Assembly (NCBI GenBank): GCA_020850355.1
Contig: JADZEX010000002.1
Span: forward strand, 1 to 52,932
DNA: 52,932 bases
Origin: Fimbriimonadaceae bacterium
GTDB lineage: Bacteria; Armatimonadota; UBA10988
Reading direction: 5' to 3'
Of this stretch, positions 1 to 52,932 are shown in pieces. Position numbers and translations under genes: made by a program. The notes below the pieces were generated by a model. The model searched no databases, had not been told where the DNA came from, and worked only from the letters and a program-made list of their open reading frames with translations. Position 1 is the stretch's first letter, and every line of letters begins with the position of its first letter.

Positions 1-3
1 CAT

Positions 4-66
4 CCACCGTCGCCAACCTCGCCCTTCGAGACGGCCTGCGGCCTCCTCAGGACCAGCGGGTTGGGG
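4..66. repeat. REP-like direct repeat, copy 1
   Basis: Positions 4-53 are identical, base for base, to 138-187. The match continues to 66 (200 in the second copy) with one mismatch. The core around 26-52 is an imperfect palindrome centred on GGCCTGCGGCC, with arms of the type TCGAGACGGCC against GGCCTCCTCAGGA. This is how extragenic REP-like hairpins look in many GC-rich genomes. No gene is seen in 1-265. Confidence 0.75.
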
Positions 67-137
67 TTGGTGGGTGGAGGAAGCCCTGGGCTCGACCTCG
101 CCATGTCGGCCAGGCACCCGATCCCAGCCAGCTCCGC

Positions 138-200
138 CCACCGTCGCCAACCTCGCCCTTCGAGACGGCCTGCGGCCTCCTCAGGACAAGCGGGTTGGGG
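138..200. repeat. REP-like direct repeat, copy 2
   Basis: This is the second copy of the 4-66 element, offset by exactly 134 bp, with the same GGCCTGCGGCC-centred imperfect hairpin. It lies about 65 bp downstream of the end of the glycosidase remnant on the minus strand, so it could also act as a 3' stabilising or terminating hairpin for that gene. Confidence 0.75.
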
Positions 201-265
201 TGGTGGGTTGGCAAGCGCAGACCGGCGGCGCTCCTGTAGCGGCAACCCTCGCGATTGCCAACGCC

Positions 266-667
266 CTACTCCACCAGCAGCGGCTCACCGTCGAGGCGCA
301 GCGGGCTGGTCGGGGTGCCGCTGCGGCCGTCGAGGCGGCGCCAGCGGGTCGCCTGCCAGGCGGCGGGCAGCGGGTGATCGAGGGGGTCGCCGGTGGTCCA
401 GAGGAGGTGCGCCGGGCCGGTCGGGCGGTCAAGGGTGAGGGTCCAGAGCGGGCCGCGGACCTCGCGAGCGGTGACTCTGGCGTCGCGCAGCCAGGTGATC
501 AGCTCGCGCAGCGCGGCGCCGGCGGGGGTCACCGCGGGGCCGGTCAGCGTCTGGCTGAGGTTGGCGCCGCCGGGCCAGTGGATGTCCCAGCAGTACCACG
601 AGAACTGCCCGATGCCCTGACACCATTGCGTCAGCCAGACCCGCGGCTTCCACGGGGCGCCGGATCG
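266..667 (-). pseudogene. C-terminal remnant of a glycoside hydrolase
   Basis: Read on the minus strand, an open frame runs from about 667 down to a stop at 266 and encodes roughly 133 residues. It contains VWLTQWCQGIGQFSWYCWD, then WPGGANLSQ, then a C-terminus ending DGEPLLVE. An aromatic-rich end of a (beta/alpha)8 barrel, followed by a small beta domain that finishes in a D-G-x-P-x-x-V-E type tail, is common in GH42-like and related glycosidases. The frame is closed upstream by an in-frame TGA at about 668-670, so the catalytic part is missing. It stops abruptly next to another gene remnant on the opposite strand. This could be a real deletion or inversion scar or an assembly join. Substrate cannot be assigned. 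Confidence 0.6.
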
Positions 668-668
668 T

Positions 669-1226
669 CACCACGACGACTTCACCCTCGAAGGAGGCCT
701 GGAGGACGATGCCGCGGTCTACTGCTGCTGGTACACTCAACTGCGCGACCTGGTTGCGCGGCGCCCGGAGCTCAGCCAGCGGCTGGCGCTCTGGCCGTTG
801 CCGGCCGGCGGTTTCCGCGGCGACTGGTTCCTCGCCATCTCGCGGGGCAGCGTCTCACGGCAACTCGGAATCTCGATCATCGACATCCTGTGCTCGCACA
901 CTGAGCAGTACAAGCGCCATGCTCGCGGAGTCGGCTTGCCCGTCGCGCAGGAGCTCACCAAGGACGCGGAGCTACGGGCTTGGCCAGGGGTAGCGCGGTC
1001 TGGACCAGACCTGGCCTACGTGCATGGCATCTGGTTCGAGGCCCGGTCGCGTTCCACGATGGAGCACTACCGGGAGTTCCGTAACGTGCTCTACACGCTC
1101 TTCTGTCAACTCGTCGGCTACCGCGCCAGCCCGCGGGAGCCCACAGACATCATCGAGGCACTCCGGGCGCAGTACGCGGTGTTCGATCAACTTGGCCGTC
1201 AGCGCCCCGCCGCCAGCAGCAGGTAA
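669..1226 (+). pseudogene. C-terminal remnant of an extracellular solute-binding-like protein
   Basis: A plus-strand frame gives about 185 residues that read like the last third of an ABC sugar-binding protein. FTLEGG is followed by LALWPLPAGGFRGDWFLAI, then a helix-rich stretch with GVGLPV, and a final segment resembling the C-terminal helices of that family. The first convenient ATG (798) falls inside conserved sequence, so it is not a genuine start, and no signal peptide or N-lobe is present. The remnant begins where the minus-strand glycosidase remnant ends. Its 3' end overlaps the tail of the beta-helix gene by 28 bp. Family assignment is by pattern only and is less sure than the fact of truncation. 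Confidence 0.5.
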
Positions 1227-4200
1227 TCCAGCCGCACCGTCCCCGTGACGGGAGTCCCGGTGCCCAGGTCCAGCCGGAGTTGGCGCAGGCGGGCGGCCGG
1301 GAGGGCGGGCAGGGTCGCGGTGTAGACGCGGGGCGCGGTGTCCGCTGGCTGGACATCGATCCAAACGCTGCGGGCGTCGTCCCAGGTGGGCTGGGTGGTG
1401 GTGGTCCAGCAGAGCCGGAAGCGGGTGGCGGCCGTGGTGTTCATCAGCCGGAGCTGCACCGTGCGGGCGGCCGGGTCGAGGTTGAGCTGGTCGGGCGAGA
1501 GCAGGTGCGCGGTGGCGCTGGTCTGGACTGCCAGGACATAGTAGCCGCCGGCGACGTATTCGACCGGTTCCGAGCGGGTCGACCAGCGCGGGTGGGGGAA
1601 ATCCTCGACCTTGGTGCCAGCGTCGTGGTTGGTCCAGCCCTGCTTGTCGCGCGGGGTGTTGAACTCCCAGGCGGTGATGGCGCGCTGGCCGGCTGGCAGG
1701 CGGTGGACCGTGACCGTGTCGCTGTGCCAGAGCTGGCCATCGTCGGCGACCAGGCGGAACTCGTAGTCGCCGACCGCCGGCAAAGCCACTGCGCTGGTGG
1801 CCTCGCGGGGGGTGGCCAGGGTGGCGATCGCCGGGCCGCTGAGCTGCTCCCAGCGCGCTGCCGGTTGGGCCACGCCACTGTCCAGAACCCGCCCGGCGAG
1901 GGTCGCGGTGGGCTGGTCGGTGGCCAGGTCGGCCCCGGCCAGGGCAGTTGGCGGGTCGTTCAGCGGCATCGCCGTGCGCAGGCTGGCCTCGTCGGGGTAG
2001 GCGGTGTTGTCGCGCAGCGTCCAGGAGGTGGTCTGCGGGGCCTCGTTGACGAACCACTCGATGCCCGGCAGGGTGACATACCCGTTGCCCTGCACCACGC
2101 CCGTGCTGCAGCAGACGTCGGCACTGGAGGATTTGCCCCAGACATAGACCTCCGCCGGGCCGAGCTTCTGGGCGACGTTGTTCTTGATGAACCGGCTGCG
2201 CGCGATCTCGACGTTGTAGGGCTGCGGGGTCTGCAGGCCGAGCACCTCAATCGCCGCGCCGGCGTTGTTCTGGAAGGTGCAGCCGTCGATCAGCGTGCCG
2301 TGGCCACTGTTCTCGAAGTCGATCCCGCCCTCGTCGTGGCTGCCGGAGTCAGGCTGGTTGCGGAAGGTGCAGTTGCGGATCACCAGGCCGTGGGGGTTGA
2401 CCAGCATGATCCCCATCGTGCCGGCGGAGGCGTGCCAGCCCGGCGCGTCGAGCAGGCTGTTGGTGAGGTAGGACCGGAAGGTGCTGACCATCGCCGGGTG
2501 TGGCGAGGAGTTGTGGACGAAGTTGTCGTGCACATAGACCCGGTCGACGGTGACGTTGTCGCCGACCACGAAGAAGCCCCAGGAGCACTGGGTCATCTCG
2601 AGGTCCTGCAGCAGGGCGTCGCGCGGGTTGCCGATCACGGCGAAGCCGGCGGAGCTGTGGAGCCCATCGCCCGGCGTGCCGATCTTGTCGCGCCACTCCG
2701 GGATGCCGTGGGAGTTGACCCGGTAGAGGCCCTCGATGTGGTGCGCCAGGCAGTCGCGGATCACCAACCCGCGGCGGGTGCCGCCGCGGTACTGCACCAC
2801 CAGGCCCTTGCCGGCATAGCACACCACCAGGCTGCGGATCAGCAGATAGTCGGGGTCGTCGACCAGGGCGCAGCGCTCGTCGATGTTCCAGTTGCGCCGC
2901 AGAATCGGCCGCGGCCCGTCACCGTAGGTGCCGATCTCGGCCCAGCGCTCGGCGGTGCCGCGGGCGGTGACCTGCAGTTCCTGGTCAAACACGCTGCCGC
3001 GCTTCAGGAGCAGGCGTTCGCCGGGGCCGAGGGTTTTGCCGTTGACCTTGGTGAAGTCCCGCCAGGCGGTGGCGGGCGAGGTTCCGGCGGCGGCGTTGTC
3101 GCCGGCGACGCTGTCGACGTACCAGGTCGTCGCGGGTGCCGCCCCGGCCGGCGGTTGGGCGGGATCGACCAGCGTCGGCAGCACCGGCTGCAGGTTCGGC
3201 GCAACGAACGCCAGCACGCGGCGGTAGGGCGCCGGTTGGTAGGTCCCGGCACTGACCTGCACGGCTGCCCAACTGCTGAGCGACTCCGCCGCTTCGACCG
3301 TCCACTCGACCGGCCGCGCGGCGCCGTTGGCCAGCTCGCCAAGCGGCAGCGTGGCCGGCGTGCGGCAGGTCACGCCCGGGCCGAGCTGCAAGCTGACGGT
3401 GGCGTCCCGCACCGGCGAGCCGAGGTTCTCGACAACGGCCCGCAGCGTTTCGGGGCGCCCGGCGCGCAGCAGCGACTCGGTCTGCTGCAGCGCCCGCAGC
3501 CGCAGCACGGGCAGGCGCGGGTTCTCGATCCGCAGATCGTCGATCAGGCCGGGCACGGCGCCCAGATTTAGTGGCTGCGGGCCTGGTTTGGCCAGCCCGG
3601 AGCGCGTCACGGCGCTGCGCTGGCCGTTGACGTCGAGGGTCAACTGCTGCCCATCCCACTGCGCGCTGAGGCGGTACCAGACCCCGACCTGGGCTTTGAC
3701 CGGCGACTGCACCCGCGGCTCCCAGCCGCCGAGGTTCACGAAGAACGAGAAGCGGCTGCCCTCCTGCGGTGAATCGACGCGGAGCTGGTACTCGCCGTCC
3801 TTCATCGCGAGGTAGCCGTAGCTCGGCGGGAGGGCGCTGAACTTGACGACGCAGTCGATCCGCAGGCCGGGGGCGAGCTGGAAGTCGGGGTGATCGGGCA
3901 GGCTGAGCTGCGGCCCGAACTGCACGGCCCGGTCAACCCGGCCGGCACCGAACTGCGCGCCGGCGGTGGCGATGTCGTGGCCGTGGCCGGTGTCGTCACG
4001 CAGATCGGCGTCGAAGCTCCAGTGCGCCACGCCCGCGGCGGCGGCGCCGGGGTTGTGGATGGTGAGGTCGTCCAGCACGGCGCTGCAGGGGCCGAGCTCC
4101 AACGGCGCACTGCTCGCCTGCGGCGTCCCGGTGCGGGCCAGGCGCGTCACCGTGCCGTTGATGTCGAGGGTCAACTGGGCGCCGTCCCAGGTTGCCAGGT

Positions 4201-4648
4201 AGTGGTACCAGGGGCCGATCTGCGGCACCACCGGCGACTTCACCCGGGGCTCCCAGTCGTTCAAGAAAACGAAGAACGAGAAGTTGCCGCCCTCCCCAGC
4301 CGGGTCGGTGCGGAGCATGTACTCGCGCTCTTTGGTGACCAGCGACTGGCCCGCGGTGCCTGGCCCGGTGAAGCGCACCCAGCCTTCGAGGCGCAGGCCG
4401 GGCGCCAGCCGCAGCTCGGCGCGGTCGCTGACCGTAGCCGCCTCGCCGCCGACCAGCAGGCCCTGCCCGCGGTGGCCCTCGGCGAACTGCGGGCGCTCCC
4501 GGAAGACATCCTGCCCGAGGCCGCTGCCATCGAGCAGGTTGCCGTCGAAGGCGTACTGCGCCACCGGCCCGGCCGGTGCCGCGTGCAGCGGCCCGGCCGC
4601 CAGCACGCCCAACGAGAGGAGCGCGAGCCCGCAGAGGGTCGGTCGCAT
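1199..4648 (-). CDS. Secreted LamG-LamG / parallel beta-helix protein
   Basis: Protein of 1149 residues with a signal peptide (about 1-23, ending LHA). Two consecutive LamG/concanavalin-like domains lie at about 29-200 and 207-378. They are clearly a tandem duplication: both contain WEPRV..SPV and a WDG.QLTLD.NG motif. A CARDB-like beta domain (about 395-475) follows, then a right-handed beta-helix region starting at TWYVDSVAGDNAAAG (508) and running to about 855, typical of carbohydrate-binding or polysaccharide-lyase/epimerase-like proteins. A PKD/Ig-like domain (about 870-960) and a C-terminal beta-sandwich (about 965-1149) close the protein. It is probably extracellular and glycan-binding or glycan-cleaving; no catalytic residues can be named. 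It lies 18 bp downstream of the SGNH hydrolase gene and probably shares its transcript. Confidence 0.85.
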   Translation of the reverse strand: MRPTLCGLALLSLGVLAAGPLHAAPAGPVAQYAFDGNLLDGSGLGQDVFRERPQFAEGHRGQGLLVGGEAATVSDRAELRLAPGLRLEGWVRFTGPGTAGQSLVTKEREYMLRTDPAGEGGNFSFFVFLNDWEPRVKSPVVPQIGPWYHYLATWDGAQLTLDINGTVTRLARTGTPQASSAPLELGPCSAVLDDLTIHNPGAAAAGVAHWSFDADLRDDTGHGHDIATAGAQFGAGRVDRAVQFGPQLSLPDHPDFQLAPGLRIDCVVKFSALPPSYGYLAMKDGEYQLRVDSPQEGSRFSFFVNLGGWEPRVQSPVKAQVGVWYRLSAQWDGQQLTLDVNGQRSAVTRSGLAKPGPQPLNLGAVPGLIDDLRIENPRLPVLRLRALQQTESLLRAGRPETLRAVVENLGSPVRDATVSLQLGPGVTCRTPATLPLGELANGAARPVEWTVEAAESLSSWAAVQVSAGTYQPAPYRRVLAFVAPNLQPVLPTLVDPAQPPAGAAPATTWYVDSVAGDNAAAGTSPATAWRDFTKVNGKTLGPGERLLLKRGSVFDQELQVTARGTAERWAEIGTYGDGPRPILRRNWNIDERCALVDDPDYLLIRSLVVCYAGKGLVVQYRGGTRRGLVIRDCLAHHIEGLYRVNSHGIPEWRDKIGTPGDGLHSSAGFAVIGNPRDALLQDLEMTQCSWGFFVVGDNVTVDRVYVHDNFVHNSSPHPAMVSTFRSYLTNSLLDAPGWHASAGTMGIMLVNPHGLVIRNCTFRNQPDSGSHDEGGIDFENSGHGTLIDGCTFQNNAGAAIEVLGLQTPQPYNVEIARSRFIKNNVAQKLGPAEVYVWGKSSSADVCCSTGVVQGNGYVTLPGIEWFVNEAPQTTSWTLRDNTAYPDEASLRTAMPLNDPPTALAGADLATDQPTATLAGRVLDSGVAQPAARWEQLSGPAIATLATPREATSAVALPAVGDYEFRLVADDGQLWHSDTVTVHRLPAGQRAITAWEFNTPRDKQGWTNHDAGTKVEDFPHPRWSTRSEPVEYVAGGYYVLAVQTSATAHLLSPDQLNLDPAARTVQLRLMNTTAATRFRLCWTTTTQPTWDDARSVWIDVQPADTAPRVYTATLPALPAARLRQLRLDLGTGTPVTGTVRLDYLLLAAGR

Positions 4649-4666
4649 CGGTGTCTCCGTCAGGCG

Positions 4667-6367
4667 TTACTTCGCCTCGACGGTGACATCGTCCGCCCAA
4701 TACGTGCCAGTTCCTTCTTTCGGCGACCAGAGCAAGACGCACATCGCGCCGACGCCCGGGGGAACGGTGATCTCGCTGCTGACCGGCTCCCACTGCCCCA
4801 GCATCTGCGCCGCGGCGCGGACCGGGGCAATCTGCGGCTGGCTGTCGGAGTCCAGTCCGGGGCGCCAGGCGACGTAGAGCCCCATCCGCCCGGTGCCGAC
4901 GTCGGTGTAGTGGACCTGCACGCCGATCCGGTAGGTCTGCCCCGGCTGCACCGCCTGCCAGGGCGACCAGGCCCGCCGGTGGTCGGGCGCCGGCGCGGTC
5001 ATCGTGAAGTGCAGCGCCAACTTGCCCGATTTGGCCGTGCCTTCGACCAGCTTGACATCGTCCCCGTCGAGGCGCCACTCGCCCGGCCCTTCCTCGAAGT
5101 TCCAGGCGCGTGAGGTGCCCGGCTCGACGACCGGCTTGGGGGCCGGCGGCGGCGGGGTGATCCCCGCCTGGCGCGCCAAGTACCCCGCCAGCGCGTCGGC
5201 CAGGCGCTCGTGACCGGCGATGTTGGGGTGCGCCTGGTCGGCGAAGAACTGCTCCAGTTGGTCGCGGCCGACCGATTTCAGGACGTCCTGGAACTCGAAG
5301 CAGGCCAGGCTGCGGGCCTTGGCGACCTCGCGCACTGCCTCGGCGTAGTCGTCGAGCATCGACCAGCGGGGGCCGGTGCCGGGCAGACAGGTCAGCAGCA
5401 GCACCGCGCTGCGGCCGCCGGTGACGCGAGCGATGCGGTCCAGGTAGTCCTCCAGCGAGCGCCGGTAGTAGTCGCGGGTCTGGGTGTTGCTCTTGTCGTT
5501 GTAGCCGTAGAGCACCGTCACCAGGTCGGGCGGCGCGTCGACGAAGTCGCGGGGCACCCAGGCGCGGGCGTCGCTCAGTTTGGCTCCTCCCACGGCGCGG
5601 CTCTCACAGACGATCTGCTCGTTCTTGCACCAGTCGCGCAGCAGCCGCCCGACCAGCACGGCGTAGCGCTGGTTCTCGCGGTCCGGCAGCGAGGTGCCGG
5701 CGGTGATGCTGTCGCCCATGCACTGGATCCGCAGCGGCTGGCCGGCCTTGAGCTTGGCAATCACCCCGCTCAGCGGCGCCAGCGGCGGGGTCGCCGCGGG
5801 TTCCGGGAGGGTCTCTTCGAGCTGCACCTGGTCCAGGCCGAAGCTGACCTGCGGCAGCGGATAGTTGTTGTGGCCGATGGTCCAGCGGCTGCCGCAGCGC
5901 AGCACGGTGATCCCCGACGGCGGTAGGGCGCCCAGGGTGCCGATCGGGTCGACCTGCCCTTCGGGGATCAGGTCGGCCCAGCGCACGGCGACGCGGTGCC
6001 AGGTGGTGTCGCGTAGCGGGAACCAGGTGACGTAGCTGTAGGTCCCATCCGAGCCGCCGCCGCTGACCGCGAAGCAGCCGAAGTTGGCCGAGCCGTCGCC
6101 CTTCACCAGCAACGAGATCCCCTGGTAGCGGTCCCAGTCGGCCATCGCCGCGGTGCCGCGGGCCACGATCTCGCGGACGACGGTCCCCGGCAAGGTCACC
6201 TGCACCGCGCCCTGGCCGGCGCCAGCGTCGGTCGCGGCGGCGACGGCGGCGGGCGCGTTGGCCTTCCAGCCGGTGACGCTCTCACAGTCGGCTAACACCA
6301 CCGGCGCGGCGGGCAGCCGCCCGAGTAGCAGCGCGGCAGCCAGCAGCCAGACAGGACGTGGTCGCAT
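4667..6367 (-). CDS. Secreted SGNH/GDSL hydrolase with flanking beta-sandwich domains
   Basis: Protein of 566 residues. The start at 6367 gives a signal peptide (RPRPVWLLAAALLLGRLPA) and has AGGAG about 8 bases upstream; a longer frame upstream lacks these. The N-terminal 25-190 is a carbohydrate-binding-like beta-sandwich. The SGNH domain covers about 205-400: GDS with Ser220, the GG at 260-261, GYND with Asn290, and the D-x-x-H pair Asp377/His380, so all four family blocks are present. A second beta domain follows (about 415-566). SGNH enzymes of this layout commonly deacetylate or de-esterify plant-type polysaccharides; that role here is inference from family and neighbours. The gene is divergent from the glycosidase operon at 6541 and is upstream of the beta-helix gene. 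Confidence 0.85.
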   Translation of the reverse strand: MRPRPVWLLAAALLLGRLPAAPVVLADCESVTGWKANAPAAVAAATDAGAGQGAVQVTLPGTVVREIVARGTAAMADWDRYQGISLLVKGDGSANFGCFAVSGGGSDGTYSYVTWFPLRDTTWHRVAVRWADLIPEGQVDPIGTLGALPPSGITVLRCGSRWTIGHNNYPLPQVSFGLDQVQLEETLPEPAATPPLAPLSGVIAKLKAGQPLRIQCMGDSITAGTSLPDRENQRYAVLVGRLLRDWCKNEQIVCESRAVGGAKLSDARAWVPRDFVDAPPDLVTVLYGYNDKSNTQTRDYYRRSLEDYLDRIARVTGGRSAVLLLTCLPGTGPRWSMLDDYAEAVREVAKARSLACFEFQDVLKSVGRDQLEQFFADQAHPNIAGHERLADALAGYLARQAGITPPPPAPKPVVEPGTSRAWNFEEGPGEWRLDGDDVKLVEGTAKSGKLALHFTMTAPAPDHRRAWSPWQAVQPGQTYRIGVQVHYTDVGTGRMGLYVAWRPGLDSDSQPQIAPVRAAAQMLGQWEPVSSEITVPPGVGAMCVLLWSPKEGTGTYWADDVTVEAK

Positions 6368-6469
6368 GCGGCAGTCTCCTTGGCCATTCTGGTGGTGGCG
6401 CGGAGCAGACCGTGGCCGACTCGGCCGTGGCGCGCCCGGAACCCAACTGCGGGCTTCAAGCCGCGCCGT

Positions 6470-6493
6470 TGCCGGGAGGTTCCCGATCCGGCA
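6470..6493. promoter_or_regulatory. Dyad-symmetric candidate operator between divergent glycan genes
   Basis: The 173-bp region between the SGNH gene and the GH52-like gene contains a nested dyad. TGCCGG (6470-6475) pairs with CCGGCA (6488-6493), and inside it CGGGA-GGT-TCCCG (6473-6485) is a perfect 5-bp-arm palindrome. The position between divergent operons suggests a transcription-factor site. No regulator gene is adjacent and nothing else in this spacer is convincing. Confidence 0.35.
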
Positions 6494-6540
6494 GGAGTCC
6501 CTTGCCGACAAGCCAATGCGCCCGCCGCGAAGGAGCCGTC

Positions 6541-8712
6541 ATGACCCCGATCACGACCTGCGTCGCCCGCCTCGGCAGCCGCTTCAGCCTGCAGCTTGAC
6601 CCGATCCGGAAGCACGTCCTGTACGGCGCGGTGGGGCTCTTCCACCAACGCCAGAGTGAGTTGCTGGTGGAGCTGCGCGACGCCGGGGGGGTCACCGCGG
6701 CGTTGCCGCTGGCCGGGGAGCGGCCGGGGTTTGACCTGCTCTCGCAGCGGCAGACGATGACCCGCGTGGTCTGGGACGCCTACAGTCAGCAGACCGACGC
6801 GAAGGTCGAGGTGGAGCTGCTGGCGCCGTTCCTGCCGCGCGACGTGCGGATGTCGGTGGCGCCGCTCTACCTGCTGCATGTCAAGGTCAGCCGGCTGAAA
6901 CACCGCCTGCGCTGGCAGGGCCCGCGTGCCGAGGCCGCCGGGCGCGGCGTGGTGCAGGTCGCGCTGCGCGTGCCCGACGTGGCCACGACGGTCACCGCCG
7001 ACGCGATCACCTTCACCTACGAGACACCGATCCAGACCCGCCGCACCACCGGCGAGGGCGGCATCGACCGGGCCAACGACCCGACCGCGCGGCAGCACGC
7101 CGCCGATCTGGCGCACTGCCAGGGCGCCGTAGCGGTGGTCACGGGCGACTGGCAACAGGTCGACGACGGCTTCGAGCTGAGCTACGACCTCCGCAGCGAC
7201 ACGGCCGAGGGCTGGCTGGCGCTGACCGGCTGGTTCGACGACGCCTGTTTCGAAGGGCACCGTGTTGCCGGGCCGCTGAAGTACGTGCCGGTCTTCGCCG
7301 CGCCCGACGCCGTGCTGGCCTATGCGCGGTCGGAGCGCGAGCGGATCGTCGCCGCGGCCGACTTCGTCGACGGGCTGATTCTCGACAGCTCCCTGCCGCG
7401 CAGCCTGCAAGACCTGATCGCCTTCAGTTTCCAGAGCTACCTCAGTTGCACCGTCTGGGCCGAGTTGGCGGGGCGCGACTGGTTCAGTGTCTGGGAGGGC
7501 AGTTGCTGGTACAACAGCACGGTCGATGTCGAGTACAACAACGGCCTGGTCTACTGGGGCCTCTGGCCGCAGCTCCTGGAGAGCATCTTCGAGCAGTGGA
7601 CCGGCCACCTGCGCCCGGTCGAGCAGGGCGCCTGGCTGGAGCACGACATGGGCTCCGGCTGGACCAGCAACGGGCAGGCCTACCACCACCCGATGGAGGT
7701 TGAGGAGAACGCCAACTGGCTGCTGCTGCTTTATGCGCACGGCGTCTGGTGGGGCCGCGAGGAGCTGTTCGAACAGCACGCGGCGACCAGTCGCCTGCTG
7801 GCCGAGTACCTGCTGGCAGCCGACACCACCGGCAACGGGTTCCCCGATCAGGGCACCGCCAACACCATCGACGACGCGACGCCGGCCGTGCAGTACGGTC
7901 GCGACCAGGTCTACCTGGGCGTCAAGCGGCTCGCCGCGCTGCATGCCGCGGGGCGAATGGGCGAGGCGGTCGGCGACCAGCAGCTGGCCGACCGCTGCTA
8001 CGAGGCGGTCGACCTGGCCTGCGCGACGTTGCAGGAAGGCTGGCTGGGCGACCATTACCCGGTCTGCCTCGACCGCAGCACCACCGGCCTGGTTGACGCC
8101 TGGACGCACCAGCCGCTGCCCTACGACGAGCTGCCCGGCTGGGACGCCTACAGCCTCTACACCACCAACGGGCTGCTCTACCTGTTCATGGTGGACGACC
8201 TGCCCAGCGGCCTGGACCCCGAACTGCTGCGCATCGACCTGCTGAGCGCCTATCGCGCCTCGTTGACCGAGTACGGCTGCACCCACTGCAGCGCCGATCC
8301 TGACCACCTCTGGGTCTCGATGAACCTCTGGCGTGACCAGGCCGGCTGCTACCTCGGCGAGAACCTGCTGGCAACGGCCGACCGCTACTGGCAGATGCAG
8401 ATCGCCGCCAACGCCGGGACCGAGGCGAAGTGCTTCGTCGACACCAACTACACCAACAACCTCTGCAACTACCCGCGCGGCATCGCCAGCCTGGGTGCCC
8501 TGTGGGCCGCCGCCGGCCTGCGCGTGCGGGCCCGCGACCAGGTCCTCGGCATCGCCCCGCCGGCGCCCTGCCGCGTGCCGCTGCTGACGCATGTCGACTG
8601 GGCCAACCTGCGCGCCCCGTGGCTCGACGCGCGGCCCGACGGCGACGGGCTGGAGTGGACCATCGACAACGAAGACCTGCTGGCGGGCTGGGACATCCTG
8701 CCGCTGGTGTAG
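6541..8712 (+). CDS. GH52/GH116-like (alpha/alpha)6 glycosidase
   Basis: Protein of 723 residues. The ATG at 6541 follows GAAGGAG at good spacing. There is no signal peptide, so it should be cytoplasmic. The N-terminal half (to about 290) is beta-rich, and the C-terminal half is an (alpha/alpha)6 barrel. CWYNSTVDVEYNN (from about 322), HDMGSGW, then NGFPDQGTANTIDD (about 431-446) and YGRDQVYLGVKRLAAL (about 452-468) follow the order of conserved blocks in GH52 beta-xylosidases and GH116 enzymes. The acidic residues of these blocks (Asp/Glu of VDVEYN, Asp of TIDD) are the likely catalytic pair by analogy. It is first in a plus-strand operon with two more glycosidase-like genes and mannonate dehydratase. 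Xylose- or uronic-acid-containing oligosaccharides are a reasonable substrate guess. Family-level placement is uncertain. Confidence 0.7.
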   Translation: MTPITTCVARLGSRFSLQLDPIRKHVLYGAVGLFHQRQSELLVELRDAGGVTAALPLAGERPGFDLLSQRQTMTRVVWDAYSQQTDAKVEVELLAPFLPRDVRMSVAPLYLLHVKVSRLKHRLRWQGPRAEAAGRGVVQVALRVPDVATTVTADAITFTYETPIQTRRTTGEGGIDRANDPTARQHAADLAHCQGAVAVVTGDWQQVDDGFELSYDLRSDTAEGWLALTGWFDDACFEGHRVAGPLKYVPVFAAPDAVLAYARSERERIVAAADFVDGLILDSSLPRSLQDLIAFSFQSYLSCTVWAELAGRDWFSVWEGSCWYNSTVDVEYNNGLVYWGLWPQLLESIFEQWTGHLRPVEQGAWLEHDMGSGWTSNGQAYHHPMEVEENANWLLLLYAHGVWWGREELFEQHAATSRLLAEYLLAADTTGNGFPDQGTANTIDDATPAVQYGRDQVYLGVKRLAALHAAGRMGEAVGDQQLADRCYEAVDLACATLQEGWLGDHYPVCLDRSTTGLVDAWTHQPLPYDELPGWDAYSLYTTNGLLYLFMVDDLPSGLDPELLRIDLLSAYRASLTEYGCTHCSADPDHLWVSMNLWRDQAGCYLGENLLATADRYWQMQIAANAGTEAKCFVDTNYTNNLCNYPRGIASLGALWAAAGLRVRARDQVLGIAPPAPCRVPLLTHVDWANLRAPWLDARPDGDGLEWTIDNEDLLAGWDILPLV

Positions 8713-8746
8713 CCCGGCAGGAATCGTTCGAAGTTCGAAGAAACCG

Positions 8747-8762
8747 CGGGCGGAGAAGCCCG
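8747..8762 (+). promoter_or_regulatory. Small hairpin presenting the ribosome-binding site
   Basis: CGGGC (8747-8751) pairs with GCCCG (8758-8762), leaving GGAGAA, the ribosome-binding site, in the loop, and the ATG at 8763 directly after the stem. The stem is only 5 bp but all G/C. It supports the chosen start and could tune initiation. Confidence 0.4.
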
Positions 8763-11504
8763 ATGTCGTGCCGTCTCGCCGTGCTGGCCAGCCTGCTGCT
8801 GGCGCCTGCCCTGCCCGCCGCGCAGCTCTCGTTCCACGATGACGGCGTGCGGATCGACTGCGGCGCGATGGGCGCCTTCACGCTGACCTGGCCGGCGCTG
8901 CAGGCCGGCAACACCAGCTACAAGCCGGTCGACAAGAAGATTGAGGGCGCCACCGCCACGCTCCGCTACGAGGGCGGGGCCACCGTCGTGGCGCGGCTGG
9001 AGGCAGGCCGGCTGCTGCTACGGCCGAGCGGGCTGCCGGCGGCGGTGCAGCATGTCCGCCAGGAGATGCTCGTCGCGTTCGACTTTGCCGACGGCGGCAA
9101 GTGGCAGATCGGTGACCGGTCGGCCGCCTTCCCGGCTCAGCAGCCTGCCACCCCGCACCTCTATCAGGGCAACGAGACGCGCACCACGCTGACCGATGGC
9201 CAGGGCCGCAGCCTGGCGCTGACGGTGCCGCCGTATGCCTATCAGCAACTGACCGACAACCGCGAGTGGGGCTGGAAGATCTTCGCCTGGTTCTATCACG
9301 CGCCGATCGCCAACGGGCAGGACGCCGTGATCAGCATCGTTAGCGCCGACGCGGGGCAGACCGTGGTGGTGGTCGACCGCTGGGGCCAGGACGCCGCCAA
9401 AGCGTTCCCCGGTAAGGTCAGCGCCGACGCCGAACTACAGGCCGATGTCGCTGCCGACGCCGCCTACTACGGCAGCCTCCAGGCGCCCGCCCGCGGGCCA
9501 TACGGCGGGCTGCCCGGCAGCGGGCAGACGCTGGGACTCCAGAAGACCGGTTACTTCCACGTCGAGCAGACCAACGGCCGATGGGTGCTGGTCGATCCGG
9601 ATGGCGACGCGCTGTTCCACCGGGGGATCTGTTCCTTCCAACCGGGCGAAGACTACACCTTCATCAAGGGCCGCGAGAGCCAGTACGCCTGGCTGCCGCC
9701 CTACGATGGCGAGTTCCGCAGCGCCTTTCACCCCGAAGGCTACTGGTCCCGCGACACCTTCTCGTTCTACCTCGCCAACACCATTCGCAAGTACCAGCAG
9801 CCCTACGACCTGGCGACGCTGCAGGCGCGCATGATCGACCGGGTCCGCCGCCTCGGCTGGAACGCCACCGGGGCCTTCTCGGCGACCAGCGCTGCGCACC
9901 GCACGGCGCGCTTCCCCTGGGTCAGTAGCCTGCCGCTCAGCGAGTGGCAGCTCGGCCGCCACATCCCGGGCCTGCGCGGGGTCTGGGATCCTTTCGACCC
10001 GGTGACCGTCGCGAAGGTCGACGAGGTGCTCGGCACGAGCCTCCCGGCCAACGCCAACGAGCCGCTCGTGATCGGCTACTTCCTGGCCAACGAACAGGCC
10101 TGGGAGGATCTGCCGCGGGTGATTCCCCAGCTCAAGGGCGCGCCGGCGAAGCTGGAGCTGGTCAAGCAACTGCGCGCCAAGTACCCCGACATCGCCGCCT
10201 TCAACACCGCCTGGGGCACCGCGGTGGGCAGCTTCGACGACCTCGCGGGCACCGGCCTACCGGTCGCCACGAAGGCCGCCGCGGCCGACATGGTGGCCTA
10301 CGAAGAGCGGTTCCTGGACGCCTACTACCGCACGATCCGCGACACCTTCCGGAAGTACGATCCGCACCACCTGCTGCTGGGTGACCGCTGGCAGCCGCGG
10401 ACCGCCAACAACGAGACCCTGGCCCGGATCTGCGGCCAGTACAACGACATCATCAGCCTCAACTACTACACCTACGCCATCGACCCCGAGTTCACCGGTC
10501 GGCTGCACCGCTGGTCGGGGCGGCCGATGCTGTTCAGCGAGTTCTACTGGTCCTCGCCCAGCGACACCGGCCTGCCGGGCGGCAACGAGGTGGCCAACCA
10601 GTCCGAGCGCGGCCTGGCCTACCGCACTTACGTCGAGGGAGCCGCCGCGCTGGGCTATGTGGTGGGCATCGAGTGGTTCACGCTGCTCGACCAGGCCCGT
10701 ACTGGGCGGTTCTTCGAGCGGTACACCGGTGAGAAGGGCAACACTGGCATCTTCAGCGTCACCGACCGACCCTACAAGGGGTACCTGGAGCACGCCGTCC
10801 CGGCCAACTGGGCCAGCGACGCGGTGCTGCTGGGGCGGCAGCAGCCGTTTGTCTGGGACAACCCGCGCTTCCGCCCGAGCGGGCCCAGCAACAAGGTCTA
10901 CAAGGTGCTGCGCGCGCCGGGGCCGATCAAGCTGGACGGCAGCCGGAACGACTTCCCCGGCGTCCCGCCCGAGCTGATCCCCGCCGCACGGCTGGTGCAA
11001 GGCCCTGACGCCAACGGCGTCGAAGCCGCTTTCTGGGCCTGCTGGGACGACCAGCACCTGTACCTGCTGGTCCACGTCACCGACCCGACGCCGCAGCGCA
11101 ATGACCAAACCGGCGCCAACCTCTGGAACGGCGACGGGGTCGAGGTCTTCCTGGGCAGTGAGGAGCTGGCCGCGGGCGGTCCGCTGAAGACCAGCGACCG
11201 CCAGTTGCTGCTCGGCGCCGGACCGCACCAGCCGCCGCGGGCCTGGTGGGCCAACGCCGCGGCGCAAGCGCCGGTCAACCTGGTGGTGTTGCCAGACGCC
11301 GCGGGCGGCGGTTACAGCCTCGAAGCCGCCATCCCCTGGACCGCGCTGGGGGTGACCGCCAAAGCGGCCCTCGAAATGCGCTTCGATCTGGCGATCGACG
11401 ACGCCGAGCAGCCCACCATCCGCCGGCGGCAGTTCGTCTGGAACGGCACCGCCCGCAACAGCGGCGACCGCGGCGGCTGGGGCCGCGCCGTGTTGGTGCA
11501 GTAG
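8763..11504 (+). CDS. Secreted agarase/beta-galactosidase-like glycosidase with CBM9-like domain
   Basis: Protein of 913 residues with a signal peptide (SCRLAVLASLLLAPALPAA). A beta-sandwich occupies about 20-250. A (beta/alpha)8 barrel follows, starting at KTGYFHVEQTNGRWVLVDPD; this opening and GICSF are typical of GH50-like agarases and GH42 relatives. Glu444 in GYFLANEQ is the likely acid/base and Glu593 in MLFSEFYW the likely nucleophile of a retaining clan-A enzyme. The last about 190 residues (from IKLDGSRNDFP) resemble a CBM9-like domain with WNGDGVEVFLG. It is second in the operon, 50 bp behind the GH52-like gene. The substrate is unproven; agarose-like or beta-galactan chains are only one possibility. 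Confidence 0.8.
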   Translation: MSCRLAVLASLLLAPALPAAQLSFHDDGVRIDCGAMGAFTLTWPALQAGNTSYKPVDKKIEGATATLRYEGGATVVARLEAGRLLLRPSGLPAAVQHVRQEMLVAFDFADGGKWQIGDRSAAFPAQQPATPHLYQGNETRTTLTDGQGRSLALTVPPYAYQQLTDNREWGWKIFAWFYHAPIANGQDAVISIVSADAGQTVVVVDRWGQDAAKAFPGKVSADAELQADVAADAAYYGSLQAPARGPYGGLPGSGQTLGLQKTGYFHVEQTNGRWVLVDPDGDALFHRGICSFQPGEDYTFIKGRESQYAWLPPYDGEFRSAFHPEGYWSRDTFSFYLANTIRKYQQPYDLATLQARMIDRVRRLGWNATGAFSATSAAHRTARFPWVSSLPLSEWQLGRHIPGLRGVWDPFDPVTVAKVDEVLGTSLPANANEPLVIGYFLANEQAWEDLPRVIPQLKGAPAKLELVKQLRAKYPDIAAFNTAWGTAVGSFDDLAGTGLPVATKAAAADMVAYEERFLDAYYRTIRDTFRKYDPHHLLLGDRWQPRTANNETLARICGQYNDIISLNYYTYAIDPEFTGRLHRWSGRPMLFSEFYWSSPSDTGLPGGNEVANQSERGLAYRTYVEGAAALGYVVGIEWFTLLDQARTGRFFERYTGEKGNTGIFSVTDRPYKGYLEHAVPANWASDAVLLGRQQPFVWDNPRFRPSGPSNKVYKVLRAPGPIKLDGSRNDFPGVPPELIPAARLVQGPDANGVEAAFWACWDDQHLYLLVHVTDPTPQRNDQTGANLWNGDGVEVFLGSEELAAGGPLKTSDRQLLLGAGPHQPPRAWWANAAAQAPVNLVVLPDAAGGGYSLEAAIPWTALGVTAKAALEMRFDLAIDDAEQPTIRRRQFVWNGTARNSGDRGGWGRAVLVQ

Positions 11505-11540
11505 CCAGCGCCGGGCCGGGAGGATTCGCCACCCGCCCGC

Positions 11541-11575
11541 CGCATCGCAGCCTCTCAGAGGGAAGCTGCGATGCG
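11541..11575 (+). promoter_or_regulatory. Perfect 11-bp hairpin covering the TIGR03790-like start codon
   Basis: CGCATCGCAGC (11541-11551) is perfectly complementary to GCTGCGATGCG (11565-11575), with a 13-base loop. The right arm contains the ATG (11571-11573), and the purine-rich ribosome-binding site (AGAGGGAA) lies in the loop. When folded in mRNA, the start codon is paired. This may couple or limit translation of this gene relative to its operon partners. Confidence 0.6.
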
Positions 11576-12932
11576 CCGCCTCTGGCCGCTGCTGGTGCTG
11601 GTCCTGTCGCCCGCGCTGGCTGAGCTGACGCCGGCGCAGGTGGGTCTGCTGGTCAACCGGAACGACCCGGCCAGTGCCACGGTCGCCGAGCACTACCGCC
11701 GGGCCCGCCAGGTGCCCGCCGAGAACGTCCTGGCGGTCGGCCTGCCGCCCGGTGAGACGCTGCCGCGGGAGGTCTACCAGACGCAGTTGCTGCCCGCCGT
11801 GCGCAGCTTCCTGATCGACCGCGGCGGCCGGCTGCGCTGTCTCTTGCTGATCTACGGGATGCCCCTGCGGGTCGGCCAGCGGGTGCCGACACCAGAGCAG
11901 AAGGCCGAGGCGGATCGCCTGAAGCCCGAGCTGGACGCTGCCCGCGCCGCCGGCAAGGCCAACGAAGACGCCCTCAAAGAACTCCGCGCAAAGCCCAATC
12001 CGACCGCGGCCGAGAAGCAGGAGATCGCCGCCAAGCAAGCCGCGGCGCCGGAGCTCGCCAAACGCACGGCGGCCCTCCAGGAGCCCTACGCCCGGGCCAG
12101 CGGCAGCGAGACCAACGCCTCGCTGGAGGGCGAGCTGGCCCTGGCCTGGTGGCCGCCCTTCGAGCTCTACCGCTGGGTCTTCAACACGCAGCACTTCGGC
12201 TTTCCGGCCGAGGCCCGGTCGCAGAACCCGCCGGTGCTGATGACCGCCCGCCTCGACGGGCCGACGCCCGAGATCGCTCAACGGCTGGTTGACGATGCCA
12301 TCCGAATCGAGCGCGAGGGGCTCAAGGGCAAGGCCTACATCGACGCCCGCGGCATCAAGAACAACCCCAACTCGATGGACTGGTATGGCTACGCCGGCTA
12401 CGATGACAGCCTCCGCGACCTGGCGACGCTGCTGCGCGAGAAGGCCAGGCTGGAGGTGGTGCTGAACGACGAGCCGCGCCTCTTCCAACCCGGCGAGTGC
12501 CCCGACGCCGCGCTCTACTGCGGTTGGTACAGCCTCGCCAACTACGTCGACGCCTTCACCTGGGCCCCCGGCGCCGTGGCCTATCACATCGCCAGCAGCG
12601 AGGCTGTGACGCTCCGCGGGGACTCCAACCAGTGGTGCCGCAAGATGCTCGACAAGGGCGTCGCCGCGACCCTCGGCCCGGTCAACGAGCCCTACACGAT
12701 CGGGTTCCCGAAGCCCTACGAGTTCTTCGCCAACCTGCTGACCGGCGAGTGGACCCTGGCCGAGGTCTACTCCCGCACGCTGTTCCTGCAGAGCTGGATG
12801 ACCAGCCTGATCGGCGACCCGCTCTACAACCCCTACCGCGGCCGCGCCCTGCTGACCACCGCCGACATCCGCCCCAGCCCCGCCGGCGCCCCCCTCCCCT
12901 GGACCCGCGCCGGCCGCGAGGCGACGGAATGA
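11571..12932 (+). CDS. TIGR03790-family secreted protein
   Basis: Protein of 453 residues with a signal peptide (MRRLWPLLVLVLSPALA). The opening region, VGLLVNRNDPAS...VAEHYRRARQVPAENV, followed by LLLIYGMPLRV, matches my memory of the uncharacterised TIGR03790 family, which occurs in Planctomycetota, Acidobacteriota and similar phyla. An Ala/Glu/Lys-rich helical insertion (about 105-165) is probably coiled coil. The C-terminal half has GYAGYDDSLRDL and GAVAYHIASSEAVTLR. The biochemical function of the family is unknown. It sits inside a glycosidase operon, 66 bp after the CBM9-bearing enzyme, and its stop overlaps the next start as ATGA. Confidence 0.8.
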   Translation: MRRLWPLLVLVLSPALAELTPAQVGLLVNRNDPASATVAEHYRRARQVPAENVLAVGLPPGETLPREVYQTQLLPAVRSFLIDRGGRLRCLLLIYGMPLRVGQRVPTPEQKAEADRLKPELDAARAAGKANEDALKELRAKPNPTAAEKQEIAAKQAAAPELAKRTAALQEPYARASGSETNASLEGELALAWWPPFELYRWVFNTQHFGFPAEARSQNPPVLMTARLDGPTPEIAQRLVDDAIRIEREGLKGKAYIDARGIKNNPNSMDWYGYAGYDDSLRDLATLLREKARLEVVLNDEPRLFQPGECPDAALYCGWYSLANYVDAFTWAPGAVAYHIASSEAVTLRGDSNQWCRKMLDKGVAATLGPVNEPYTIGFPKPYEFFANLLTGEWTLAEVYSRTLFLQSWMTSLIGDPLYNPYRGRALLTTADIRPSPAGAPLPWTRAGREATE

Positions 12933-15862
12933 ACGCGGCGCTCTGCCTGACGCTGCTCTGGACCACGCTCGCCCAGGAGCCCGCGATGACGCACGTGCCC
13001 GAGAACACCTATGTCGGTGAACTGCTGCGGTACCCGGGGCCGTACCAGTTCCAGGTCGGTCGGCAGGGGATCATCCTGGTGACCGACGCCGAGTTGGAGA
13101 CCATCGCGCGGGATCCCGAGGCGGTGATCGATACTTCGGTGACCTTCGAGAAGCACCAGGCCAGCCTGCGCCAGATTTGTGAGCGAGGGCAGGCCGCGGG
13201 GCAGCGGACCTTGCTGCTGGCGTTCGACCACTTCTTCAAGCAGTACCGCCCCGGAACCGACCAGCCGCGGAAGCTGCTGCCCGATGGGGACGACTACATC
13301 GCGCTGCTGGCGCAGGTCGGCAAGTTTGCGCAGCAGTACGGGCTGGCGCTGGAGCTGAGCCTGCTGAGCCCGCTCGAAGTCGGCCCGGGGTTTCAGCGGG
13401 CAACCGGTGAGAGTGGGCGCTGGATGCACTACCGCAAGGGGCTGCGCGACCCGGTCAGCGGGGCTTACAGCGTCGACCTGTGGCGGCAGCAGCAGTGGTG
13501 CAACAACAAGGGCGTGATCCGGATCGAAGACGCCGGCGTGCGGGTGTTCGCCTTCAAGGAGGCCCAGGCCGGTACCAACCTGGTGGTCAACCCGGCGGAC
13601 ATCGTTGAGATCAGCGACACGGCGCAGGTCGAGGTGTACGAGGGTCTGACACAGCGCACCGGCGATTACCGGGCGCAGCGGGTGCGGATCCATGGCCGGG
13701 GCCGGGCCGAGTTGGCGGGGCTGAACAAGGTGTTGGTGGTGCAGGTCTACCGCACGCCGGAGCTGGACTACTTCAGCCCGCGGGCGCTGCCGTTTCTGAC
13801 CGGCCTGGTGGACCGCTACGCCGACGCGGGGATCCACCTCAACGCGCTCTACTCCGATGAGATGCACATCCAGCAGGATTGGGGCTACCACAGCCACCAC
13901 GACAACGGCGAGTTTGCGGTGCGATACGTCAGCGACGGCTTCCAGCGGGCCTTTGCCGAGCGCTACGGCGCCGAGTATGCCGACTTCGCGAAGTACCTGG
14001 TCTACTTCTGCCGCGGGCAGGAGGACGCCCGCAACGACGTGCTGGCGAAGGTCGGGCTGCAGCATCTGTTGGGGGCGACGCCGGAGGCCGTGCGGCAGAC
14101 CTCGCTGCTGCGCAGCCGGTACTATCAGATGCTACAGGACGGCGTGGTGGACCTCTTCGTGACGGCGCGGCGGCACGCCGAGCGGCGGATGGGGCACCTG
14201 CTGGACACCCGCGCCCACGCCACCTGGGCCGAGAGCCCGACCTGTGACTACTGGCAGGCGAGCGGCGTCAACGGCAACAGCGTGAAGTACGAGTACACTT
14301 CCAACTTCCTCTGGTCCGAGACGGTCCACCAGTCGGCGGCGGCCTGCAGCGACTACTTCAAGTGGGGTGAGTTCCTGACCGGCACCGGCAACGACCACTC
14401 CGAAGGCGGCTGGCTGGACCGCAACTACTACGGTCTGGCGCTCGGCTGCTCGACCGGCATCATCAACGAGGTGCCGTTCTCGTACGCCGCGCACTGGGGC
14501 AGCCCGCGCGAGGTCAGCCAACGCCACGGCTGGCTGCAAGCGGCTTACGGCACCGCCGCCGGGCCGCAGCAGAACATGGTGGCGGAGTGCCAGCATCGCG
14601 ACGTCGAGGTCTTGATGCTGTACCCGCTGGACCTGGTCAGCGTCGACGAGCGGTTCGGCAGTTGGATGACGCAGTACGGCTACGCCAACTACCTGACCAC
14701 GGCCAAGGTGCTGGAGCTGGGCCAGGTGGTCGACGGCGCGCTGGTGATCGCCGGGCGCCGCTTCACGACGGTCGTGGCGTTGTTCGAGCCGCACCCGCCA
14801 GCGGCGCTGTTGGAGCTGTTGCGGCAACTGCTGGCCGCCGGGGGCCAGGTGGTCTGGTCGGGCCCGCCGCCGCTGCTCTCGGCCGAGGGTCAGCCGCTGC
14901 CGCAGTGGGGCGAGCTGTTCGGCGTCGACTGCCCGACGCCCCTGGGCCTGGCCGTGCCGGGCCGCGTGATCGGCTTCGAAGGCGCCCTGGCGGCGGTCCA
15001 GCCGCAGACCGTGCTGACCGATCTGCTGGTCGACCGGATCTACCCGTTGACGCCTCGCGAGGGCACCCAGCCGGCCGCCCGGACGGGGCCGCACCTGGTC
15101 GGCACCACCCGCACCGTCGGCACCGGGACCGCCTGCGTGCTGGGCTTCCGGCCGCGCGACGATCAGGCGCAGAGCCTCGGCTACGACGCCCGCACCTGGA
15201 TCGATACGCTGACCGCACTCGGCGCCTACCCGCCGAGCGGGCGCTTCGCCGGGTACAACGACAACCCGCAGGTGCTCAGCCGCGGGCCGGGCGACGTGCT
15301 CTACTGTCGGTTCCCCAACGGCACCGTCGCGGCAGCGCCGCATCTGCGGCAGTACGTCGAGAACTGGCCGGGCGGCTTCGGCCGCAAGGCCGAGGACGAC
15401 GCCAAGATCATGGCCGCCTATCCGCCGCCGTCGGCCGACCTGGTGCTCGACAACGTCCGCGTCGCGGGCCACGCCGTGAACTACCGCGGCCTGGCGGTGG
15501 TGCTCTTCCGGCTCGACGCGGCCGGGCGGCTGATCGCCTTCTGCGGGCACCACAGCAACCAGATCAGCATCGACGGCCGGACCCACCGCTGGGCGGCGGG
15601 CGGGCTGGGGACCACCTTCTGGTGCCCGGTGCCACCCGAGCGGCGGGTCCCTGGCGGGGCGCTGATGATTCTCCAGCTCCACGGCCGGGGCGACATTCGG
15701 ATCCCGGCGGTGGACCTGCCGGACGCCGTCGAGGTGGTCACCGAAGGCCCGCGCCCGGGCAGCCGCGGCAAGGTCATCGCCAGCCGCCTGGAGGGCGACA
15801 CGCTGGTTGTACAGCTCGGCGACGAGACGCCGCTGGGCTTGCTGTATGTGGTACCGAAGTGA
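12929..15862 (+). CDS. GH42-like (beta/alpha)8 glycosidase, probably exported
   Basis: Protein of 977 residues if the ATG at 12929 (ATGA overlap with the previous stop) is used. This gives a short hydrophobic leader, NAALCLTLLWTTLAQEP. A second candidate ATG at 12986 has CAGGAG in front and would remove the leader. The barrel region carries LYSDEMHIQQDWGY (Glu311) and TWAESPTCDYW (Glu435), both plausible catalytic glutamates. LLRQLLAAGGQVVWSGPP (from about 630) looks like the amidotransferase-like beta-alpha domain that follows the barrel in GH42 enzymes, and beta-rich sequence follows it. Overall similarity to a named CAZy family is not obvious by eye, so it may belong to an uncharacterised group. 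It is fourth in the operon, 16 bp before mannonate dehydratase. Confidence 0.75.
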   Translation: MNAALCLTLLWTTLAQEPAMTHVPENTYVGELLRYPGPYQFQVGRQGIILVTDAELETIARDPEAVIDTSVTFEKHQASLRQICERGQAAGQRTLLLAFDHFFKQYRPGTDQPRKLLPDGDDYIALLAQVGKFAQQYGLALELSLLSPLEVGPGFQRATGESGRWMHYRKGLRDPVSGAYSVDLWRQQQWCNNKGVIRIEDAGVRVFAFKEAQAGTNLVVNPADIVEISDTAQVEVYEGLTQRTGDYRAQRVRIHGRGRAELAGLNKVLVVQVYRTPELDYFSPRALPFLTGLVDRYADAGIHLNALYSDEMHIQQDWGYHSHHDNGEFAVRYVSDGFQRAFAERYGAEYADFAKYLVYFCRGQEDARNDVLAKVGLQHLLGATPEAVRQTSLLRSRYYQMLQDGVVDLFVTARRHAERRMGHLLDTRAHATWAESPTCDYWQASGVNGNSVKYEYTSNFLWSETVHQSAAACSDYFKWGEFLTGTGNDHSEGGWLDRNYYGLALGCSTGIINEVPFSYAAHWGSPREVSQRHGWLQAAYGTAAGPQQNMVAECQHRDVEVLMLYPLDLVSVDERFGSWMTQYGYANYLTTAKVLELGQVVDGALVIAGRRFTTVVALFEPHPPAALLELLRQLLAAGGQVVWSGPPPLLSAEGQPLPQWGELFGVDCPTPLGLAVPGRVIGFEGALAAVQPQTVLTDLLVDRIYPLTPREGTQPAARTGPHLVGTTRTVGTGTACVLGFRPRDDQAQSLGYDARTWIDTLTALGAYPPSGRFAGYNDNPQVLSRGPGDVLYCRFPNGTVAAAPHLRQYVENWPGGFGRKAEDDAKIMAAYPPPSADLVLDNVRVAGHAVNYRGLAVVLFRLDAAGRLIAFCGHHSNQISIDGRTHRWAAGGLGTTFWCPVPPERRVPGGALMILQLHGRGDIRIPAVDLPDAVEVVTEGPRPGSRGKVIASRLEGDTLVVQLGDETPLGLLYVVPK

Positions 15863-15878
15863 CGGCAGGGAGGTTCTG

Positions 15879-16925
15879 ATGGCGACCACCGAGCCCCGTG
15901 CGGAAGGCTATCCGCTGGTGATTCCCGGCTACTACGGCAGCCGGCCCGGGATCCAGATCGGCACGCAGTTGGCGCCGACCGCGAGCGATGACGAGCTGCG
16001 CTTCGCGCGGCAGCTTGGGGTGGAGTGGGTGATGACGATGCTGCCCGACGGGCAGCACACCCTCGACGACTATCGCGCGCTGCAACGGCGGTTCGCCGAC
16101 TTCGGGCTGCGGATCTACCGGCTGGCCAACCACCGCTGCCACAACATGGAGGCGATCACCCTGGCCACGCCGGAGCGCGAGGCGCGGCTGGCCGAGTATC
16201 TCGACTACCTCCGCCTGCTCGGCGCGGCCGGGATCCGCTACGCGACCTACGCGCACATGGCCAATGGGATCTGGAGTTCGGAGCGCGAGACGGTCCGCGG
16301 CGGCGCCCCGGCGCGGGCGCTGCGGCTGGACCGCGACCCGACCGGCTGGTGGATCGAGCAGAGCTGGCGCGGTGAGCTGACCCACGGCCGGCGGTACGGT
16401 GAACAGGAGCTGTGGGACAACTTCGCCTGGTTCCTGGAGCGCGCCGTGCCGGTGGCCGAGGAGGCGGGGGTCTACCTGGGCATCCACCCCGACGACCCGC
16501 CGGTCTACGACCTCGGCGGCATCCCGCGTTGCATCGCGGGCACCTTCGCCGGCTACCAGCGCGCGCTGGCGTTGGCGGACAGTCCCAACGTCGGGGTCTG
16601 CCTCTGCGTCGGCTGCTGGCTGGAAGGTGGCCCGGCGATGGGCGCCGACGTGGTGACGGCGATTCGGGAGTTCGGCGGGCAGGGCAAGCTGTTCAAGATC
16701 CACCTGCGCAACGTGACCGCCCCGCTGCCCGAGGGGTTTGTCGAGACCTTCCTGGATGATGGTTACCAGAACATGGTGGAGGTGGTCCGCGCGCTGCACG
16801 AGGTGGGCTTCACAGGCGCGCTGATCAGCGACCACCTGCCGCAGATGGTCGGCGGTCGGTACGCCGCGGAGGGCTACGCGGTGGGCTACATGCGGGCGCT
16901 GATCCAGGCCGTCGCCGGCCCGTAG
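15879..16925 (+). CDS. uxuA: Mannonate dehydratase (UxuA-like)
   Basis: Protein of 348 residues, slightly shorter than the about 394 of E. coli UxuA. The ATG at 15879 follows GGGAGG at 6 bases. It should convert D-mannonate to 2-keto-3-deoxygluconate in hexuronate catabolism. Family blocks are present: GIHPDDPP (202-208), GVCLCVG (Cys241/Cys243), FKIHLRNV with His275, NMVEVVRAL and SDHLPQM with Asp318/His319. These include the metal- and substrate-binding residues of the family. It is the last gene of the glycan operon, which argues that the upstream enzymes release uronic-acid-containing sugars. A generic xylose-isomerase-fold enzyme is the alternative, but the HPDDPP and DH blocks favour UxuA. 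Confidence 0.85.
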   Translation: MATTEPRAEGYPLVIPGYYGSRPGIQIGTQLAPTASDDELRFARQLGVEWVMTMLPDGQHTLDDYRALQRRFADFGLRIYRLANHRCHNMEAITLATPEREARLAEYLDYLRLLGAAGIRYATYAHMANGIWSSERETVRGGAPARALRLDRDPTGWWIEQSWRGELTHGRRYGEQELWDNFAWFLERAVPVAEEAGVYLGIHPDDPPVYDLGGIPRCIAGTFAGYQRALALADSPNVGVCLCVGCWLEGGPAMGADVVTAIREFGGQGKLFKIHLRNVTAPLPEGFVETFLDDGYQNMVEVVRALHEVGFTGALISDHLPQMVGGRYAAEGYAVGYMRALIQAVAGP

Positions 16926-16990
16926 GCGGGCCAGCCGCGGCGGGCTACTGGCGCACGCAGGCCCAGCGCTCGGGGGTCATTGCGGCGTAG

Positions 16991-17426
16991 CCGCCGGCGG
17001 CGGGGCTGCCGTGCGTCTGTGGTCAGACCGGCTGCCTCGCGGCGCTGGTCTCGCGACGCGGCATCCTGGCCAGGCTCGGCTGGCCCGCCGACGCCACCAC
17101 GCGCGAGGTGGTGGCCGCAGCGCAGCGCGGTGACGGGGCCGGTGTTGACCGTCCTGGCGGCCTGTGGTGAGGCCGTCGCGGCGGCCTGCGCGCCGCTGGT
17201 GGACTTGCTGGGCCCCGATGTGGTCAGCCTGGCCGGCCCGATCTTCGAGGTGCCGCTGGTGCTCGACGTGGTGGCCCGCGAACTGAACCACGCCTCGTTC
17301 GTCGGCCGGCTGAGTGGTGTCCGAGTCCTGGCGGCCGCACTCGGCGCCGATCTCGGCCTGGTTGGTGCCGCCAGCCTGGTCTACGACGCGCTGGTGACCA
17401 GCGCACCGGGGATGTCGGGCCGCTGA
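16991..17426 (+). pseudogene. Truncated, frameshifted ROK-family sugar kinase/regulator remnant
   Basis: In frame 2, from 17012, the sequence reads CVCGQTGCLAALVS, the zinc-binding C-x-C-G-x-x-G-C motif of ROK kinases/regulators, then continues to about residue-equivalent REVVAAAQRGD. A frameshift near 17145-17150 moves the reading to frame 3, where LAACGEAVAAACAPLVDLLGP, VSLAGPIFEVP and LGLVGAASLVYDAL form the usual ROK C-terminus before a TGA at 17426. The N-terminal ATP-binding half is absent; an in-frame TAG at 16988 closes it. It lies directly behind the hexuronate gene, so it may be a relic of that operon's kinase or repressor. The 65 bp before it show nothing further. Confidence 0.65.
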
Positions 17427-17428
17427 AG

Positions 17429-18250
17429 TCAGGCTGGCCGCGGCTCGCCGATCGCGGCGGTCAGGATGTACCAGTCGCCGGCGCGGTTCTGGATCACCGT
17501 CGCGGTGAGCCTGGCGGCGACGGTGGCGCGGCTCAGGGCGAGGCCTTCTGCGGTGAAGGTGGCGGCGCTCTGGCCCGGCCAGAACAGGCGGAAGGTGACT
17601 TCCTGGGCGAGGTCGTACCAGACCGCCTGGCCACTCTCGACCAACGCCTCGTGCTGCGCGACGATCTGCACCTCGGCGCCGCGGCTCTGGATGCGGCGGC
17701 CGAGGGACTCCGCGATGGTGGCCGGGCCGCTGCGCTGGATCGGCGCCTCGGCCGACACGCCAGCCTGCTTGACGAGCGCATCGGCGACCTGCGCGGTGGC
17801 CACGCTGCTCCACTCGTGGAGCATCTCCGGCAGGGTCTCGGCGGCGGTCTCGCCGAGCGCCCCAGCGGTGCCGACGCGTTCCCAGAGGTGCATGTTGGGC
17901 GCGCCGGGCTGGCCCAGAATGCGGTCGAAGACGGCGCTGCCGAAGCTGCGCTCGTTGGCGTAGAGGCTGCCCTTTCGGAAGACCTTCTTGAGCATCACGA
18001 AGCAGAGCACCCAGCAGACGATGCCGACCACCACCCCGGTTGGCCCGACCGAGCGAGCGGCTTCGGTCTGGCCGACGTTCTTGGCGATGTAGCCGATCAG
18101 CAGTCCGAGGATGCCGCCGATGGCGCCGAGCACCGCGAAGCTGAACTGGTTCGGGTAGATCTCCAGCAAGGTCGCGGTGTCGCGGCCTAGCGCCGGTCGA
18201 CTCCAGACATCCGCCACGGTTCGCTGCAGCGCCTTGTCGTGCTCCGCCAT
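17429..18250 (-). CDS. Membrane protein of unknown function with two TM helices
   Basis: Protein of 273 residues. The ATG at 18250 is preceded by GGAGGA; the longer upstream frame is not credible. A short cytoplasmic N-terminus is followed by two hydrophobic helices, about 36-56 (FAVLGAIGGILGLLIGYIA) and 68-88 (VGPTGVVVGIVCWVLCFVML). A soluble region of about 180 residues then carries an Ala-rich helix and a beta-rich end (RLFWPGQSAATFTAEGLALS, then WYILTAAIGE). I do not recognise the family. It is convergent with the ROK remnant (stops 2 bp apart) and divergent from the giant glycosidase gene at 18321, with only 70 bp between starts. Confidence 0.75.
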   Translation of the reverse strand: MAEHDKALQRTVADVWSRPALGRDTATLLEIYPNQFSFAVLGAIGGILGLLIGYIAKNVGQTEAARSVGPTGVVVGIVCWVLCFVMLKKVFRKGSLYANERSFGSAVFDRILGQPGAPNMHLWERVGTAGALGETAAETLPEMLHEWSSVATAQVADALVKQAGVSAEAPIQRSGPATIAESLGRRIQSRGAEVQIVAQHEALVESGQAVWYDLAQEVTFRLFWPGQSAATFTAEGLALSRATVAARLTATVIQNRAGDWYILTAAIGEPRPA

Positions 18251-18320
18251 CGACTCGTCCTCCAGCCGGGGAAGGTGCCACCCGCACCGCACCGAAGCGC
18301 GTCCTGCGGAGGGCGTGGCG

Positions 18321-21300
18321 GTGCGTATCCTACGGCATTTGCGGTGTCTTGAACAGCCCACCTGGATCCTCCTCCTGATCGCCACGATCTCCCCGCCGGC
18401 GAGGGCCTTGCAGAACGGCGACTTTGCCCAGGCGGGTCCCGGTGGCGCACCGGCCGGGTGGAGCTGCGACCCGCAGGCCGCGCGCCGCCAGCCTGTGGGG
18501 GCCGGGTGGGAGCTGGTCAGCCGGCCAGGGGCCTACGTGCTGGCGGCGCAGGAGCTCACGCTGCAGGCCGCTGCGGTGTACACGCTGACCCTGACGGTGC
18601 GCGGCGACGCGGCGGGCCGGGCCGGGGCGCTGCTCCTGCAGGGCGCCGGGCGCGAGACCTACCTGCTGTGGGACCAGCCGGTCGACGCGGCGCCGCGCAC
18701 TTTGACGCGGGTCTTCACGGCGCCGGCCGCCGCTGTGCGGCTGCTGCTCTACAACGTCGCCCGCACTGGCGAAGTGGCCTACCGGCAGGTCACTTTGGAG
18801 CCCGGCCGGCCGTCCTGGCCGGTGGTCCGCGAGCTGCGCTTTCCAGCCCTCCACAGCCCCAGCGGGCCGCCGCCCGAGACGCCGCACGTGCCGTGGCTGC
18901 GGCCGCTGCCCGGCGGGCCGTTACGGGCCGTCGCCGCCCTGGCCGAGTACCGCGCCGCCCGGGAGTGGCTGGAGCTGGCGCAGCGCGTCGAGCTGGACCT
19001 CGACCTGCTCAACGTGGCTGGTGACGACCTTGCCTCAGCGACCGCGGAGCGGGTGCAAGAGCGGCTGAAGCGCGGCCAGGTCGACGTGCTGCTGGTCAAC
19101 GCGCGCCTGCCCGAGGTGCTGCGACGGTGCGCCGCCGAGCGGCTGGCCGAGGGCGGTGGGGTGGTGCTGTTCGAAGGCCGTGCCCGCCGCGAGGAGCTGC
19201 CCGCCGAGCTGGTCTGGCGGGACGTGGCGGCCGACCATGCGCTGCTGCGGGACCTGCCCTGGGAGCAACTCGCGGCGGGCCTGCGGCCGAGCGTGCAGAT
19301 CGCCGAGCCGGCCGCCGGGCGGGCCGTGCGGTTGCGCTGGGACCCGGCCCAGGTGCGGCTGCACGGCTGCTGGCCGGTCTTGCTGGACAGCTCCGACTGG
19401 GAGCAGCGGCAGTTCCACTATTGGGAGTACCCCCTGGCGCTGGCGGCGCGCGCGGTGGCCTGGGCCGGGGGCCGTCTGGGCGAGGGCCGCCTGCGCCTGG
19501 CGGAGGGCCGCCTGCAGGCGACGGGGCTGCCGCCGCGGACGCGTTGCGAGGTGCGTCCGCGGAGTCTGCGCGAAGTGCGCTGTGGTGAGCCCGACCGTCA
19601 GTTCGAGGCCAGCCAGGTGGTGCTCGGCGAGCCCTGGCAGCCGGCCGACGCCTGGTCGGCCGGCCCGGCGTTGCTCGCGGTGCGCGCCCTGGACGCCCGG
19701 GGCGCGGTGCTGGCGAGTGCCGCGCTGCCCTGGCCGCGCCGCGCGCCTGGCGAGCTGCAGGCGGTGGCGGTGACACCGGCGGTGGCGCAGCCGGGCGAAA
19801 CCGTGCGAGTCACCGTGGAGGTCGCCGCGACCGGCCCGACGGTGCTGCAGGTCTCCCTGAACGACGCCCACCAGCGGCGCTACGCCGCGGCGACGGCGCG
19901 CCTGGCAGGCGCCGGCCAGGCGACCGTCGAGTTGCCGTTGGCACGCAGCAGCACCGCCCTCAGCAAGGTGGCGGTGCTGCTGACCACGCCCGCTGGCCGC
20001 GAGCTCGACTACGGCTGGCGCAACGTGGTGGTGCCGGCGCTCAACCATCAGGCGGCCTGGGCCGAGTGGCAGGTCACCGGCTGGGGCGAGCAGGCGCCGC
20101 CGGCGCTGAGCCAGCAGTTCAACGCGCGGTTGCGCGAGATCGGCTGGAACGGGAAGTTCGAAGGGGACAGCTACGGCGCGCTGGAGGCCGGACTCTTCCC
20201 CTCGCGGAGCGCCGGGCTGCCCGGACTCTACCCCGCTGCGCCGCGACCCGACGGAGTGCGCGCCGCCGGCTGCCTCAGCGACCCGGATCTGTTGGCGCGG
20301 ACGGACCAGCGGATTGCCGAGCGGTTGCAGCGCTGGGGGCGCTACGGCATCGTCGCCTGGAGCCTTGGCGACGAGCTGGCGCTGACTCATGACGATCAGA
20401 TCGACGAAGTGGACCGCTCCGAGACCGCGGTGGCCGCCTACCGCCAATGGTTGCGGCAGCAGTATGGCCACCTGGCGGCGCTCAACCGCCAATGGGGCAC
20501 GACGCACGAGTCGTGGGAGGACATCCAGCCAAGCCTCAGCGCGGCGGTGCGGGGCAGCCAGAACTACGCGCCGTTTGTCGACTTCCGCGAGTTCATGACC
20601 GAGGCCTGGCTGCGGGTGCTGCGCCACGGGACGCAGGCGCTGCGCGAGCAGGCGGCGCCGGCGCGGGTGGGGCACACCAACACCTTCGGCCTCAACCCCT
20701 TCAACGGTGCCGACTACGGGCGGCTGGCCAGCGCGGTGGGTTTCACCTGGGGCCAGGAGTATAGCGAGGCGATCAAAGCGGATGCCCAGAAGGCGGTCTA
20801 CGCGCTGTGGCGCAGCTTCGTGCCGGAGGGCTTCCCGAACCTCGGCTGGATCGGCTACCAGCCGCGCGAGGCGGCGGTGCGGTACGAGCCGTGGTGGCTG
20901 GCGTTGCACGGCAGCCGCGGCGTGAGCTACTTCGCGGCCTGCGCGGTCGATGCCGAGCACAACGACTCCTGGGCGCTGGTGCCGCCGACCCTGGCGCCAG
21001 CACGCTACGGCGAGCTGGTGCGCGAGACCCTGGCGCCGCTGGTTGGCGGGGTTGGCGCGCTGCTCAACGCCAGCACCCCCGAGCCGCCGACGGTCGGCCT
21101 GGTGTGGTCGTACCCCAGCGTGCTGAGCTCCTGGTGCGACAGCACCTGGGCCCAGCCGGTGCCGCCGGCGCAGCCGCCGTTCGACAGTTACGGGGCGATC
21201 TGGTGGTCGGCGCTGCAGATGCGCCACCTGCTGGAAGAGGCCGGCCTGCCCTACGCCTACGTCTCGCCGCAACAGATTGCCGCCGACCCGACCGTGCTGG

Positions 21301-22334
21301 GGCGCTACGAGCTGCTCTACCTGCCGCTGACCAGCGCGCTCGACGAGGCCACCGTGACGGCGCTCTGCGCCTGGCGCGAGGCCGGCGGCACGCTGGTTGC
21401 CGACCTCCACCTGGCGGCCCGCGACGAGCACGGCACGCTCTGGCCCGAGGGCCGGCAACTGGCCCGGCTGAGCGGCCTGCGGGCGGTCGGACGGCCGGTC
21501 TGGGAACCGCTCAAGCTGCAGGTCAGTACCGGCTTCGGGGCGCCCAGCCTGGCGGTGGCGGGTTACGGCTGGCAGGAGCTGCAGCCGTTGCCTGGTGAGG
21601 AAGTGCTGCCCCTCGGCCGCACCGCCGCGGGGCAGCCGGCGGTCTGGCTGCGACCCTCGGGTGAGGGGACCAGCATCGTGCTTGGCAGCATCCTGGCCGG
21701 CGACGATCCTGGCGCGCTGCAACTGATTCGGAGCTACGCCAGCCGCGGCCCGCGCCCGCGCACGTTGCTGCTGGAGCGGGCCGATGGCGGCAGCGGGCCG
21801 ACCGCGGTGGAGCTGCAACGCCGCTTCTTGGACGGCGCCGAGCTGCTCGGCCTGAGCCGCGACTGGCGGCGGGTCGCCGCTGGCGAACGGACCCCACCGG
21901 CGGTGCGCCTGCGGCTGGGCCGGCGCGCCTGGGTCGGTGAACTGCGGGCCGGCCGCCCGCTGGCGACCTGGACCGACACCGTCGAGCTGGCCCTCGGGCC
22001 TGGTGACGCCCGCCTGCTGGCGGTGCTGCCCTACGAACCGCGGGGCGTCGAGGTGAGTTTGCCGGAGCGCGTCCGCGCGGGGGAGGACCTCCGGGTGACG
22101 GCCCAGGTGCAAGCCTCGGCGGCGCCGGCGACGCACTTCCTGCGGATCGAGCTGCGCGGCCCCGACGGCGTGCTGCGACCTGCCTACACGCGCCAGGTGC
22201 AGGCCCCGCAGGGCCGCTGGAGCGGCTCGCTGCCGCTGGCGCTGAACGACCCGCCGGGCACCTGGGAGGTGCGGGTCCGCGATGTGCTGGGTTGCCGCAG
22301 CGCCAGCCGTACCTGGCAGTTGGTGGTACCGTAG
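18321..22334 (+). CDS. Giant secreted GH42-like glycosidase, multidomain
   Basis: Protein of about 1337 residues. Two GTG codons compete: 18315 is only 2 bases from GGAGG, while 18321 is 8 bases away and is preferred. The N-terminus has a Sec-type hydrophobic stretch (PTWILLLIATISPPARA). Domains: beta-sandwich (about 35-165), a ThuA/amidotransferase-like region (about 195-400), Ig-like (about 480-570), then a (beta/alpha)8 barrel with VAWSLGDELAL (Glu685, likely acid/base) and HTNTFGLNPFNGADY. A second amidotransferase-like domain follows (about 985-1130, LCAWREAGGTLVADLH), with C-terminal Ig-like domains. A catalytic barrel followed by a Rossmann-like domain is the GH42 plan, here much extended. 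It is probably extracellular; substrate unknown. Confidence 0.8.
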   Translation: MRILRHLRCLEQPTWILLLIATISPPARALQNGDFAQAGPGGAPAGWSCDPQAARRQPVGAGWELVSRPGAYVLAAQELTLQAAAVYTLTLTVRGDAAGRAGALLLQGAGRETYLLWDQPVDAAPRTLTRVFTAPAAAVRLLLYNVARTGEVAYRQVTLEPGRPSWPVVRELRFPALHSPSGPPPETPHVPWLRPLPGGPLRAVAALAEYRAAREWLELAQRVELDLDLLNVAGDDLASATAERVQERLKRGQVDVLLVNARLPEVLRRCAAERLAEGGGVVLFEGRARREELPAELVWRDVAADHALLRDLPWEQLAAGLRPSVQIAEPAAGRAVRLRWDPAQVRLHGCWPVLLDSSDWEQRQFHYWEYPLALAARAVAWAGGRLGEGRLRLAEGRLQATGLPPRTRCEVRPRSLREVRCGEPDRQFEASQVVLGEPWQPADAWSAGPALLAVRALDARGAVLASAALPWPRRAPGELQAVAVTPAVAQPGETVRVTVEVAATGPTVLQVSLNDAHQRRYAAATARLAGAGQATVELPLARSSTALSKVAVLLTTPAGRELDYGWRNVVVPALNHQAAWAEWQVTGWGEQAPPALSQQFNARLREIGWNGKFEGDSYGALEAGLFPSRSAGLPGLYPAAPRPDGVRAAGCLSDPDLLARTDQRIAERLQRWGRYGIVAWSLGDELALTHDDQIDEVDRSETAVAAYRQWLRQQYGHLAALNRQWGTTHESWEDIQPSLSAAVRGSQNYAPFVDFREFMTEAWLRVLRHGTQALREQAAPARVGHTNTFGLNPFNGADYGRLASAVGFTWGQEYSEAIKADAQKAVYALWRSFVPEGFPNLGWIGYQPREAAVRYEPWWLALHGSRGVSYFAACAVDAEHNDSWALVPPTLAPARYGELVRETLAPLVGGVGALLNASTPEPPTVGLVWSYPSVLSSWCDSTWAQPVPPAQPPFDSYGAIWWSALQMRHLLEEAGLPYAYVSPQQIAADPTVLGRYELLYLPLTSALDEATVTALCAWREAGGTLVADLHLAARDEHGTLWPEGRQLARLSGLRAVGRPVWEPLKLQVSTGFGAPSLAVAGYGWQELQPLPGEEVLPLGRTAAGQPAVWLRPSGEGTSIVLGSILAGDDPGALQLIRSYASRGPRPRTLLLERADGGSGPTAVELQRRFLDGAELLGLSRDWRRVAAGERTPPAVRLRLGRRAWVGELRAGRPLATWTDTVELALGPGDARLLAVLPYEPRGVEVSLPERVRAGEDLRVTAQVQASAAPATHFLRIELRGPDGVLRPAYTRQVQAPQGRWSGSLPLALNDPPGTWEVRVRDVLGCRSASRTWQLVVP

Positions 22335-22346
22335 GGCCTGTGGTAC
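22323..22346 (+). promoter_or_regulatory. Direct repeats GTGGTAC upstream of nikR
   Basis: GTGGTAC occurs at 22323-22329 and again at 22340-22346, 17 bp start to start. A weak promoter-like pair overlaps them (TTGGTG at 22320, TACAAC at 22344, 18-bp spacer). The site lies just upstream of the nikR-like start and could be an autoregulatory site, but it is not the inverted GTATGA/TCATAC site of E. coli NikR. Confidence 0.25.
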
Positions 22347-22377
22347 AACCCGGTGGGGGCGGGCCTGGAGGGTCAGC

Positions 22378-22806
22378 ATGGCCTTGGAACGCTTCGGCGT
22401 GTCGATGGACGAAGAGCTGCTACGGGCGTTCGACGGCATGTTGCAGCGGAAGGGCTGGGAGAACCGCTCGGAGGCGCTCCGCGACCTGGTCCGTCGGGCG
22501 CTGGTGGCCGATCTGTGGGGCGACGACGAGGCCCAGGTGCTGGGCGCCGTCACGATTGTCTACGATCACCACCAACGCGACCTGACCAATGAGCTGCTCG
22601 ACCTGCAACACCATGCCGACGCCGAAATCGTCTGCGCCACGCATGTCCACCTCGATCACCACCACTGCCTGGAGGTGATCCTCTGCCGCGGGCAGGCGAA
22701 GGTGGTGCGGGAACTCGCCGACCGGCTGATCGGTTTGCGCGGAGTATCGCACGGCGACCTGACGCTGACCGCGGGCGGCGCGGTCCATGCGCCAGCGGTG
22801 CCCTGA
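22378..22806 (+). CDS. nikR: Nickel-responsive regulator NikR
   Basis: Protein of 142 residues, full length for NikR (about 133-148). The N-terminal ribbon-helix-helix (residues 1-45: LERFGVSMDEELLRAFD, then RSEALRDLVRRAL) binds DNA. The C-terminal ACT-like domain tetramerises and binds metal. The E. coli ligands His76, His87, His89 and Cys95 correspond here to His78, His89, His91 and Cys97 with a constant offset of 2, so the high-affinity nickel site looks complete. An extra histidine run (DHHHC) is present. Its usual target, a nickel transporter or urease/hydrogenase operon, is not in this window; it is flanked by carbohydrate-type genes. GGAGGG precedes the ATG. Confidence 0.92.
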   Translation: MALERFGVSMDEELLRAFDGMLQRKGWENRSEALRDLVRRALVADLWGDDEAQVLGAVTIVYDHHQRDLTNELLDLQHHADAEIVCATHVHLDHHHCLEVILCRGQAKVVRELADRLIGLRGVSHGDLTLTAGGAVHAPAVP

Positions 22807-22846
22807 GGCGGCCCGGGCGGGTCGCCAGCGGCGGCGTCGAACACGG

Positions 22847-22858
22847 TCCGCCGGCGGA
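22847..22858. promoter_or_regulatory. 12-bp perfect palindrome between nikR and the LamG-like gene
   Basis: TCCGCCGGCGGA is a perfect palindrome located 41 bp upstream of the GTG at 22900. It may be an operator or part of a hairpin after nikR. High GC makes such palindromes less surprising, so confidence is low. Confidence 0.25.
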
Positions 22859-22899
22859 TCGTCTCAGTGCCTGGGCGGACGAAGCAGAGGAGAGCGACG

Positions 22900-24855
22900 G
22901 TGCGGCTGGCCTGCTGGTGGAGCGTGCTGTGGATCGTCGGGGCCGCTCCCGCCGCGGTCACCGTGCAGGTGGCGGAGGAAGCCCCGGGCGAGACGTACCG
23001 CCTCAGCGGCAGCCTGCTGGCGCCGCCCGCGGCGTTGGCGCGGGGTGAGCTCCGCCTCGCCTTCGACTGGACCGACGCGCAGAACCACTACTACGCCAAA
23101 CTGAGCGGCGAGCAGGCGCAGTTCTTCCGGGTGCAGCGCGGCCAGACCAGCGCGCTGGGGCTGCCCGGCAAGCTCTGGCGCGCCCGGCCGACCGACCCGC
23201 TGGCGTTCTCGTTGCAGCGGGGCGAGTGGGCGATGGTGCTGTGCGTCAACGCCGTCGTCGCGGCGCGGGCCGAGGATCGCAGCCTGCCGCCGGGGGCGGC
23301 CGGGCATGGCGTCAGCGGGGCCGGGCTGGCGGTCGAGAGCTTCGAGGCGCAACCGACCGAGGAGATCTACTTCAGCGACGACTTCATGCGGACCGACGCG
23401 CAGCTCGGGGGCTGGGAACCGCTGGTTGGCCAGTGGGAGAACAACCAGCAGGGCAGCAAGGCCAGCCGCAGCGCCAACGCCTTCAGCTTTCGCAGCGTCG
23501 GGGCCACGCCGGGGCTGGCGGCCTGTGGGTACCCCTTCTGGACCGACTACACGGCCCAGGCCGCGGTCCGCTGCGACGGCCACGGCGCGGTCGGGCTGGC
23601 GGTCGGGGTGCAGGGCGCCGCGGCCTGTTACCGGCTGCGCTGGACCGCCCAACAAAGCGCCGACGGCGGCACCTGCCGGCTGCAGCGCGTTTGGGGTGGG
23701 CAGGTCAGCGACCTCACGCCGGCGCTGCCGGGCGGCTTTCGGGCCGGCGTCTGGTACAAGCTGCAACTGACCCTGGCCGGCGGCCGGCTGCTGGCCTGCA
23801 TCGACGACGTGCCGTTGGTCGAGGTGGCGGTGCAAGCGCTGACCGAAGGCCGGGTCGGGCTGTACACCGAGCCCGGCGAGGGCGACACGGCCGAAACCGG
23901 CGGCGCGCTCTTCGACGATGCGCTGGTCCGCTCGATGCCGTTGCTGGTCGACGACTTCAGCGCCGCGACGGCGACCCGCTACGCCGCGCAGGGCGCTTGG
24001 GGCTGGACCACGGGCGGGGCGGTGGCGCCCGCGGAGGGCAGCCTGCTGAGTGGCCTGGTGGACGGCGCCGAGGTGCACCTGGCGGCCGACCTGAGCGGTG
24101 GGCCGGGGCAGCTCGGGCTGGTGGTCCACCGCGGTGCCGACGGCAGCGGCTACGAGTTGCGGCTGGCTGCCGACAAGGTCCGCCTGCTGAAGGTTGGCCC
24201 GGGCGGTGAGACGCTGCTGGACCAAGGCGCGCCGCCGGCCGGCGCGGATCCGGTGCGGGTCGAGCTATCCTACGACCGAGGCCTGCTGCGCGGCACCGTG
24301 GACCATCGGCCGCTGCTCGAGGCGTTCGACCTCAGCTTGCCGGCTGGGGCCGTCGGGGTGGTCAGCCGGGGCGGCGCCGGGCGCCGGGTCGACAACCTGC
24401 GGGCCTCTTTCCGACCGCTCTCCTGGACCCTCCCGCCGACCGTGCCGGCGGAGTTTTCGACCGACGAGTACATGACCAACTGGGCCTCGCCGGCCGCCGC
24501 GTGGGTGACTGTCGAGGGCACCCCGGGACGCTGGCACAAGGGCTTCTTCTACGGCGACCGGCAGATCGCCCTGCAGATCCCCGGCTTCGGGCAGCAGGCC
24601 GGCACGGTGCAGGTCGTGCTCGGCGCCGCCAGCACCGACGTGGCCGCGGCCTGGCGGCTGGAGCTGACCCTGGCCCGCACCGATCCGAAGCTGCAACTGG
24701 CCCTGCGGCGCGGTGACCAGACCGTCGCCACCGCGACGCCGACCATCACCGCGGAGACGCCCCGCCTGGTGTTTGAGCTGCGGGGTCGCCACATGCTGGT
24801 CTGGGTGGACGACCAGAACGTCCTGCAGTACCGCTTGCCGGAGGATGCGCGATGA
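22900..24855 (+). CDS. Secreted multi-LamG/concanavalin-like protein
   Basis: Protein of 651 residues. The GTG at 22900 is preceded by AGAGGAGAG and gives a signal peptide (RLACWWSVLWIVGAAPAAV). The rest is beta-sandwich: an N-terminal domain to about 140, then three LamG or 3-keto-disaccharide-hydrolase-like jelly rolls at about 150-345 (FSDDFMRTDAQLGGWEPLVGQ), 348-500 (VDDFSAATATRYAAQGAWGW) and 510-651. Each carries the Y.L.L....RLL.....D..P strand pattern of that fold. No catalytic residue can be named, so a binding or surface role is as likely as hydrolysis. Its stop overlaps the next start as ATGA, so the two secreted proteins are translationally coupled. Confidence 0.75.
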   Translation: MRLACWWSVLWIVGAAPAAVTVQVAEEAPGETYRLSGSLLAPPAALARGELRLAFDWTDAQNHYYAKLSGEQAQFFRVQRGQTSALGLPGKLWRARPTDPLAFSLQRGEWAMVLCVNAVVAARAEDRSLPPGAAGHGVSGAGLAVESFEAQPTEEIYFSDDFMRTDAQLGGWEPLVGQWENNQQGSKASRSANAFSFRSVGATPGLAACGYPFWTDYTAQAAVRCDGHGAVGLAVGVQGAAACYRLRWTAQQSADGGTCRLQRVWGGQVSDLTPALPGGFRAGVWYKLQLTLAGGRLLACIDDVPLVEVAVQALTEGRVGLYTEPGEGDTAETGGALFDDALVRSMPLLVDDFSAATATRYAAQGAWGWTTGGAVAPAEGSLLSGLVDGAEVHLAADLSGGPGQLGLVVHRGADGSGYELRLAADKVRLLKVGPGGETLLDQGAPPAGADPVRVELSYDRGLLRGTVDHRPLLEAFDLSLPAGAVGVVSRGGAGRRVDNLRASFRPLSWTLPPTVPAEFSTDEYMTNWASPAAAWVTVEGTPGRWHKGFFYGDRQIALQIPGFGQQAGTVQVVLGAASTDVAAAWRLELTLARTDPKLQLALRRGDQTVATATPTITAETPRLVFELRGRHMLVWVDDQNVLQYRLPEDAR

Positions 24856-27800
24856 GGCGTTGGGCCTGCCTGCTGTGCCTGCAGCCCCTGTTGGTGAGCG
24901 CTGCGCCGCCGCCGCGGGTGGTCGTCAGCAGCCCGTCGCATCCGGCGGTGCAGACCCAGTTCGACAGCGACCTGGCGCCGCTGGCCGCGCAGCCGGTCGG
25001 CGACGAGCCGCCGGTGGTGCAGCTCCGGCGTGTCGAGGTGCCGGGGCGGGGCGGCGTGTTGGAGGCCACCAACACCGTCTCCGGCGGCTACTTCGGCCTT
25101 TCGATCTACAAGCCGGCGCGCCAGGAGCCGGTCCCGACCGAGTTGCGCTTCGACTACCGCGCCGATCCGGCGGTGAAGGTCAACCTGCTGCTGCGGGTGC
25201 GCCACCAGGACTACGAGATCGGCTTCACCGGCCCGCCCTGCGACACGGGGCAGACCATCTGGCTGGGCCAGGCCGCCGACATCGTCGCCGACGGCGCCTG
25301 GCACACCGCGCGGGTGCCCCTGCTGCGGATGCTCCGCCGCGAGCTGGCCTGGAGCGATCTCAAGCTGACCGAACTGAGCTTCGAGAACCGCCACACCGGC
25401 GACTACCTGCTGGCCGGCTTCGGCGGCAACGGGCAGGGCAGCCGGCTGGCCCTCGACAACCTCTGGCTGGGCCGGCCCGGCCCGGCCGGCGGCGAGCTCA
25501 GCCTGAGCGTGCCGGGGGCCACCGCCGAGGGGTACGCCGTGGTGCTCGACCGAGCCGGCGAAACCGTCCCGCCGACCGAGCTGAACCAGACCAGCGGCAC
25601 CGTCAAACTGAGCGGACTGACCGACGGCGAGCAGGTCGCCCACGTGCGCGCCAAAGTCGGCGGCGTCTGGGGCCCGCCGACCCACTACCGGTTCCTGGTG
25701 GACGCCACGCCGCCGACCGTTGGGGCCACCGTGCCGGCCGCCGGCGCGAAGGCCTGTCCGCGGGTCTGGACCGCCAACCTGCAAGATGCCGCCGCGGGGG
25801 TGGCCCCGCAGACCATCACGGCACAGGTCGCCGACCGCACGCTGGGCGTCGAGGACCCCAGCGGCGCGCTGCGCTACGATCCGCTGGCTGGTGAGTTGCG
25901 CCTGCAGCCGGCCCTGGCCGGGCTCAGCTTCAAGGCCGGCGAGACCGTCACCTGGCGGATCGCCGCGAGCGACGAGCTGGGGCAGGCGATGCCGCCCCAG
26001 ACGGCCAGCTTCGTATTCGACCCGAGCCTGGACCGCGATGGTCCGGAGCAGGCCAGGCTGCTGATCCGCCAGCCCGGCCAGACCGCGCCAGTGCCGTTCC
26101 CGGGCGACGGCAGCTTCGAGGACGGCCTGGACGAGTGGCGGCCGTTTGGCTCGGCCGGCACGCTGCTCGAACGGACCACCGCGACGGCGGCCAGCGGGCG
26201 CTACAGTCTGCGCCTGCGCTGTACTGAAAACGGCTCCGACTTCTCCACGGTGATCCGCCGGACACCCTTCAACGCCGCGCGCTTCCGCGTGCTGAGCTTC
26301 GATTACAAAGCCCCCGAACGCCTGCGGGTGGACCTCCTGCTGCGGTGGCGTGACCGCTACTACCGGGTGCGCTTCACCGACCGCGATGAGGACGAGACGG
26401 TGATCGGGGTGGTGCCCGGCGTGGTCGCCGACGACCAGTGGCACCACGCCGAGGTACCGCTCTACGAGCTGCTGGCGCAGCGCGATCCGCGGGCGACCGA
26501 CTTCACGATCGCGATGCTGCTGTTCACCGGCGGTCCCTGGACCGATGCGCCGCGCCGCTTCAAGGGCAACTACGCCGGGACCGAGTTCCACATCGACAAC
26601 TTCAGCTTCGTGCCGATGCTGGGCGCCGATGCCGAGCTGGCCTGGAGCGGTGTCGACCAGGTCGGCGTGAGCGGCGCGGAGCTGCTGGCGGCCAGCGATC
26701 CGAAGCAGCTCCCGGCGGCCGACGCGCCGCGCAGCGGGAAGGTCTACCCCGGCAGCGCGGTGGCCCTGGACCAACTGCCACAGGGGCTGGTCTACGTCTG
26801 GACCCGCCTGCTCGATGCCGCCGGCAACGCCAGCCGACCGCTGGTCAACCGCGTGCTGATCGACGCGGGTCGCCCGCAGGTCGGCGCGGTCAGCCCCGCC
26901 GCCGGCAGCGCCGCGGCGCCGGCCACGATTGCGGTCGAGCTGCGCGACGACCAGGGCGCGGGCCTTGACCTCGGGTCGCTGGAGTTGGCGGTGGCGGGCG
27001 TCACCTACCGGGTCGACGACACCGTCCTGCGCTACGACCGGGTCGGCGGCAAGCTGCTCTGGGACGGCCGCCGGGCGACCCCGCCGGTGGTCCTGCCCGA
27101 CGGGCAGAGCATCGCCTGCCGCCTGCTCGAGGCCCGCGACCTGGCCGGCAACCGGCCCACCGCGCTGCCCGCCTGGACCTTCACGATGCGCTACGCCGAC
27201 GACCGGGTGGGGCCGGAGGTGGAGGTCAGCTCGCGGACCCACGCGGCCTTTGCTACCGACACCTTCGATGGCCGCTCGCTGCCCTGGCGGCCGGAGCCAG
27301 CGGCGGCGGCGGCGCTCACGCTGGTGCCCACCGAGCGCCCCGACGGCGGCCGCGCGCTGCGGCTGCAACCGGCCGCCGGCGAGGGTCAGGCCGTCGTCTG
27401 GACCCCCTTCGAGCGGCAGTTCGGGGCTTACCGGTTCGGCCTGCTGTCCTTCGATTACCGCCTCCCGGCCGGCCTGCCCTGCAGCCTGCTGCTGAAGGTC
27501 CGGAACGCCGAAGGGACGGTCGTCGAGCGCGCCCTGGCCCTGGCTGGGACGCCGTTCGGGCAGTCGCTCGGCAACGTCCCGGGGATCGTCGCCGACGGCA
27601 CCTGGCAGAGCGTGATCGTCAATCTCTACGCCGCGCTACAACGTGACGGCGGGCTGCGGATGCCGTACATCGTCGAGGGCTTCGGCTTCATCCTGCCGCG
27701 CGGCGCGGCCGCCGGGCTGACCGTCGACAACCTCAGCTTCTTCCGCGAGGCGACCAGCAAGTACGCCAAGGCGGAGTGGTCGGCCTATGACGAGACCGGC

Positions 27801-27983
27801 GTGGTGGGGTACAGTGTGGTGGTGGACGCCCAGCCGCACACGCTGCCCGAGCCACGGGTCAGCACCACCGACCGCGACGGCTCCTGGCAACTGACCGCCG
27901 GGCTGAGCTACCTGCACGTCCGGGCGGTCGACGGCGCCGGCAACTGGGGGGCACCGACGCACTTCCTGCTCAAGACGCCATGA
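24852..27983 (+). CDS. Secreted protein built from three ~384-residue beta modules
   Basis: Protein of 1043 residues, with a signal peptide (RRWACLLCLQPLLVSAAP). It consists of three homologous modules. The marker motif RFDYRA / SFDYKA / SFDYRL with LLLRVR-like strands recurs at residues 99, 482 and 866, an almost exact 384-residue period. Each module has a CBM-like jelly roll ending in GIVADG.WH...V.L, followed by Ig-like repeats (PTVGATVPAAGAKACP, PQVGAVSPAAGSAAAP). The last module ends after one Ig-like domain (HTLPEP...GLSYLHVRAVD). No enzyme motif is seen; a cell-surface or extracellular glycan-binding protein is likely. It is coupled to the upstream LamG gene and followed after 10 bp by the pentapeptide-repeat gene. 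Confidence 0.75.
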   Translation: MRRWACLLCLQPLLVSAAPPPRVVVSSPSHPAVQTQFDSDLAPLAAQPVGDEPPVVQLRRVEVPGRGGVLEATNTVSGGYFGLSIYKPARQEPVPTELRFDYRADPAVKVNLLLRVRHQDYEIGFTGPPCDTGQTIWLGQAADIVADGAWHTARVPLLRMLRRELAWSDLKLTELSFENRHTGDYLLAGFGGNGQGSRLALDNLWLGRPGPAGGELSLSVPGATAEGYAVVLDRAGETVPPTELNQTSGTVKLSGLTDGEQVAHVRAKVGGVWGPPTHYRFLVDATPPTVGATVPAAGAKACPRVWTANLQDAAAGVAPQTITAQVADRTLGVEDPSGALRYDPLAGELRLQPALAGLSFKAGETVTWRIAASDELGQAMPPQTASFVFDPSLDRDGPEQARLLIRQPGQTAPVPFPGDGSFEDGLDEWRPFGSAGTLLERTTATAASGRYSLRLRCTENGSDFSTVIRRTPFNAARFRVLSFDYKAPERLRVDLLLRWRDRYYRVRFTDRDEDETVIGVVPGVVADDQWHHAEVPLYELLAQRDPRATDFTIAMLLFTGGPWTDAPRRFKGNYAGTEFHIDNFSFVPMLGADAELAWSGVDQVGVSGAELLAASDPKQLPAADAPRSGKVYPGSAVALDQLPQGLVYVWTRLLDAAGNASRPLVNRVLIDAGRPQVGAVSPAAGSAAAPATIAVELRDDQGAGLDLGSLELAVAGVTYRVDDTVLRYDRVGGKLLWDGRRATPPVVLPDGQSIACRLLEARDLAGNRPTALPAWTFTMRYADDRVGPEVEVSSRTHAAFATDTFDGRSLPWRPEPAAAAALTLVPTERPDGGRALRLQPAAGEGQAVVWTPFERQFGAYRFGLLSFDYRLPAGLPCSLLLKVRNAEGTVVERALALAGTPFGQSLGNVPGIVADGTWQSVIVNLYAALQRDGGLRMPYIVEGFGFILPRGAAAGLTVDNLSFFREATSKYAKAEWSAYDETGVVGYSVVVDAQPHTLPEPRVSTTDRDGSWQLTAGLSYLHVRAVDGAGNWGAPTHFLLKTP

Positions 27984-27993
27984 GGTCGCCACG

Positions 27994-28704
27994 ATGCCGT
28001 TGTCGCCGCGAGAGCTGACGCTCAGTCGGCTGACCAGCCGCCTCGGCGCGCCACCGCCGCGCCATGGCGACGGGCGGCTCGACCTGCGGGCCACCAACCT
28101 GGCGCGGGCCGACCTCAGCTCGGCAGTGCTCGACTCGGCCGACCTGGCGGGCGCCAACCTGCGCGGCGCCAACCTCGAACGAGCCAGCCTGCGCGGCGCG
28201 CTGCTGGTCGGCGCCGAGCTCGCCGAAGCGCGGCTGCAGCGGGCCGATTTGAGCGGGGCCGACTGCCGTGAGAGCAACCTCAGCCGCGCCGTGCTGGCGG
28301 CCACGGTGGTCAGCGGCACGACCTTCCAGGGCGCGCGGCTGGACGGCGCCGTGCTCCGCGAGGTGGCGCTGTGGGAGACCGACCTGGCCCCCGCGGCGGT
28401 GCAACTGGCCGGCGAGCTGGACCTGGCGCAGGCCGTGGCGCGTGTCCCGGCGGACGATCCGGGGGCCGCGGCGATGCTCGGCTGGGCCGCCGTGGTGGGC
28501 GATCACGCGACGCGCGACCAACTTGTCCAATGGCTGGCCCAGTGGCGCTGGCGGCGTTGGCGGCGCGAGCTGCGGGCGGCGATTGGGGCGATCAACCAGC
28601 GCCTCGGCGACCTCAGCGGGGCCAGCCTGTCGCTCAGCCGCGACCAGACGGCCGACGCCCGCCGCGGGCTGAGCCGCCCCGACAGTGCGCCGCCCGACGG
28701 CTAG
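27994..28704 (+). CDS. Pentapeptide-repeat protein with C-terminal helical domain
   Basis: Protein of 236 residues. Residues about 28-125 are tandem A(D/N)Lxx pentapeptides (LDLRATNLARADLSSAVLD and onward, about 20 units), expected to form a right-handed quadrilateral beta-helix. A helical region of about 110 residues follows, with DHATRDQLVQWLAQWRW and an Arg/Trp-rich stretch. No signal peptide is seen, so it is cytoplasmic. Some pentapeptide proteins mimic DNA and bind gyrase (Qnr, MfpA), but the function here is unknown. The ATG lies 10 bp after the giant beta-module gene. Its TAG overlaps the TAG of the opposite-strand STN gene within the palindrome CGGCTAGCCG. Confidence 0.8.
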   Translation: MPLSPRELTLSRLTSRLGAPPPRHGDGRLDLRATNLARADLSSAVLDSADLAGANLRGANLERASLRGALLVGAELAEARLQRADLSGADCRESNLSRAVLAATVVSGTTFQGARLDGAVLREVALWETDLAPAAVQLAGELDLAQAVARVPADDPGAAAMLGWAAVVGDHATRDQLVQWLAQWRWRRWRRELRAAIGAINQRLGDLSGASLSLSRDQTADARRGLSRPDSAPPDG

Positions 28705-29816
28705 CCGGCCGCCCGGACGGGCGCGCGGGGCAGCAGCACATGGTCGAACTGCAGCCGCTCGGGCGGTCCTTCGCCGTCGGCCAGGGTCACCCGCAGCACC
28801 AGCCGGGCCGGCGTCGCGCCGGCATCCAGCTCGGTCAGGTGAAAGGTGTACTGCCCCCGCCAGATCAGCCCGCTGGCCTCGCCATCGACCTGCCGTGTCT
28901 CGGTGTAGAGCGGCAGCCCGGCGGCATCGTGGAGTTGCCCTTCCACCAGCAGGCCGCGCAGGAAGGCCGTCGCCTCGGCGTTGCTGTGCGCCGCCTCGTG
29001 CTGGCCAGCCAGGGCGACGGTGTAGGGCTCGCGCGGCGTGCCAGCCCGCGGTTCGAGGGTCGCATCGACGATGTCGATCGTCTGGACCTGCCGTTCGGTG
29101 GCCGGCAACTGGAACTCGAAGGTTCGCTCGGTCAACCGGGCGGCCCAGGTCACCTCGCATCGTAAGGCGGCCAGGTGGCGCTCGGCCGGCGGTGGCGCGG
29201 TCAGGCTGGTGGCGACCTGCCAGAAACGTGGGTCGCTGGGCTCCGGTTGGATCACCCGACTGCGCGGGTCGATCGCCGGCAGCACCAGCCCGGCCGCGGT
29301 GACCCCTTCGGGCGCGGCGATCCCGCGCAGGCGGAGCGCCTCCTGGTCGCTCGGGGCCTCCAACAACAGCGCCGGCGTGAGGTACTGCTGCTGGTACAGG
29401 CGACCCTCCCAGCCGGGGTAGACCAACGCGTACGAGGTGCTTCGGACGGTGGTCAGCCAGAGGTTCCAGGCGCCCCACGGTTGGCCGACGGCCGCCGTTG
29501 GCGGGCTGCCGTCGAGGGTGTAGAGCCAGCGCGAGCTGCGCCGCAGGCGGTAGCCGCTGACGGTCTCGACCGCCCGCAGCGCGGTGCCCAGGTCGGCGTC
29601 GCGCAGCTCGAACGCACAGGGCCGGCGGGCGGTTGCTGGAGATCGCAGCACGGCCCCATAGAAGCGTCGGTTGATCTGCCGGCCGATGCTGTCGAGCGCC
29701 TCCACCAGCGGCACCGCGGCGCCGACCAGGTTGACCCGCGGTCCCAGCTCGGCGACCGGCGCGGCCAGCAGCAGGCCCGGCCAGCACACCAGCCCAACGA
29801 GCCGCGCGATCCTCAT
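28701..29816 (-). CDS. Secreted STN-domain protein B
   Basis: Protein of 371 residues. The start at 29816 overlaps the upstream stop as ATGA and gives a signal peptide (RIARLVGLVCWPGLLLA). Residues about 24-105 form an STN/secretin-N-like domain: LGPRVNLVGAAVPLVEALDSI, then FELRDADLGTALRAVETVSG ending in a YTLDG strand. The remaining about 260 residues are beta-rich and unrecognised. It is a paralogue of the gene directly upstream; both share a PRV.L..A..PL start and Q-x-N-R-R-F-x-G-x-V. STN domains normally front secretins and TonB-dependent transducers, but here they stand alone without a barrel. It is the third gene of an operon led by ribokinase. Function unknown. Confidence 0.75.
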   Translation of the reverse strand: MRIARLVGLVCWPGLLLAAPVAELGPRVNLVGAAVPLVEALDSIGRQINRRFYGAVLRSPATARRPCAFELRDADLGTALRAVETVSGYRLRRSSRWLYTLDGSPPTAAVGQPWGAWNLWLTTVRSTSYALVYPGWEGRLYQQQYLTPALLLEAPSDQEALRLRGIAAPEGVTAAGLVLPAIDPRSRVIQPEPSDPRFWQVATSLTAPPPAERHLAALRCEVTWAARLTERTFEFQLPATERQVQTIDIVDATLEPRAGTPREPYTVALAGQHEAAHSNAEATAFLRGLLVEGQLHDAAGLPLYTETRQVDGEASGLIWRGQYTFHLTELDAGATPARLVLRVTLADGEGPPERLQFDHVLLPRAPVRAAG

Positions 29817-30988
29817 GGCGCCTCCTCGCGGGCCAGCGGCGGCAGGGCGATGTCGCGCCAGGTCGCGGTGACCGTCTGCCACGGCGGCTGCGGCAGCCAG
29901 AACGTCAGGTCCAGAGTGGCGGGCGGCTGCGTGGCCGGCGTCGGCCCGGCGGTCAACCCGCTGACCCAGCGGTCGTTGGAGGCCGCCACCAGGAACGGCA
30001 CGTCCAGCGCCGCCGGCGGGCCGCTGCCGCCTTGGGCGCGGACCTCGGTGAGCAGCGGCTGCTCGTCGGCGGCACGCAGTTGCGCCTCGATCCAGGGCGC
30101 CCGCTGCTGGGCCCAGGCCGCGGCCTGCCGGGCGTCGAGTCCGGCCGGCGCCGGGCCCTGCAACCGGACGGTCCATTGCGGTGGCCCCTCGGCGTTGCCG
30201 CGGGGAGTGGCGGTGAGGGTGTAGCCGGCGACTTCCGCGGTGACCGATCCCCCTACGGGCAGCTTCAGCCGCGCCCGGTGCTCCTGCAAGCCGCTCCACA
30301 GCCGCAGCGGCAGCTCGACGGTCGTCAGCAGGCGGGCCGGCTGTTGCGGCGCCGCCAGATGGGCGTAGAAGCTCCAACTGGCGGCCTGCCGGCTCTCGTC
30401 GGTGCGGGGCGAGTCCGCCGGCGACTGCGGCAGCAGCCGCTCGCCGCGGTCGGTCACGGCCACCAGCGGCCCGGTCGCCGCCAACTGCAGCCCGGCCGGG
30501 TCACTGGGCGCCATGATGCTGAAGTAGGGGCTGAGCATCTGGTAGACCTGCACCTTGGCCGGATCGGCCGGCAGCAGGGTGAGTGTCTCGTAATAGCGGA
30601 CCAGCCCCAGTTGGATGGCGAAGCCCGCAGCGGTCTGCCAACTGCTCGGCCGCGCCGGACGGCTGGCCGGCTCGACTACCCAGGTGCCCCAACCCTGCCG
30701 GGTGAACTCCACGCCCGCCGCGGCTTCGACGGCTTGCAGCGCCTCCCGCGCGCTGGCGGCGGTGACCGCCACGCTGATCGGCCGGCTCAGCCAGACATTG
30801 CTGCTGGCGACGGTCCCGCCGAAGCGGCGGTTGAGCTGCTGGGCGAGCGACAGCAGCACGCTGCCCAACGGCTGCGCCGCGGCGGCCAGCGTGACGCGCG
30901 GACCGGCCGGCGGGGCGACGGTCGGCGCGGCCGCCAGCAGCGGGGCCAGCCAGCCGAGCAGTCCCAGCAGACTCAGCGCGCCAGCCAT
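29813..30988 (-). CDS. Secreted STN-domain protein A
   Basis: Protein of 391 residues with a signal-peptide-like N-terminus (MAGALSLLGLLGWLAPLLAAA). An STN-like domain (about 28-105) contains PRVTLAAAAQPLGSVLLSLA, QQLNRRFGG, then VAVTAASAREALQAVEAAAG. The C-terminal about 280 residues are beta-rich with no recognised enzyme motif. It overlaps the ribokinase stop by 16 bp and the downstream STN gene by 4 bp, so all three are translationally coupled. A role in envelope polymer or secretion assembly, or as a substrate-binding partner, is conceivable; nothing in the sequence decides it. Confidence 0.75.
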   Translation of the reverse strand: MAGALSLLGLLGWLAPLLAAAPTVAPPAGPRVTLAAAAQPLGSVLLSLAQQLNRRFGGTVASSNVWLSRPISVAVTAASAREALQAVEAAAGVEFTRQGWGTWVVEPASRPARPSSWQTAAGFAIQLGLVRYYETLTLLPADPAKVQVYQMLSPYFSIMAPSDPAGLQLAATGPLVAVTDRGERLLPQSPADSPRTDESRQAASWSFYAHLAAPQQPARLLTTVELPLRLWSGLQEHRARLKLPVGGSVTAEVAGYTLTATPRGNAEGPPQWTVRLQGPAPAGLDARQAAAWAQQRAPWIEAQLRAADEQPLLTEVRAQGGSGPPAALDVPFLVAASNDRWVSGLTAGPTPATQPPATLDLTFWLPQPPWQTVTATWRDIALPPLAREEAP

Positions 30989-31848
30989 GCGTCCACCTCA
31001 GCGCGGGTCGGCAGCGCCGGCTGCGCCCCCAACCGGGTCGCCGCCAGGGCCCCGGCGACGCAGGCCCGGCGGACCGCCGCGAGCGGCTGCAGGCCCTCGG
31101 CCAGGCCCACCGCCAGCGCGCCGTTGAAGGCGTCTCCCGCGCCGACCGCGTCGATCGCCGCCACCACCGGTGCCGGGACGGCGGTCACCACGCCGTGCTG
31201 GTGGACCAGCGCCCCGGCCGCGCCCTGGGTAACTACCACCAGCGGCGCCAGGCTGGCCGGGTCGCCGCCCAGGGCGACCGCCTCGCCGCGGTTCGGGGTC
31301 AGCACGTCGCAGCAGGCCAGCAGTTCGGGCGGCAGACCGTCCGGCGGCATCGGCGCCGGGTTGAGCAGCACCAGCGCTCCGGCGGCACGGCCGGCGCGGG
31401 CCGCGGCCAGCACCGTCGGCAGCGGCACCTCCAACTGCAGTAACACCGCCTGGGCGCCCGCGAAGGCGGGCGCCGCGGAGGCGACGTCGGCGGGAGTTAG
31501 CCGGGCATTGGCACCCGGCGCCACGGCGATCAGGTTCTCACCGTCGGCCTGCACCAGAATCAGCGCCACCCCACTGGCGCCGGGGGAGCGGTGCAGGTAG
31601 CGGGTGTCGATCCCGGCCGTCTGGTAACCGGCCAGCGCGGCGTCGCCGTGGGAGTCGTCGCCGAGCCGGGCGACCAGCGTCACTGCGGCTCCCAGCCGCG
31701 CCGCGGCGACGGCCTGGTTGGCGCCCTTGCCGCCAGCGGCCACGAAGTAGGTGCCGCCGGTGACGGTTTCGCCGGGCTGCGGCAGCCGCGGCACCTGGCA
31801 CACCAGATCGGTGTTGGCGCTGCCGACCACCACCAGCTTCGCGGCCAT
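30973..31848 (-). CDS. rbsK: Ribokinase
   Basis: Protein of 291 residues, typical for the PfkB/ribokinase family. It phosphorylates ribose (or another pentose) at O5 with ATP. The N-terminal signature GGKGANQAVAAARLG (39-53) and the C-terminal ATP/anion-hole motif GAGDAF (236-241, catalytic Asp239) are intact. VVGSANTDLV at the start and TPNRGEA (184-190) also fit RbsK. The protein is cytosolic, and it is unusual that it is coupled to two secreted STN-domain genes rather than to an Rbs transporter. Substrate specificity within PfkB kinases cannot be fixed by sequence reading alone. Confidence 0.92.
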   Translation of the reverse strand: MAAKLVVVGSANTDLVCQVPRLPQPGETVTGGTYFVAAGGKGANQAVAAARLGAAVTLVARLGDDSHGDAALAGYQTAGIDTRYLHRSPGASGVALILVQADGENLIAVAPGANARLTPADVASAAPAFAGAQAVLLQLEVPLPTVLAAARAGRAAGALVLLNPAPMPPDGLPPELLACCDVLTPNRGEAVALGGDPASLAPLVVVTQGAAGALVHQHGVVTAVPAPVVAAIDAVGAGDAFNGALAVGLAEGLQPLAAVRRACVAGALAATRLGAQPALPTRAEVDAWLAR

Positions 31849-31890
31849 CGCCTGCTCCAGTGGCGCGCAGTCTGCCCTGTCACAGGCTTG

Positions 31891-31921
31891 TTGTCAACGC
31901 TGCGGCGGGAGGGCGCATACT
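31891..31921 (+). promoter_or_regulatory. Candidate promoter for the TPR-CHAT gene
   Basis: TTGTCA (31891-31896) and CATACT (31916-31921) are separated by 19 bp, a little long. The pair lies in the 90-bp gap between ribokinase (minus) and the CHAT gene. The -10 ends 17 bases before the GTG at 31939, so the leader would be very short. Confidence 0.3.
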
Positions 31922-31938
31922 AGGTGGTGGAGGCTCCC

Positions 31939-34900
31939 GTGAACGTTCCCCGCCGCCGACTGCTGCTGGGTCTGGGCTTGCTGCTGCTGCCGCTGGCGGC
32001 GGCGCCCGACTGGGACGGCCTGGTGGCGACCTGTCGCGCCGCGCTGCAGGCCGGCGACGGCCCGGCCCTGACGCAGGCTGCCGCCAAGCTGCAGGCCGCC
32101 GCCGAGGCGGCCAAGGAGCGCGGCTACCTCGGCGCCGCCTGGCTGTTCCGCGGCGAAGCCTGCTACCTGCAGGAAGACTGGGCGGGAGCCGTCACGGCCT
32201 ACACCCGGATGGGTGCGTTGTGTGAGGAACTCGGCGACCAGGACCAGCTCGGCTACGCCTGGCTCTGTGTCGGCCTGTCGCAGCGCGCCCTCGGCGAGGT
32301 CGACGCGGCGGTCGAGGCGTTCGACCGGGCGCAGGCCGCCTCGCGCACCGCCAAGAGCTGGGACCAGGCCGGCCGGGCGGCGTTCCAGGCCAGCCGCCTG
32401 CTGGCCGACCGCTACCGCCTGGCCGAAGCCCGCGACCGCGCCATCGCGGCGACGGAGCTGTTCCGGAAGGGCGACTCCCCGGACGAGCTGATCGAGACGA
32501 TCTTCCACCTCGCCAGCCTGGAAGGCGGGTTGGGCCAGACCGGCGACTGCCGCGAACGGTACGAAGAAGCCCTGCGGCTGGCGCGGCTGAGTGAGAACAA
32601 GCTGCTGATCGGCCGCGGCCTCAATCTGCTCGGCGCGCAGCTCTACAGCGACGGTGACCTGGAGCGCGCCGAAAAGCTGCTGTCCGAGGGCGTCGATCTG
32701 CTCGATCCCGACGACGCCCCACCCCTGTTCGTGGCGATCGTCGGTAACCTGGCCCAGGTGTATCAGGCGGGAGGCGCCAAGGAGGAGGCCGAGCAGCTCT
32801 TTCGCCAGGCGATCCTCTGCGCCGGCAAGTTCGACCTGCCCGACGAGCAGGCGACGCAGCAGGTGCTATTGGCGATCTGTCTCAGCGAAGGCGGTCACTA
32901 CACCGAGGCCTTGGACCTGCTTGACCAGGCCGAGGCCGTGCGTCGCCGACTGGGCGACCCGGTGGCCCTGGCGATGGTCGCGGTCAACCGCGCCAATGTG
33001 CAGTTGGACCTCGGCGACCTGCGTGGTGCGCTGGCGCTCTACCTGCAGAGCCTCGAGGTGCTCGAACCGGCCGGCCTGGCCGAGCTGACGGGCACGCTCT
33101 ACAACAACATCGGCCGCGTCTTCGACATGCAGGGCGACTCCCAGCGGGCCGTGGAGTGGTACCAGAAGGCCGGCGATGTCGCCCAGCGGGCCGGCAAGCC
33201 CAACCTGCACGCGCTGGCCCTGAACAACGCGGCGCTGAGCATCTACAACACCCTCCGCCCGGTGCTGCCGTTGGACGACGCCGACACGCCCGAGAATCGC
33301 GATCTGCGCGAGTTGCTGCAACAGGCCCACGACATGTTCAAGACCAGTGCCGAGGTCTTCGAGGGCACCGGCGACGTGCGGTACCTGGCGACGATCTACA
33401 ACAACCTGGGGCTGCTGGCGACGGAGCTGGGCCAGACCGCGGAGGGCCTGAAGCACCTGCAGCAGAGTCTGGAGCTGCACCAGCAGCAGGGCCAGCGACA
33501 GGGCATGGCGCAGTCCTACGCCAACCTCGGGTTGCTGCACCTGCGGGCGGGCCGGCCGCAGGAGGCGCTGTCCCCGCTGCGCGAGGCGATCCGCCTCTGC
33601 CAACGCCTCGGCGAGCTGGAAGCGCAGGCCGCCGCCTGGCTCAACGTGGGTGAGGCGGAGCAGGCGTTGGGGCATGTCGAGGAGTCGCTGGCGGCGTACT
33701 ACCAGAGCATCGACCTGACCGAGCAGCGCCGCGCCCGGGTCGGCGGCGACGCCGACCAGCAACGCCAGTTCCTGGCGGCCAACCTGCACCCCTACCTGAT
33801 TCTGCTGGAGGCCCTGCTGCGGGCCAGGCGCCCGGCCGAGGCCTTCGCGGTGGCCGAACGCGCCCGCGGCCGGGCGCTGCTCGACATGATCGCCGGCGGC
33901 CGCGTCGACCTGCGGCAACGGCTGCCCGCCGAGGTGGCCGCGGCGCTGCGCGAGCGCGAGGAGGCGGTGGCCACCACGAATCTCAAGCTGGCCCGCCTGG
34001 CGGCCCAGCCCGCCGCTGGCGAGGCCGCGCTGCAGGCCGCCCGGGAGGCCCTCGACAGCGCCCGGGCCGCGCTCCGCAACGAGGAAGTGCGGTTGGCCGG
34101 GATGTACCCCGACGCCGCTGCCGATGGGGTCACCGCGTCGGGCGACCTGGCCAGCACCGCCAGCCACCTGCCCGCCGATACGGCGCTCCTGCAGTACGCC
34201 GTTTCGTCCGAGCAACTGGTGCTGTTTGTCGTCACCAACCGCGCCGGGGAACCGCACCTGGAGACCTGGCCGGTGGCCACCGGCGAACCCGCCCTCGACG
34301 CGCAGGTGACCAGCTTCCGAGCCCTCTGCGCGAACCCGCGCCGGCGCTGGAAGGACGCCGCGGCGGCGCTCTACGAGCGGCTGCTGCAGCCGGCCCTAGC
34401 GGCCTTGCCGGAGACCATCACCCGGCTGGTGATCATCCCCGACGACGTGCTCTACGAGTGTCCCTTCCAGGCGCTCTACGACGCCGCCCGGCAGCAGACC
34501 GTGACCGACCGCTACGAGGTGGTCTACGCCACCAGCGCCAGCCTGCTGGCCGCCACGCTGCAACTGGGTGACCAGCGCCGGGCCGACCCGGCGCCTCGGC
34601 GGATGCTGCTGGTGGCCGATCCCGATTTTGGGGAGCGCACCCAGGACGACCGCAGCAGTGTCGCGGTGGAGTTGCTCCCGCCGGTGGTCCGCGGCGCCCG
34701 CCTGGCCGCCTTGCCGGGCACCCGTGAAGAGGCCGCCAAGATCCGCGAGGTGATGGGCCAGGCGACGCTGCTGGAGGGCAAGGAGGCCCAGGAGACGGCG
34801 GTCCGGGCGGCGATGCCGGAGTACCGCTACCTGCACTTTGCGACCCACGGTCTGCTCGACCCGGCCGAGCCGCTCTACAGCGCCATCGCGCTGGCCGAGC

Positions 34901-35289
34901 CGGCCGACCAGCGCGACGACGGCTTCATCGAGGCGCGGGAGATCACCCGGCAGACCCTGCACGCCGAACTGGTGACCCTCTCGGCCTGTCAGACCGGGCG
35001 TGGCAAGACCGAGTTCGGCGAAGGCCTGATCGGCCTGCCCTGGGCCTTCTTCGTGGCCCGCGTGCCGGCCCAGGTGGTCAGCCTGTGGAGCGTCGACGAC
35101 CAGATGACCAAGGAGCTGATGACCCGGTTCTACGAACGGCTGGCGGCCGGCCGCCCAACGGCGGCCGCACTACGTGAGGCGGCGCTGGATCTGCGTCGCA
35201 CCGGGGCCAGCCTGCCGGGAGGACGGCAGCAATCGGCGGAGCATCCTTACTTCTGGGCGCCGTTCCAGTTGATCGGCGACTGGCGCTGA
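31939..35289 (+). CDS. TPR-CHAT protein (caspase-like peptidase), with export-like N-terminus
   Basis: Protein of about 1116 residues. The GTG at 31939 follows GGTGGAGG; other in-frame GTGs at 31924/31927 would make it slightly longer. The N-terminus is NVPRRRLLLGLGLLLLPLAAAP, a Sec/Tat-like signal (RRR then hydrophobic). About 600 residues of tetratricopeptide repeats follow (for example LYNNIGRVFDMQGD, SYANLGLLHLRAGRP). The C-terminal CHAT domain has LHFATHGLLD with His970 and LSACQTGRG with Cys1017, the expected caspase-type dyad, and ends in YFWAPFQLIGDW. CHAT proteases cut protein partners in some defence and secretion-linked systems, and many TPR-CHAT proteins have no known target. No adjacent gasdermin, Cas or effector partner is seen. 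Confidence 0.88.
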   Translation: MNVPRRRLLLGLGLLLLPLAAAPDWDGLVATCRAALQAGDGPALTQAAAKLQAAAEAAKERGYLGAAWLFRGEACYLQEDWAGAVTAYTRMGALCEELGDQDQLGYAWLCVGLSQRALGEVDAAVEAFDRAQAASRTAKSWDQAGRAAFQASRLLADRYRLAEARDRAIAATELFRKGDSPDELIETIFHLASLEGGLGQTGDCRERYEEALRLARLSENKLLIGRGLNLLGAQLYSDGDLERAEKLLSEGVDLLDPDDAPPLFVAIVGNLAQVYQAGGAKEEAEQLFRQAILCAGKFDLPDEQATQQVLLAICLSEGGHYTEALDLLDQAEAVRRRLGDPVALAMVAVNRANVQLDLGDLRGALALYLQSLEVLEPAGLAELTGTLYNNIGRVFDMQGDSQRAVEWYQKAGDVAQRAGKPNLHALALNNAALSIYNTLRPVLPLDDADTPENRDLRELLQQAHDMFKTSAEVFEGTGDVRYLATIYNNLGLLATELGQTAEGLKHLQQSLELHQQQGQRQGMAQSYANLGLLHLRAGRPQEALSPLREAIRLCQRLGELEAQAAAWLNVGEAEQALGHVEESLAAYYQSIDLTEQRRARVGGDADQQRQFLAANLHPYLILLEALLRARRPAEAFAVAERARGRALLDMIAGGRVDLRQRLPAEVAAALREREEAVATTNLKLARLAAQPAAGEAALQAAREALDSARAALRNEEVRLAGMYPDAAADGVTASGDLASTASHLPADTALLQYAVSSEQLVLFVVTNRAGEPHLETWPVATGEPALDAQVTSFRALCANPRRRWKDAAAALYERLLQPALAALPETITRLVIIPDDVLYECPFQALYDAARQQTVTDRYEVVYATSASLLAATLQLGDQRRADPAPRRMLLVADPDFGERTQDDRSSVAVELLPPVVRGARLAALPGTREEAAKIREVMGQATLLEGKEAQETAVRAAMPEYRYLHFATHGLLDPAEPLYSAIALAEPADQRDDGFIEAREITRQTLHAELVTLSACQTGRGKTEFGEGLIGLPWAFFVARVPAQVVSLWSVDDQMTKELMTRFYERLAAGRPTAAALREAALDLRRTGASLPGGRQQSAEHPYFWAPFQLIGDWR

Positions 35290-35323
35290 CGGCAGCCACT
35301 CGCGCGGCGGCTCAGGAGGTACC

Positions 35324-36112
35324 ATGAAGGCAGTTGTGACCGCCGGCGGTCGCAGCACCGGGGCGTTGGCGGAGCTGACCGGCACGGCGCTGAAGTGCTG
35401 CATCGCCGTGCAGGGGCAGCGCCTGATCGACCGCGTCCTGGCGGCGTTACACGGCGCTCGGCAGGTCTCTGGCGTGACCGTCGTCGGGCCGCCCGAGCTG
35501 GCCAGCGACCTGGCCCTGGAGGCCAGCGACCAGTTCATCACCGAGGCCGACTCCGGGCCGGCCAACTTCCTGCTCGGCCTGCGCGCGGTGGCGGCCGAGC
35601 CGCGGATCGTCTTCGTGACTTCCGACCTGCCCTTCGTCACCGCGGCGGCGATCGACGACCTGATCGATCGTTGCCCCGAGGGGTATGGCATGCACTACCC
35701 GATCTGGTCACGCCAGGAGCTCCAGGCGCAGTACCCCACCGAGGAGGGCAACTACCTGCGCCTGGCCGAAGGCGAGCTGACCGGCTCGTCGGCGATGGTC
35801 TTCGAGCCGCGGCGGATTCTCGACAAGGAAGCCGAGATCACGGCGCTGTTCAACGCCCGCAAGGACTTCGGCAAGCTGTTCGGCCTGCTCGGTCCCGGCC
35901 TGGCCCTGCGCCTGGCTGTCTGGAAGCTGCTGCGGCTGCCCGTCGTCTCGGTCGAGCGGCTGGTGGCGCGCTTCCAGGCGCAGGCGGGGTTCCCCTGCCG
36001 GGTGGTCCGCGGCGCCGACCCCTGCCTCAGCTTCGACCTCGACCATGAGCGCGATTGGGCCGACGTGCAGCATCACCTGGCCTGGCTGAGCGACCGTGCT
36101 GAAGCTGGCTGA
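35324..36112 (+). CDS. MobA/GlmU-like nucleotidyltransferase
   Basis: Protein of 262 residues. The ATG at 35324 is preceded by a strong AGGAGG. The N-terminus has the NTP-transferase pattern AVVTAGGRSTG, then ALKCCIAVQGQRLIDRVLAAL (usual Lys of the G-x-x-K-xx-L motif retained), and VFVTSDLPFVT is the metal-binding Asp strand. The family transfers NMP to sugar phosphates or to molybdopterin (MobA, MocA-like). MobA would suit the molybdenum enzyme at 42.7-45.3 kb, but the C-terminal 80 residues are longer than in MobA, so specificity is open. It overlaps the nurA start by 17 bp. Confidence 0.8.
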   Translation: MKAVVTAGGRSTGALAELTGTALKCCIAVQGQRLIDRVLAALHGARQVSGVTVVGPPELASDLALEASDQFITEADSGPANFLLGLRAVAAEPRIVFVTSDLPFVTAAAIDDLIDRCPEGYGMHYPIWSRQELQAQYPTEEGNYLRLAEGELTGSSAMVFEPRRILDKEAEITALFNARKDFGKLFGLLGPGLALRLAVWKLLRLPVVSVERLVARFQAQAGFPCRVVRGADPCLSFDLDHERDWADVQHHLAWLSDRAEAG

Positions 36113-37310
36113 GCTGTACGCCCCAGTGCAGCGGCTGGCGGGCGACAGCGCCGGTCTGGCGGCCGCGCAGGCCGCCAGCGCCACGGCGACGGTCGCCGCG
36201 CTGCGCCACCACGCCGCCCAGACCGCGGCCTGGCGCGAGCGGGCCGCGGCGGCGCGGACCTCCTGGTTGGTGGCCGACTGCCTGGAGCCGCCCGACACCG
36301 CGGCGGCGCCGGGCGACCTGCCGCCGCAGTGGACCGTGCTGGCGGTCGACGGCTCGCAGATCTTTCCCGACCGGCACGGTCTGGCGCCCTGCTACGTGCT
36401 CAACTTCGGGCTGATCACGCTGCGCTACGGGGCGGCCTCCAGCGCCCTGCTGGACAGCTCGCCGGTGCTTTGTGCCGCCGAAGAGGACCTCTACCTGGGC
36501 GCTGGCGCGGCGCGCCGGGCGATTGGGCCGGAGGAGGTCTCCATCGTCCGCGCCGTGCAGGAACTGGAGCGACTCGTGGCGCTCGCCCAGGAGCAGCCGC
36601 CCGAGCCGCTGCTGGCGCTCTGTGACGGCTCGCTGATCCCCTGGAGCCTGGACCGTGCCGACGACCCCTGGCGGCAGGCGATGCTGGCCCGTTACCTCGA
36701 CGCTCTGGCAGCCTGCGAGGAGTTGCAGATTCCGCTGGTCGGCTACATCAGCCGCAGCAGGGCCAGCGATCTGGTGCATCTGGTGCGCGTCGCCGAGTGC
36801 GACCAGACGCCGGTCAACTGCGACCGCTGCCCGCATCTGGCGGCGCTGACCGGCGACCTGCCGCGCGGCCGCGTGCTGCCGCAGGCGGCCGCCGCCCAAC
36901 TGCCCTGCGGTGGCCCGGCCGGGCTCTGCGACGCCGACCTGGCACAGCGGCTGCTGCAACCCGGCCAGCGCAGCGCCCTCTTCGCCACCTGTTCGCGCGC
37001 CTGCGGCCAACGCGATGAGCTCCGGGCGCGCTTCGTCTACCTCCACACCGGCGACGAGATCGCCCGGCTGGAGTTCCTGCCCAGCCAGGCCACCCCGCCG
37101 CGCCTGGCCGCCCTCCACGCGCTGGTCTGGGACCAGCTGATCAAGGGTCAGGGCTACCCGCTGGCGCTGCGGGAGGCCCACGAACAGGCGGTCCTCCGCG
37201 CGGCCGACCGCGCGGCCTTCGACCGTCTGCTGGAACAGGCCTTGGTCTCGCGCCAGGTCATGGTACGCTGGTCTGCCAAGGGCCGCTCCAAAGAGCGGCC
37301 GGGAGTCTGA
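36096..37310 (+). CDS. nurA: NurA-domain 5'-3' nuclease
   Basis: Protein of 404 residues, starting at a GTG that lies inside the end of the nucleotidyltransferase gene (17-bp overlap). It contains the NurA core: VLAVDGSQIFPDRH with Asp85, and LALCDGSLIPWSL with Asp177. These are the two conserved D-G-S aspartates that bind the catalytic metal ion. NurA is a single- and double-strand DNA exo/endonuclease that normally works with the hexameric HerA ATPase in end resection or phage defence. No HerA gene is present in this window. The gene ends 4 bp before the fused restriction-modification gene, so a common transcript is likely. Confidence 0.85.
   Translation: MLKLAELYAPVQRLAGDSAGLAAAQAASATATVAALRHHAAQTAAWRERAAAARTSWLVADCLEPPDTAAAPGDLPPQWTVLAVDGSQIFPDRHGLAPCYVLNFGLITLRYGAASSALLDSSPVLCAAEEDLYLGAGAARRAIGPEEVSIVRAVQELERLVALAQEQPPEPLLALCDGSLIPWSLDRADDPWRQAMLARYLDALAACEELQIPLVGYISRSRASDLVHLVRVAECDQTPVNCDRCPHLAALTGDLPRGRVLPQAAAAQLPCGGPAGLCDADLAQRLLQPGQRSALFATCSRACGQRDELRARFVYLHTGDEIARLEFLPSQATPPRLAALHALVWDQLIKGQGYPLALREAHEQAVLRAADRAAFDRLLEQALVSRQVMVRWSAKGRSKERPGV
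37242..37269 (+). promoter_or_regulatory. Weak candidate promoter inside the nurA 3' end
   Basis: TTGGTC (37242-37247) and TACGCT (37264-37269) are separated by 16 bp. If used, transcription would begin just before the hairpin at 37281 and give the restriction-modification gene its own short leader. Both boxes are weak matches. Confidence 0.25.
37281..37300 (+). promoter_or_regulatory. 8-bp perfect hairpin immediately before the RM gene RBS
   Basis: GGCCGCTC (37281-37288) pairs with GAGCGGCC (37293-37300) across a CAAA loop. GGGAG, the ribosome-binding site, starts at 37301 and the GTG is at 37315. There is no T-run, so it is not a classical terminator. A translational or operator role in controlling a toxic restriction enzyme is possible. 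Confidence 0.55.
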
Positions 37311-37314
37311 CCTG

Positions 37315-39873
37315 GTGGAGCTCGTCGTGGCGCGCAGCGAACCGCCGCCGGTGCTCTCGACGCGGGTCGACGGCCTGGCAGAGGCACTGCTGTGGGACGT
37401 CGAACGACGCCGCCAGATCGCGACGGCGCGGCTGGCCGAGACGGATCGCGGTCGGCACGGCCAGTACCTGAGCCCGCCGGCGGTGGCGCAGCTCCTGGCG
37501 GGTATGGCCCCTGCCCAGGGCCAGGCGGTCCGGCTGCTGGATCCGGGCTGCGGCGTCGGCTCGCTGTTCGCGACGCTGGTCGTGCAACTTCTGCGCCGCC
37601 AGCCCGAGGTGCGCCGCATCGCCTGCTGGGCCTACGAACTCGATCCTTCCCTGGCGGCGGAGGCCGCGCAGACGCTGCGGCGGTGCGGGGAGTTGTGCGC
37701 CGAGGCGGGTGTTGCCTGGGAGGGCCGCCTGCAGGCCACCGATTACCTGCCAGCCGCCGTCGACAGCCTGGGCTGGCGGTTGCCGCTGGCGGGTGGCGAC
37801 GCCGCGCCACAGTTCGACCTGGTAATCGCCAACCCGCCGTACCGCAAGATCGAGGGGCGTTCCCCGGAACGCCTGTTGCTGCGCGAGGCGGGCTGGGAGG
37901 TCAGCAACCTGTACGCCGGCTTCCTGGGGCTGGCCGCCGAGCAGTTGGCCGCGCACGGCAGCCTGCTGGCGATCTGCCCCCGCAGTTTCTGTAACGGCAG
38001 CTACTTCCGAGCCTTCCGCAGCCGCCTGCTGCGCCTCACTGCCATCCGTGAAGTGCTGCTCCTGGCGGAGCGTGACGTGGCCTTTCGTGACGGCGGGGTG
38101 TTGCAGGAGTGCCTCCTGTTCCGCGCCGACCGCGGCGCCACGCCAGCGACGGTGATGGTGGTGGAGGCCTGCTCCAGCGAAGGAGCCACCACGGCTCGGC
38201 GGCTGCCGTACGAGCAGTTGGTCCGGCCGGCGGACCCGGACCAGGTGATCCACCTGCCGAGCAGCCCGCACGAACTCGCCGCCGATGCGTTGCTGCAGGC
38301 ACTGCCCGACCGGCTCGCGACGCTCGGGCTGGCGGTCTCCACCGGCCGCCTGGTGGAGTTTCGATCGCGCGCCGAGCTGCTGCCGCGCTGGGAGCCTGGA
38401 CAGTGGCCAGTCGTGCATCCGGCGCACCTGCGCGACGGGCGGGTCGACTGGCCGCTGCGCGATTTGAAGCGCCCCCAGGCGTTGCGCGCCACCGCCACCA
38501 CCGAGCCGCTCACGCTGCCGAACCAGTGGTACGTCCTGGTGAAGCGCTTCACGTCGAAGGAGCAGCTCCGCCGAGTCACGGCGGCGGCCCACGACCCGGC
38601 GGCGGTGCCCGCCGCCCGCGTGGTCGTCGAGAACCACCTCAACGTGATCCACGGAGTCCGCGGCGCGCTCGACCCCCAGACCGCGCAAGGTCTCTGCGCC
38701 TGGCTCAACAGCTCGGCCGTGGACGCCTGGTTTCGGCTGTTCAGCGGCTCCACGCAGGTCAACGCCAGCGATCTGCGAAGACTGCCGACGCCCACCCGCA
38801 ACGTGCTGCGCCAACTTGGCCTGGATCGGCGCTGGTGTGGCGACCAGCGGAGCGTCGACGCACTGGTCCGAGAGGTGGTCTTCGCGATGGCTGACAGCGA
38901 CCTCACGGCCACTCAACAGCGCCTGCAGGAGGCTGCGGCGGTGCTCCGCGAGCTGGGCTTCCCGCCGCGTTGCTGCAACCGCATGGCTGCGGTGACGCTG
39001 TTGGCTTACCTGGACCTCGGGCCGGCCGACGCCTGGTCCGCCGCCACCGCACCCCGGCGGGGCATCAGCCAGGTGATCGCGTTCGCCGCCGAGCAGTACC
39101 AGATCCAGTACCAGACCGGCACTCGCGAGAGTATCCGCAAGCAGGCCGTGCAGCAGTTCCTGCAGGCCGGCATTCTGGTGCCGAACCCTGACCAGCCCGA
39201 TCGGGCGGTCAACAGCCCGGCGACGGTCTACCAGCTCGAGCCGGGTGCGTTGGCGCTGTTGCGACAGACCGGCAGCCCGGCCTGGGCCGCCGCTCTGCCG
39301 GTCTACCGGGCGGCGCAAGCCACCCTCAGCAGCCGCTACGCGGCCGCGCGGGCGATGCCGACGGTGCCGGTGCGGACACCTGACGGGCAGCGCTTTGCGC
39401 TGACCGCGGGCGACCACAATGAGTTGATCCGCGAGGTCGTCGAGGAGTTCGCGAGTCGCTTCACGCCCGGCGCCGAGGTGCTCTATGTCGGCGACACCGG
39501 CAGCAAGTTCGCCTTCTTCCCAGCGGCGGCACAGGCTCGGCTGGCCGCGCTGGGCGTCGCGCTCGACCCGCATGGCCAGATGCCGGACGTGATTCTCTGG
39601 GACCCCGACCGCAACTGGTTGGTGCTGGTCGAGGCCGTCACCAGCCACGGGCCGATCGACGCGAAGCGCCGCGAGCAACTCCTGGCGCTCTTCGACGGCA
39701 CCCAGGCCGGACTGGTTTTCGTGACAGCCTTCCAGCGACGCGAACACCTGCTACAGTATCTGCGTGAGATCTCCTGGGAGACCGAGGTCTGGCTGGCCGA
39801 GGCGCCGACGCACCTGATTCACTTCGACGGCGAGCGGTTCCTGGGACCATCGCCCACCGGCGAGCCAGCCTGA
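37315..39873 (+). CDS. Single-chain adenine methyltransferase / PstI-BsuBI-type restriction endonuclease fusion
   Basis: Protein of 852 residues (GTG at 37315, alternative GTG at 37327). N-terminal gamma-type N6-adenine methyltransferase: GRHGQYLSPPAVAQLL, SAM motif LDPGCGVG (75-82), catalytic NPPY (173-176), then a target-recognition region to about 520. From about 525 the sequence reads like a whole PstI/BsuBI restriction enzyme. An N-terminal helical domain has GTRESIRKQAVQQFLQAGI and NPDQPDRAVNSPATVYQL. The nuclease domain has LYVGDTGSK (Asp727), MPDVILWD (Asp758), EAVTSHGPIDAKRREQL (Glu773, Lys784), LVFVTAF and WETEVW. In PstI and BsuBI these are two separate genes; here they are one polypeptide. 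The likely site is CTGCAG or related, by family inference. There is no separate control gene. Confidence 0.9.
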   Translation: MELVVARSEPPPVLSTRVDGLAEALLWDVERRRQIATARLAETDRGRHGQYLSPPAVAQLLAGMAPAQGQAVRLLDPGCGVGSLFATLVVQLLRRQPEVRRIACWAYELDPSLAAEAAQTLRRCGELCAEAGVAWEGRLQATDYLPAAVDSLGWRLPLAGGDAAPQFDLVIANPPYRKIEGRSPERLLLREAGWEVSNLYAGFLGLAAEQLAAHGSLLAICPRSFCNGSYFRAFRSRLLRLTAIREVLLLAERDVAFRDGGVLQECLLFRADRGATPATVMVVEACSSEGATTARRLPYEQLVRPADPDQVIHLPSSPHELAADALLQALPDRLATLGLAVSTGRLVEFRSRAELLPRWEPGQWPVVHPAHLRDGRVDWPLRDLKRPQALRATATTEPLTLPNQWYVLVKRFTSKEQLRRVTAAAHDPAAVPAARVVVENHLNVIHGVRGALDPQTAQGLCAWLNSSAVDAWFRLFSGSTQVNASDLRRLPTPTRNVLRQLGLDRRWCGDQRSVDALVREVVFAMADSDLTATQQRLQEAAAVLRELGFPPRCCNRMAAVTLLAYLDLGPADAWSAATAPRRGISQVIAFAAEQYQIQYQTGTRESIRKQAVQQFLQAGILVPNPDQPDRAVNSPATVYQLEPGALALLRQTGSPAWAAALPVYRAAQATLSSRYAAARAMPTVPVRTPDGQRFALTAGDHNELIREVVEEFASRFTPGAEVLYVGDTGSKFAFFPAAAQARLAALGVALDPHGQMPDVILWDPDRNWLVLVEAVTSHGPIDAKRREQLLALFDGTQAGLVFVTAFQRREHLLQYLREISWETEVWLAEAPTHLIHFDGERFLGPSPTGEPA

Positions 39874-39904
39874 ACCAGGCCGACGTTCTGAAGGACCAAC
39901 GCTC

Positions 39905-41377
39905 ATGCCGCTGCACGTCTACAACACCCTGCATCGCCGCAAGGAACTGTTCGAGCCGCTCGCACCGCCGCGGGTGCGGATGTATGTCTGCGGGCCGACG
40001 GTCTACGGCCACTCGCACGTCGGGCACGCCAAGTCGTACATCTCGTTCGACCTGATCGTGCGGTGGTTGCGCTGTCGGGGTTACGACGTGACCTACGTCC
40101 AGAACATCACCGACGTGGGGCATCTCACCGACGATGCCGACGCGGGAGAGGACAAGGTGGTGGCGGAGGCGCGGCAGCGGGGGCTGCATCCGATGGCGAT
40201 TGCGCAGCTCTACACGCGCAGTTACCACGAGGATCTGGACCGCCTGAACGTGCTGCGACCCGACATTCAGCCCTATGCCACGGGGCACATTCCAGAGCAG
40301 ATTGAGCTCTGCCGGCAGCTTCTGGCCGCCGGGCACGCCTACGAGGTCAACGGCAGCGTCTACTTCGATGTCCAGAGCTTCCGCGGCTATGGCAAGCTGT
40401 CGGGACGGGTGCTCGACGAGGTGCAGGCCGGGGCGCGGGTGGCGGTGGTCGAGGAGAAGCGCGACGCGCGGGACTTCGCGCTCTGGAAAGCGGCCGCGGC
40501 GGGGCATTTGATGCAGTGGCCGTCGCCCTGGGGGATGGGCTTCCCGGGCTGGCACCTGGAGTGCTCGGCGATGTCGATGAAGTACCTCGGGCAGAGCTTC
40601 GACATCCACGGCGGCGGACTGGAGAACCAGTTCCCGCACCACGAGTGCGAGATCGCCCAGAGCGAGGGCGCGACCGGGCAGCAGTACGTCAAGTACTGGC
40701 TGCACAACCACATGATCACCGTCGGCGGCGAGAAGATGGGGAAGTCGAAGGGCAACTTCATCCTGATCAAGGACATCATCGACGAGGCCTGGCCGGTGCA
40801 TCCCCAGCTCGGTCGCAAGTACGGGCCGTTGGTGCTGCGGATGTACGTCCTCAACTCGCATTACCGCAGCGACCTCGATTTTTCGAGCGAGGGCCTGGAG
40901 GCGGCTGAGGCGGGGCTGCAGCGGCTGCACAACGTGGCGCAGGCGGTGCGCCGAGCGCTTGACCAGCCGGGTGGCAGCGGCGCCGGGCTGGACCTGGCGG
41001 CGGCCGAGACGGCCGTTAAGGCGGCGCTTGACGACGACTTCAACAGCCCGAACGCGCTGGCGGCGTTGTTTGACCTGACGCGCGCGGTGAACACCGCGCT
41101 GGCCGCCGGGACCCTCTCAGCGGCCGAGGCGCAGGCGGTCGACCGGTTGCTGCGGACCTATGGCGGCGCGGTGCTGGGTCTGCTTCCGGAGCAGTTCACG
41201 GCGGCCGGGGCGGCGGGGATCGAGGATGCCCTGGTGCAGGTGCTGATCGACCTGCGCGCCGAAGCCCGGCAAGGTCGCAACTTCGCCCTGGCCGACAGCA
41301 TCCGCGACCGCTTGACGGCGGCTGGCGTGCTGCTGGAAGACCGGCCGGCTGGCACCACCTGGCGCCTGGCGGGCTGA
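39905..41377 (+). CDS. cysS: Cysteine-tRNA ligase
   Basis: Protein of 490 residues, full length. It charges tRNA-Cys with cysteine in the cytosol. Class I signature motifs are in place: the HIGH-equivalent HVGH (38-41) and the KMSKS-equivalent KMGKS (277-281). The zinc-site cysteines and histidine appear in order: CGPTVY (Cys29), HLECSAMS and HHECEIAQ. The C-terminal helical domain ends in [19 protein letters not shown]. An anticodon-proximal insertion is not obvious. It starts 31 bp after the restriction-modification gene with a GAAGGA site. The presence of an essential gene here shows the window is chromosomal. Confidence 0.97.
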
Positions 41378-41461
41378 CGGCGAGGATGTTGCCTGGCCGT
41401 CACTCGCGGCCCTCAGAAGCGGCTGCGCTGGCCGATACCAGTGAGAGGTACGGAGGGCACC

Positions 41462-42643
41462 GTGGTTGTCGAGAACGAGCCTGGATTGGCAACGTGGTTC
41501 GCCTCGCCGCAGCGTTCCAGTGCGGCCGAAGTGGCGGCGGCCGAGGCGCTGGTGGCGGCCAACCCCCTGGCCACCGCGCTGATCGACGCGATGCCCGAAC
41601 TGGTGCTGGTGGTCGACGACAACCGGCAGGTGGTCGCGGCCAACCGGGCGGCCGTGCGGGCCCTGGGAGCCGATGGCGAGCCGTTGCTGGGCCGGCGGCC
41701 GGGTGAACTGGTCGGTTGCCTTCACGCCACCGAAATGCACGCCGGCTGCGGCACGGCCAAAGCCTGCCAGGCCTGCGGCGCGGTCGACGCGATGCTCTGC
41801 TGTCTGCTGGGGGTGGCGCCCACCGCCGAGCGCGAGGCCCGCATCATGACCACCGGGGCGGCCGATGGGGGCGCCCTGGACCTGGCGGTGAAGGCCAGCA
41901 ACATCACCTTGAGCGGCCGCCGCTTCGTGATCCTGGCGCTGCGCGACATCGCCAGCGAAAAGCGCCGCCAGGTGCTGGAGCGGACCTTCTTCCACGACCT
42001 GTTGAACAGCGCGGGCGGCGTCTTCACGATCTCTGAGGTGCTGCTGGCCGAGGACGAAGACCCCGCATTCGAGCACGAACTGAAAGAAGACCTGCACCGG
42101 TTGTCGGAGCAGGTGATCGACGAGATCCGCAGCCAGCGGCAACTGCTGGCGGCGGAGAGCGGCGACCTCCGGCTGGACTGTGAAGCGTTCTCCAGCAACG
42201 ACGTGCTGCAGGAGGTAGCCGCCGCCTACCGCCGGCACCAGGTCGGTCACGATCGCGAAGTGGTGGTGGATCCGCCGCCTGCCCTGTTGCTGGTCACCGA
42301 CCGCACGGTGCTGCGCCGGGTGCTCGGTAACCTGGTCAAGAACGCACTCGAAGCCACCCCCATGGGCGGCTCGGTGACCGTCGGTGCCCGCGCCGAGGGC
42401 GACCTCGTCGAGTTCTGGGTCCACAACCCCGGCGTGATGCCGGAGGAAGTCCAAGTCCAGATCTTCGCGCGTAGCTTCAGCACCAAGCCCGGCGCCGGGC
42501 GCGGGGTCGGCACCTACAGCGTGCGGCTGCTGACCGAGCGCTACCTCCGGGGCAAGGTCTCTTTCCGCAGCGAGGTTGGCCGCGGGACGGTCTTCCGGGT
42601 CGTGCTGCCGGTGGCCATCGACGAGCCGCTGGCGCGGCGCTGA
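41462..42643 (+). CDS. Soluble PAS sensor histidine kinase with Cys-rich motif
   Basis: Protein of 393 residues. The GTG at 41462 sits 5 bases after GGAGGG. There is no transmembrane segment, so the sensor is cytoplasmic. A PAS domain (about 35-165, VLVVDDNRQVVAANRAAV) carries a cysteine cluster, Cys86, Cys96, Cys102, Cys105, Cys113 and Cys114, in the pattern GCG-x5-C-x2-CGA. A redox-active or metal-binding sensor site is plausible. The phospho-acceptor is His178 in FFHDLLNSAGG. The ATPase domain has the N-box NLVKNALEAT (Asn294) and a late glycine box GAGRGVGTYSVRLL. No response regulator is adjacent, so it is an orphan kinase. The molybdenum hydroxylase genes directly downstream are possible targets. 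Confidence 0.85.
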   Translation: MVVENEPGLATWFASPQRSSAAEVAAAEALVAANPLATALIDAMPELVLVVDDNRQVVAANRAAVRALGADGEPLLGRRPGELVGCLHATEMHAGCGTAKACQACGAVDAMLCCLLGVAPTAEREARIMTTGAADGGALDLAVKASNITLSGRRFVILALRDIASEKRRQVLERTFFHDLLNSAGGVFTISEVLLAEDEDPAFEHELKEDLHRLSEQVIDEIRSQRQLLAAESGDLRLDCEAFSSNDVLQEVAAAYRRHQVGHDREVVVDPPPALLLVTDRTVLRRVLGNLVKNALEATPMGGSVTVGARAEGDLVEFWVHNPGVMPEEVQVQIFARSFSTKPGAGRGVGTYSVRLLTERYLRGKVSFRSEVGRGTVFRVVLPVAIDEPLARR

Positions 42644-42702
42644 GCGCAGGCTGGTCGGCGGCAGGAACGCGGCCTGACGGCGGCCAAGCTACCGGCGCGC
42701 TG

Positions 42703-42717
42703 CCCGGCGTGGCCGGG
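42703..42717. promoter_or_regulatory. CCCGGC-GTG-GCCGGG dyad upstream of iorA-like gene
   Basis: The 6-bp arms 42703-42708 and 42712-42717 are perfectly complementary with a 3-base spacer, and lie 18 bp before the GTG at 42735. It may be an operator or a small leader hairpin. The rest of the 91-bp intergenic stretch shows no clear promoter. Confidence 0.3.
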
Positions 42718-42734
42718 TGGTCGACGGGGAAAAC

Positions 42735-43214
42735 GTGGTGGCCACTCGCCTCGTGCTGCACCTCAATGGTCGCGAGACGGCTTGCGAGGCCGCGCCGGAT
42801 CGGCCCTTGCTGGGCGTGCTGCGTGAAGCGCTGCAGCTCACCGGCACCAAGTACGGTTGCGGCGAGGGGCAGTGCGGCGCCTGCACCGTGCTGCTCGACG
42901 GGCGGGCCGTGCGCAGTTGCACGCTGACCGTCGGCGAGGTCGCCGGGCGCACGCTGACCACCATCGAGGGACTCGCCAGCGCGGAGGCCCTGCACCCGGT
43001 GCAGCAGGCCTTCCTGGACACGGAAGCGCTGCAGTGCGGCTACTGCACCGCTGGCATGATCCTGGCCACGGTGGCGCTGCTGCAGGAGCACCCGCAGCCC
43101 ACGGAAGCGCAGATCCTGGAGGCCCTCGACAGCCACCTCTGCCGTTGCGGTACCTACCACCGCATCCTGCGCGCGGTGCGGCGGGCCGCCGAGTTGCTGG
43201 GAGCAGCGCGATGA
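42735..43214 (+). CDS. [2Fe-2S] subunit of a molybdenum hydroxylase (IorA/CoxS-like)
   Basis: Protein of 159 residues (GTG at 42735 after GGGGA). It carries both iron-sulfur motifs of the xanthine-oxidase family small subunit. The plant-ferredoxin-type cluster uses Cys42, Cys47, Cys50 and Cys62 (GCGEGQCGACTVLLDG). The second cluster uses Cys101, Cys104, Cys136 and Cys138 (CGYCTAGM, then LCRCGTYHRI). The family relays electrons from the molybdenum site. Its stop overlaps the catalytic subunit start as ATGA. No FAD-binding (CoxM-type) subunit is present, which is the IorAB arrangement, where electrons leave to a cytochrome instead of a flavin. Confidence 0.93.
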   Translation: MVATRLVLHLNGRETACEAAPDRPLLGVLREALQLTGTKYGCGEGQCGACTVLLDGRAVRSCTLTVGEVAGRTLTTIEGLASAEALHPVQQAFLDTEALQCGYCTAGMILATVALLQEHPQPTEAQILEALDSHLCRCGTYHRILRAVRRAAELLGAAR

Positions 43215-45268
43215 CCGAGGACCTGCTCCACGAGGCCTGCGATGCGCTCTACCTGCCCAGCCTCCGGCGGCGCGGCTTCCTGCAGGCGGCGGGCGGCCTG
43301 GCGGTGCTCTGTGCGGTCGGCCCCGCGCTCGGGCAGGCTGACGACCCGCGGCGGGCCGAGGTGGGCACCTGGCTGCGGATCGACCACGACGGGTCGATCA
43401 CGGTCTACAGCGGCAAGATCGAGTGCGGCCAGAACATCCGCACCACCCTGGCGCAGATCGTCGCCGAGGAGTTGGCGGTCGATCCGACGAGCTTGACGCT
43501 GGTGTTGGGCGACACCGACCTGGTGCCCTGGGATGCGGGCACCTTTGGCAGTCAGACCACGCCGCGGATGATGCCGATTCTGCGCGACGCCGCCGCGGCG
43601 GCGCGGGCGGCGCTGCTGGATCTGGCGGCGGCCCGCTGGCAGGTCCCGGCGACGGGTCTGCGGCTGGCGGCGGGCCAGGTGCGCGAGGTCGGCGGCCCGC
43701 GGCAGATTGGACTCGGCGAGCTGGTCGCCGGGCACCAACTGCTGCGGCGGGTCGGCCAGGCACCCGCCACGGCACCGTCCGACTGGCGGGTCGCCGGGCA
43801 GCCGCAGCGCAAGGCCAACGGCCGGGACATCGTCACCGGCCAGCAGCGCTACCCGTCCGACATCGTGCGGCCCGGCCTGCTCTACGGCGCGGTGCTGCGG
43901 CCGCCCGGGTGGGGCGCCGAGCTGACGGCGGTCGACCTGGCGCCGGCGCAGGCCCTGCCGGGGGTCACGGCGGTGCGACAGGGCAACTTCGTCGGCGTGG
44001 CGGCGCCCGACAGCGCGGCGGCCGCCGCGGCCCTGGCCGCGCTCCGGCCCCACTGGCGCCCGGCGGCAGCCGCCCGCGAGGCCGAGTTGTGGGCAACTCT
44101 CCGGCCGGCCCCGGCGGCGACGCTGCAGCGCAACAACGTGGCCGCCGGTCTGGCGCAGGCGGCGGTGACGGCCGCCAGCAGTTACCGCGTGGCCTACATC
44201 GCCCACGTGCCGTTGGAGCCGCGCGCCGCGGTGGCCGAGTGGAGCGACGGCAAGCTGACCGTCTGGACCGGCACGCAGCGGCCGTTCGGGGTGCAGCAGG
44301 AGTTGCAGCAGGCGTTTGGGTTGACCACCGCGCAGGTGCGCGTGATCCAGCCCGACGTCGGCTCGGGCTACGGCGGCAAGCACACCGGCGAGGCCGCCCT
44401 GGAGGCTGCCCGCCTGGCCCAGGCCGCGGGCCGGCCGGTGAAGGTCTGCTGGACCCGCGAAGAGGAGTTTCAGTGGGCCTACGCCCGGCCGGCCGGCGTG
44501 ATCGACGTGCTCAGCGGCGCCGCCGCCGACGGCCGGTTGGTGGCTTTCGAGCAGCACAACCACAACTCGGGCCCGGCCGGCCTCAAGCCGCCCTACGCCA
44601 TCGAGGCCCAACACACCGAGTTCCACCGTGCCGACAGCCCACTGCGGCAGGGCAGCTACCGCGGCCTGGCCGGCTGCGCCAACTTCTTCGCCCGCGAGAG
44701 TCACCTCGACGAGTTGGCCCACGCCCTGCGACTCGACCCGCTGGCGCTGCGGCTGCGCAACACCACCGACGGGCGGCTGCGCGGCGTGCTGGAGGCGGCG
44801 GCGGAGCGCTTCGGCTGGGCGCAGACCCCGCCCGCCGGGCACGGCTACGGGATCGCCTGTGGCTACGAGAAGCTGAGCTGGGTGGCCACCTGCGCCGAAG
44901 TCACCGTGCGCGACGGCCGGATTGTGGTGGAGCGGCTGGTCACAGCGTTCGACTGCGGCGCGGTGATCAACCCCGACACGGTGCGCAATCAGATCCAGGG
45001 GATGCATGTGCAGGCGCTGGGCGGCGCGTTGTTCGAGGCGCTGCACTTCGCCGACCAGCAGATCACCAACCGCTGGCTGTCGCAGTACCGTGTGCCGCGC
45101 CTGCGCGACATCGTGCCCGAGGAGATCGTCCTGCTGGACCGTCGCGACCAGCCCTCGGTTGGCGCTGGCGAGACGCCGTTGATGGCCGTGGCGCCGGCGA
45201 TTGCCAACGCGCTCTTCCGGGCCACCGGCCAGCGGCTACGCGATCTGCCCCTGCGGCTGCCGCAGTAG
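43211..45268 (+). CDS. Molybdopterin-dependent hydroxylase large subunit (IorB-like), Tat-exported
   Basis: Protein of 685 residues. A twin-arginine signal RRRGFLQAAGGLAVL (19-33) indicates folded export with its partner subunit. The body follows the isoquinoline-1-oxidoreductase/aldehyde oxidoreductase pattern: GKIECGQNIRTTLAQIVAEEL, GTFGSQTTPRMMP, DVGSGYGGKHTGEAA, then GSYRGLAG and the C-terminal VGAGETPLMAVAPAIANA with the catalytic glutamate. It oxidises an aromatic heterocycle or aldehyde using water. At 685 residues it is somewhat shorter than the about 730-780 usual for IorB. With the small subunit it forms a two-gene operon behind an orphan PAS kinase. The natural substrate cannot be told from sequence. 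Confidence 0.9.
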   Translation: MTEDLLHEACDALYLPSLRRRGFLQAAGGLAVLCAVGPALGQADDPRRAEVGTWLRIDHDGSITVYSGKIECGQNIRTTLAQIVAEELAVDPTSLTLVLGDTDLVPWDAGTFGSQTTPRMMPILRDAAAAARAALLDLAAARWQVPATGLRLAAGQVREVGGPRQIGLGELVAGHQLLRRVGQAPATAPSDWRVAGQPQRKANGRDIVTGQQRYPSDIVRPGLLYGAVLRPPGWGAELTAVDLAPAQALPGVTAVRQGNFVGVAAPDSAAAAAALAALRPHWRPAAAAREAELWATLRPAPAATLQRNNVAAGLAQAAVTAASSYRVAYIAHVPLEPRAAVAEWSDGKLTVWTGTQRPFGVQQELQQAFGLTTAQVRVIQPDVGSGYGGKHTGEAALEAARLAQAAGRPVKVCWTREEEFQWAYARPAGVIDVLSGAAADGRLVAFEQHNHNSGPAGLKPPYAIEAQHTEFHRADSPLRQGSYRGLAGCANFFARESHLDELAHALRLDPLALRLRNTTDGRLRGVLEAAAERFGWAQTPPAGHGYGIACGYEKLSWVATCAEVTVRDGRIVVERLVTAFDCGAVINPDTVRNQIQGMHVQALGGALFEALHFADQQITNRWLSQYRVPRLRDIVPEEIVLLDRRDQPSVGAGETPLMAVAPAIANALFRATGQRLRDLPLRLPQ

Positions 45269-45277
45269 GTCCGGCGC

Positions 45278-45307
45278 CTGACAGCCAGCCCCGCCTGGGC
45301 GCATGAT
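45278..45307 (+). promoter_or_regulatory. Promoter of the ankyrin gene
   Basis: CTGACA (45278-45283) and CATGAT (45302-45307) with an 18-bp spacer are good sigma70-type boxes (5/6 and 4/6 matches). They lie 19 bp before the TTG start at 45326 and 10-40 bp after the upstream stop. Confidence 0.5.
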
Positions 45308-45325
45308 GGGCAGGCGGAGAGCGCT

Positions 45326-46438
45326 TTGACCAAAGCAGCGGTGCAGGCAGCAAGGGCAGTTGAGAAGGCGATCACGGCGGGTGACCGCGCGGCGGTAGCA
45401 CGGCTGCTGGCGGCCGAGCCGGAGCTGGTGCTGGCCGGCGGTCCCCTGGTGCAGGCCTGTGCCGTGGGCGATCTGGCCACCGCCGAGCTGTTGCTGGCGG
45501 CGGGCGCCGATCCCAACGGCCAGGCCGACGCGCCCTTCACCCCGGTCCACCGCGCCGCGATGCCGCTCTCGGGACGGGCCTGGTCGCCCGGTCACGAGGC
45601 CTGCCTGCGACTCCTCGCCGCCCGCGGCGCCGACCTGCAGGCGCGCTGTTGGGCCGGCCTGACACCCCTCGGCATGGCCGCCCGGCGCGGCGACGGCGAT
45701 GGCGTGCGGATCTTGCTGGAACTGGTCGGCGACCAGCCGCCGGACCTGCCAGATGCCTGCTGCCTGGGCGACGCCGACCGCGTGCTGGCGATCCTCGACA
45801 CGGCGCCCGAGCGCCTGGAAGAGCCGACCGTCCACGGCTACCGGCCGTTGCACCTGGCCTGTGAGAGTCGCGCCTGGCAGTACGACCCGGCGGCCGGCGA
45901 CCGCCTGGCGCGGATCGTTGGCGAGCTGCTCGACCGCGGCGCCAGCGATGGGCCGCACGAGGTGGAGGGCGAGTGCGGCGCCACGCCGCTGGATGTGGTC
46001 TGCGGCCACGGCGCCGAACCGGCGGTGCTGGCGTTCTTCTCGCGAGGACGCTTCCGCGGGCGGCCGTTCGAGCGGCTGTTGGGTTCGAATCGGGTGGCTT
46101 TGCTGGATCACCTGCCCCCGGAGCAGTGGCGGCCGAATCTGGTCAGCAACCCGCGGAACGGCAACACCCTGCTGGGCGAGAGTGTGCGCTACGGTCAGTT
46201 GCAGGCGGTGCGCTGGTTGCTCGACCACGGCGCCGACCCGCGGCTGGCCGACTCGAACGGCTGGACGCCGCTGCACTATGCCGCCCGCCGCGGACTGGCC
46301 GAGCCCTGGCTGCGGGCCTTGCTGGCGGCCGGGGCCGACCCGCGGGCCGTCAACCACGACGGCCAGACGCCCGCCGACCTGGCGCGCGAGCGCGGCAAGG
46401 TCGCGCTCGTGGCGGTGCTCTCCGCAGGGCGCAGTTAG
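45326..46438 (+). CDS. Ankyrin-repeat protein
   Basis: Protein of 370 residues from a TTG start with GGCGGAGAG in front. There is no signal peptide or membrane helix. Ankyrin repeats are visible at both ends: for example LVQACAVGDLATAELLLAAG (about 45-64), LTPLGMAARRGDGDGVRILLE, HGYRPLHLACE, ECGATPLDVVCGHG, AVRWLLDHGADPRLAD and GWTPLHYAARRG (about 310-325). The middle section is degenerate and longer than a canonical 33-residue unit. Ankyrin proteins mediate protein binding; a partner is not suggested by context. It has its own promoter and is followed by the hisHF promoter 10 bp after its stop. Confidence 0.88.
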   Translation: MTKAAVQAARAVEKAITAGDRAAVARLLAAEPELVLAGGPLVQACAVGDLATAELLLAAGADPNGQADAPFTPVHRAAMPLSGRAWSPGHEACLRLLAARGADLQARCWAGLTPLGMAARRGDGDGVRILLELVGDQPPDLPDACCLGDADRVLAILDTAPERLEEPTVHGYRPLHLACESRAWQYDPAAGDRLARIVGELLDRGASDGPHEVEGECGATPLDVVCGHGAEPAVLAFFSRGRFRGRPFERLLGSNRVALLDHLPPEQWRPNLVSNPRNGNTLLGESVRYGQLQAVRWLLDHGADPRLADSNGWTPLHYAARRGLAEPWLRALLAAGADPRAVNHDGQTPADLARERGKVALVAVLSAGRS

Positions 46439-46447
46439 GCGCTGCGC

Positions 46448-46488
46448 TTGGCCCTCCCGGCGGCCTGCGCTACACTGAGGGCCGGGAG
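46448..46488 (+). promoter_or_regulatory. hisHF promoter with flanking inverted repeat
   Basis: TTGGCC (46448-46453) and TACACT (46471-46476) have the ideal 17-bp spacer. CTCCCGGC (46454-46461) and GCCGGGAG (46481-46488) form a perfect 8-bp inverted repeat that brackets the -10 box. The right arm also contains the ribosome-binding site of hisH (ATG at 46494). The layout suits a repressor-bound operator or a short leader hairpin. Confidence 0.5.
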
Positions 46489-46493
46489 CCACG

Positions 46494-47120
46494 ATGGTCG
46501 CCATCATCGATTACGAAGCCGGCAACCTCACCAGCGTCGCGCTGGCGGTGCGGCATCTCGGGTTCGTTGGCGAGGTCACCCAGGACCCGGCGGTGATCGC
46601 CAGCGCCGAACGGGTGATTTTCCCCGGCCAGGGCGCCGCCGGCTCGGCGATGGCCAACCTCCGCCGGCTGGGCCTCGACCAGCCCCTCCGCGCCGCCATC
46701 GCCGACGGGCGGCCGGTGCTCGGGATCTGCATCGCGCACCAGTTGATCTTCGACCACACCGCCGAAGATGGCGGGGTCGCCTGTCTCGGGCTGCTGCCCG
46801 GTCCGGTGATCCGCTTCGACTTTGCCGGCCGCCGGGTGAAGATCCCGCAGATGGGCTGGAACGCCGTCGAGCTGCAGACCGCCCACCCGGTCTTCGAGGG
46901 CTTCGAGAGCGGCTGGGAGTGCTACTTCGTGCATTCGTACTATCCGGTCCCGGCAGACCCGGCGCTGACCCTGGCCAGCACCGAGTACGAGGGTCTCTCG
47001 TTCGCCAGCATCGTCGGCCGCGACAACCTCATTTCGACGCAGTTCCACCCCGAGAAGAGCGGCCGCGCCGGGCTGACGCTGCTGCGCAACTTCCTGACCT
47101 GGGATGGCCGACCATGCTGA
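46494..47120 (+). CDS. hisH: Imidazole glycerol phosphate synthase glutaminase subunit
   Basis: Protein of 208 residues, full length. It hydrolyses glutamine and passes ammonia to HisF in histidine biosynthesis. The triad Cys79, His185 and Glu187 (TQFHPEKSG) is complete, and [13 protein letters not shown] and PQMGWN are typical. The nucleophile elbow is [10 protein letters not shown] instead of the usual GICLGMQLLF, so the conserved glycine two residues after the cysteine is alanine. This may alter oxyanion-hole geometry but keeps the family look. It overlaps hisF by 7 bp. No other his gene is in the window, so this is an isolated hisHF pair. Confidence 0.93.
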
Positions 47121-47893
47121 GCAAGCGGCTGATTGTCTGCCTCGACGTGCGCGACCGCAAGGTCACCAAGGGCGTCAAGTTCGTCGGCAATGTCGACATC
47201 GGCGACCCGGTGACGATGGCCAAGGAGTACTCCGACGGCGGGGTCGACGAGCTGGTGTTCTACGACATCACCGCCAGCGCCGAAGGCCGGCCGATCGACC
47301 TCCAGATGGTGGAACAGGTGGCGGAGCAGGTCTTCATCCCGTTCAGCGTCGGCGGCGGCATCCGGAACGTCGACGACATGCGGCGTGCGCTGCTGGCGGG
47401 GGCTGACAAGGTCTCGGTCAACTCCCTGGCGGTGCAGCACCCCGAGATCATCCGCGACGGCGCCGTGGCGTTCGGCAACCAGTGCATCGTGCTGGGCATG
47501 GACGCTCTCAAGGTGGAGCCCAGCGCCGCGATTCCGTCGGGCTACGAAGTGGTGATCCGCGGCGGGCGAACGCGTATGGGTCTCGACGCGGTGCAGTGGG
47601 CGCAGCGCGCGCAGGAGCTCGGCGCCGGCGAGATCTGCCTCAACAGCATCGACGCCGACGGGACGCGGGACGGGTACGAGCTGACCGTCACCCGGCTGGT
47701 CAGCGAAGCGGTCGACATCCCGGTGATCGCCTCGGGCGGCGCGGGCGTGCCGCAGCACCTGGCCGCGGTGCTGACGGTCGGCCGCGCCGATGCGGCCTTG
47801 GTCGCCAGCATGGTGCACTACGGCGACTACACCTGCCAGAGTATCAAACAGGACCTCCACGCCGCCGGCGTGAAGGTGCGTCTGAGCTGGTGA
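47114..47893 (+). CDS. hisF: Imidazole glycerol phosphate synthase cyclase subunit
   Basis: Protein of 259 residues; the ATG at 47114 lies inside the hisH end. The (beta/alpha)8 cyclase converts PRFAR and ammonia to imidazole glycerol phosphate and AICAR. Catalytic Asp11 (CLDV) and Asp130 (GMDA) are at the same numbers as in the Thermotoga enzyme. Phosphate-binding motifs [14 protein letters not shown] and IASGGAG are intact, as is [15 protein letters not shown]. The loop after Asp130 is slightly longer ([18 protein letters not shown]) than in the common form. With HisH it forms one operon under the promoter at 46448. Confidence 0.95.
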
Positions 47894-47903
47894 ACGGCCC
47901 GGG

Positions 47904-48704
47904 TCAGCGCGGCTGGTAGTCCGCCAGGCACGCCCCCAGGCGAGGGTTCAGTAACAGTTCGGCCAACTGCCCGGCGGCGCGCTCACGGCGCTGGGCGTCG
48001 TTGAGGGTCGGCTGCATGAGGTCGGCCAGCGCGGTCTCAAAGGTGCGCCGCTGGGCGTGGAAGTCGTCGGGCGGCAGCTTGCGGAGCTTCGCCAGCAACT
48101 CGCGCACGGCGGTCCCGAAGGCCTCCCGGTCAGCCTCGCGGCGGCGGCTGAGGTTGGTCACCAGCTCGTCGACCCAGCGCTGCCAGCGGTCGGGCGGCTG
48201 CGCCAGGCGGTTGGCCAGTTCGCCGATCACGTCGCGGGCCTGCCAGGCGGCCTCGGGCGCGGCCAGCGCGGCGGCCTGCTCCGGGCTGAGCTTGGCGGCC
48301 AGCGACTGCGCCGCCGGCTGCACCAGTTCGTAGAGCTGCCCTCGGCCAACCAGCGGCCGGCCGAGCCGCTTCGCCGCCTCGGCGCGGGCGACGGTCAGGC
48401 GCTCGTCGATCTCCTCCTGCGGCTCTTCTCCGGCGGCGGCCGCGGTGCGGATGGCGCGCAAGACTTCCTGCACGGCCGGATCGGCGTCCTGCGCGGCCAG
48501 TTGCGTCCGCAGTTCGCCGACCTGCAGCACGACATCGCTCAGCGCCTGCACCTGCGGCGGCGTGAACTCGCCGCGACGCAGCAGCCGGAAGACCTCGAGG
48601 TCGCGCTCCAAGACCTCCGGCGTCAGTGCCGCCGGCGGGGCCTGGGCCAGGGCGGCGGAGGCGAGCAGTTGGGCGGCCAGCCAGCCGACAAGTCCTCGGC
48701 GCAT
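47904..48704 (-). CDS. Secreted helical protein of unknown function
   Basis: Protein of 266 residues with a signal peptide (RRGLVGWLAAQLLASAALAQA). The mature part is almost wholly helical, rich in Ala, Leu, Gln, Glu and Arg, with repeating motifs such as VQALSDVVLQVGELRTQLAA, EEIDERLTVARAEAAKRL and LNDAQRRERAAGQLAELLLNP. The QLA/LSPEQAAAL style resembles periplasmic helical proteins of the Spy/CpxP kind, but that is only compositional. No cysteine pair or catalytic motif is seen. It is convergent with hisF (10 bp apart) and divergent from the PH-like gene at 48846. A weak promoter pair (TTCGCC, 18 bp, CACAAT on the minus strand) lies in the 141-bp spacer. Confidence 0.75.
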   Translation of the reverse strand: MRRGLVGWLAAQLLASAALAQAPPAALTPEVLERDLEVFRLLRRGEFTPPQVQALSDVVLQVGELRTQLAAQDADPAVQEVLRAIRTAAAAGEEPQEEIDERLTVARAEAAKRLGRPLVGRGQLYELVQPAAQSLAAKLSPEQAAALAAPEAAWQARDVIGELANRLAQPPDRWQRWVDELVTNLSRRREADREAFGTAVRELLAKLRKLPPDDFHAQRRTFETALADLMQPTLNDAQRRERAAGQLAELLLNPRLGACLADYQPR

Positions 48705-48845
48705 CGCGCATCTCCGCAGCTATTGTGGCACAGCGCCGGGCGGTTGGCGAATCGTGACAGGAAGCCTGCACCGACGGCGAATCGCAACCTGCGACGGCAA
48801 CTCTCGGCCTGCGGCTGGGGTTGCTGCTACCAGGAGCCCTGCGGC

Positions 48846-49484
48846 ATGAGCGAATCCAGCGCCCGGCAGTTGGAGCCCGATGAGATCGCGGAGTGGCTCG
48901 GCGGCACCGTCGCCGGCCGGTTGTCCGATTCCCTCGGCCCGGCCGACCGGCCGGCTGGGCGGGCCGCGCCGCTGGTCGCTGCCACGCTGGCGGCGCTGCT
49001 GGCAGCTTTCATCGCCGCCCGAATCGGCAGCGAAGGTAGCGCCCCCGGCGTGCCGGTGGTGCTGCCCCTGCTGGTGATCCTGGCGCTGGGCGCCAAGCTG
49101 GCGGTGCGCAGCCGCGGCCGCCGCACCACGACGGGCGAACGCGACCTGGTGGCCCGCGGCGAGGGCCTTTGGATCGGCGGGCTGGGGGGTACGCTGCTGC
49201 CGTGGCGCAAGGTGACCGGCCTGCAGGAGGTGGCGTCGCCGCAGTCCGGCGGGCGCTGCGTGATCAACCACGAGGGCGGCGTCCTCTGGCTGGACCTCCG
49301 CGAGCCCGGCAATGCAGTGATCGCGGCCACCGTCAAACGCCTGCTGGCCGCCCGCGCCACCGGTTGGCTGCTGCCCGGCGAAGTCGACCGCCACACTCTC
49401 GGGGCTTCTGCCAGCGGCCTTTCCCGCCTGCGCGGCGCCGGCGAGGACGACGTCGAACGCGGGCTGTCGCAGGTCGACGCGTAG
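48846..49484 (+). CDS. PH-like membrane protein, short paralogue
   Basis: Protein of 212 residues, ATG at 48846. The N-terminal segment SARQLEPDEIAEWLGG is followed by two hydrophobic helices (about 41-60 and 66-86). A beta-rich bacterial PH-like domain follows (about 98-171), with RDLVARGEGLWIGGLGGTLLPWRKVTGL, and a tail ends DDVERGLSQVDA. The same order of motifs is found in the gene at the right edge of the window (VSAEQIANWLG, two helices, DADGISARVRG..FAWADLESI, LDAELGLSRV), so the two are paralogues. The function of such PH-like membrane proteins is generally unknown. The stop lies 6 bp from the end of the TOPRIM gene on the other strand. Confidence 0.7.
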   Translation: MSESSARQLEPDEIAEWLGGTVAGRLSDSLGPADRPAGRAAPLVAATLAALLAAFIAARIGSEGSAPGVPVVLPLLVILALGAKLAVRSRGRRTTTGERDLVARGEGLWIGGLGGTLLPWRKVTGLQEVASPQSGGRCVINHEGGVLWLDLREPGNAVIAATVKRLLAARATGWLLPGEVDRHTLGASASGLSRLRGAGEDDVERGLSQVDA

Positions 49485-49490
49485 CGGCGG

Positions 49491-50273
49491 TCAGGCTGCG
49501 ACCTGCTGCAAGATCGACCAGACGCCGGTTGTCTCGAGGCTGCCGATTAGCTCCGCCCGCACGGCACGATGCGCCCAGAGCCGCTGCGCGAAGCCCTCAC
49601 TACCGCCATCGGCGAACCAGCCGGCGAGGTAGGAGAGCGCTGGCGCCTTGGCCTGCGCCGCGGCGTTGACGGGGATCGGCAGACCGTCCGGTCGGCTGGC
49701 CAACCAGGCCTCCACGGCGTCGGCGCAGTCCGGGGCAACGGCGGCCAGCGCGCTACAGAGGACTCGTTCGAGGGTCTGTTTGGCGGGCACGCCGGGGCGG
49801 GGTGGGGCGTCCACGCGCCAATGCAGCAAGTGGATCGGCGTGCCCGAAGCGAGCAGCAGACTGCCGTCCGCAGCGGTCCGGTGGGGCACTGCGGCGTCCG
49901 TCAGCCAGCGCGACACGGTGCCCAGCGTGAGCTGCGGAACCTGGTCCGGACCCAGCGCGGTGTCGCAGTCGGCGTCGGTCTGCACGACCAGCCGGGACAC
50001 TGGTGCCGTCTGCGACAGCGCCAGCGATGACAGGACGTGCCGCCGCAATTGGGCCGGGCCGCCGTGGACCGGCCGCAGGCGCACAAACCGACCCGTTGGC
50101 GTCACGAAGCCGTAGTCCCCTTGGCCCGCTACCGGTCGCCCCCAGGGGTCGCGACCGCCGCGACCGCGGATGTCCAGGCATCCAAGGTGCTGCAGGGCGC
50201 CGGCCCACATCGCGCGGTCATGGTAGCCTTCACAGACGACCCGCGACTCGGCGGGCGGGTCAGCGAAGGTCAT
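49491..50273 (-). CDS. TOPRIM-domain protein (candidate nuclease/effector)
   Basis: Protein of 260 residues. It has the TOPRIM layout: a first strand with the catalytic glutamate, VVCEGYHDRAMWAG (Glu15, Asp19), and later RLVVQTDADCD with the Asp100-x-Asp102 metal pair. The C-terminal half is helical and unrecognised. Free-standing TOPRIM proteins encoded next to ABC-type ATPases occur in OLD-like and PARIS-like (AriA/AriB) anti-phage systems. Here the start overlaps the ATPase stop by 14 bp, so the two are translationally coupled. The assignment to a named defence family is inference; primase/topoisomerase roles are unlikely because no other domain of those enzymes is present. Confidence 0.7.
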   Translation of the reverse strand: MTFADPPAESRVVCEGYHDRAMWAGALQHLGCLDIRGRGGRDPWGRPVAGQGDYGFVTPTGRFVRLRPVHGGPAQLRRHVLSSLALSQTAPVSRLVVQTDADCDTALGPDQVPQLTLGTVSRWLTDAAVPHRTAADGSLLLASGTPIHLLHWRVDAPPRPGVPAKQTLERVLCSALAAVAPDCADAVEAWLASRPDGLPIPVNAAAQAKAPALSYLAGWFADGGSEGFAQRLWAHRAVRAELIGSLETTGVWSILQQVAA

Positions 50274-51234
50274 CGCCCACCTCCGCGCGCGCGAAACGGA
50301 CCATCTCGCCGGCCAGCCGGTCGTGGCGGAGTTGTCCGTCGCTGAGGCGCACCGTGAACAGCGCGAGCTGCGTCGTGAGTTCAGCCGGCAGATGCTGAAC
50401 CAGACCGTCTACCAGTTCGATGCTGTGCGTGGCGATGACCGTCTGTTGCCCCGTGCCGACCAGCCCGGCCAGTAGCTCAGCCAGGCGGTCCAGGCCGCGA
50501 GGATGCTGGTGGATCTCTGGCTCTTCGATCAGCAGGAGCCCCAGGGGCTCTGCCAGCACGGTGCACGTCAACGCCGCCAGCGCCGCGACACCGTCACCGG
50601 CGACAGCCAAGGGGACGCTGCCCCAGGCGTACAACGCGTGCAGCTCCGGGTCGCCCAACTCGGTCAGCACCACCAGGTCCTCGATGCCCGGCACCAGCGG
50701 CTGCAGGAAGCTGACCGCCGCGGGCTTGCGACCCGAGCGGACCAGCGCCGAGAGAACATCTGGCAGGTCGTCGCGCCCAGCGGCCAGGTCGACCAGGGTC
50801 ACCGCGGGCGGTCCCACCAGGTCCTGGGTCGGGCCGTCGATGCGCACCTGGCCGTCCACCTCGAAACGGACGCGAGTTTCGACGAGCGGGTCGGGCCCGC
50901 GCTGCGAGGTGACCGTGATCGCCTGGTGGTCGGGGTCGAACAAGGTCAACTGCGTGGTGCGGTGACCGCCGTCCGGCCAGCCGACGGTCAGCCGCGCCGG
51001 CTTGGCCTCCGGTCGGCGCAGCAGCCACTGCGCCCCCCGCCGCAGGTCGCGACGGTGCGCCACGGCCCGGCAGATCGCCTCCGCCGGCTCGGGGTGCGTG
51101 GCGATCAGCAGCGCCTCCAGCAACGCGCTCTTGCCAGCGCCGTTGGGGCCCAGCAGCACGGTGAGAGGGGCCAGGCCGTCCAAGGTGCCTTCCCGGATCC
51201 CACGGAAGTTGCGGACCTCCAGGCTGCTGATCAC
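50260..51234 (-). CDS. OLD/AAA15-like ABC ATPase
   Basis: Protein of 324 residues. The GTG at 51234 follows GGGGAGAG and places ISSLEVRNFRGI, the classic SMC/RecF/OLD opening, at the N-terminus. Walker A is GPNGAGKSALLEAL (29-42), Walker B LLLIEEPEIHQHP (233-245) and the switch histidine His270 in IATHSIELVDGL. The region between is shorter than in full OLD proteins, and the C-terminal TOPRIM domain is missing; the TOPRIM is supplied by the next gene instead. Such split ATPase/TOPRIM pairs often act as phage-sensing and effector modules. A perfect hairpin at 51251-51278 separates it from the isomerase gene upstream. Confidence 0.85.
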   Translation of the reverse strand: MISSLEVRNFRGIREGTLDGLAPLTVLLGPNGAGKSALLEALLIATHPEPAEAICRAVAHRRDLRRGAQWLLRRPEAKPARLTVGWPDGGHRTTQLTLFDPDHQAITVTSQRGPDPLVETRVRFEVDGQVRIDGPTQDLVGPPAVTLVDLAAGRDDLPDVLSALVRSGRKPAAVSFLQPLVPGIEDLVVLTELGDPELHALYAWGSVPLAVAGDGVAALAALTCTVLAEPLGLLLIEEPEIHQHPRGLDRLAELLAGLVGTGQQTVIATHSIELVDGLVQHLPAELTTQLALFTVRLSDGQLRHDRLAGEMVRFARAEVGDDLR

Positions 51235-51250
51235 CGTGCTCTCCCCTCGC

Positions 51251-51278
51251 CGCCGGGGCCGCGTAGGCGGCCCCGGCG
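51251..51278 (-). terminator. Perfect 12-bp GC hairpin between isomerase and ATPase genes
   Basis: CGCCGGGGCCGC (51251-51262) is perfectly complementary to GCGGCCCCGGCG (51267-51278) with a 4-base loop. It lies 9 bp beyond the isomerase stop on the minus strand. There is no T-run after it, so it may be a Rho-independent-like terminator of GC-rich type or a leader structure of the ATPase gene, whose ribosome-binding site follows directly. Confidence 0.6.
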
Positions 51279-51286
51279 CGGTTCGC

Positions 51287-52066
51287 TCAGATGTCGCAGA
51301 CCTCAAACGCCTGCCGCAGCGAGGCGATCTTGTCCTCGCCCTTCGGCGAGAACTCGTGGCCGACGAAGCCGTCGTAGCCCGTGTCGGCGATGGCGCGCAT
51401 CACCGCCGGGTAGTAGATCTCCTGCTGGTCGTCCAGGTCGTTGCGGCCGGGGTTGCCGGCGGTGTGGTAGTGCAGGAAGTACTTGCCCCAGTCGCGGATG
51501 TTGCGGATCAGGTCGCCTTCCATGATCTGCATGTGGTAGATGTCGTACAACAGGCCAACCCGCGGGGAGCCGACCAGTTCGCACATCACGACCCCCCAGA
51601 GGGTGCGGTCGGCCTGGTAGTCGGGGTGGTTGACCTTGCTGTTGAGCAGCTCGACCACCAGGTTGACGCCCTTCTGCTCGGCCAGCTCGGCGACCCGCTT
51701 GAGCCCCTCGGCGGTGTTCAGCAGGCCGCGGTAGTCGTCCAGGCCGTTGCGGTTGCCGGGGAAGCAGATCAGGTTGCGCACGTTGTGATCCGCCGCAAAG
51801 GCGATCTTCTCGCGCAGCTCAGCCTCGATGCGGTCGTGATTGTCGAGCTTGTTGAGCCCGTCGCGCAGCGACTGGTGACCGCCGATCGCGACCACCTGCA
51901 AGCCGTGCTTCGGGGCCTCGACGACGACTTCGTTGATGTCGTATGGGCCGCTCAGGTCGACACCCTTGAACCCGATCGCCGCCGCCGTGGCGAACAGCTC
52001 CGCCATCGGCACCTTGCCGCCCTGCGCGAAGGGTCCGCAGGTGAACGCCTGATTGATCCTACCCAT
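51287..52066 (-). CDS. Hydroxypyruvate-isomerase-like sugar phosphate isomerase/epimerase
   Basis: Protein of 259 residues; the ATG at 52066 follows GGGAG. It has a TIM-barrel fold of the xylose-isomerase-like family. Metal and catalytic residues of the Hyi group are present: VVELLNSK with Glu139, LLYDIYHMQ with Asp175 and His178, LHYHTAGNPGRND with His201, and GHEFSPKG with Glu238. Hydroxypyruvate isomerase interconverts hydroxypyruvate and tartronate semialdehyde; relatives are 2-keto-sugar epimerases, so the exact substrate is open. There is no signal peptide. A promoter and a 14-bp palindrome lie directly upstream, suggesting sugar-dependent control, which fits the carbohydrate theme of the region. 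Confidence 0.88.
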   Translation of the reverse strand: MGRINQAFTCGPFAQGGKVPMAELFATAAAIGFKGVDLSGPYDINEVVVEAPKHGLQVVAIGGHQSLRDGLNKLDNHDRIEAELREKIAFAADHNVRNLICFPGNRNGLDDYRGLLNTAEGLKRVAELAEQKGVNLVVELLNSKVNHPDYQADRTLWGVVMCELVGSPRVGLLYDIYHMQIMEGDLIRNIRDWGKYFLHYHTAGNPGRNDLDDQQEIYYPAVMRAIADTGYDGFVGHEFSPKGEDKIASLRQAFEVCDI

Positions 52067-52082
52067 GCCATGCTCCCGCTGC

Positions 52083-52096
52083 CGCGGTCGACCGCG
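52083..52096. promoter_or_regulatory. 14-bp perfect palindrome, candidate operator of the isomerase gene
   Basis: CGCGGTCGACCGCG is a perfect palindrome placed 11 bp after the -10 box and 16 bp before the ATG, i.e. over the expected start of transcription. This is a classical repressor position. Confidence 0.5.
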
Positions 52097-52107
52097 ACGC
52101 GCCGTTG

Positions 52108-52137
52108 AGCATAGCGCAGGGCCGCGCCGGAGGTCAA
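52108..52137 (-). promoter_or_regulatory. Promoter of the isomerase gene
   Basis: On the minus strand, TTGACC (52137-52132) and TATGCT (52113-52108) are separated by 18 bp. The -35 is a 5/6 match and the -10 a 4/6 match. The -35 overlaps the stop codon of the upstream PH-like gene, so the isomerase gene has its own start of transcription. Confidence 0.6.
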
Positions 52138-52932
52138 ACGCCGGTCGACTGCGTCTCGCTCGCGGAGTCGTCGACCGTCCCGCGCAGCCGCTCCCCGACC
52201 GGCTCGTCGGCCACCCGGCTGAGGCCCAGCTCGGCGTCCAGGGCCTGGTCGCCCGGCCGGCTGAGGGCGCCTTCAGGCAGCGGGGCGGTGCTGGGGAGCT
52301 GCATCCCGGCGTTGCGGCTGGCGACGACGTGCTGGATCGTGCGCACCAGTTCGGCGCTGTGCCTGGCGGCGTTGGCGATCCGGAACTTGTCGTGGCTGGA
52401 CTTGACCTCCCAGTAGTGCCCGCCGCTGTTGATGCTCTCGAGGTCGGCCCAGGCGAAGCGCTTCGGGCGGCCGCGGACCCGGGCGGAGATGCCATCGGCG
52501 TCGGCGGTGACCCGTTCGGCACTCAGCAGCAGCGCGATCAGGATGATCGGCATCTGCACCATGCCGCCGATGCTGCCGCTGCCGCCGGCGACGGCGACGT
52601 AGACAAACGCCAGCACCATCACCAACAGGCCCACGCAGAGCGCCCAGCGTGGGGCGTTCAGGGTGACGGTCAGCGACCCGTCGCGCGGGATGCCGAGCCA
52701 GTTGGCGATCTGCTCGGCCGAGACCTGCTGGCCGCGCCCGAGCCCTTGCACGGTGGGGCTGCGCTGCTCGACCAGCTCGGCCAGCCGGCGCCAGTCGCCG
52801 AAGCGGGAGTCCACCACCAGCTTACGGTCGGCGAGGTCGAGCACCACCGCCTGCTGACGGAGCTGCAGGCTGTAGACCTCGTCCCAGGGCACCGCCACGG
52901 TGCGGGTCCGGTAGACCAGCACCAGGGCTTCC
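52134..52932 (-). CDS. PH-like membrane protein, long paralogue (cut by the window edge)
   Basis: At least 262 residues; the frame stays open to the window edge, so the true start may lie beyond it (a GTG at 52922 is possible). The first about 55 residues (YRTRTVAVPWDEVYSLQLR, LDLADRKLVVDSRFGDWRRL) are PH-like beta strands with a final helix. Then come VSAEQIANWLGI, two membrane helices (about 93-112 and 120-136), and a second PH-like unit, DADGISARVRGRPKRFAWADLESI, ending near 205. The tail is acidic and poorly structured. Motif order matches the shorter gene at 48846, which lacks the first unit. It is upstream of the isomerase gene. Function unknown. Confidence 0.7.
   Translation of the reverse strand, partial: EALVLVYRTRTVAVPWDEVYSLQLRQQAVVLDLADRKLVVDSRFGDWRRLAELVEQRSPTVQGLGRGQQVSAEQIANWLGIPRDGSLTVTLNAPRWALCVGLLVMVLAFVYVAVAGGSGSIGGMVQMPIILIALLLSAERVTADADGISARVRGRPKRFAWADLESINSGGHYWEVKSSHDKFRIANAARHSAELVRTIQHVVASRNAGMQLPSTAPLPEGALSRPGDQALDAELGLSRVADEPVGERLRGTVDDSASETQSTGV

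What the first reader, a model, noticed from the sequence alone, without database searches (positions are those of the whole stretch)
37315..39873. Methyltransferase and complete PstI/BsuBI restriction enzyme fused in one polypeptide
In the known PstI and BsuBI systems the adenine methyltransferase and the nuclease are separate genes. Here an uninterrupted 852-residue frame joins LDPGCGVG and NPPY of the methyltransferase to the full nuclease signature (LYVGDTGSK, MPDVILWD, EAVTSHGPIDAKRREQL). A single-chain enzyme must either cut away from or at its own site under one recognition domain, unlike type IIG enzymes with a different nuclease fold. CTGCAG occurs inside the gene itself (37729, 38293), so if that is the site the host must be methylated. 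The specificity is family inference.
Basis: partly seen in the sequence, partly recalled or inferred. Interest (0 to 1): 0.88.

Follow-up and report, generated by a model that had tools for sequence, protein, structure and literature searches.

The report
Fused restriction-modification gene with internal start
One bacterial gene joins a DNA-protecting methylase to a complete PstI/SdaI-type DNA-cutting enzyme; such joined genes turn out to be common across bacteria, and nearly all keep a start signal at the joint that would let the cutter also be made on its own, which is the part that appears new.

Summary
One open frame (37315-39873, 852 aa) joins a gamma-class adenine methyltransferase (M) to a complete BsuBI/PstI-family nuclease (R), with no stop or frameshift. 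The claim that this is unusual is not supported. PADLOC already holds an 840-position profile covering the fusion. I found 95 distinct fused homologues in ten or more phyla, about 32 of them among 1,477 sampled genomes. Fused and split forms have interconverted at least seven times. The 'one recognition domain' premise also fails: M has its own TaqI/BseCI-like target-recognition part and R its own SdaI-like winged helix.

The new result is at the joint. The linker varies, but a start codon sits at the old R start (window ATG 38887): ATG in 85% of <60%-identical representatives versus 13% elsewhere; ATG/GTG/TTG in 96% versus 36%. Outside cyanobacteria it follows a Shine-Dalgarno at 8-12 nt, beyond synonymous-codon expectation (p 2e-6). 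Ala/Ser/Thr follows in 74% versus 27%. I infer one gene, two products: M-R fusion plus free R. No product was measured.

The site is not established: CTGCAG and CCTGCAGG are not avoided in this genome, and the recognition helix deviates from the family consensus as SdaI's does.

The parts
37315..39873 (+). fused M-R gene, 852 aa, GTG start, GGGAG 9-10 nt upstream
37411..38874 (+). M half (about residues 33-520): gamma-class N6-adenine methyltransferase with its own target-recognition part
   Evidence: Pfam Eco57I/N6_Mtase; PADLOC PDLC03227 29-525; Foldseek M.BseCI, CamA, M.TaqI
37537..37560 (+). SAM-binding motif LDPGCGVG (residues 75-82)
   Evidence: sequence; G80 invariant in 51 fused proteins
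37831..37842 (+). catalytic NPPY (residues 173-176)
   Evidence: invariant in 51 fused proteins
38873..38878 (+). Shine-Dalgarno-like AGGTGG, 8 nt before the internal ATG
   Evidence: duplex energy -8.3 kcal/mol, not beyond synonymous shuffles for this gene alone
38887..38889 (+). internal in-frame ATG (Met525, followed by Ala) at the position of the stand-alone R start
   Evidence: SdaI residue 5 aligns to residue 528
38887..39873 (+). predicted second product: free R, 328 aa (SdaI chain is 323 aa)
   Evidence: inference
38917..39327 (+). R winged-helix DNA-recognition domain (residues 535-671)
   Evidence: Pfam BsuBI_PstI_RE_N
39115..39165 (+). putative recognition helix region (residues 601-617, TGTRESIRKQAVQQFLQ), divergent from the family consensus
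39364..39834 (+). R catalytic domain (residues 684-840)
   Evidence: Pfam BsuBI_PstI_RE
39580..39654 (+). nuclease signature MPDVILWD ... EAVTSHGP (D758, E773, H778, G779 invariant)

Best explanation
The gene is a fused type II restriction-modification system of the PstI/BsuBI/SdaI family in an Armatimonadota genome. The chain is two complete enzymes end to end: an N-terminal gamma-class adenine methyltransferase with its own target-recognition part, a short linker, and an SdaI-like nuclease with its own winged-helix reader. SHOWN: the fused frame, the family of both halves, the wide occurrence of such fusions, and the conserved start codon (with Shine-Dalgarno outside cyanobacteria) at the joint across the family. 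INFERRED: the gene makes two products, the M-R chain and free R started at ATG 38887. M-R would methylate host sites as a monomer; R would dimerise through the nuclease part, as free R or as M-R, and cut unmethylated palindromic sites at the site, not at a distance. Because no free R can be translated without a transcript that also encodes M, and because cutting needs dimers, entry into a new host should favour methylation first.
For: Pfam, PADLOC and PDB matches. AlphaFold model pLDDT 88, pTM 0.76, with both halves matching solved enzymes. 95 distinct fused frames. Start codon at the joint: ATG in 39 of 46 representatives below 60% identity versus 13% of other 8-codon windows (p 5e-28), ATG/GTG/TTG in 44 of 46 versus 36%. 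When the Met is absent the column or its neighbour often holds GTG or TTG (L032, L035, L042, L054, L059, L070, L178). Outside cyanobacteria (n 56) the anti-SD duplex is -6.79 versus -4.94 for synonymous shuffles (p 2e-6) and -2.66 at other internal Mets; SD tetramers peak at spacers 8-12 nt; the next residue is A/S/T in 74% versus 27% (p 7e-18). All-fused clades keep the Met while the linker around it drifts: the proteobacterial-type clade keeps it in 10 of 10 at 38% linker identity, cyanobacteria in 19 of 21 at 53%. In-frame split relatives place stop and R start back to back (L038 TAG|ATG, L112 TAA|ATG, L109 TGA|GTG).
Against: No transcript, ribosome profile or protein was seen. For the window gene alone the SD is not stronger than synonymous shuffles (fraction 0.495), since its G-rich codons give one easily. 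Cyanobacterial members keep the ATG but show no SD. Three actinobacterial members lack a clear start at the joint. Recurrent fusion and fission could leave the start as a relic in recently fused genes, though not in the old all-fused clades. Sequences are related, so p-values are nominal. M activity, cutting and dimerisation are by homology.
Confidence: 0.68

Rival explanations
1. Only the M-R chain is made. The junction Met and its upstream purines are leftovers of the split ancestor, and the enzyme is a plain type IIC-like bifunctional polypeptide.
For: Split relatives with R starts at the same place exist throughout the tree and states changed at least seven times. An engineered M/R fusion (RM.Eco29kI) works as one chain (PMC3039593). 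Several fused genes lack the start, and cyanobacterial ones lack the SD.
Against: Retention of ATG, SD spacing and the Ala/Ser/Thr second residue in deep all-fused clades whose linkers are only 38-53% identical; enrichment beyond synonymous codons.
Confidence: 0.24
2. The fusion in this window is a sequencing or assembly artefact joining two genes.
For: The genome is a 117-contig assembly; no reads could be checked; most plasmid relatives are two genes, those inspected mostly with a 4-nt overlap.
Against: Linker length and frame match those of dozens of independently assembled fused genes, including complete genomes of Desulfonema magnum and Planktothrix rubescens.
Confidence: 0.03
3. A type IIG-like enzyme in which one recognition module steers both activities and cleavage is at a distance.
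For: Single chain with methylase and nuclease; Foldseek also ranks the type IIG BpuSI (rank 50).
Against: The nuclease keeps its own winged-helix domain and full SdaI homology; order is M then R, whereas most type IIC/IIG are R then M (PMC4081073).
Confidence: 0.05

Closest known systems
SdaI restriction endonuclease (PDB 2ixs) and the PstI/BsuBI family (Pfam PF06616 + PF17728)
   Same: R half is homologous over its whole length (528-845 to 5-320), with winged helix, PD...E signature, and a start near Met525
   Different: Known PstI/BsuBI/SdaI nucleases are stand-alone proteins; here R is joined to M. The window's recognition-helix region shares TG/RK with SdaI and departs from the family consensus at N602, R609 and H613
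PADLOC PDLC03359 (MTase_II, 840 positions)
   Same: Covers the complete fused architecture (24-845 of 852)
   Different: The window scores lower (610 bits) than other fused members (about 870 to 1319 bits): a divergent branch
Type IIC / IIG combined RM enzymes (Eco57I, BpuSI, MmeI; BtgZI)
   Same: Methyltransferase and nuclease in one chain
   Different: Those share one specificity module, mostly have R before M, and cut at a distance (PMC4081073); here there are two complete readers and M precedes R
Engineered RM.Eco29kI (PMC3039593)
   Same: Fusion of a complete type IIP nuclease and its methyltransferase that stays functional
   Different: Made in the laboratory, R before M, unrelated nuclease family
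Genes-within-genes in defence: McrB(L)/McrB(S) (PMC12707154), Cas10d/Cas11d, RpnL/RpnS (PMC10327210)
   Same: A second protein from an internal in-frame start
   Different: There the short product is regulatory or structural; here it would be the complete catalytic nuclease

Membership tests
BsuBI/PstI restriction endonuclease (PF06616/PF17728) | Match to both Pfam domains over the curated cut-off | tested here: met
   193.9 and 122.7 bits versus cut-offs of 27
BsuBI/PstI restriction endonuclease (PF06616/PF17728) | Conserved active-site signature (PD ... E ... SHGP) | tested here: met
   D758, E773, H778, G779 invariant in 51 fused proteins
BsuBI/PstI restriction endonuclease (PF06616/PF17728) | Cuts CTGCAG or CCTGCAGG | not testable with these tools
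   No avoidance of either site in 781 kb (0.84 and 0.96 of expected); recognition helix divergent
Gamma-class N6-adenine methyltransferase | Motif I before NPPY plus a C-terminal target-recognition part | tested here: met
   Sequence order; Pfam; Foldseek to M.TaqI and M.BseCI
Type IIC (combined) RM | Both activities in one protein | tested here: inconclusive
   Both domains in one frame; activity not measured, and a separate R is predicted as well
Type IIG | One specificity module for both activities, AdoMet-stimulated cutting | tested here: not met
   Two recognition parts by homology; AdoMet dependence not testable
Genes-within-genes (internal translation start) | Conserved in-frame start with initiation signals beyond coding constraint | tested here: met
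   for the family; for the window gene alone codon, spacing and Ala second residue fit but are not significant
Genes-within-genes (internal translation start) | Second protein observed | not testable with these tools
   Needs proteomics or ribosome profiling

The most novel reading that the evidence does not exclude
Fused PstI/SdaI-type M-R genes across bacteria are genes-within-genes: each makes an M-R chain and, from a conserved internal start, a free complete restriction endonuclease, which also explains why fused and split forms interconvert so easily (a stop at the joint does not remove R). In the window's divergent member the recognition site may in addition have changed from CTGCAG.
Probability: 0.65. 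Interest if true: 0.62.

Novelty: new variant of a known kind. Interest (0 to 1): 0.48.

Why it matters
Type II systems must protect host DNA before the nuclease becomes active. A fused gene ties nuclease supply to methylase supply, and a retained internal start would let the cell set the ratio of free nuclease to methylase at the level of translation. That is a control layer not described for this family in the papers I could search. It also warns that gene annotation of these loci as one protein, and REBASE-style naming as a single RM enzyme, may miss the free nuclease. The system has cultivable hosts (Myxococcus, Nostoc, Planktothrix relatives) in which it can be tested directly.

Tried and rejected
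Rarity of the fusion: rejected. A NurA-RM partnership (NurA gene ends 4 nt upstream): rejected as a conserved feature, since no NurA, CysS or nucleotidyltransferase homologue flanks any other locus held. CTGCAG or CCTGCAGG avoidance as evidence of specificity: not seen in the window genome or in G145 and G110; CTGCAG is low only in G015 (12 seen, 60 expected), where many palindromes are low. Literature search for fused PstI-type enzymes or internal starts in them found none; the library holds open-licence papers only. A search for a PvuII-type nuclease to explain missing CAGCTG gave nothing, with no positive control. Whole-frame minus-strand ORF rejected as a shadow.

Full report
CHECK. The frame 37315-39873 is open without stop and encodes 852 residues. 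Pfam, PADLOC and PDB searches place residues about 30-520 in the gamma-class N6-adenine methyltransferases and 528-845 in the BsuBI/PstI nucleases, closest solved relative SdaI at E 8e-72. The start at GTG 37315 has GGGAG upstream, and the preceding NurA-domain gene ends at 37310.

ANATOMY. An AlphaFold2 model built on 51 fused homologues is confident (pLDDT 88, pTM 0.76). Foldseek matches the M half to whole M.BseCI, CamA and M.TaqI chains and the R half to SdaI. So the chain holds two complete enzymes, each with its own DNA-recognition part. Catalytic residues NPPY and D758/E773 are invariant in the family. The premise that one recognition domain must serve both activities is therefore not needed, and cutting at the site is the simplest expectation.

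HOW COMMON. In the Armatimonadota (the phylum is inferred from two of its loci being identical to named records, L003 = L071 and L018 = L040), 4 of 291 genomes carry a near-full fusion and others carry split pairs or orphans. In cyanobacteria 13 of 292, Myxococcota 3 of 195, Chloroflexota about 11 of 350, and the phylum of the Rhizobacter locus 1 of 349 (counted as matches spanning at least about 770 of 840 profile positions, a few with a stop inside). A scan of GTDB species gave 554 relatives, and most of the 80 best were single-frame fusions, a set biased towards fusions by ranking. Plasmid relatives I opened are two genes, usually with a 4-nt overlap, and viral-contig relatives are split where both halves are present. 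On a tree of 130 systems the fused/split label changes at least 7 times on well-supported branches, 10 in all, against 35.6 when shuffled. Some fused clades are old and phylum-wide. PADLOC's profile PDLC03359 spans the fusion, so the architecture is already in a reference database, though I found no paper describing it.

THE JOINT. Aligning fused proteins showed a variable linker with one conserved residue, a Met, at the place where SdaI and the split R proteins start. It is a start-codon signal rather than a protein one by four tests. First, ATG lies in an 8-codon junction window in 85% of 46 representatives under 60% identity against 13% of comparable windows, and ATG/GTG/TTG in 96% against 36%. 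Second, when Met is missing, GTG or TTG often stands at or next to it. Third, outside cyanobacteria a Shine-Dalgarno tetramer peaks 8-12 nt upstream, stronger than synonymous-codon shuffles of the same peptides (p 2e-6), and -6.79 against -2.66 kcal/mol at other internal Mets. Fourth, the following residue is Ala/Ser/Thr in 74% against 27%, as at protein N-termini. Cyanobacterial members keep the ATG without an SD. Relatives with an in-frame stop at the joint place the R start right behind it. In the window the features are AGGTGG, 8 nt, ATG GCT; they fit, but are not significant for one gene.

MECHANISM. Shown: domain content, occurrence, conserved internal start signals. Inferred: two products, M-R and free R; M acts as a monomer and R as a dimer. 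A review of host-dependent RM notes that combined polypeptides should pass through a methylating, non-cutting monomer stage as they accumulate (PMC12707154), and that mcrB makes a second protein by internal initiation. Rpn nucleases and Cas10d/Cas11d are further precedents (PMC10327210).

SPECIFICITY. CTGCAG is 728 seen against 862 expected and CCTGCAGG 77 against 80 in 781 kb of the window's genome. The window protein departs from 19 of 153 near-invariant family columns, second most of 130. These include N602G, R609K and H613Q in the presumed recognition helix, where SdaI (site CCTGCAGG, from general knowledge) also differs and shares TG and RK. CTGCAG, CCTGCAGG or a new motif all remain open.

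CAVEATS. Genomes are largely metagenome assemblies; p-values ignore relatedness except in the thinned sets; no expression or activity was measured; the papers searched are open-licence only.

Noticed in passing
G000 sampled contigs (781 kb, includes the window; only 2 CAGCTG in the window): CAGCTG (the PvuII site) is almost absent from this genome: 15 seen against 522 expected, the strongest depletion of 46 testable palindromes; a same-family genome without this RM shows a milder depletion (34 against 99). No PvuII-family nuclease was found. The cause is unexplained; a changed specificity of the window's enzyme is one untested possibility.
   Followed up: partly
G015 sampled contigs (L278-L287): The Armatimonadota genome carrying fused homologue L003 strongly avoids many palindromes (GTGCAC 0 of 15, GGCGCC 1 of 152, CGATCG 1 of 108, TGGCCA 2 of 89), as if it carried many restriction systems.
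   Followed up: no
36096-37310: A NurA-domain nuclease gene ends 4 nt before the fused gene, likely in one operon; the pairing is not seen in other loci held.
   Followed up: yes
31924-35289: A 1121-aa TPR-CHAT protein (caspase-like CHAT domain, E 4e-70) lies upstream on the same strand.
   Followed up: no
L035, L061, L106, L191: Several fused relatives carry a single in-frame stop inside the R half with M intact, as if R alone is being lost.
   Followed up: no
L004, L020, L113, L114: Intact orphan M halves without R occur in Armatimonadota genomes and viral contigs, suggesting M is kept after loss of R.
   Followed up: no
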